A stretch of 31,015 nucleotides of DNA from a bacterium (GTDB lineage: Bacteria > CSSED10-310 > JAJRTK01), in assembly GCA_024278345.1 (NCBI GenBank), contig JAJRTK010000402.1:1-31015 (forward strand). The letters are read 5' to 3'. The position numbers and the translations under genes are program-made. The notes beneath the pieces are model-generated. The model worked only from the letters and a program-made list of their open reading frames with translations. It was not told the DNA's origin and searched no databases. This document shows, one piece after another, positions 1-31,015 of this stretch. How positions within the stretch are numbered: the stretch's first letter is position 1; each line of letters starts with the position of its first letter.

Positions 1-103
1 CGAGATCAAGGCAAAGGTGATGTACCTGGCTTTTTTATCTGGAGAGAATCGCGATACGGTCTGGTGGGTGGCATTTTTGGATCTGCGGAGGTTGGATGGC
101 TTC

Positions 104-1141
104 ATGGGGATTGCACGATGGGGAACAAAGATGGTGGGGGTCCTTGCCCTTGCTGGGGTGGCAAGCCTTCTTGGTTGTGGGGCTGAAAAGGAGCCTCGGG
201 TCACCGGTGGCGAACCGCTAGTGGGCCTGACGCTCTTCGAGGGCTGGAGGGATCCTCGGTCGGTTCGGGGGGACGTGAACACAGAGGGATGGGAAGACTC
301 AGCCTTCATTTCTCCGGGAGGCGATAGGCTCTATTTCGGGTACACTCGATGGGATGCGTGGGCGCTCTTCGCGGGCTTCGGACTGTGGGTAACAGGGCCG
401 GAAAGGCCGGGTCACTTGGGCAGCGCGTGGGATATCTACGAGGCGAATTTTTTGGGGGGAGCTTGGGAGACGGAGCATTCCCGCATCAATTCGCTGGATC
501 CGTCGGTTTCGGAGGCCGCGGTTGGTTTGGACGGGATGGAGTCGATGATGGCCTTCGTGCGCTTCGAGCCCGGGGGGGACCTTTATCTAGGGTTCAGGGG
601 CGCCGCTGGCTGGGGGGCCTCAGAGAAATTGCCGCCCCCGGTGAACACACCTTGTGAAGAAGACAATCCTCATCTGTCTTTCGACGGCGGGACGCTCTAC
701 TTCGACTCCAATCGCGGTGATCCACTGGGCGAAACATGTTTTGACGAGAGCGATGGGCTTCAACGGACAATTTACTTCACCCGCTGGGATGGGGCGAAGT
801 GGTCCACGCCTGTTCCGGTAGCCGGGGCGGTCAACGAAACGGATGTTCGGTGGCAAGTTTTTGTGACCGAGGGTGAAAAGTTGGCCTATTGGGCTGGCTG
901 GTCGAAGGATTGCGGTCGCACTTCCACCTGTTTATATCGTGCTCGCCTGCTGGAGGACGGGAGTTATGGAGAGCGGGTGTTGATCGCCCGGCCGGCTCCC
1001 TTCGACACGACATCACGGGTTTCGGTGATTTCTATCGGCGAGCCTTCGGTGACCCGGGCTGGAGATTGGCTATACTTTGTCTATCTGGTGAGGGATAGCG
1101 ATCAGCATTGGGATCTCTCCATTGGTGTGGCTGGGAAGTGA
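104..1141 (+). CDS. Lipoprotein with WD40-like (PD40) beta-propeller repeats
   Basis: Predicted 345-residue secreted lipoprotein. From ATG 104 the protein begins with a short basic region, a hydrophobic stretch and the lipobox Leu-Leu-Gly-Cys (Cys25), so it should be lipid-anchored in an outer or inner membrane. The frame is open to the window edge, but the signal peptide favours ATG 104 (GGAGG about 12 bases upstream) or ATG 131. The body carries repeats of the PD40 style: SPGGDRLYFG, then SFDGGTLYFDSNRGDP, then IYFTRWDGAKW, in the D-x-LYF / S-x-DG pattern of TolB-like propellers. Such proteins often bind peptides, glycans or peptidoglycan-associated partners. No catalytic residues are recognised. 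It lies 100 bases upstream of the HD-domain gene and its link to the polysaccharide operon is by position only. Fold call fairly sure, function unknown. Confidence 0.75.
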   Translation: MGIARWGTKMVGVLALAGVASLLGCGAEKEPRVTGGEPLVGLTLFEGWRDPRSVRGDVNTEGWEDSAFISPGGDRLYFGYTRWDAWALFAGFGLWVTGPERPGHLGSAWDIYEANFLGGAWETEHSRINSLDPSVSEAAVGLDGMESMMAFVRFEPGGDLYLGFRGAAGWGASEKLPPPVNTPCEEDNPHLSFDGGTLYFDSNRGDPLGETCFDESDGLQRTIYFTRWDGAKWSTPVPVAGAVNETDVRWQVFVTEGEKLAYWAGWSKDCGRTSTCLYRARLLEDGSYGERVLIARPAPFDTTSRVSVISIGEPSVTRAGDWLYFVYLVRDSDQHWDLSIGVAGK

Positions 1142-1168
1142 GTGAGAGTTTCCGGTGAGAGCAACAAT

Positions 1169-1197
1169 TTGATTTCTTTATTCCCAGACAGTATTCA
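1169..1197 (+). promoter_or_regulatory. Candidate sigma-70-like promoter upstream of the HD/RiPP-type genes
   Basis: TTGATT at 1169-1174 and TATTCA at 1192-1197 are separated by 17 bases, the ideal spacer. They match 4/6 and 3/6 of the E. coli consensus. The site lies in the 100-base gap between the lipoprotein stop and the HD-domain gene. The match is weak and the sigma-factor preference of this organism is unknown. Confidence 0.22.
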
Positions 1198-1241
1198 CTA
1201 CTGATGGATCGGTGCGGGAATTTTCACGGTGAGGGTCCGGT

Positions 1242-1859
1242 GTGGTGGGTGGCATGGATCTCCAAAGAGTAGAAAAACATATCTTTGCATATATGGAAGA
1301 TTACCTCCCAAAGGACTTGCACTTCCACTGTATCGCTCACACCAAGGAGGTTTATGGCAGTGCTCGGCACTACGCGGTGGAAGAAGGATTGACCGAGGAA
1401 GAAACGATTTGGGTCTTGACAGCGGCTCTGTTTCACGACGTGGGTTTCGTTCGCCAATACTCGAAAAATGAGCCTGTGGGGGCGGAGATCGCTCGCGAAA
1501 TGTTGGCTGAGTTTGGCTATGATGCTCAGGCAAGAGAGGTGATCGCCCAGTTGATCCTTGCGACTCAGTTGCCTCAAAGACCTGTTGATCGCTTGCAGGA
1601 GATTTTGTGTGACGCCGATCTGGACCATCTTGGGAGAGCCGATTTTCGCGTGAAGGGAGAGCTGCTCCGGAGAGAGAGGGAGATCTACCAGGACCTCCAT
1701 TGCACTGATGGGGAGTGGCAAAAGGTTCAACTCGATTTCCTGGAGGTACATCGCTACTTTACAAAGGCGGCGAAACGGCTTAGAGACCAGGGAAAGGCAA
1801 GGAATATAGATTGGATTCGCCGGCAGCTCGGTGGTGTTTCCGGGGATTCAAGAGGATGA
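1242..1859 (+). CDS. HD-domain metal-dependent phosphohydrolase-like protein
   Basis: A 205-residue soluble protein with the HD signature in order: His33 (in AHTKEV), His65-Asp66 (in ALFHDVGF), and Asp124 (in CDADLDHLG). These are the metal ligands of the HD superfamily, which hydrolyses phosphate esters of nucleotides and related molecules; the substrate cannot be read from the sequence. The start is ambiguous between GTG 1242 (GGTGAGGGT upstream) and ATG 1254 (GGTGGGTGG upstream). Its TGA overlaps the ATG of the McjB-like gene (ATGA), which implies translational coupling and a shared role. Alternatives are a small-molecule phosphatase or a signalling nucleotide hydrolase. Family sure, role open. 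Confidence 0.82.
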   Translation: MVGGMDLQRVEKHIFAYMEDYLPKDLHFHCIAHTKEVYGSARHYAVEEGLTEEETIWVLTAALFHDVGFVRQYSKNEPVGAEIAREMLAEFGYDAQAREVIAQLILATQLPQRPVDRLQEILCDADLDHLGRADFRVKGELLRREREIYQDLHCTDGEWQKVQLDFLEVHRYFTKAAKRLRDQGKARNIDWIRRQLGGVSGDSRG

Positions 1860-2335
1860 TAAGAAGATTGGTTCAGAAGGCCCGACTTTTTTGGTTTGCC
1901 TGCCGTGCAGTGATCTTGATGGTCTTCGTGCAGTGGCGGTGGACTCGGCTTTCCTTTCGGCCATTGTTGGGGCGAGTGTTGGCTCTGCCCGCCGGTAGGC
2001 TGTGCCCCGATGTGATGGAGGCTGCGAAGGCAACGGTCTGGGCACATCGTCGCTTTGCAGCCTCGGTGGGGCTCCGTGATTCTTGTGTTTCCAGGAGCCT
2101 GGTTGTGGCCGCTCTCGTGGCGGGACATCCCGGTGCGACGCTTCACCTGGGGTTCCGGGCCGCCGGTGACAAAGGGGTGGAGGGTCATGCTTGGGTTTGC
2201 GTCGGAGACCACACCATCGGAGGAATGGATCCGGGAGAAGCCGGGCAGGCCTACATCCAATTATTCCAGTTAGAGCTCCAGAGGCGGAGAAGGAGCTTTG
2301 TCGGGCGCTTTCTATCTTTGTGCCGGATGAAATAG
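1856..2335 (+). CDS. McjB-like transglutaminase-fold protease (lasso peptide B2-type)
   Basis: A 159-residue protein matching the Transglut_core3 / lasso-peptide biosynthesis B2 family, whose members cleave the leader from a ribosomal peptide. The probable catalytic triad is present: Cys77 (RDSCVSRSLVVAAL), His111 (VEGHAWV) and Asp118 (VGDHTIGG), with the family's Cys...R-x-L...GHAWV layout. The N-terminus has a hydrophobic segment (about residues 11-26) that may touch the membrane. ATG 1856 is chosen because it overlaps the HD-gene stop and follows AGAGG; an upstream in-frame ATG at 1811 would overlap the HD gene by 49 bases. A PqqD-like gene follows after a gap. No precursor peptide or cyclase gene is found here, so classical lasso synthesis is doubtful. 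B2-type genes also occur in polysaccharide loci with unknown substrates. Confidence 0.8.
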   Translation: MIRRLVQKARLFWFACRAVILMVFVQWRWTRLSFRPLLGRVLALPAGRLCPDVMEAAKATVWAHRRFAASVGLRDSCVSRSLVVAALVAGHPGATLHLGFRAAGDKGVEGHAWVCVGDHTIGGMDPGEAGQAYIQLFQLELQRRRRSFVGRFLSLCRMK

Positions 2336-2603
2336 GGCCGGGCATTGGAGGCCCGCTTTCGGCCATCGTGGTCCTTGGCTCGAAGCCCGGATTGTCCCGG
2401 ATTCGGGTCGTGTGACGTTTCCGGGGTTGGAGCGGGGTTTCGGGGTGATAGAGAGGCGAGTGGCGGCGGACGGATTGCCGTCGCCGGGAGCGGACTCAAC
2501 CCAAAGAGAGAAAAACGTTTTGATCAATGCAGGCCCTGCGGAGAGTTCACCACCAGAATTTGAAGCAGGTCCGGTGCGTGAAATGGGAAAAAGGTGCGGC
2601 GGA
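2336..2603 (+). other. 268-base gap between B2-type and PqqD-type genes, no convincing gene
   Basis: The PqqD frame stays open upstream to GTG 2412, but the extra residues are low-complexity and resemble nothing I know, so the gene is called from ATG 2604. The gap was read in all plus frames for a RiPP precursor. The only ATG-started short ORF is at 2527 (28 residues, Arg/Gln/His-rich), and it lacks a lasso-like leader Thr and a Gly...Asp/Glu core. A GC-rich imperfect hairpin lies around 2461-2484. No precursor is claimed. Confidence 0.5.
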
Positions 2604-2888
2604 ATGCAGATGATGACTTCTCTGAAGGGTCTTCGGACTCAACTTGACTGTCGCGGGTTCAGCTATCAGGAGTTGGGCAACGGGACAGCGGTGGTCTTGG
2701 ATCCGGAGAGTATGAGAGTGCTCACGCTCAATGATACGGGGTTCATACTGTTTCGGGCCATGGTGGAGGAGGCTCCATCGGTGGAGGAGTTGGTGACGTG
2801 CTTGACCGACACTTTCGATGTGCCGCCCGCCGTTGCGTTCAGGGACGTGGAGGCGTTTTTGATGAGCCTGGAGAGGCAACTTGGCTGA
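2604..2888 (+). CDS. PqqD-like RiPP recognition element protein (B1-type)
   Basis: A protein of about 94 residues of the PqqD family (PF05402), the small winged-helix domain that binds leader peptides in PQQ, lasso-peptide and related pathways. It shows the family path: a beta-hairpin (FSYQELGNGTAVVLDPES), the signature VLTLNDTG, the helix FILFRAM, and the C-terminal ELVTCLTDTFDV...DVEAFLMSL helices. ATG 2604 is preferred because it gives normal PqqD length and has AAGGTG eight bases upstream; ATG 2583, ATG 2610 and GTG 2412 are possible. Its stop overlaps the start of the outer-membrane barrel gene (TGATG), so it is translated with the export genes. With the adjacent B2-type protease it makes the B1/B2 pair of lasso systems, here without visible precursor or cyclase. 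Confidence 0.82.
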   Translation: MQMMTSLKGLRTQLDCRGFSYQELGNGTAVVLDPESMRVLTLNDTGFILFRAMVEEAPSVEELVTCLTDTFDVPPAVAFRDVEAFLMSLERQLG

Positions 2889-4255
2889 TGCGTCGCGGAC
2901 TCATTGCGCTTGTGATTCTTTTACTCTTGCACGTGGTTCCCGCGTTGACTTTGGCCCAGAGCGCACTTGACGGTCGTTTCGGGTCTTACACGAGGACTGG
3001 GGCAAACCTGTCCCTCACCTCTCCCCCCTTTGATCTTTTCAAGGATGGGATTGAGCGTGCCCTTTGGCGGATTGGGCCCCTTCGCTTGACTCCCATCCTT
3101 GAAGTGCGGAACGTCTCCTACGTGGCTCGGGTGGCGGTGAGCGATTCCCAACAGACCTCCGACAAGGGCGATTTGACGGCGACGGGGGGGGTTGGGATCC
3201 GAGGATATCTCAGGAATGGTTCCAAAATCCTGTGGAGTACTTTTGCCCGGAGTGACTATGTGTGGTGGCGGAGCTTCGAGGAGAAGCGGCGCTTGAACTT
3301 GAGTTATGGTGGGGTTGTGGAGGGAAAGTTCAACCGCTTGAGGTTGAGTTTGGCAGCCAATTCGCTTCGGGAACAGAGATATGTCTCGTCCGAATTGGAA
3401 CAGCCCATCGACGTTGCAACGGACAGCCTATCTTTTTCGTCGAATCTGAAATTGTCGGGACGGTTGAGCGCTTATGCGGCGGCAAGGGTCGGGCGCACGC
3501 GGAATTCCGATTCTCTGTCGCCAGATCTGGATCGTGACGTGAGGCGCTTGAATCGGTCGCAGTGGTCGGTGGGAGGGGGGGTTGCCGCGGAGATCCGTCG
3601 CTGGCTTCGCTTGAGAATAGGTCTTGCCCGTTCTGGGGCCGATTTCGACCTTTCCGAAGGCGATCGATCAAACACCAGAACGTCGTTCTTGCTTGGGGTG
3701 AACTTAGGAGACACGGCCAGTCCTTTTTCGTTGGCTCTGTCGTTGGCGTTGGGGGGCTACAGTGCAGGCGCCCGGAGTGTCGCGGTTTCTTCGATGCCGG
3801 TCACCGGTACCTTGAGGGCTCGTTGGAAGCCTGGACATCGCTTTGTGTTTGGATTCCAGGCAAGATACGCTTTCCTCTATTCGGTTCGATCCGCCGATGG
3901 CACCTTTGCAAGCCGCAGGGTTCGTTTTCTTGCCACGGCCCCTCTCGGTCGCCGTCTTTTCCCCGGGCTGTTTGTGGAGGCCGGTTGGGATGACCTGACT
4001 TCGGCGCTGTTGGATGCCAGCCAGCCTGGCTCTGGGGATAGCCTGGAACGGTACTACGCGGTGGGAGGGGAGTTAAGATTTGCGGTTGTGGAAAACCTGC
4101 AACTGGGGATTGTCGGGATCGTGGAGGATCATGATTCCTACCGGGATGAGGGTGACAGGCTTGTCACGCGCGTCGCGGCCACCGTCAGTTTTCGATTGAA
4201 TTTTGGGCCGCTGGGAGTCTCGGGTTTTGCGGATAGTGGTTCAGTGGGTTTTTAG
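2888..4255 (+). CDS. Outer-membrane beta-barrel protein of a polysaccharide locus
   Basis: A 455-residue protein with a signal peptide (MRRGLIALVILLLLHVVPAL, cleavage probably after LAQ near residue 24). The mature part is full of alternating hydrophobic/polar strands, and it ends in Phe (SGSVGF), the BAM beta-signal. It resembles the outer-membrane beta-barrel (BBP2-like) proteins often placed beside exopolysaccharide exporters, which may guide polymer across or along the outer membrane. ATG 2888 is chosen because of the signal peptide and the TGATG overlap with the PqqD-like gene; the longer frame from 2798 would overlap that gene by 90 bases. Wza follows after 135 bases. Localisation is fairly sure, the transport role is inferred. 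Confidence 0.78.
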   Translation: MRRGLIALVILLLLHVVPALTLAQSALDGRFGSYTRTGANLSLTSPPFDLFKDGIERALWRIGPLRLTPILEVRNVSYVARVAVSDSQQTSDKGDLTATGGVGIRGYLRNGSKILWSTFARSDYVWWRSFEEKRRLNLSYGGVVEGKFNRLRLSLAANSLREQRYVSSELEQPIDVATDSLSFSSNLKLSGRLSAYAAARVGRTRNSDSLSPDLDRDVRRLNRSQWSVGGGVAAEIRRWLRLRIGLARSGADFDLSEGDRSNTRTSFLLGVNLGDTASPFSLALSLALGGYSAGARSVAVSSMPVTGTLRARWKPGHRFVFGFQARYAFLYSVRSADGTFASRRVRFLATAPLGRRLFPGLFVEAGWDDLTSALLDASQPGSGDSLERYYAVGGELRFAVVENLQLGIVGIVEDHDSYRDEGDRLVTRVAATVSFRLNFGPLGVSGFADSGSVGF

Positions 4256-4280
4256 AGATGGTTTTCGGCTCACCCTGTTC

Positions 4281-4310
4281 TTACAAGGGATTCAATGGCT
4301 GTGGTATGCT
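4281..4310 (+). promoter_or_regulatory. Candidate promoter upstream of the Wza-like gene
   Basis: TTACAA at 4281-4286 and TATGCT at 4305-4310, 18 bases apart, with TG one base before the -10 (TGGTATGCT, an extended -10 arrangement). The site is in the 135-base gap between the barrel and exporter genes, the largest break in this part of the operon. Weak match; read by eye only. Confidence 0.22.
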
Positions 4311-4390
4311 CGTTGTTTGGCAAGTCTGGGGGCACGGGAGATTGGCGGGGTCTTTTCAGCACTGGGGAACTTGAGGTGACCGGGATTTCG

Positions 4391-5260
4391 ATGAAACTCC
4401 GTTGGACAGCCATGTGTTGCCGAGGGGCGTGTTGGGGAGTGGCATGCCTGTTGTCAGGCGTCCTGACATGTGGTGCCGCGGAGATGGCAACTTCTTCGGC
4501 AGTGGAATATCGTGTTGGGCCTCGGGACTTGCTGGAAGTCAAAGTTCTAGAAGCGGAGGAGCTCAACACCCAGGGACGGGTTACCGAGTCGGGCAAGCTC
4601 AAGCTTCGGATCGCCGGAGATGTTGAGGTGGCGGGGATGACAAGGGCGGAGTGCGAAGTCCGTATCAAGGAGATCCTAGAGGCATCGTATATCCAGCGTG
4701 CCACCGTCCAGGTTCAGGTGCTGGAGTATCGGTCCAACCCGATCCGGGTGATGGGAGCCGTCAAAAATCCTGGTGAATATGGTGTGCCCGGTCGATTGAT
4801 GCTTCTGGAGGCACTGGAGCTTGCCGGTGGGTTGAGTGGCAAACAGGGCAAGTACGTTTATGTCTCTCGGAGGGCGAATAACGGTCTTTCTGATCGCCTT
4901 CGCATAGCATTGGATGACTTGTTGGGAAGACCGGATCGAGAGGTGAACATTCCCGTGTTCCCCAACGATGTGATCAAGGTTCCCATCCCCATGAACGTAA
5001 CGATTTACTGCATCGGGGAGTTTCGGAAACCGGGCTTGGTGACGTTCAAGAGCGATGAGCGAGTCAGTCTCCTCAAATTGGTTGCCCGCGTCGGGGGGTT
5101 CAGTGATAAGGCTTCCAACAAAGTATTGATCCGCCGCCGCACCCATCGGGGCAAAGAGATTGAGATCAAGGTCAACTACAAACGGATCGTTGCAGGTAAG
5201 GAGCCAGATGTCGAGCTGAAGCCAGACGACATCGTTGTCGTCAAGGAGTCGTTTTTCTGA
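4391..5260 (+). CDS. Wza-like polysaccharide export protein (Poly_export + SLBB)
   Basis: A 289-residue exporter of the outer-membrane polysaccharide export (OPX) family. After a signal peptide (hydrophobic core CWGVACLLSGVLT) comes a Poly_export domain (VEYRVGPRDLLEVKVLEAEE, then GKLKLRIAGDVEVAGMT). Two SLBB-type segments follow (VRVMGAVKNPGEYGVPG... and ITIYCIGEFRKPGLVTF-like). The Cys near residue 27 could be lipidated, but the preceding Thr makes a poor lipobox, so a type I signal is equally possible. ATG 4391 is chosen for the signal peptide; the longer frame from 4295 lacks one. The family forms the outer-membrane channel that docks on a Wzc-type co-polymerase. Its stop overlaps the Wzc-like start (TGATG), the normal exporter/kinase pairing. 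Confidence 0.92.
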   Translation: MKLRWTAMCCRGACWGVACLLSGVLTCGAAEMATSSAVEYRVGPRDLLEVKVLEAEELNTQGRVTESGKLKLRIAGDVEVAGMTRAECEVRIKEILEASYIQRATVQVQVLEYRSNPIRVMGAVKNPGEYGVPGRLMLLEALELAGGLSGKQGKYVYVSRRANNGLSDRLRIALDDLLGRPDREVNIPVFPNDVIKVPIPMNVTIYCIGEFRKPGLVTFKSDERVSLLKLVARVGGFSDKASNKVLIRRRTHRGKEIEIKVNYKRIVAGKEPDVELKPDDIVVVKESFF

Positions 5261-7611
5261 TGCCGCAAGACTCACTCCCAACATCTCAGTTTCTGGAAAC
5301 GCCTTCTCCTGGCGGAGAATTCCAGGTTGGGGACATCCTTGTCATTCTGCGGCGCCACGTGGCGCTCGTGGTCATCTTGCTCATTTTGGCGGAGACCTTG
5401 GCTGTCTTTCGTTACATGGCTACGCAAAAGATGTATCGGGCGGATGCCACCTTGCTGATCGAGCAGCGACTTTCGACGTCAAGCCCGATGGAAGCGTTTT
5501 TGCAACAGGCGTGGATGAGCACTCCGTATTTTAATACCCAGTATCGCCTGTTCAAGAGTCGTGGCCTGGCGGAAAGGGTCATCCGGACGCTCAATCTGTT
5601 GGAGGACCCGATCTTCAATCCCGTTCGATCCGTGGCGTTTAGCTCCACTGCCAGTTTCGAAGAGTTCGGCGCGGAGGTTGATACTTCCGCTTTGGCAACG
5701 GCGGGAAGGCGGGTTTTGGGCGGGCTGTTCGTCAAACCGATCCCCAATACTTACTTGGTGGACATCACTTACATTTCATCGTCGCCTCAGCTTGCGGCCA
5801 AGCTCGCCAACGGATTTGCGGAAGTTTTCATTGAGTGGGACGCGGAGAAACGTTTTCGCGCCGTGGGGCAAGCCTCGAGTTTCCTGGGATCGCAGATTAA
5901 GACCCTGAAGGACGAGATTACGGACAAGGAAGCGCAGCTCCTTGCCTACAGTCGGAGGATCGACATCGTTCCCACCAGCCAGGCAGGTGGAAATGACTCT
6001 AGCGTCACCGTGCAAAGGCTCCAGGCGTTGAATGCTGACTATATTAGAGCGGTTTCAGACAGAGTGGACAAGGAATCAAAGTTTCGGGAAGTCCTGAGTT
6101 CGGATCCGGCGGCTATTTTGGAAAACTTCGGCGAGGGGCCGCTCCAGGAACAGCGCAAACTTGTCGCCGAGTTGGAGCAGGAATATGCCGGCAAACTTGG
6201 GATCTATAAGCCCGAATGGCCGGCTATGAGAGAACTGAAAGCGAAGATTGAAAAAGCCAGGGAACATTTGGGCACCTTGATCAAGAAAGCGATAGCTGAA
6301 GTTCGCAGCCAAGCGGAGGCAAACTACCAGCGTGCATTGAGGCGAGAGCAACTGATGACTTCAGAGCTGGCTCGCCAAAAGGTGGAAGTCCTGGATCTCA
6401 ATTCGGCCGCTATCGAGTACAATAACCTCAAGGTTGAGATCTCCACGCGGCGCCAACTTCACAATCGCCTCATGAGCAAGCTCTCCGAAGCCGAGGTTGC
6501 GGCACAAATGGAGGGAACTTGGGAACCAAACGTGCGCGTCGTTGATCGGGCCATGGTGCCAAGCTCGCCCTTCAAACCGTCTTTGCGCGAGAACCTCCTG
6601 TACGGTTGCGTCATCGCACTGGCCCTGAGCTTCGCGATGATCTTTTTCTTTGAGTTTATGGATCGCCGGGTCAAGACACCGGAAGAGTTGGAGAGGCTTG
6701 TCGGCTGGCCGGTTTTGGCCGTGATCCCCGACATTTCCGCGAAGAAACGGCGATATGGCTACGGTTACGGTTACGGCTATGGCTACGGCTACGGCTACGG
6801 CTACGGCTACGGCTACGGTGGGAGCTCGAGGTCGCGTCGGAAGAAGGGGAAGCAGGTTGGCAATCCAAGAGTGGAAGCGAATATGCCGGCTGGCCGGTCA
6901 ATTGATCTCATACCCCATGTCCATCCTAAGATGCCCGTATCGGAAGCCTATCGATCTCTGAGGACGGCCTTGCTTCTCTCGACCGCGGCAAACCTGGAAG
7001 TTGTAAGTATCACTTCTTCTGTTCCGGGCGAAGGCAAGACCGCGACATCTGCCAACCTGGCCGTGGTCATGGCTCAGCTTGGGAAGCGGGTCCTCCTTGT
7101 GGATGCCGATCTGCGAAAACCAAGACTCCATCAAGTGTTTCAAGTCTCCAACCGACTGGGGTTGGTGAACGTCCTTGCCGCCAGCGCTGAACCCGACGAG
7201 GTCTTGTACCCCAGTGGCGTCCCCAATCTGTGGCTCATTCCCTCGGGGCCGCTTCCGCCGAATCCTTCAGAATTATTGGCGGCCGGCTCCATGCGGGAGT
7301 TCGTTAAATGGGCCACGGCTCGTTTCGATTTTCTCATTCTTGACACTCCCCCGGTTTTGCCGGTTACCGATCCCATTCCCGTGGGAACCCTCGTGGATGG
7401 TGTCGTCTTGTGTGTGGATGCCGGGTTCGTGCTGCGAGAGAATGTCTTGGCTTCCCGCGATCGTTTTGCGCTGGCCGAAGTCAAAGTCTTAGGTACCGTT
7501 CTCAATCGGTTCCAGAGCGGCCGAGGTCATCGTGGCAAGAGTAGTTACCAAGTCTACGAAACCTATTACAGAGAATCTCAGGTATTGGATTCGGCGGACA
7601 GTGCAGCATGA
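5260..7611 (+). CDS. Wzc-like polysaccharide co-polymerase / tyrosine autokinase (BY-kinase)
   Basis: A 783-residue inner-membrane protein with an N-terminal Wzz domain, a first membrane segment (about 28-46), a long periplasmic coiled-coil region (about 200-420), the proline motif PSSPFKPS, and a second membrane segment (about 448-466). A cytoplasmic BY-kinase follows: Walker A PGEGKT (589-594), Walker A' VLLVDAD (611-617) and Walker B FLILDTPP with Asp695. The C-terminal Tyr cluster (Tyr763, 766, 769, 770) is the usual autophosphorylation site. It controls chain length and export with Wza. Unusual: residues 499-520, between the second membrane segment and the kinase, are eleven Tyr-Gly units flanked by KKRR and RSRRKKGK. 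The start overlaps the Wza stop and the end overlaps the TPR-AMIN gene (ATGA). Confidence 0.95.
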   Translation: MPQDSLPTSQFLETPSPGGEFQVGDILVILRRHVALVVILLILAETLAVFRYMATQKMYRADATLLIEQRLSTSSPMEAFLQQAWMSTPYFNTQYRLFKSRGLAERVIRTLNLLEDPIFNPVRSVAFSSTASFEEFGAEVDTSALATAGRRVLGGLFVKPIPNTYLVDITYISSSPQLAAKLANGFAEVFIEWDAEKRFRAVGQASSFLGSQIKTLKDEITDKEAQLLAYSRRIDIVPTSQAGGNDSSVTVQRLQALNADYIRAVSDRVDKESKFREVLSSDPAAILENFGEGPLQEQRKLVAELEQEYAGKLGIYKPEWPAMRELKAKIEKAREHLGTLIKKAIAEVRSQAEANYQRALRREQLMTSELARQKVEVLDLNSAAIEYNNLKVEISTRRQLHNRLMSKLSEAEVAAQMEGTWEPNVRVVDRAMVPSSPFKPSLRENLLYGCVIALALSFAMIFFFEFMDRRVKTPEELERLVGWPVLAVIPDISAKKRRYGYGYGYGYGYGYGYGYGYGYGGSSRSRRKKGKQVGNPRVEANMPAGRSIDLIPHVHPKMPVSEAYRSLRTALLLSTAANLEVVSITSSVPGEGKTATSANLAVVMAQLGKRVLLVDADLRKPRLHQVFQVSNRLGLVNVLAASAEPDEVLYPSGVPNLWLIPSGPLPPNPSELLAAGSMREFVKWATARFDFLILDTPPVLPVTDPIPVGTLVDGVVLCVDAGFVLRENVLASRDRFALAEVKVLGTVLNRFQSGRGHRGKSSYQVYETYYRESQVLDSADSAA
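6754..6819 (+). repeat. In-frame hexanucleotide repeat encoding (Tyr-Gly)11
   Basis: Eleven units of TA(T/C)-GG(C/T); the downstream part is a nearly pure run of TACGGC. Codon variation (TAT, GGT) sits mostly in the upstream half, which suggests older units there and recent slippage or unequal exchange downstream. Because the unit is six bases, changes in copy number alter linker length without shifting the frame. Confidence 0.97.
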
Positions 7612-9377
7612 GTTGGTGTCGTTTGTTGGTTTTCCTCTTCTTAGGTTCGATCTTGTTTCAGCACGACCATGTGCTGGGATCTGACCGATTCTACCTGGAG
7701 CGGTTGAATGGTGGCATAGAGGCCTACACGTGGCAGAATTATGAAACAGCGGAGCAAGAGCTTCTCGTTGCCGCCTTTGGTCTGATGGAAGAACCACCCG
7801 AGCTCGCACGGGCTCTTGTTTACCTAGTACTGTGCCGCGCCGAGCTCAAGGCGAAGGAAGATCTTCTTGACAGCTTTCGGAGGCTGAGCCTTCTTGAGGA
7901 TCGATTTGGAGCCTACACCGCCGCGCCGTTGGCAGACGACGTCCGGAAGGTCTTCGAAGAAGAGCTTTTGAAACATATTCCCCAAGAACAGCTTGGGAAG
8001 AGCGGCTTTGCGCTGCGGTTCGTCCGACCGATTGATTCCATATTGGCACCGACTCTCTCTCCTCAGCAGCGCCGCAAGGCGCTGAAAAAGCTGATTCGTA
8101 AAGAGCCGTCCCACTTCCGCTGGCGGCTGCACCTGGCTCGGCTTGAGCTTCAGCAGCGCCGCGCAAAACGGGCGATCCGGGAAGCGACCCGTGTGTTGGA
8201 GACTGAAGCTGATCACCCAGAAGCCCTCGAAATCCGTGGTTTGGCGCGGAAGGAGAGAGGGGAGTGGGCCGCGGCCGCACAAGATTTGGAGGCGAGCGGA
8301 ATGGCGGCGAGTTCGCGGGAATCAGCTCGGGCACTGGTGGAGGCCTACATGAAGCTGGAACGCTGGCATGAAGCCAGGACTTTTTTGGAGAGCCTACCTC
8401 CGGCTTTCCAGAAAGAGAGCGAGTTGGAGCGCTATTTGGCTGATGCGCGGAAAGCTCTGGAAAGTTCGCCTACCCCCGAACCCGTCCAAGAGGTACCGGA
8501 CGGAATTTCTATTCCAGAGACGGCCCGAGTGGTGGAAGGCGGTAGCGAGATTCCCGAAACCCGGCCACGAAAAGAAAAGAACTCTTCTGCCTCTTCCGCT
8601 CAGGGAGCCTCCCAGCCCATGGACTCCATGCAGCTTGACGGGGTAGGAAACGACAAATCCATGGAAATGAGCTTGCGCCGAAGCGTGGAGAACTTTGCGA
8701 GGCAAGCGCCCTGGGTCATCTCTGCTGTTCCTTCTAACGTGACGGTTGGAAAGGGGGAGCTTCGGCCAGAGGAGTCAGAATCCGAGGGTTCGGAGATGTC
8801 GAGCGAGAAGACGGAGGGTGCGTCGCAAGGGAGGAGTTCGACATCCTTGCCGTCGGGTGTCGGCTCAAAAGAAAGCCTGGGAATCGATAGGGCCGGTGCC
8901 TCCAGTTTCAACGAAGATTCGCCTGGAGTTGCGGTTTCCAGTGTTTCGTCCATGGCTTCAGAAGTAGATTCATCCCAGACAGGTTCGGCAGCCAGTCAAG
9001 ATCACCAGGAGGGAGATGACCCTGGCAAGGAGGCCAAGGTGCCAGGTCGAGTGGGGAACTTCGGCGTTCTTTGGGAGCCTACGGGATTGATGTTCACGGC
9101 GTGGACATCGGGGGAGTTCACCCTCAATTACTTTCCAGTCGGGAACCCTCCTCGGTATGTCGTCGATTTCATGGGCGTGACGACGGCTCAAAAGAAACTG
9201 GTGATTCCCGCCAATCGGCTGGGAGTTTTTCGGCTCCGGGTGGCGGAACATAAGGACCGCGTGCGTTTGGTTCTGGATTTGGATGAAGGTGTCGAAGTTG
9301 ACGTTCGAGAGATCCTGCGAGAGGGTAGCCAACTGAAGGTCAGGCTGGGAATCGAGTACCAATCAAAACAGGATTGA
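7608..9377 (+). CDS. Secreted TPR-repeat protein with C-terminal AMIN domain
   Basis: A 589-residue protein with a signal peptide (residues 1-24, LLVFLFLGSILF core). TPR-like helical pairs run from about 35 to 290 (NYETAEQELLVAAFG; FRWRLHLARLELQQRRAKRAI; HPEALEIRGLARKERGEW). A disordered Ser/Glu/Pro-rich stretch covers about 295-480. A beta-rich AMIN-like domain follows from about 485 to 580 (RYVVDFMGVTT..., VFRLRVAEHKDRVRLVLDL). AMIN domains bind peptidoglycan or septal and envelope machinery, and TPRs bind proteins, so it probably scaffolds the export complex in the periplasm. It overlaps the BY-kinase stop (ATGA), placing it firmly in the export operon. Domain calls come from the residue pattern; the AMIN call is the less certain. 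Confidence 0.75.
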   Translation: MSWCRLLVFLFLGSILFQHDHVLGSDRFYLERLNGGIEAYTWQNYETAEQELLVAAFGLMEEPPELARALVYLVLCRAELKAKEDLLDSFRRLSLLEDRFGAYTAAPLADDVRKVFEEELLKHIPQEQLGKSGFALRFVRPIDSILAPTLSPQQRRKALKKLIRKEPSHFRWRLHLARLELQQRRAKRAIREATRVLETEADHPEALEIRGLARKERGEWAAAAQDLEASGMAASSRESARALVEAYMKLERWHEARTFLESLPPAFQKESELERYLADARKALESSPTPEPVQEVPDGISIPETARVVEGGSEIPETRPRKEKNSSASSAQGASQPMDSMQLDGVGNDKSMEMSLRRSVENFARQAPWVISAVPSNVTVGKGELRPEESESEGSEMSSEKTEGASQGRSSTSLPSGVGSKESLGIDRAGASSFNEDSPGVAVSSVSSMASEVDSSQTGSAASQDHQEGDDPGKEAKVPGRVGNFGVLWEPTGLMFTAWTSGEFTLNYFPVGNPPRYVVDFMGVTTAQKKLVIPANRLGVFRLRVAEHKDRVRLVLDLDEGVEVDVREILREGSQLKVRLGIEYQSKQD

Positions 9378-9416
9378 GTGGAGTTGAGCGGCCTATTCAA
9401 CATACGGGGGAGAATG

Positions 9417-11087
9417 ATGGAATCCCGTTTTTCAGGGTCCTTGATCATCCGCATGATGGTTGTGCTTGTGGCACTTGGGTTGGTGGCGCTTAGCGCGGTT
9501 GAGCAGATCCGTTGGAATCAGGATCGGGAACGCATTGCCGAACTTGTCCGGAGTTCGAAGCTTGAAAGCCGTTGGCCTGAGCTTGTTCGTCAGGTAGAGC
9601 GGGAGGCCGATCCTGACTGGGCTCGTTTAGGGATTGCCCGTGCCTTTCTGTCGGAAGCTGCCGATTACAGCGTTTTTTCACGTTTGCCTCAGTCCGAGGC
9701 GATTGCTGCGTTGACGAGCCTTGATGAGCGCCTAGAGTGGGCGCGGGATTTTGCAGCCAAGGCGCTTTGGGAGAGACCTTCAGTTTGGCAGTTTGCCTAT
9801 GTTTTGGGAGCTTCCAAATATCTGCTTTGGCTACGCCGAGGCGATGCGAGGCTTGTGGATAAGATGGAGACCTGGCTGAGGCCACTCCAGGTGGCCATCG
9901 AACTGGCGCCAGGAGAAAATGAGGCTCGGCGTTTTCTCATGGGAGCATACCTGAAGCTTTGGCGTTGGATACCCGCGGGGCCGTTGCGGGAGGATGCGAA
10001 AGATGCCTTGAGAAGGGGGCTTGCCGAGCCGGAGTTGTTCGATGAATATGCTCCCCTGTGGTTCAAAGTAGCACGGAATTTCGCGGAAGCTCGTTCCATC
10101 GTCCCGAAACGGCTGGAGGTTTGGCGGAAGCTGGAAGAAATTGGCGAAAGGGAGAGGGACTGGGCTCTCCATAGAGAAGCACGGCGCCAGGTGCTGGGCC
10201 TTTTAGATGCCGAGTTCGAGGATAAGCTTGGGCAAGCCAAAAGCGCTTTGGAAACAGGGGACGCCATGACTACCAGGAATCTTTTGGCGCTCCTCCTCAA
10301 ACAGACGCCAAGAAATGTGACTTCGGCACAACGATACACACAGATTTTTCAGATTTTTCCACCGGGATCGCTTCCCCCCGCGTCACTCAATCTCATCGAA
10401 GGTATTTTGGACTGGGCGCTCGAACGATGCTTGTGGGGCACATGCTTTTTGTCGCCATCGACGATGCAAAGGATGGCAGGTTTGTTGCCTCGGCTGGATT
10501 TCACCAAGCGCGGAATGGTTCTCCTGACAAAATCGAGATACTCCGAAGCGGAAATGCTCGAGTCCGCGGCCGGTCGGCTTCGTTCGGAGGAATGGATGCG
10601 CTATCGCCTTTTCAAGGCCCGGTCTCTGGTTGCACTTGGCGCTAGCGACAGGGCATTGAAGGAATTGGCCGATCTTCGGCCTCCGTGGAGCGACAGCCTG
10701 CTGACCCAAGTGACGGTGAAGGAAGCGGCACGGCTTGCCGGGGACTCGGCTCGGGAGCTGGAAGCAGAGAGGGCGCTCCGGAAGGCGCTGGCAGAACGAT
10801 GGCCACTGTCCGCTTGGAAGTGGGGGAAGGTTGGTGCCCAGCTAGCCGTTTGGCCGCCATCCGGTCGCTACATACTGGTTGTCGCCCTGGATAGAATCCC
10901 AGCAGGAGGGGGGGTGGTAGATTTTCTGTGGGATGGCTTGCCGCTCGGTTCGGCTGTGGCGAAGGAAGGGGTTGAAACGTTCCGTTTTGACGTTCAGATT
11001 GAGGATGGGCTCCATCTCTTGGAATTGGTTTATGTCGCTGGTGCCCGGATCCGGCCTGGAGACGTGTGGCTGGAAAAGAGGGAATGA
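9417..11087 (+). CDS. Membrane-anchored helical-repeat protein of unknown function
   Basis: A 556-residue protein with one N-terminal membrane anchor (IIRMMVVLVALGLVALSAV, about residues 10-28). A long helical region, probably TPR/SEL1-like, carries Trp-rich helices. A short beta-rich tail (about 470-556, RYILVVALDRIPAGGGVVDF...) resembles a small beta-sandwich. ATG 9417 follows GGGGGAGA at good spacing; ATG 9414 and GTG 9378 are alternatives. I recognise no family. It is the last gene of the plus-strand export operon, 39 bases after the TPR-AMIN gene and just before the convergent operon. This position and its topology suggest a periplasmic scaffold for polymer synthesis or export. Confidence 0.7.
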   Translation: MESRFSGSLIIRMMVVLVALGLVALSAVEQIRWNQDRERIAELVRSSKLESRWPELVRQVEREADPDWARLGIARAFLSEAADYSVFSRLPQSEAIAALTSLDERLEWARDFAAKALWERPSVWQFAYVLGASKYLLWLRRGDARLVDKMETWLRPLQVAIELAPGENEARRFLMGAYLKLWRWIPAGPLREDAKDALRRGLAEPELFDEYAPLWFKVARNFAEARSIVPKRLEVWRKLEEIGERERDWALHREARRQVLGLLDAEFEDKLGQAKSALETGDAMTTRNLLALLLKQTPRNVTSAQRYTQIFQIFPPGSLPPASLNLIEGILDWALERCLWGTCFLSPSTMQRMAGLLPRLDFTKRGMVLLTKSRYSEAEMLESAAGRLRSEEWMRYRLFKARSLVALGASDRALKELADLRPPWSDSLLTQVTVKEAARLAGDSARELEAERALRKALAERWPLSAWKWGKVGAQLAVWPPSGRYILVVALDRIPAGGGVVDFLWDGLPLGSAVAKEGVETFRFDVQIEDGLHLLELVYVAGARIRPGDVWLEKRE

Positions 11088-11142
11088 GAAGACTTTGCCC
11101 GGGGATTTGGACTTACCCTCCATCGGTTGAACTGTCCGTTCC

Positions 11143-12657
11143 CTATTCCTGGAGGGGCAATCCGGCCTTCTTCATGCGGGCGTCAGGGCCGACGTGGCGA
11201 ATCGCGGCAACGGATTCTTCGGGGCTCAGCCTTGCAACCCCAATGGAACGAAGGCTTTTACGGCGTTTGGTTTTTCCACGAGTCAGAGTCGATGCACTGG
11301 CGGTTGCCCCGAAGATTACGGCCAGCGTCATCCAGTTGGCGGGGATTTGAAGTCCAAAATCGAAAAAGGAATGGAAGCCAACTGCCACAAGAACTCCGAA
11401 GCCAGCCAATCCGGCGGCCTGGTCTTCGGATCGGCGTCCTCGCCACAGGATCCTTGTCCATGTCCGCAAGAGTGCGGCCAGGCCAAAGACGAGGAATCCG
11501 AAACCAAGAATCCCAGCCGTGGCAAGGAACTCCATGCCATCACTGTGGGCATGGTCCCACAGGAGATCGGCGACGCTGGCCGGTTGCACCAGTGGAAAAC
11601 TTTCCCGGAATGTGCCGAGGCCGCTCCCCATCAGAGGAAAACTTTTCCATAATGTGGCTGTGGCTCGAAAAACGGCAATCCTGTTTCCCGTGGTGCTGAT
11701 CTCCTGGTAGGACGTCGATCGGAATCGCTCAACTCCTTTCCGAAAGCTCAGAGGAGCCATCACCGCTACCGCAGCGAGAACCACGATCCCGATGGTTGCC
11801 AAATACCACTGCCTCCGATGCCATGCCAGGATGAGGGACTGGATGGTGACTCCCAGAATCGCAGCCAACAGCCCGGCCCTGGAGCGAGTGGCTGCCAGAC
11901 TTAGAAAGAGCACAATACAGGCGACACCAGGAGGCGCCGCTTTTCTGGCCCATTTGGCCAAGGTGCGAAGCTCCCTCAGACGCCAAATCCCCCATGCCAG
12001 CCAGGCGAAGCTACAGGCGAGAGCCAGTTCCAAGTAACTGGCAAGATGGTTGGGATTGATGAAGGTTCCGTGGAGCCTGTTCTTGAGGCCATAAACCTGA
12101 ACGCCAAAGATCTCGCTTTCGGGCTTGATGAAGCTCAGGAGACCAAAACCAAGTTGTAGCAGCGCTCCGAGGAGGAGCGCGGCTAGGAGGGCGCGGCGAT
12201 GCTTCCTGCGTCGGGCCACAAGCACGGCTGCCGCGAAATAGGCGGCAAAGGCCAGCCAGTTGAGGGCTGCTTGCCTCGAAAGAGCCGGTGCGACAGACAA
12301 AGAGATGGCCGAAGCGTTCTCATTGACAAGTTGGCCTGCTCTGGTGGCCAGCTCGAAATGGCGGGGAGAGACTGCGCTCACGACACCACCAGGCCAGTGA
12401 AAACTCTGTAACCAACCCAGAACCCCAATGCCCGCAAATGCTGCAAGAGCATGGATTGCCCCTTTTGGGAGAGCGGACTCGAGTCGGCTCCCCCTTTGTT
12501 TTGAACGTGCGAAGAGGCTTGCCAACGCCAATGTTCCGAATCCGCCCAGCCGAATGATCAATCGGCCCGTTGGTGTCACGCTTCCGAACGGCAAGGTCAC
12601 CCACACCAGCAAGGCCATCAAGGTCAAGGTCGGTGTCCACGGAAGGAGCCGCTTCAC
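11143..12657 (-). CDS. O-antigen ligase / Wzy-type polymerase family membrane protein
   Basis: A 504-residue multi-spanning inner-membrane protein of the Wzy_C (O-antigen ligase/polymerase, PF04932) family. Family marks are the motif ATRSRAGLLAAILGV, the periplasmic loop signature FPLMGSGLGTFRESFP, and the HAHSDGMEFLATAGILGF stretch that matches the usual H-x-D-x-L-x-x-L-x-E-x-G region. It should polymerise undecaprenyl-linked repeat units or ligate glycan to an acceptor; sequence alone does not separate the two. GTG 12657 overlaps the PglF-like stop (GTGA). It is the last gene of the minus operon. A second candidate polymerase lies at 20580-21857. Confidence 0.88.
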   Translation of the reverse strand: MKRLLPWTPTLTLMALLVWVTLPFGSVTPTGRLIIRLGGFGTLALASLFARSKQRGSRLESALPKGAIHALAAFAGIGVLGWLQSFHWPGGVVSAVSPRHFELATRAGQLVNENASAISLSVAPALSRQAALNWLAFAAYFAAAVLVARRRKHRRALLAALLLGALLQLGFGLLSFIKPESEIFGVQVYGLKNRLHGTFINPNHLASYLELALACSFAWLAWGIWRLRELRTLAKWARKAAPPGVACIVLFLSLAATRSRAGLLAAILGVTIQSLILAWHRRQWYLATIGIVVLAAVAVMAPLSFRKGVERFRSTSYQEISTTGNRIAVFRATATLWKSFPLMGSGLGTFRESFPLVQPASVADLLWDHAHSDGMEFLATAGILGFGFLVFGLAALLRTWTRILWRGRRSEDQAAGLAGFGVLVAVGFHSFFDFGLQIPANWMTLAVIFGATASASTLTRGKTKRRKSLRSIGVARLSPEESVAAIRHVGPDARMKKAGLPLQE

Positions 12658-14639
12658 GTCGCCTCCCGAACCAGCAGCCGGGTCGGAGCCGAGGGAGTGG
12701 ATGTGGGTGTCAAGGAACTTCTGCTTGTTTGTCCTGACTTCGGGAGCAATTCCGCATCGGGCAAGAGCTCGCTTATCAAGTTGAGCAGCTCATGCTTTTG
12801 CCCTGATGCAAGAAGCTGTTTCATGACAGGAAGAGTTTGTTGGAGTCTCTGCCCGCGCCGTGAAAACTGCCCCATGAGAAGCTTGGGATGTACAGTTTTT
12901 TGGAGCTTGTCAGTCCTGGTTTCGAGCTTTTCGGCAAGTTTTTCCCCGGGCCGGATTCCCGTGAAAACGATTTCGATGTCTTTGTCTGGTTCCAGGCCAG
13001 AAAGCCGGATCATATCCCGAGCCAGGTCCAGGATTCGGATCGGTTCGCCCATGTCAAGGACGAAAATCTCGCCACCGTTTCCCATGGTCGCCGCCTGCAA
13101 GACGAGTTGGGTCGCTTCGGGGATCGTCATGAAATAGCGAGACATTTCCGGGTGTGTCACGGTCACCGGTCCCCCGCTCCGGATCTGTTGGCGAAAAATA
13201 GGAACAACTGAGCCTGTCGAGCCAAGGACGTTACCAAAACGCACCGCGAAAAAACTCGTTTCAAATTGGCCTTGGAGCTCTTGCAGGCCAAGCTCCGCAA
13301 GCCTCTTGGTCGCTCCCATCACAGACTTCGGCTCAACCGCCTTATCCGTTGATATCAAAATGAACTTATCCACATTCGCCGTGCCGGCGAGCTTTGCTAA
13401 CGTCCAAGTACCCAGGAAATTATTCTTGATCGCCTCGAAGGGATTGAGCTCCATGAGGGGAACATGCTTGTGTGCCGCGGCATGAAAAATCACCTGGGGT
13501 TCAAAATTCCCAAGGATTCGGGTCATACAGGGGACGTCACCGACGTCGGCAACCAGAGCTTCAGTATTTGCGGAGGGCCATTTTTGCCGTAGCTCCCCAT
13601 CGATCTGAAACAGGGCAAACTCGGCCCGTTCGCAGAGAAGGAGCTTCCTTGGGGCAAAGCGCAAGATCTGGCGGCAGAGCTCGGAACCGATGGAGCCTCC
13701 CGCGCCGGTGACCATGACACATTTTCCCCGAATGAACTGGGAAATAGATTTTTCATCAAGGGCGACGGCTTCGCGGCCCAGGAGGTCTTCTATGTCGATG
13801 TCCCGGAACTGGCTCACCTGGACGCTGCCTCGGAGGAGCTCGTAGTAGCCCGGGATGATCCGGGCGCGTACGGGGACACTTTCGCAAGCTTTGACAATTC
13901 GGCGGAGCTGTTGGCGACTAGCTTCCGCGATGGTGATGATCACCTGGTCCACCGCGAGTTTTCTTACGAGGCTTGGCAATTCCGAAGTCGTCCCCACGAT
14001 CTCGATGCCACGAAGGGAGTGCCGTTGCTTCGTGGGATCGTCATCGACGAAACCCAGGATCTCCATATTGAGATCTCCGCGGCCGCGGATCTCACTGATA
14101 GCCAAAACACCGGCCCGGCCAGCGCCGACCAGGAGTGTCCGAATTGCTTTCCTGTGGCGCCTTGTCCGGCGTCGCGCCCATTGTTCGTTTCTTTCGTAGA
14201 GTGCCCGGCGGAGCAGCCTCAGCGCCATCACTCCTCCGAAGGCCAGGAAGATGTCTATGGCGATGACTGAGAGCGGCAGGTAGTTTCCCGACAGAAGGTC
14301 CGCCAGTCCAAACCGGATCACCAACAAGGGGACGGTGGAATAGAGGGCACCTTTGAAAAAGACCTTGATTTCGGCCATTCCCACGTATCGCCAGATCATG
14401 TCGTAAGCGCCGGAAAAAGCCAATGCCGCGAACTGGAGGCACACCACGTAGGGGAACTGGTGGTACATTTGCTCCTGCCAGCGCCCAGGTATTTGGAAAT
14501 CAAATCGCAGCAGGTAGGCAAGCCAGAAGGCTCCGCAGAGCACCAAGATATCGAGGACATACTGGACGCGCCGGGTCAGCAGGCGAGACCAGAAAACGGA
14601 GAGAAGCCGAGAGTTGCGCGGGGCTGTGGGCTGTTGCAT
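12654..14639 (-). CDS. UDP-N-acetylglucosamine 4,6-dehydratase, PglF/WbpM/CapD family
   Basis: A 661-residue protein with four membrane segments (about 27-45, 62-80, 97-118, 120-140), a CoA_binding_3-like Rossmann domain (VGAGRAGVL, 171-179) and an extended SDR domain with the NAD motif TGAGGSIG (311-318). The catalytic region is STDKAVEP (430-437) followed by Met441-x-x-x-Lys445: Met replaces the usual SDR Tyr, the hallmark of WbpM/FlaA1/PglF dehydratases. It should convert UDP-GlcNAc to the 4-keto-6-deoxy sugar, the first step to diNAcBac. ATG 14639 gives the normal family length; the frame runs to 15272 but that part overlaps the nucleotidyltransferase. It overlaps the Wzy-like gene downstream. 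Confidence 0.92.
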   Translation of the reverse strand: MQQPTAPRNSRLLSVFWSRLLTRRVQYVLDILVLCGAFWLAYLLRFDFQIPGRWQEQMYHQFPYVVCLQFAALAFSGAYDMIWRYVGMAEIKVFFKGALYSTVPLLVIRFGLADLLSGNYLPLSVIAIDIFLAFGGVMALRLLRRALYERNEQWARRRTRRHRKAIRTLLVGAGRAGVLAISEIRGRGDLNMEILGFVDDDPTKQRHSLRGIEIVGTTSELPSLVRKLAVDQVIITIAEASRQQLRRIVKACESVPVRARIIPGYYELLRGSVQVSQFRDIDIEDLLGREAVALDEKSISQFIRGKCVMVTGAGGSIGSELCRQILRFAPRKLLLCERAEFALFQIDGELRQKWPSANTEALVADVGDVPCMTRILGNFEPQVIFHAAAHKHVPLMELNPFEAIKNNFLGTWTLAKLAGTANVDKFILISTDKAVEPKSVMGATKRLAELGLQELQGQFETSFFAVRFGNVLGSTGSVVPIFRQQIRSGGPVTVTHPEMSRYFMTIPEATQLVLQAATMGNGGEIFVLDMGEPIRILDLARDMIRLSGLEPDKDIEIVFTGIRPGEKLAEKLETRTDKLQKTVHPKLLMGQFSRRGQRLQQTLPVMKQLLASGQKHELLNLISELLPDAELLPKSGQTSRSSLTPTSTPSAPTRLLVREAT

Positions 14640-14698
14640 GGAAGAAGAACTCTGGTGTGGAACTGCCGTAGTGAAGGACTCTCCAGAACTTACCAAAC

Positions 14699-15886
14699 TT
14701 AACTCAGAAGCGGCGACTTGCCGTGCTCCTGAAAAGTTGGGGCCATTGAATCTGACGGGCCTGCCTTGGCCGCCGCGGGGGTAATGGAATCCAAAACGAA
14801 GGGAGCGGGCTGCGTCGCGGCCTGCCTGGGGCGCCTTTGGAAACGTTGGATGAAGAGCTTGGCAGCCTGTCCGAATTTGTACCAGCGCCTTCTCAAAAGT
14901 GTGTCCACGAACAGCCTGTACCTTAGTTTGGCCCTGTACCTTGGGACGAGGACGCTCGCAATTCCGTGCCGGAGCAGCGCCCCGGGGTCGGAAGCGGCGA
15001 CGTCGGACAGATCGTTCCCGGAAAACTGCTCCAGTAGGTCTAGTACTGCCGAGATCTCCCGCCGGGAGAGCCGCCACCCGATGAGGGGTGAAAGGGCCTC
15101 CTCCCATCCTTCCCCGCACGCCACTCCCAGATCCTGGAGATCTCCGAAGACCCGGAAGAATGGATAGGCCCTCGGTGACCACACATGCTGATGGAGCGCA
15201 TGTACCAGGGCATGGGCAATTCGAGTTTTGCGGTTGGGAATCAGGGCGTGGGGCAGGCTTCCGGCAGGGCACAGCAGCTCTTTTTCCATGAGGTTGTCAG
15301 CACAGACGGGCTTGTTCCCTCCCCCTAACCGGAGCCCCGGAATGAAGCGGTGCAGCTCCACAATTCCGAAGCGCGGGTGGATGAGTAGAGGATACTCATG
15401 CCTGCTCTCTACGGCTTGGGGAAGCAAACCAACTTCCACAAGCCCCTTCCAGAGCCGTTGGGAATTTGACTCGGGGGCGATGATATCGACATCTCCAACG
15501 TCGCGGGATCCGATTTCGGTCTCGCCCGCCAGAAATTGAGCCATCCCCTTGAGAAAGATGACCGGCACGCCAAGCTCCGCCGCCGTGCTGGCCACCAGCC
15601 TGGAGAGCTCGATCAAGCGCAGGGCTTGAACTGCCGCACTCCGCTGAAGAGTGTAGATATTCTCCGCTCCTTCGGGCCCTAGTTCCCGCACGAGGTCTGC
15701 TGATTCGGTCCTTGAAGCGATGCGTGGCCCTAAATCCAGAAGGAGTGCCATTCTGCAAGCTCCACGGGAGTCGATGGGCTCTTCCGTTTGCCATTCCTTT
15801 TGGCCAAATGCCCTGATGAACACCCAGCGGATCTCCGGCGTAAGGGGAATGCCCGGTGGCCGAAGCCGAAAACGCCGGTGCCTCAC
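14699..15886 (-). CDS. Nucleotidyltransferase-fold protein, PF14907 family
   Basis: A 395-residue protein of the uncharacterised nucleotidyltransferase family (NTP_transf_5). Core marks are Lys113-Gly114 in VIFLKGMAQFL, then GSRDVGDVDI with Asp132 and Asp134 as the probable metal ligands, then an EYPLLIHP...VELH segment typical of the family. Known relatives sit in lasso-peptide clusters of the paeninodin type (with an HPr-kinase-like enzyme) and in exopolysaccharide loci near PqqD-like genes. The plus-strand operon here has PqqD-like and B2-type genes, so the three may act together although 12 kb apart. GTG 15886 overlaps the PglE-like stop (GTGA), and the gene splits pglE from pglF. Substrate unknown. 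The C-terminal 60 residues are basic and loosely conserved. Confidence 0.82.
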   Translation of the reverse strand: MRHRRFRLRPPGIPLTPEIRWVFIRAFGQKEWQTEEPIDSRGACRMALLLDLGPRIASRTESADLVRELGPEGAENIYTLQRSAAVQALRLIELSRLVASTAAELGVPVIFLKGMAQFLAGETEIGSRDVGDVDIIAPESNSQRLWKGLVEVGLLPQAVESRHEYPLLIHPRFGIVELHRFIPGLRLGGGNKPVCADNLMEKELLCPAGSLPHALIPNRKTRIAHALVHALHQHVWSPRAYPFFRVFGDLQDLGVACGEGWEEALSPLIGWRLSRREISAVLDLLEQFSGNDLSDVAASDPGALLRHGIASVLVPRYRAKLRYRLFVDTLLRRRWYKFGQAAKLFIQRFQRRPRQAATQPAPFVLDSITPAAAKAGPSDSMAPTFQEHGKSPLLS

Positions 15887-17076
15887 GGTTCCACTTCCTG
15901 TGGGGCAGCCATGGAGTTCGGAGCGAGCCCCCGTTCATCACGCGACCCGAGCCTTTTGCATTGGCCGCGAACTATCGTGGAGATCCGCTCGATCTGGTCT
16001 TCCTTCAGGCTCGATCCACTTGGAAGGCAGAGTCCATTCCGGAAAAGCTCTTCCGCTACTTTTCCACCCACCACCTGGCAATCCTTGAAGACCGGCTGGA
16101 GATGCATCGGCTTCCAGACCGGCCTGGCCTCGATATCTTGCGCTTCCAGAGCGAGACGAACCTCTTCCCGAGTGGCACCGAACTCCGCCGGATCGATGGT
16201 CACGCAGGTGAGCCAGCGAGTCGATTGCCCATTTTCAAGCTCGGGTATGAAGCAGAAGCCTGGCAAGTTTCCCAGCAACTTCTGGTACCGGCTAAAGTTT
16301 CGTTGTCGCGCCCGAACCCGGTCTTTAAGGACGCGAAGTTGTCCTCGTCCAATGGCGGCCAACACGTTGGACAAGCGGTAGTTGTAGCCGATCACCGAAT
16401 GCTCGTAGTGGGGAGCCGGTTCCCGAGCCTGCGTCGCCAGGAATCGGGCCCGCTCGATGAGCTTGGGATCGCTGGAAACGAGCATCCCTCCGCCCGACGT
16501 CGTGAGAATTTTGTTTCCGTTAAAGGAAAAGACGCCAAAAACCCCGAAGCCGCCGGCAGGGCGGCCTTGATAAGTCGCTCCAAGTGCCTCGGCGGCATCC
16601 TCAATGAGGGGCACGTCAAAATCGCGGCAGATGGGTTGGATGAGCTCGTAGTCCGCGCATTGACCGTATAGATCGACACAAATAACCGCCGAAGGTAACC
16701 GTCCAGCCATGGCGCGGCGTCCAAGTTCCTTCTGGAGGAGATCCGGATCGAGGTTCCAGCTACGGGGCTCACTATCGATGAAAACCGGCCGCGCCCCGAC
16801 GTAGACAATGGCATTGGCCGTAGCCGCGAAGGTCAGGGTAGAGACAAGCACATCGTCGCCCCGTTTCACGCCCAGAAGGAGCAACGCGAGGTGCAATGCC
16901 GCGGTTCCCGAGGAAAGAGCCGCTGCATGGGGAACCTCCACGATTTCCGAGAACTCCTTTTCGAAGGCATCCACCTGCGGACCCACCGGTGCCACCCAGT
17001 TCGAGGCAAAGACTTCCTCCACCAGTTTCAGTTCTTCTCCACCCATGTGAGGCGGAGAGATGTAGATGCGGCTCAC
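15883..17076 (-). CDS. DegT/DnrJ/EryC1 aminotransferase, PglE-like
   Basis: A 397-residue PLP-dependent sugar aminotransferase. The PLP lysine is Lys189 in FNGNKILTTSGGG, which closely matches the PglE/PseC subgroup. Other family marks are SSGTAALHLAL (about 55-65), VICVDLYGQCADY, and LIEDAAEALGA, whose Asp stacks with the cofactor. It should aminate C4 of UDP-4-keto-6-deoxy-GlcNAc made by the PglF-like enzyme, using glutamate. GTG 17076 is chosen because it overlaps the PglD stop (GTGA) and follows GGAGAAGGG; the frame to 17178 overlaps PglD and looks non-coding. Family sure; substrate from neighbours. Confidence 0.92.
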   Translation of the reverse strand: MSRIYISPPHMGGEELKLVEEVFASNWVAPVGPQVDAFEKEFSEIVEVPHAAALSSGTAALHLALLLLGVKRGDDVLVSTLTFAATANAIVYVGARPVFIDSEPRSWNLDPDLLQKELGRRAMAGRLPSAVICVDLYGQCADYELIQPICRDFDVPLIEDAAEALGATYQGRPAGGFGVFGVFSFNGNKILTTSGGGMLVSSDPKLIERARFLATQAREPAPHYEHSVIGYNYRLSNVLAAIGRGQLRVLKDRVRARQRNFSRYQKLLGNLPGFCFIPELENGQSTRWLTCVTIDPAEFGATREEVRLALEAQDIEARPVWKPMHLQPVFKDCQVVGGKVAEELFRNGLCLPSGSSLKEDQIERISTIVRGQCKRLGSRDERGLAPNSMAAPQEVEP

Positions 17077-17705
17077 GATGTTTGACCCTTCTCCTTGGCG
17101 CGCGCGGGGACTCCAACGACACATTGATTTGCCTTGACATTTCGGATCACCGTCGCCCCCGCGCCCACGGTTGCCCAAGGGCCGATCCGGATTCCGGGGA
17201 CGACGGAGCTGCCCACTCCCAACATGGCTCCCTCACCCAGAGTGACTCCTCCGCAAAGGTGGACGCCGGGGGCGATGTGGGCATAATCCCCAACAGTGCA
17301 GTCGTGATCGACCGTGGCACCAGTGTTGACGATGACGTGCCTCCCCAGGACCGTTCCTGTCTGGATGATGCTTCCGGCAAAGACCACGGTTCCAGCCCCT
17401 AAGAAGATATCTTCGGCCACCCATGCATGGGGGTGAACGACGTTTCGCCACTGGAGGGAGAGCGTTTCCGCTAGTCGCCTTCGGATACGGTTATTGCCGA
17501 TTCCCATGACACCGCTTCGAAACCCATCCTTCAAGATCCGCTGGATCGGTCCTGTGACAGGAACTCCCAACAAAGCGGTCTTCCAAGTGGCGGGATCATC
17601 ATCGTAGATTGCGATGACCTTTTTTCCACACGCCCGAAGCGTACTGATCACAACTTTCCCGTGGCCCCCCGCCCCCACGAGCACCAGCTTGTCAACCGCG
17701 GTCAC
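17073..17705 (-). CDS. Left-handed beta-helix sugar N-acetyltransferase, PglD/NeuD family
   Basis: A 210-residue acyltransferase. The N-terminal Rossmann-like part begins LVLVGAGGHGKVV (residues 8-19) and binds the UDP-sugar. The C-terminal hexapeptide-repeat helix includes NTGATVDHDCTVGDYAHIAPG and ends in a cofactor-binding turn (SSVVPGIRIGPWATVGAGA). His134 followed by an acidic residue, and His143 nine residues later, repeat the spacing of the catalytic His125 and His134 in C. jejuni PglD. It should acetylate the C4 amine to give UDP-diNAcBac. The start is GTG 17705, overlapping the PglC-like stop. The PglC-PglD-PglE order supports the pathway call; a NeuD-type O-acetyltransferase is the alternative. 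Confidence 0.9.
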   Translation of the reverse strand: MTAVDKLVLVGAGGHGKVVISTLRACGKKVIAIYDDDPATWKTALLGVPVTGPIQRILKDGFRSGVMGIGNNRIRRRLAETLSLQWRNVVHPHAWVAEDIFLGAGTVVFAGSIIQTGTVLGRHVIVNTGATVDHDCTVGDYAHIAPGVHLCGGVTLGEGAMLGVGSSVVPGIRIGPWATVGAGATVIRNVKANQCVVGVPARAKEKGQTS

Positions 17706-18343
17706 GGGTCAGACCCTCTAAACTTCGGCATGCTCGCGTGTCCTTGAGCGCTGATCCCCCTTCGTGCCACGACGATCCAAAGGGTCCGCGCAAGGATCCG
17801 GAGGTCGGTGCGGAATCCGTAGTTTTCTACATACCACAGGTCCCGTTCGAATTTCTCTTCCCACCTCAAATCGTTGCGCCCGTGGATCTGTGCCCACCCG
17901 GTAATTCCTGGAAGCACCTCGTGGCGCCGTGCCTGGCACTCGTTGTAAAGTGGCAGATACTCCGTCAAGAGTGGCCGTGGCCCCACCAAGCTCATGTCGC
18001 CCCGGATCACGTTCCAAAGGGCTGGAAGCTCGTCGATGCTGGTTTTGCGGAGAAATTCTCCAAACGGCGTCAACCTCTCCTTGTCCGGAAGAAGATCTCC
18101 CGCCGAGCTCCTGGTATCGAGCATGGTGCGGAACTTGAACAGCGTGAACGGGTGACCGCCCAGGCCCGGTCTTCTCTGGCGGAACAGAACAGGCTGGCCC
18201 AGCTTCCATCGGGTGGCGGCCGCCACAAGGAGGATCAGCGGCCACAGCACCGAGAGAAGCAAGAGGGAGGCGACGAGATCGAAAGTCCTCTTGCCCATCT
18301 TTCGGTAGAAGCCAGAAAGAATTCGAGGTCTGGAACCATTCAT
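17702..18343 (-). CDS. Undecaprenyl-phosphate sugar-phosphate transferase, small PglC-type
   Basis: A 213-residue monotopic phosphoglycosyl transferase (bacterial sugar transferase, PF02397). It has one N-terminal re-entrant hydrophobic helix with a Pro break (LLLSVLWPLILLVAA), the FKFRTM motif, the catalytic Asp-Glu in KTSIDELPALWNV, and the SLVGPRPL signature. The minimal length, with no CoA_binding_3 domain, matches PglC/WecP-like enzymes rather than long WbaP forms. It should put phospho-diNAcBac on undecaprenyl phosphate, the priming step. ATG 18343; overlapped by a small ORF upstream (ATGA) and by PglD downstream. Enzyme class sure; donor sugar inferred from PglD/E/F. Confidence 0.92.
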   Translation of the reverse strand: MNGSRPRILSGFYRKMGKRTFDLVASLLLLSVLWPLILLVAAATRWKLGQPVLFRQRRPGLGGHPFTLFKFRTMLDTRSSAGDLLPDKERLTPFGEFLRKTSIDELPALWNVIRGDMSLVGPRPLLTEYLPLYNECQARRHEVLPGITGWAQIHGRNDLRWEEKFERDLWYVENYGFRTDLRILARTLWIVVARRGISAQGHASMPKFRGSDP

Positions 18344-18618
18344 AGCGGCAATGGTGGAGGGGACCCGTCAGCCAGGCGGGATCGCGGATTCTTGGTTGTG
18401 GGACTCCTGACGGGCACGTTTCTGGAAAATCGCTTTTCTTTCATCGCCCCTGGACATGGCCTATTGCCCTGAAAGCGGATCGCCACGAGAATCTGGCGGG
18501 GTGGCGGATTGTGGCTGCCATGGAGGAGATTTTCGGAGCAATTTCGAGGGGTGCGAGCGGCTGCGAGCAACCTGAGAGGAACGCAAAGCAAGAGAAAAGT
18601 CATTGGTTCATTGCTCAT
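18340..18618 (-). CDS. Doubtful small ORF filling the GT4-to-PglC gap (92 residues)
   Basis: The region between the GT4 stop (18608) and the PglC start holds one ORF on the coding strand. Its ATG 18618 overlaps the GT4 stop by 11 bases and its TGA overlaps the PglC ATG (ATGA), exactly the spacing style of the operon. The product starts MSNEPMTFLLLCVPLRLLAA, like a weak signal peptide, but the rest is Pro/Arg/Asn-rich and resembles no family. It could be a coupling peptide, a decayed gene, or chance. Confidence 0.3.
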   Translation of the reverse strand: MSNEPMTFLLLCVPLRLLAAARTPRNCSENLLHGSHNPPPRQILVAIRFQGNRPCPGAMKEKRFSRNVPVRSPTTKNPRSRLADGSPPPLPL

Positions 18619-19771
18619 GATTGGCAAGCATCCGCCGATATAAGTCCGCCCATGCCTCCCAAATTCGTTTGGAGGAAAAAGACTCCACTGCCCGCATTCG
18701 CCCCGCTTCGCCGTGAAGCCTAGCAAGATCGGGTTCTTGTAGATAGCTTAGCAGTGCCTGGCCGAAACCCGCAATATCCCCGGGTGGCACCAAAGTCCCG
18801 GTTTCTCCCGATACCACGGCATCCACCGTTCCCGTCACCTCATATCCAGCCGTTGGGATCCCCGAAGCAGCGGCTTCTAACGGGGCGTTGGGGAATCCCT
18901 CCCGATAGGACGGAAAGGCAAGCACGTCCATCAGGCGGTAATAGGGCGCCGTATTCCTGACGAAACCCGTGGCCACGATCTTCGGGTGCTCCGAGATCCG
19001 CCTCCGCGCGGTTGCGGAAATCGGATCTCCTTCTTCGTAGTCGCCCACCAGCAGTAGCCGAGCTTCGGGATAGACCGGGAAAAGGCGTCGCTCCATCGCT
19101 TCAAGAAGGTCGCCGATTCCCTTGTCTCCTGTCAAACGGCCTACAAATCCAACGACGGGTGCGGGGGGAGAAATCCCCAGCGCTTCCCGCAATTGAGCGC
19201 TTTCGCTCTCCCCCTTGGTCCGTGGCCGGAACCTCCCGACATCGACCCCGTTGGAAGAGCCGGGTCCCACAACCGCAAGGGGCTTCCCTTTCGAGAGTCC
19301 CAGTTTTAGGCAGCGCTCTTTGAGGCTTGGGCTCACGCAGAAGACCCGATGGGCGCACCGAATGGCTGTTCGTTCGCAGAAAAGCAAGAGCCGCCGCTGG
19401 AATCCCACGGAGGTTTCCAGCCGGAGTCCGCGAATCAAGTAGAGACGGTGTCGCACTTTGCAGACCTTGGCCGCCAACATTCCAAGGAGTCCCGCCTTCG
19501 GTGTGCTGGCGTGAACGATCTGAGGCCGAAAGCGCCGGATGATCGTCACCAACCTGGTGAGAGCAAGAGTATCCTGGGTCGGGGCAATTTCCCGAGCAAA
19601 GGGCAGGGCAAAGGTCTTGGCGCCTTCCCTCTCACCGACCTCTTCAAGCTCTCTGCCGGGCGCTGATGCTACTCCTACCTCGAAGCCGGCATCGAGCAAA
19701 TAGCGAAGTTGGCCTCGCAGAAGAATCGAGGCTGTCATGGGATGGGTGACGATGAAGAGGATACGGTTCAT
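18608..19771 (-). CDS. Glycosyltransferase family 4 (GT-B)
   Basis: A 387-residue GT4 enzyme. The N-terminal acceptor-side domain begins RILFIVTHPMTASILLRGQL, a start typical of CapM/PglA-like transferases. The C-terminal donor domain has PVVGFVGRLTGDKGIGDLLEA and the E-x7-E motif region FPSYREGFPNAPLEAAASG. It adds a nucleotide-sugar residue on the cytoplasmic face to the undecaprenyl-linked glycan. Lying directly upstream of the PglC/D/E set, it may be the second-sugar transferase that acts on und-PP-diNAcBac, as PglA does; this is inference from position only. Its ATG overlaps the deacetylase stop (ATGA). Confidence 0.92.
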   Translation of the reverse strand: MNRILFIVTHPMTASILLRGQLRYLLDAGFEVGVASAPGRELEEVGEREGAKTFALPFAREIAPTQDTLALTRLVTIIRRFRPQIVHASTPKAGLLGMLAAKVCKVRHRLYLIRGLRLETSVGFQRRLLLFCERTAIRCAHRVFCVSPSLKERCLKLGLSKGKPLAVVGPGSSNGVDVGRFRPRTKGESESAQLREALGISPPAPVVGFVGRLTGDKGIGDLLEAMERRLFPVYPEARLLLVGDYEEGDPISATARRRISEHPKIVATGFVRNTAPYYRLMDVLAFPSYREGFPNAPLEAAASGIPTAGYEVTGTVDAVVSGETGTLVPPGDIAGFGQALLSYLQEPDLARLHGEAGRMRAVESFSSKRIWEAWADLYRRMLANHEQ

Positions 19772-20586
19772 GGCCCCTGGTGCCGTCGTCTACCATGATT
19801 GCGGCGAAGCATCCGGCGCACTCCGTCGGCAAGATACTCTTCCAGACAGATTTTCGAGTTTAGGAGCCGGCCCAACCGCTGAGGCATGTCCCGCCGGATG
19901 GAGACTCGCCAGAGTCGCAGGGGCTGGAAGTTTTGCGGCTTGAGGACCCAACCGCCGCCAATGACCGCCGTAGAATGGATCTTGCCCACCGCCGCTTCAC
20001 ATTGTGCCGACCAGAGGCTCTTCGGGTAGCAGAAGCTCTTTGCCGCGACTCCACACCGATCTTCCAAAGTTTCCCGCGCCTGTCTTAGATCTTCCAGGCG
20101 TTCTTGGGGAGTGAGTCTCCGGAAATCGGAGTGCGACCAGCTATGGGAACCGATTTCAAGGTTTCCCGATCCCAGCATTTCCCGGATCTGGTTCCAGCGA
20201 AGAGGGGGGCCTCCGACATTTCCCTGGATTGGTGCCGGTCGTTTTCCCTCAAGGAAGCCCACTGGCACGAAAAGAGTCGCCGGGACTCCCAGCTCAAGAA
20301 GAATCGGCCATGCCACTTCGTAGAAGTTCCCGTAGGCATCGTCGAAGGTGACTGCCACCATTCCCTCCCTGATCGGGGAGCCCGAGGCCAGGGCTTTCAT
20401 GGCATCATCCAGAAGAACGGCTCTTCTGTGTACCTTGAGCTCCTGAAGTTGACGCCTGAAAGTAACGGAGGGTAGGTCCACCGCGCAGTCCGCTTGAGCG
20501 CCCACAAGGTGGTAGGCCAAAATCAACAGCCCGCCAGGTTCCCCGGGAACCAGCCGCTGTGCCATTCGCACAAGACGCCTCACCAT
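19768..20586 (-). CDS. Polysaccharide deacetylase (NodB-fold, CE4)
   Basis: A 272-residue metal-dependent deacetylase. NodB motif 1 is VTFDDAYGN (Asp82 catalytic, Asp83 metal) and motif 2 is SHSWSH (His148 and His152, metal ligands). It resembles the deacetylases of exopolysaccharide loci, which N-deacetylate the polymer or an intermediate and change its charge. No signal peptide is visible, so a cytoplasmic or non-classically located enzyme is possible. ATG 20586 (or GTG 20583, giving a GTGA overlap) follows the upstream membrane-protein stop; the longer frame to 20937 lies within that gene. Confidence 0.88.
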   Translation of the reverse strand: MVRRLVRMAQRLVPGEPGGLLILAYHLVGAQADCAVDLPSVTFRRQLQELKVHRRAVLLDDAMKALASGSPIREGMVAVTFDDAYGNFYEVAWPILLELGVPATLFVPVGFLEGKRPAPIQGNVGGPPLRWNQIREMLGSGNLEIGSHSWSHSDFRRLTPQERLEDLRQARETLEDRCGVAAKSFCYPKSLWSAQCEAAVGKIHSTAVIGGGWVLKPQNFQPLRLWRVSIRRDMPQRLGRLLNSKICLEEYLADGVRRMLRRNHGRRRHQGP

Positions 20587-21857
20587 TGGGAAGCGCCCCA
20601 ATTCTTTCTTCTTCCGACAGCGGAATGATGAGCTGGCGCCGGCTGCCACCGCCGCTTCCGGCGCCGGGGGACGGGCCTGTTCGGGGCCACGAAGCAGAGC
20701 ATGAGAACGAAGGGGAAGACCGGCGAGCGCTGTCTGGCGATGAGCCCGAGATTTCCGAAGGCCATGCCGATGAGCAGGGTATAGGCTACCAGAAAGGGAA
20801 GGGCGAAACAGAGCAGTCTGTGCTTTCTCCAGGAGCGAAGGGCCAGTTTGACCGCGTTGCGACGCTGCCAAATTAGCCACCAAAGAAGAGCCATCTCCAC
20901 GGCAGCGAAAAGGGATGTCATATTGTGAACGTCCCACGGGAAAGGCCGCATCCAGACGTTGATGAAGGCGATGGGAACGCCCAATGGACCGAACCCGGCC
21001 GCACCGATGTTGCTGCCTCCCTGAAGAGTCTGCCCCGACCGGTACTGCACGAATTCCGAAATCCCCTCGAGATCCACCTGCTCCAATCCGAACTGCCGGA
21101 ACATCCCGATGAGGGCCAAGATCGCGATTGGAAGGATGATAATCCCCTCGATGATTCGTCGAGGCGTGACCTTCTCTCCACCACCCAGCCAGCGAGCGAT
21201 GACGGCGGAACAGGCCAGCACCGCCGCGACGTGCGGGCGAAGACAGAACGACAGGCCCAGGCCCATGGCGAAAACAAACCAGTTTACATGGCCTCTACGG
21301 CCCACGTAACCCCGGACCGTGAGGCCGATGGCCAAGAGGATGACCGATTCCTTTCCAACGCTTGCGGGCCAGAACCAGAGGGAGGGCCAGACCCACATCC
21401 AGCGCGTGTAATCCACCGCCGCGGCGCCCGGTTGGACTTCACGAAACGAAGCGGCGATGAGATAGAGGCCGATGAAGGACACGAGCGAAAAAAAGAGGAA
21501 TTCCCCCCGCATCGTTGGGCCGATCATGGATACGGCGACTCCCGACAGCCGGTCCATGAAGGATGTGCCCCACCAATTTGGGCCTTCCGCCCAATAAGAG
21601 AGAGAAAAAGGCGAGGTTTCGAAATTTAGAAACTGTCTTCGAAACTCCAGGCCATGCTGGTAGTACAAAATCGCATCGCCCAGCCCCCGGTACACGCGGT
21701 AGATGATCTCGTACCGAGCCGTCGAGCCAAGAATCCTCAGCGCTACCGCTGCCATGAGCAGTTGAGCGGGAAACCACTGGCCGGGTCTTCGGCCAAAAGC
21801 CGAGGCCATCAGGAGCGCAAAGGCCGCCAACAAAATGAAGCCGATCAGGTTGTACAT
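20580..21857 (-). CDS. Multi-spanning membrane protein, possible Wzy-like polymerase
   Basis: A 425-residue inner-membrane protein with about ten hydrophobic segments. A periplasm-size loop in the first third carries GLGDAILYYQHG and YWAEGPNWWGTSFMDR. Conserved-looking charged spots include WPASVGKESV and LIARQRSPVFPF near the end; an Arg-rich turn before the last membrane segment is common in EPS polymerases. I cannot name a family with certainty. It sits among glycosyltransferases, two bases after the GNAT gene, so a role in polymerisation or lipid-linked transfer is likely. Alternatives are a GT-C glycosyltransferase. The last 30 residues are basic and low-complexity. Confidence 0.72.
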   Translation of the reverse strand: MYNLIGFILLAAFALLMASAFGRRPGQWFPAQLLMAAVALRILGSTARYEIIYRVYRGLGDAILYYQHGLEFRRQFLNFETSPFSLSYWAEGPNWWGTSFMDRLSGVAVSMIGPTMRGEFLFFSLVSFIGLYLIAASFREVQPGAAAVDYTRWMWVWPSLWFWPASVGKESVILLAIGLTVRGYVGRRGHVNWFVFAMGLGLSFCLRPHVAAVLACSAVIARWLGGGEKVTPRRIIEGIIILPIAILALIGMFRQFGLEQVDLEGISEFVQYRSGQTLQGGSNIGAAGFGPLGVPIAFINVWMRPFPWDVHNMTSLFAAVEMALLWWLIWQRRNAVKLALRSWRKHRLLCFALPFLVAYTLLIGMAFGNLGLIARQRSPVFPFVLMLCFVAPNRPVPRRRKRRWQPAPAHHSAVGRRKNWGASQW

Positions 21858-21859
21858 TC

Positions 21860-22876
21860 CTAGAACAACTCCAAATCACCGATGGAGAGCATCCAACTGT
21901 TCCACTGGTTTGGCTCCAGGCCGTCATCGGCAGTATCCGCCAACGTCCGCACCGTGAAATAGGGGCCTGCCACCGGTAGCCTGATAAATCCGGCTCGTCG
22001 CAAAAGCTGCCACTCCCGGCTCTTTTTCGGGGCGTGAGCCGTCAAACAATCTCCCCGTGCCGTCCGGATCACGTCCCGAAGAAGCAGCGTTGCTTGTTTC
22101 TCGCCCGCCCCCTCCGAAACCAAAAGCTCCACTACCGTCAGCTCTCGCAAGCTCCGGCGGTCTCGAAGACGCAAGATTACCGCGGCTCCAGAGCCACCCT
22201 CGAAATCCCAGACGGCCCGATAGTCGATGCCCGGAGCTCTGGCGTATCTCCAGCTCAGGTAATCCCGTGTCCGAGGCGTGTGCAATCGCTCTTCACCCTG
22301 CCACAATTCCGCAAGAAACGGATCGAGGCCCGGATCCCGGAGCATCGCCTCCACGCCTTCTGCTTCAAGCTCGCCCCTTTGCCCCTTCCGATCCACTCGT
22401 TTCAGGAGTCGCAGGATCGTCGCCATGGGGCGTAAGGGTTTCACAAGAATCGGCACCTTGGCCACGTCTTGCCACCCCATCTTCAAGTAGCCCTTGCGAC
22501 TTACCTCGTTGGGCGTGTTGAAGACGAATGGTATCCCTTCCTTGCGCACCCGATCCAACATTCCCAGCGTCAGCCTTCGGAAAATGCCCCGCCCCCGCCA
22601 GGCCGGGTGCGTCACGGTGTCTACCGCCCTTACTGCCGGGACGATTGTTCCCGCCCGCCGCCAGCGCCAACGGAGAAATACCCGGAGCCCCACCAGGTTT
22701 CCCCCTGCCCGAGCCACCAGGCCATCCGATGGCCCGAAAGGGTTTTCCTCGTGCTTCCACCTCCAAGTCTCTGGCCTCTTCGCTAGAACACCATCACCGA
22801 GAACCTCCCGCAGAAGCTCCAGGATTTCCGGAAGGTCCGCTTTTTCCATAGGGTGGATTTGGACTTCATCCGCCAC
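21860..22876 (-). CDS. GNAT-fold N-acetyltransferase
   Basis: A 338-residue protein with a GNAT domain in its N-terminal half. Motif A, the acetyl-CoA pyrophosphate loop, is VTHPAWRGRGIFRRLT (Arg94-Gly-Arg-Gly97), preceded by beta4 (IVPAVRAVDT) and followed by FVFNTPNEVSRKGYLKMGW. The C-terminal half probably holds a second, degenerate GNAT or FemAB-like fold (LLRRAGFIRLPVAGPYFTV). It probably acylates an amino sugar of the glycan or its precursor. GTG 22876 is chosen because GGGAGACGG lies just upstream; GTG 22900 and ATG 22849 are alternatives. It overlaps the upstream GT4 gene by 11 bases. Confidence 0.83.
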   Translation of the reverse strand: MADEVQIHPMEKADLPEILELLREVLGDGVLAKRPETWRWKHEENPFGPSDGLVARAGGNLVGLRVFLRWRWRRAGTIVPAVRAVDTVTHPAWRGRGIFRRLTLGMLDRVRKEGIPFVFNTPNEVSRKGYLKMGWQDVAKVPILVKPLRPMATILRLLKRVDRKGQRGELEAEGVEAMLRDPGLDPFLAELWQGEERLHTPRTRDYLSWRYARAPGIDYRAVWDFEGGSGAAVILRLRDRRSLRELTVVELLVSEGAGEKQATLLLRDVIRTARGDCLTAHAPKKSREWQLLRRAGFIRLPVAGPYFTVRTLADTADDGLEPNQWNSWMLSIGDLELF

Positions 22877-23987
22877 GGTTGCCGTCTCCCAGTAGACCAC
22901 GGTACAACGCCGTTACCTCGGAGGCCATCCTCTCGATACTAAATTCTTCGGCCACTCGTTTCCTGGCGTTGCTTCCCAGTTTCTGCCGGAGTGCCGGATC
23001 TTCCGCCAGCCGTCCAACCGCTTTGCCCAGTGCCTCCACGTCTGCGAAAGCCACAAGAAGCCCGTGATGCCCTTCCGCTATCACTTCCGGAATCCCGCCA
23101 ACCGCTGTTGCCACAACGGGCAGCCGAGCCGCCATGGCTTCCAGCAAAGCCAGCGGTAGCCCCTCGTGCTCCGACGCCATCATGTAGACATCCATCGCTT
23201 CCAAAAATGGCCCGATCTCCACTTGCAGGCCTGGGAAATCAACAACTTCGCTCAGGCCAAGGTCCCGGACCATCCCCTCCGCGGCAATCCGCTCCGGCCC
23301 ATCACCCACCAACAAAAACCGGGCCTCGGGACGCATTTCCCAGATCCTGGCCGCTGCCTGAAGCCAGAGGTCAAACCGTTTTTGCCTTCGAAAAACCGCC
23401 ACAGTCCCCACCACCAGCGCTTCGGGGGGAATCCCCATGGAACTTCGAAGACGACCACCTGCTCCAACTTCAGCTCGCCGACCCTCTAGCTCGATTCCGT
23501 TGGAGATGACCCTTACGGGGACCGAACTCCCAGCCTTCTGAAGCACCGAGCGCTCAACCTCACCAGATACCGCTACCACCATCTGCTGGAGTCCCCAGGT
23601 TGCCAGATGGAGCCGCCGCGTCCAGGGGTGATACCGCTCAAGGACGTTGTGCTCCGTGTACATGCAAGGAATCCCCACAGCCCTCGCCGACAGGCGCCCG
23701 ACGATCCCAGAAACCGGAAGGTGACAGTGGAGAAGCTCCGCCTTTTCCCTCCGAAGCCACCGGATAATAGCCGGCAGCTTCAAAAACATGCTCATCGCAC
23801 TTTTTGCCCTAAAACACCGAACTTCACGGGAAAGTCCTACCAATTCTGGAACCAGAGCATCTTTCCACGGCAAAAAATAGCCCACTCTGTATTCGAATTC
23901 CCCTCTTGTTTGGCGGAAAAGTTGTGGCAACAGGCTCTCCGCACCTCCCCGCCCCAGGCCTTTGATCAAATGGACTACCCGTGTCAC
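22866..23987 (-). CDS. Glycosyltransferase family 4
   Basis: A 373-residue GT4. It has the N-terminal glycine-rich acceptor-domain motif HLIKGLGRGGAESLLPQLF, the segment ELLHCHLPVSGIVGRLSA, and TEHNVLERYHPW. The C-terminal donor motif is ASEHEGLPLALLEAMAA, with the two Glu residues of E-x7-E. GTG 23987 is preferred because it forms a GTGA overlap with the upstream GT4 stop and places the domain start normally. The frame is open to ATG 24083, but that would add 32 non-conserved residues and overlap the upstream gene by 100 bases. It should add one cytoplasmic sugar to the lipid-linked unit. Family sure, sugar unknown. Confidence 0.92.
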   Translation of the reverse strand: MTRVVHLIKGLGRGGAESLLPQLFRQTRGEFEYRVGYFLPWKDALVPELVGLSREVRCFRAKSAMSMFLKLPAIIRWLRREKAELLHCHLPVSGIVGRLSARAVGIPCMYTEHNVLERYHPWTRRLHLATWGLQQMVVAVSGEVERSVLQKAGSSVPVRVISNGIELEGRRAEVGAGGRLRSSMGIPPEALVVGTVAVFRRQKRFDLWLQAAARIWEMRPEARFLLVGDGPERIAAEGMVRDLGLSEVVDFPGLQVEIGPFLEAMDVYMMASEHEGLPLALLEAMAARLPVVATAVGGIPEVIAEGHHGLLVAFADVEALGKAVGRLAEDPALRQKLGSNARKRVAEEFSIERMASEVTALYRGLLGDGNRGG

Positions 23988-25306
23988 GGTTTCGTCGGCT
24001 TTCTTTGACTTGTTTTGAGAAGATGATTCTCTTGTGCTGTGTTCCCCTCCCGCTGCTCGCAGCCGCTCCCATCGTTCGGCCATCCTCCCGCGGTCTTCCG
24101 CGACAACCCCTTGACCAACGTTCGGTACAGCTCCACCATACCAGCCACGGCCCTCTCCATCCGGAATCGCTGTTGGAAAACCTCGGCTCCCCGCTGCCCC
24201 ATCTCGGCCATCCGATCCGGCGAACCCAAGAGCAGGGCAATAGCCCCGGCCAGTGGCTCCACCGTCGCCGGGGGAACCAGAAGAGCCGTGTTTCGGGTCA
24301 CCACCTCTCGAACGGGAGGGATGTCGGAGGCAATCACCGGCAAGGCCATGGCCATGGCCTCGATCACCGCTCCGGGAAGCCCCTCGTAGAGCGACGGAAA
24401 AACAAAGAGATCCGCCGCCGCAAGCAGCTCGGGGACATCATTCCTATGCCCCAGAAAGTGGACCTTCGATTCCAGGCCCAGTTGGGAGCGGAGACCTCTG
24501 AGACTCTCTGTCGCTTCCCCCTGCCTTCCGGCCAGGAGCAGCCGGCTCCGAGGATGCCTGGCCGACACCGCCGCGAATGCTTTGAGCAGGAAGCTCAGTC
24601 CTTTTTGTCTATCCTGCCGGCCAATGTTCAGAAGCAGTTGTTCTTCCGGCTGCAATCCCAAGCTTCGCCGCGCTTCCGCCCGCCTTTGGGGGCTGGGGCC
24701 TCCCAGGAATGCCATGTCACGACCCCGCTCCACAACCGTAATGCGCTTGCCTGGAATCCGCAAGGTGCGGATGGCGGACGCCTTGACTGCATGGGAGACC
24801 GCATGGAAATGGTCCACCAAGGCTCTCCCGGTCATGCCGTCCAGAAGCTGGACCAGCCGCACCTTGCCGGGATGGATGGCGCTATTGGCCAGCCGGATCG
24901 GCTCGTACGGAGTGTTCACCAGGCTGTTGAGCAGGACCACGGGCTTTCCCACACAGGCCAATCGAGCCACGAGATTCGATTTGAACAGTGCCGAATGCAC
25001 GATGGCGGGGCGTTGGGATTCCACGAGTCTTCTGAGGGCGAGAACGCGTTTTGAGAGTCCGGGGGCCGCGATGAACCGCACGTCGAAGCCCTGCCGGATC
25101 ACCTCTTTTTCCACGCCATCGGCACAGTGGCGGAAGCAGACGATTGTCGATTCAATCCCCGCGCTGGCCAGCCCCGGGAGCATCTCTGCAAGCGAGCGTT
25201 CCGTTCCTCCCACCCAAAGGCCATCGATGACGAACAGCACCTTGAGAGGAGGCTTTGCCACCCACCGGGAACGATCATTCCTTGCTGTCGTTTTTTTCAC
25301 AATCAT
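23984..25306 (-). CDS. Glycosyltransferase family 4
   Basis: A 440-residue GT4. The N-terminal domain opens LKVLFVIDGLWVGGTERSLA. The donor domain has LLNIGRQDRQKGLSFLLKAF and the E-x7-E region FPSLYEGLPGAVIEAMAM, followed by LPVIASDIPPVREVV. The catalytic domains end near VELYRTLVKGLS (about residue 400). The last 40 residues are polar, low-complexity and unlike the family; they are probably a dispensable tail. ATG 25306 overlaps the upstream GT4 stop (ATGA). One of three consecutive GT4 genes, each likely to add a different residue of the repeat unit. Confidence 0.92.
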   Translation of the reverse strand: MIVKKTTARNDRSRWVAKPPLKVLFVIDGLWVGGTERSLAEMLPGLASAGIESTIVCFRHCADGVEKEVIRQGFDVRFIAAPGLSKRVLALRRLVESQRPAIVHSALFKSNLVARLACVGKPVVLLNSLVNTPYEPIRLANSAIHPGKVRLVQLLDGMTGRALVDHFHAVSHAVKASAIRTLRIPGKRITVVERGRDMAFLGGPSPQRRAEARRSLGLQPEEQLLLNIGRQDRQKGLSFLLKAFAAVSARHPRSRLLLAGRQGEATESLRGLRSQLGLESKVHFLGHRNDVPELLAAADLFVFPSLYEGLPGAVIEAMAMALPVIASDIPPVREVVTRNTALLVPPATVEPLAGAIALLLGSPDRMAEMGQRGAEVFQQRFRMERAVAGMVELYRTLVKGLSRKTAGGWPNDGSGCEQREGNTAQENHLLKTSQRKPTKP

Positions 25307-26442
25307 GGCGGTTTGGAAAGGAGGCTGGAGTAGAATGCCAGATAGGCTCGGGCAATTCGATCAATAGTATAGCGTTTGCGCACCCGTTCCGCCGATTTTT
25401 CCCCCATGGTTTGCCGAAGCTGCCGCTGAGTCGCGAGCCTTATGACGCCCTCCAGGAACGCTTCCTCCTTGCCAGGATCGTAGAGAAGCCCGGTAACCCC
25501 GTCTTCCACGCATTCCGAGACTCCTCCAACTTTGGTGGCGACAACAGGTAGGCCGAAGAGACCCGCCTCCAGAAGAACCCCGGGCATTCCCTCCGTGTCG
25601 CTGGTCAGCAGAAAGAGATCGGCGGCCTGCAAGTAGGGGCCAACATCATTGACGCCCCCGGTGAACCAGGTCCGATCCTGGATCCCCAAGGCGGTGGCCT
25701 GGTCCTCCAGCTCCTTCCGGAGTGGACCTTCCCCCACGATCCAGCCCACCAACGGGCCGAATTGCTCCGAAGCACCCGCTAAGACGCGGAGAAAACGGTC
25801 CACCCGCTTTTCCCGGCTCAGGCTCCCAACAAAGAGAACAACGACTGCCTCTTCTGGAGTCGAAAGTTGTCGGCGGGTTTCCCAGGCCGTGGCGCTGTGG
25901 CTGAAAGAATCTGGATCGATGCCTCTCGGGATGTGAATGGTTGGAATCGATAGCCCGTAGGCATCGACAACCTGCGCCAGGGTCGCCTTACTGACTCCTA
26001 CGATCCCATCCAGTGCGGGCATCACGAGCTTTGAATAGAAAGCCCGCTGCCGGGCACTCCCCATCCAGTCTGCCGGGTTCCCGATATTCCGATAGACCAG
26101 CTTCCACTTTCGACCCACGGCGATTCGCTTGGCCAGGGCACTGTATTTGAGAGTCCGCGCTCCGTTGGCCTGGACGACATCCGGCCGGAATCTCCCAATC
26201 GCTCGCCCAAGCCGGACAAGTAAGCCGGGACGCGCCCCCAGAAGACGTTCCGACCAGTGGGCTTCGTCTCCACGAAGCTCCAGATCTTCCGGCCATGGTT
26301 CCAGCCTTGCCTCCCCATCATGAGGATAGAGAAAGACCCGTGCCACGGTATGGCCGCGGCGGCAAAGCTCCGCCGAAAGCTGCTCTGCAAATATTTCGGC
26401 GCCCCGCCGTTGGGGTTTCTGAATGAGCTGGAGGAGTCGCAT
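25303..26442 (-). CDS. Glycosyltransferase family 4
   Basis: A 379-residue GT4. It begins MRLLQLIQKPQRRGAEIFAE, the usual first strand and Gly-Ala-Glu loop. Other marks are VQANGARTLKYSALAKR and VGVSKATLAQVVDAYGL. The donor-site part has VLFVGSLSREKRVDRFLRVL and SDTEGMPGVLLEAGLFG (E-x7-E). Its start lies 30 bases downstream of the upstream glycosyltransferase-like gene, the first visible gap in this operon. It transfers an unknown sugar on the cytoplasmic side of the membrane. Confidence 0.93.
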   Translation of the reverse strand: MRLLQLIQKPQRRGAEIFAEQLSAELCRRGHTVARVFLYPHDGEARLEPWPEDLELRGDEAHWSERLLGARPGLLVRLGRAIGRFRPDVVQANGARTLKYSALAKRIAVGRKWKLVYRNIGNPADWMGSARQRAFYSKLVMPALDGIVGVSKATLAQVVDAYGLSIPTIHIPRGIDPDSFSHSATAWETRRQLSTPEEAVVVLFVGSLSREKRVDRFLRVLAGASEQFGPLVGWIVGEGPLRKELEDQATALGIQDRTWFTGGVNDVGPYLQAADLFLLTSDTEGMPGVLLEAGLFGLPVVATKVGGVSECVEDGVTGLLYDPGKEEAFLEGVIRLATQRQLRQTMGEKSAERVRKRYTIDRIARAYLAFYSSLLSKPP

Positions 26443-26472
26443 GGCGGATCTCAGGCTTTTCTCAGGTTCTCT

Positions 26473-27633
26473 TCACTTGCGGGAGAGGATTTCGGCCAGT
26501 TGCGGAGAAACTTGTCGGGGGCTGAACCGTTCCCTGGCAGCCAGGATGGTCTCCTGCTGTTGCCGGTATTCTGCCTCCGATGCACCGGAAAGGAGATCCT
26601 CAATCTTCGCCACCATGGATGACGTGTCTTGGCATAGCCAACCAATCTTTCCCATTCTTGGAACGTAATAGTCGCTCCACGGCGTCCGAGCGTAGAGGGC
26701 AGGTTTGAGAAACGAAAGGAGATCCAGGAAAGAAGCGCTTGCACGAAGGCGATAACGATCCGGGTCAACCGACCAAATTGCGTAGTTTACGCCATCCGCG
26801 GCTTCGAGCATTTCCCGGTGAGTGACCCTGTGGGGAACCACTTGCCCAATCCCGGCCAGTTCGCATTCTTTCACGAGCCGTGGTTCCGTGGAACCCGCGA
26901 TCTTGAATCTCAGCCTGGAATCCGACGCGTATCGGTTGGCCACGGCCAGAAAAGTCCGCATCTTCTCGGCACGGGCTCGACCGAAATGAGCAAAGGTCAG
27001 AGGGGGGCGCTCCCGTTTCCAGAACCTTGGGCGGGTCACTTCCCGCTTCTGCCAGAGGTAGGGTGGCTCAAGTGGTGAAAAGCGGGAAACGAGCTCCGGA
27101 AAGGATTTGGCGAGAGCGTCGAAGACTGGCTGCCCAAGAGCCATGAACTGGAGCCTGTCTCGAGGCAGCAGGCGAAGGAGGCGATGGAGGCTCTTGAGGG
27201 AACGACGCGCCTCACCATGGAGATCAGAAAGCTGGTGGACGATGGCAAGAACTCGAATTCTGCGGGCAAGAAGAGGAAGCAAGGTCCGCAGGATGAGGAT
27301 TCCCGGCTTGGAGATGGAAGTGAACAAAACTGTTGTGGAGTGGTTCTTTTTTGCGTACCGTACAACGGAGACGTAGATCTGGAAAAGGCTCTGGATTTGC
27401 CGGAAGCGCCCGTGTGATCCTAAGTTTCTAGGGGCGACGGGGAATCGCACGAAAGCCGCACCTATCGGTGTGCTAGAATGGGTGCTGAGCGCTTCACGAA
27501 CAGCCCGAAGATGGCCGATGCGGCCCATGAAGAAGAACGGTAAACCAGGGAAGGCCCGGTCCACGCTACAGAGCAGCGCCGCGTTTAAAGCGCTGTGTAC
27601 CTCATTGTCGAACTGGGGTTCGCAGAGGAGCAC
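26473..27633 (-). CDS. Divergent GT-B glycosyltransferase-like protein
   Basis: A 386-residue protein, probably GT-B. The donor half reads LTFAHFGRARAEKMRTFLAV, FKIAGSTEPRLVKEC, HREMLEAADGVNYAIWS and DLLSFLKPALYARTP, the order seen in GT4-like folds. The usual E-x7-E is not evident, so it is a distant relative. Start is GTG 27633; an in-frame TGA lies about 20 bases upstream, and ATT 27639 is a rare alternative (product would begin IAVLLCEPQFDNEV). It is the first gene of the long minus operon, divergent from the methyltransferase at 27720, so a promoter should lie in the 27634-27719 gap; none is clear by eye. Function from fold and place. Confidence 0.75.
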   Translation of the reverse strand: MLLCEPQFDNEVHSALNAALLCSVDRAFPGLPFFFMGRIGHLRAVREALSTHSSTPIGAAFVRFPVAPRNLGSHGRFRQIQSLFQIYVSVVRYAKKNHSTTVLFTSISKPGILILRTLLPLLARRIRVLAIVHQLSDLHGEARRSLKSLHRLLRLLPRDRLQFMALGQPVFDALAKSFPELVSRFSPLEPPYLWQKREVTRPRFWKRERPPLTFAHFGRARAEKMRTFLAVANRYASDSRLRFKIAGSTEPRLVKECELAGIGQVVPHRVTHREMLEAADGVNYAIWSVDPDRYRLRASASFLDLLSFLKPALYARTPWSDYYVPRMGKIGWLCQDTSSMVAKIEDLLSGASEAEYRQQQETILAARERFSPRQVSPQLAEILSRK

Positions 27634-27719
27634 CGCAATGCCTGCTTTCCATCATCGAGGAACGTGAGCGACAAACTGCCCGGCGCCAACCGGACCTAGC
27701 CCGAGTGAAATGTTTTTCC

Positions 27720-28487
27720 ATGCCAACGGCAACCGACAGCAAATTCCTGTTGCAGGACGGGCAATACAACTTTCCCTACCACTACATTCCCCATTACGAC
27801 GAGAAAAACCGGAGCGGTGTACGGCTTCGGCGGTTGGGCTGGGGGCTGGAATACCTCTGTTACATCCGGCACGTTGCCCGACTCGTGTCCGAGCTTTGCC
27901 CCCAATCCGTTCTGGATGTCGGCTGTGGCGATGGACGTTTTTTGGGAATGCTCCCCCCTTCCATTCCCCGGAAAGTCGGATGTGACCTGTCATCCCGGGC
28001 CATCGCTTTCGCCAGGGCTTTCAACCCGGATCTCGAGTTTCATGACTCCGACGTTTCCACCCTCCACGAGCAGTTTGAGCTTGTGACGGCAATCGAGGTC
28101 CTGGAACATGTTCCCGATGACTTGGCCGCTTCTTTCCTGGCAGATCTGGGGCAACGTGTTTTGCCTGCCGGGCGGATGCTCGTTTGCGTTCCCACCACCG
28201 TAGCAAGGCTCCAGAAAAAACACTGGCGCCATTACAATCTCGATCTACTTCTTCAGCAGGTCCGGGAGGCCAACCTTCCTTTTCAACTTCTGGATGCCCA
28301 GCACATTTTCCGCCACCCGCTGAGCTTTTGGACAAGGCTTCTCTTGCTCTTGGGCCAAAATCCATGGTGGACCTTCGACACGGCGCCTCTTCGTCGTGTT
28401 CTTTGGAACAGGATATGGCGGCAAGAGCGCATGGCAACCCCCCAGACCGGGAAGCATCTCGTTGCCTTGTTTTCCAGAAAAGACTGA
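27720..28487 (+). CDS. Class I SAM-dependent methyltransferase
   Basis: A 255-residue methyltransferase. Motif I is SVLDVGCGDGRF (about residues 63-74), followed by the acidic end of beta2 (VGCDLSSRAIAFA), LEFHDSDVSTL, and motif IV-like FELVTAIEVLEHVPDD. The N-terminus has a Tyr/His-rich segment (YNFPYHYIPHYDEK). It could methylate a sugar or a carboxyl group of the glycan. ATG 27720 or GTG 27705. It is the only plus-strand gene on this side of the window, set between two minus-strand blocks, which suggests a separate insertion or its own promoter. Confidence 0.88.
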   Translation: MPTATDSKFLLQDGQYNFPYHYIPHYDEKNRSGVRLRRLGWGLEYLCYIRHVARLVSELCPQSVLDVGCGDGRFLGMLPPSIPRKVGCDLSSRAIAFARAFNPDLEFHDSDVSTLHEQFELVTAIEVLEHVPDDLAASFLADLGQRVLPAGRMLVCVPTTVARLQKKHWRHYNLDLLLQQVREANLPFQLLDAQHIFRHPLSFWTRLLLLLGQNPWWTFDTAPLRRVLWNRIWRQERMATPQTGKHLVALFSRKD

Positions 28488-29095
28488 CGGAATCTTCCAT
28501 GGGGCGCCGACCGGCGCTACTGGCCCTTCGTCGTCCCCGGCGGGCTTTACCGCCCCGAAAGCGTACCACAATCCATCGTTTCGTCCACCTGATGATGCCC
28601 AGCCGCCAAGAGCCGCCCCCGATTTCAGTTGCCGCCCAGCCGGAGACTTATCGATGAGCTTGTTTGCTTGGTCCTTGAGCGAATAGGTGGTGGGGTGCGA
28701 TGAGCGCCAGGCCGTGGGGCGTCTGGAAAATCTTCAACCGGTGTTGAGCCGTGGAACAATCGTCTGGAATCTCGCCGTGGCTCAAAAATAGATCTGCAAG
28801 CACGTGGCGCTCCCAAACCCCTGTATTGCTAGGAATTGCAGTCGCGGGACCGCTTTTCGATAGCGTCATTCGGCGATTAAAAAGGCCTGGTCCACAGTCA
28901 TGAATGGCCAGAATGGCTGTGTGTTCTTTTGAGCAGGTCAAAAAAGCCGCAATGACGTTTTTGAGGAGGGCATAGGGATGGGCGTCGAGGTAAATGATCT
29001 CCGGAGCAATCTCTTCAAAGACGGAATAGGATACATCGGCCTCGGTCATGGTACCGGCCACCCGAAAAAAGCGCGCAGCGCACAAAGATGTGGGT

Positions 29096-29115
29096 CCAGG
29101 GAGCTGGCTCCCTGG
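29096..29115. repeat. Hairpin 1 inside the 201-bp element
   Basis: Perfect 9-bp stem CCAGGGAGC / GCTCCCTGG with a 2-base loop (TG). Confidence 0.9.
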
Positions 29116-29122
29116 AGTGGGT

Positions 29123-29141
29123 CTGGGAGCGGCGCTCCCAG
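29123..29141. repeat. Hairpin 2 inside the 201-bp element
   Basis: Perfect 8-bp stem CTGGGAGC / GCTCCCAG with a 3-base loop (GGC). It shares the GGGAGC core with hairpin 1. Confidence 0.9.
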
Positions 29142-29149
29142 CGGAGGTC

Positions 29150-29166
29150 CGGAGGCGGAGCCTCCG
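29150..29166. repeat. Hairpin 3 inside the 201-bp element
   Basis: Perfect 7-bp stem CGGAGGC / GCCTCCG with a 3-base loop (GGA). A weaker fourth fold (CCAGGGCT / AGCCCCGG, one mismatch) follows at about 29174-29192. Confidence 0.88.
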
Positions 29167-29390
29167 CCGGGTTCCAGGGCTGGAAGCCCCGGGGCGGCGT
29201 CTGAAATCTGAACCGTGGCCGGTACCATGACCGAGGCCCATCTTCGGTAACATCGTGGAGACGCAAATTGACTTCTGACTTCTCCAGAAACTCCAGCTCA
29301 TCCACGACATCAAAGCAGGTCACCTCACAGTCAATGTTGCGGAAGCTGCGATTAAATCCAAAAGTTTCGAATCATCAAAGTCCATTTTTC

Positions 29391-29544
29391 GGGACCTATC
29401 AAATCCCCGCGCTTTTGCTTTACACTCCGCGGCACCGCCCTGGTGGCACCGGCATCTTGCCGGTGGCGGGCTGGCCGGGATTCACGGAATTGAACGGTGG
29501 GTTCCTTTCGTGCGTGGACTTGTCAACCGGATCTGATAGGTCCC
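29391..29544. mobile_element. 154-bp MITE-like element at the GT2/methyltransferase junction
   Basis: Ends are GGGACCTATCAAATCC (29391-29406) and GGATCTGATAGGTCCC (29529-29544), inverse complements with one mismatch in 16. CATTTTTC flanks both sides (29383-29390 and 29545-29552), an 8-bp target duplication. It carries the GT2 stop codon and a palindrome at 29447-29465. Excision with one duplication makes the GT2 end KSEKNGL-stop, overlapping the ATG of the methyltransferase remnant by 11 bases, the spacing style of this locus. Confidence 0.87.
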
Positions 29545-30514
29545 CATTTTTCTCAGATTTCCCCGTGGATGATCCTCTTGCCTGTTGCCAGCGCCTCCTT
29601 GACAGCCAGCGATGCACGGGGACTCCCCTCTGGCCAAGACACTCAAAAAGGAGCAGTGCTATCCAGGTCTTCCCGTGGCTGGGTTTGTGTCTGAGGGCCT
29701 CAAGCATGTGTTGACGGCCCAAGGCCTTGTCACCGCCATGGTAATAGAGCCAACCGGTCTTGTAGTGAAGTGCGGCGCCAATGCGTGGATTTTGAAGGGC
29801 TTCCTGATTCTTCGCGATGATTTTTTCGTAGTCGTGGGCTTTTTCAAGACCGTAAGAACGAAGGTTCGTTCCTCCATGCAGGTGGATTTGGATCAACACT
29901 TCCGGGACCACTCGAAAATCGTATTCTCGGACGAGTCGTATAAGAAACTCAGTATCTTCGGCTCCACCCAGAAAAGCCTCGTCGAACAGACCAACCTTCT
30001 CAAAAATACTCCGCTTGAACACCAGCCCGCAGTTGGTGCCGATTCTTCTGGACACAAGGAAGGACCGGTACGCATGTTCACGATTTCGGTAAGACGGCTG
30101 CCAAATCTCTTCGCGAACCTGAACTTTTCCCGCCTGACTTTCGTCGAGCCACCGGAGACCGCACCAGGTGAAGCCTACCTCTTCTGGCGTGGGTCCAATG
30201 GTTTCCCAGGCTCGATTCAGGAATTCAGGGAGGTATTCGTCATCGTCATCGAGCAGAGCGATGTACCCCCCTCTGGCCAACTTTATCCCCGTATTTCTGG
30301 CTGCCGGAGCCCCTGCGTTGGAATCCTTCCGGTGGTAGACAATTCTCGAGTCATCGAATCCTTCGACCACCCTACCTGTTTCATCGGTGGATGCGTCATC
30401 GATGATGATAATCTCAAAATCTTTGAAACTCTGAGAAAAGACGCTCCTCAGTGCGCGAGGAAGGAGGTGACTGCGGTTGTGAGTGGGAATGATGATGCTA
30501 AAGACGGGGGGCAC
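29420..30514 (-). CDS. Glycosyltransferase family 2, with element-derived C-terminal tail
   Basis: A 364-residue GT-A enzyme. It opens VFSIIIPTHNRSHLLPRAL with FEIIIIDDASTDET (nucleotide-binding strand), then AARNTGIKLARGGYIALLDD and the metal-binding DDDDE run (89-93). An acceptor-side motif GGAEDTEFLIRL (E-D) follows. The catalytic domain ends near residue 240 and a helical, TPR-like segment extends to about 310. Residues about 324-364 (GDLSDPVDKSTHERNPPF onward, including TGKMPVPPG) are encoded by the 154-bp element and are not native; the ancestral end was probably KNGL. GTG 30514 lies five bases after the upstream GT2 stop. Transfers an unknown sugar to the lipid-linked glycan. Confidence 0.9.
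   Translation of the reverse strand: MPPVFSIIIPTHNRSHLLPRALRSVFSQSFKDFEIIIIDDASTDETGRVVEGFDDSRIVYHRKDSNAGAPAARNTGIKLARGGYIALLDDDDEYLPEFLNRAWETIGPTPEEVGFTWCGLRWLDESQAGKVQVREEIWQPSYRNREHAYRSFLVSRRIGTNCGLVFKRSIFEKVGLFDEAFLGGAEDTEFLIRLVREYDFRVVPEVLIQIHLHGGTNLRSYGLEKAHDYEKIIAKNQEALQNPRIGAALHYKTGWLYYHGGDKALGRQHMLEALRHKPSHGKTWIALLLFECLGQRGVPVHRWLSRRRWQQARGSSTGKSEKNGDLSDPVDKSTHERNPPFNSVNPGQPATGKMPVPPGRCRGV
29447..29465. repeat. REP-like palindrome encoding Thr-Gly-Lys-Met-Pro-Val-Pro
   Basis: CACCGGCA / TGCCGGTG, an 8-bp perfect stem with a TCT loop. On the minus strand it is read as ATGKMPVPP in the GT2 tail. I associate this palindrome from memory with dispersed repeats in Verrucomicrobiota/Planctomycetota genomes; only the palindrome itself is seen here. 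Confidence 0.8.
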
Positions 30515-30518
30515 GACG

Positions 30519-31015
30519 TCAGACCTCGGTAGATGCGGAGTATTTTGTGATGGGCTGTACGGTCATTCCTCGGACTCCTCTGTATCCGTCGATGACGCCT
30601 TTCAACTGGTAGCGCGTAAATGCAGCGCCGTACCGGAAACCTCGTGTCCATGCGCCCAGTGTTCTGACGCCCGCCTTAAAAGTTTCTCTGCGGGCCAGGT
30701 CGGGGCGATGGAAGGTTTTCCGCATCATATAGATGTAGTTGCGCGTTGTATAATAATGCCGCCACACGCTGGATCGGGGCCTGCGGGGAATGAAGGATTT
30801 TCGGACCTCCAGGTTATCCCGTCTAAACTGTTTTCTGTAATGGCGCATAAGTTCTGCATCCACAAGCATTTTGAAGCCGGCTTTTCGGATCCGGAGGCAA
30901 TACTGTAAATCCGGATAGCCGAAGAAGAGGCTTCCGTCGGGAGGTCCTACTTCCTCCACAGCTTGACGGCGGATGATGAAGTCGTGGCCACTACCGATGA
31001 AATCGACTTCCAAGA
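30519..31015 (-). CDS. Partial glycosyltransferase family 2 (C-terminal part)
   Basis: The 5' part lies beyond the right window edge. The visible 164 residues contain FIGSGHDFIIRRQAVEEVG and FFGYPDLQYCLRIRKAGFKM, the acceptor-site E/D-L-x-x-R region of rhamnosyltransferase-like GT2 enzymes (here Asp replaces the common Glu in PDLQYCLR). Next comes RHYYTTRNYIYMMRK, a frequent motif in this subgroup. The C-terminal helices are basic and probably contact the membrane. It overlaps nothing; the next gene starts five bases after its stop, so the two GT2 genes form one transcript. Confidence 0.88.
   Translation of the reverse strand, partial: LEVDFIGSGHDFIIRRQAVEEVGPPDGSLFFGYPDLQYCLRIRKAGFKMLVDAELMRHYRKQFRRDNLEVRKSFIPRRPRSSVWRHYYTTRNYIYMMRKTFHRPDLARRETFKAGVRTLGAWTRGFRYGAAFTRYQLKGVIDGYRGVRGMTVQPITKYSASTEV

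Follow-up and report, generated by a model that had tools for sequence, protein, structure and literature searches.

A B2-type leader peptidase and a PqqD-type RRE in the gene run of a Wza/Wzc polysaccharide export operon, possibly a split, trans-acting RiPP pair

In other bacteria, proteins of the RRE and B2 families bind and trim the N-terminal leader of peptide natural products. In the DNA analysed here, one gene of each family stands among genes for polysaccharide export. An earlier note on this DNA had described an orphan RiPP-type module made up of an HD-domain protein, a B2 protease and an RRE. The stretch analysed, called the window, is the complete contig C338 (31,015 bp) of a 6.06-Mb genome that is 87.9% complete and distributed over 550 contigs; the genomes searched include only seven others from its phylum. 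The following features are relevant.

17-1141, forward strand: beta-propeller-like protein of 374 aa, the first complete gene of the contig
1254-1859 (GTG 1242 possible as start), forward strand: HD-domain phosphohydrolase-like gene (PF01966)
1856-2335, forward strand: B2/McjB-type leader peptidase (Transglut_core3), 159 aa (PF13471, NF033537)
2441-2542, forward strand: copy of a dispersed hairpin repeat, non-coding, between the B2 and PqqD genes
2604-2888, forward strand: PqqD-type RRE, 94 aa (PF05402, scored on a longer ORF)
2888-4255, forward strand: ORF of a putative outer-membrane beta-barrel protein, joined to the preceding gene by a TGATG overlap (weak PF13557 match)
4295-5260 (ATG 4391 possible as start), forward strand: Wza-like polysaccharide export protein (PF02563, 61.4 bits)
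5260-7611, forward strand: Wzc-like chain-length determinant and tyrosine autokinase (TIGR01007, 159.8 bits; PF02706; PF13807)
7608-9377, forward strand: export-operon protein with TPR and AMIN domains (PF14559, PF11741)
9378-11087, forward strand: a further gene after the TPR-AMIN gene

The B2 and PqqD genes lie in a same-strand gene run that leads into a Wza/Wzc-type export operon, recognised by a Poly_export/SLBB protein followed by a Wzz-tyrosine kinase (PF02563, PF22461, PF02706, TIGR01007). The placement of an RRE and a B2 inside a polysaccharide export operon, as described in the earlier note, is borne out by the wza and wzc genes downstream in the same run. The Wzc-like protein scores above the TIGR01007 cut-off, and the Wza-like protein stays below the cut-offs of both TIGR03027 (112.6 bits) and TIGR03028 (107.9 bits). 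Downstream of 11087 follow polysaccharide ligase/polymerase-like, sugar-modifying and glycosyltransferase genes, mostly on the minus strand, where gene names come from reading the sequences and not from family searches. Between the membrane part and the kinase domain of the Wzc-like protein sits a (Tyr-Gly)n stretch, encoded by a GGCTAC hexanucleotide tandem repeat of 10.3 copies (6757-6818), which is possibly a phosphorylation target or a length-variable linker. A second palindrome-rich, repeat-like element, GGCACCGGCATCTTGCCGGTGGC, is found where a glycosyltransferase gene ends (about 29401-29521), and translated strings resembling it also occur on contigs C292 and C341.

The B2 protein was correctly recognised at the outset. 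It scores 44.2 bits against PF13471 (cut-off 26) and 41.3 bits against the NCBIfam model NF033537, lasso_biosyn_B2 (cut-off 33), and by the latter score the window holds the B2 leader peptidase that is looked for in a lasso cluster. The HD, B2 and PqqD proteins all exceed their curated Pfam cut-offs, with scores far beyond chance. Cys77, His111 and Trp113 are invariant in 35/35 aligned B2 proteins, and the cysteine and histidine support, at the level of sequence, a working cysteine peptidase. Of the three residues that the earlier note had reported in place, Cys77 and His111 hold; Asp118 was rejected as the third residue of the family, as column 118 contains Asp in only 3/35 proteins and usually Gly. 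Asp125 is a possible third catalytic residue, the single-sequence structure model (pLDDT 50) being too poor to place one. The residue after the catalytic cysteine is Val78 in the window and Leu in 31/35 proteins. A FastTree phylogeny separates a first clade that includes cyclase-linked proteins (Asn-synthetase-like partners), mostly with the motif A-H-A-W, from a second one with radical SAM or HprK-like neighbours, mostly G-H-x-W; automatic partner labels missed some adjoining cyclases, and the neighbourhood output was used as well. The window B2 falls weakly into the cyclase-holding clade (support 0.83, long branch), though its motif is G-H-A-W. Its ATGA coupling to the HD gene, noted earlier, was found as an overlap at 1856-1859.

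The PqqD-like RRE is likewise present, with 49.3 bits against PF05402 (cut-off 23.4) on the longer ORF. It lies below the cut-off of all NCBIfam lasso PqqD models, the best match being lasso_PqqD_Strm with 30.5 bits versus a cut-off of 70. Structure prediction, of low confidence (pLDDT 55), gives three strands followed by three helices, and both B2 (pLDDT 50) and PqqD, modelled without alignments, were left out of fold searches. The alignment with TfuB1 (PDB 6JX3), an RRE relative of solved structure, is weak (E 0.16). The ORF first assigned to this gene (2412-2888) proved overlong. Its N-terminal extension is not protein because positions 2441-2542 are a copy of a dispersed repeat, so that the first 64 codons are intergenic DNA, the start at 2412 was rejected and ATG 2604 is the likely start. 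With this start, a gap of 268 bp separates the B2 and PqqD genes, and the two are not tightly coupled. The repeat measures about 60-100 bp, has the core AGGCGAGTGGCGGCGGACGGATTGCCGCCGCCGCGAGCGGACTCAACCCAAAGAAAG, and its consensus forms a GC-rich stem-loop; at least 40 copies exist in the genome (40 scored of 418 first-look candidates), spread over no fewer than 30 contigs besides this one (L120-L148), and its presence at 2441-2542 ties the window contig to this genome.

On its other side, the PqqD gene is joined to the next gene by the TGATG overlap reported earlier (2886-2890). The identity of that neighbour as an outer-membrane barrel is plausible and unproven: its sole domain match, PF13557, is weak and sub-threshold (16.5 bits), and no relatives were found in 386 genomes. 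When used as synteny markers in these genomes, the barrel accordingly gave 0 homologues and the HD gene one distant relative; a plasmid search using B2 and PqqD gave no match.

The HD gene, which starts at ATG 1254 or GTG 1242, scores 38.9 bits against PF01966 (cut-off 22), and the metal-site residues H25, H29, H61, D62, D120 and D122 are conserved in 22/22 aligned relatives. The protein is an ordinary HD phosphohydrolase. A contig scan gave 40 relatives, mostly from Bacteroidota and some fused into longer proteins; near these 40, no convincing B2 or PqqD match was detected, with a valid B2 model and a partly mis-framed PqqD model that makes the PqqD half of the test weak. The proposal that this gene belongs to a RiPP-type module was rejected on that basis. 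It shares a putative transcription unit with the B2 gene and is probably not RiPP machinery.

The partners normally expected of such a pair were searched for in the window and in the rest of the genome. No Asn-synthetase-like cyclase was found on the 31-kb contig, and a regular-expression scan of the window for a precursor with a [Y/W]xxPxL...G.....T leader recovered none, in agreement with the earlier note, which had found neither a cyclase nor a recognisable precursor. Two matches were rejected, one because it falls within the SLBB region of Wza and the other because its ORF is antisense, as were chance ORFs. In control B2 loci, the same expression finds leader-like small ORFs in approximately 11 of about 34 (around a third), including YETPRLTKLGSVEQLT and YASPRLVAYGSLTKLT; it misses most radical-SAM-type loci, and the lack of a canonical leader is therefore only moderate evidence. 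The contig also contains no YxxPxVLxHQ precursor motif of the LPP (linear polyphosphorylated peptide) type, and no SpI-type peptidase, HprK-like kinase or NTP transferase was recognised beside the B2 and PqqD genes.

In the whole genome, the precursor pattern gave 10 matches versus 9 in the reversed control. A free-standing precursor elsewhere was consequently discarded, matches being at control level with the exception of contig C149 (L008), which carries the only credible canonical leader of the recovered genome. It belongs to a separate cassette of precursor, radical SAM, PqqD and B2 genes, the last being the second B2 of the genome and a member of the radical SAM/HprK clade. The precursor-like ORF ends in ...KPFVKPMLIRHESLPEVTTGFVGSFVP, and its leader is akin to the LPP motif YxxPxVLxHQ. 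The earlier note had considered that B2 and PqqD genes with a precursor elsewhere in the genome would speak against its proposal, and such a set does exist in part, with a radical SAM gene. Further PqqD genes are located on C292 (with an HprK-like gene), C118 and C39 (adjoining a radical SAM gene). A lasso-type cyclase was not found in the recovered genome. Two full asparagine synthetases are encoded on contigs other than the window, one with a Met-Cys start (C398) and one with MCGICG (C546), and they are not of the lasso kind. A 438-aa AsnS-like protein on C341, which has no N-terminal Cys, was dismissed as the missing cyclase, its similarity to lasso cyclases being distant (E 6e-4, to a single lasso-type cyclase). 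Its gene adjoins, by sequence look, an FAD-dependent halogenase gene, with a DUF362-like ORF nearby, and the locus (L157:1816-5761) is a possible natural-product cluster.

The association of the two families was assessed in a survey of 386 genomes, 55 of which gave PF13471 matches at E<=1e-6, and 32 loci were fetched. A PqqD gene lies less than 2 kb from the B2 gene in 22/36 cases against 0.07 expected, which argues that the B2/PqqD pair is a real unit. Placement of PqqD within 5 kb of wza was observed six times versus 0.33 expected at random in 32 B2-bearing genomes, a statistic in which the genomes were picked for having a B2 and the window, which itself prompted the test, is counted. Two of the six PqqD genes belong to one lasso cluster in G360 (cyclase-like gene, precursor, B2, PqqD) that adjoins wza/wzc; the others are in G126, G263, G157 and the window. 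In G126 and G263, a set of radical SAM, PqqD, HprK-like and precursor genes is divergent from wza, and the precursors (L159:8202-8330, minus strand; L160:7849-8088, minus strand) are near-identical, with KPxLTKYGTVKDVY[T/S]GPSCKA.M....DK. These two genomes represent different families; the core of the precursor is conserved as well as the leader, and the radical SAM protein is of the SPASM type. The G157:C2 case has no evident RiPP cluster; it stays in the count and was given no weight. Since the genomes were picked for a B2, the window prompted the test and G126 and G263 share a precursor, independent support amounts to two lineages besides the window, and the excess of PqqD beside wza is suggestive.

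A separation of B2 from its presumed partners has a parallel in G003, a genome of the same phylum. Three cyclase-like plus PqqD loci are found there (contigs L163, L164 and L165), their cyclase-like genes being Asn-synthetase-like without the N-terminal Cys, and leader-like small ORFs occur at two of the three. No B2 was detected by profile within the stretches read at these loci; the one B2 detected in G003 stands alone on contig C250 (L011:9205-9705), from a search that scored 11/66 first-look candidates, so that a divergent second B2 is possible.

RiPP clusters have already been described in polysaccharide loci. For Bacilli, Popov et al. 2026 reported capsular-polysaccharide loci that contain lasso and LPP clusters, with RRE, B2, HprK-like kinase and NTP transferase genes; the authors suggest a link to biofilms, and the role is not known (PMC13381572). 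In known lasso biosynthesis a discrete RRE binds the precursor leader and hands it over for cleavage by B2 (PMC13381572). With this precedent, and with the RRE clusters beside wza in the survey, the earlier statement that leader-guided maturation had yet to be described for loci of this kind was too strong; the window is an unusual placement of known machinery. Compared with discrete lasso B1 and B2 pairs, it has both protein families, the B2 above the NF033537 cut-off, whereas the contig carries neither precursor A nor macrolactam cyclase C, PqqD is below the NCBIfam lasso cut-offs and the order is B2, repeat, PqqD. The paeninodin-like lasso and LPP clusters of Bacilli resemble it in placing an RRE (and, in the lasso case, a B2) in polysaccharide loci. 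They differ in having precursors, an HprK-like kinase, an NTP transferase and a transporter, and in many cases a cyclase or SpI peptidase, none of which the window has, and the window lineage uses Wza-type export. SynChlorMet-like cassettes with B2/PqqD, radical SAM (SPASM) and HprK-like genes, such as that on C149, have the B2 and PqqD families in common with the window; they possess a PF-x-x-P-x-L type leader, whereas the window is without radical SAM, kinase and precursor genes, and the cassette B2 is in the other clade.

We tentatively favour, at a little less than an even chance, the reading that B2 and PqqD belong to the lasso (B1/B2) lineage and form a split, trans-acting pair for leader processing. 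The RRE would bind the leader at the N-terminus of a peptide whose gene lies on another contig or in unassembled genome sequence, and would pass it to the B2 cysteine peptidase for removal; the enzyme that modifies the peptide would likewise come from another locus. Being co-transcribed with the export operon, the pair might mature the peptide when surface polysaccharide is made, and the HD protein would be a co-transcribed bystander, possibly regulatory. This reading draws on the family scores, the invariant Cys77 and His111, the weak placement of B2 in the cyclase-holding clade, the proximity of B2 and PqqD in the survey, the PqqD-wza excess, the G360 lasso cluster, the Bacilli loci (PMC13381572), and G003, where cyclase-like plus PqqD loci without a detected B2 accompany a lone B2. 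It is weakened by the lack of a lasso-type cyclase in the recovered genome, by a sole credible leader for which C149 itself provides B2, PqqD and radical SAM, by the repeat between the two genes, and by four PqqD-wza cases that are without an adjoining B2 or come from one genome. As the genome is incomplete and fragmented and the window spans its contig from end to end, "elsewhere" is only partly checkable. The main rival, which we hold to be unlikely, is that the two genes are the decaying remnant of a lasso-type cluster that lost its precursor and cyclase, and persist without function. The long branch of the B2, the unusual residues after Cys77, the intervening repeat, a contig without a cyclase or canonical precursor and a PqqD match that ends before the end of the profile (62-63 of 67 positions) are consistent with decay. 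Both ORFs, however, are open and full length, the Cys, His and Trp are invariant, and the start/stop overlaps of both genes with their neighbours suggest that translational coupling has been maintained.

Less likely again is an ordinary lasso or other RiPP cluster cut by the contig end, its precursor and its cyclase or radical SAM gene lying upstream of base 1. The window is a whole contig, its first complete gene runs in the same direction, so that the operon may extend upstream, and most B2 genes occur within 2-5 kb of PqqD, frequently with a cyclase or radical SAM gene close by; however, between the contig end and B2 lie the genes of the 374-aa beta-propeller-like protein and the HD protein, and surveyed clusters are usually contiguous. 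We consider it improbable that an RRE and a lasso-type B2, unaided by a cyclase or any other modifying enzyme, are the maturation machinery for a peptide or exported protein of polysaccharide export or surface assembly, as a recruited house function of the Wza/Wzc operon. Its narrower form, in which the pair removes a leader-like N-terminus from a protein of the export machinery, e.g., the barrel or another exported protein, appears very improbable: the PqqD-barrel coupling and the shared run with wza/wzc would fit, but no operon protein has a YxxPxL-type leader at its N-terminus, known systems have B2 and PqqD in the cytoplasm, and we know of no comparable case. Most improbable of all is that the pair serves as a second protease/RRE set for the C149 precursor, the sole credible canonical leader of the recovered genome, as C149 itself encodes a B2, a PqqD and a radical SAM protein, and the C149 B2 belongs to the other clade.

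A Wza-type case in a poorly sampled phylum, the excess of PqqD beside wza and the split B2 of G003 together suggest that the link between RiPPs and polysaccharides reaches beyond Bacilli, and also that trans sharing of RiPP leader peptidases is possible. If this is true, genome mining that proceeds cluster by cluster misses pathways.
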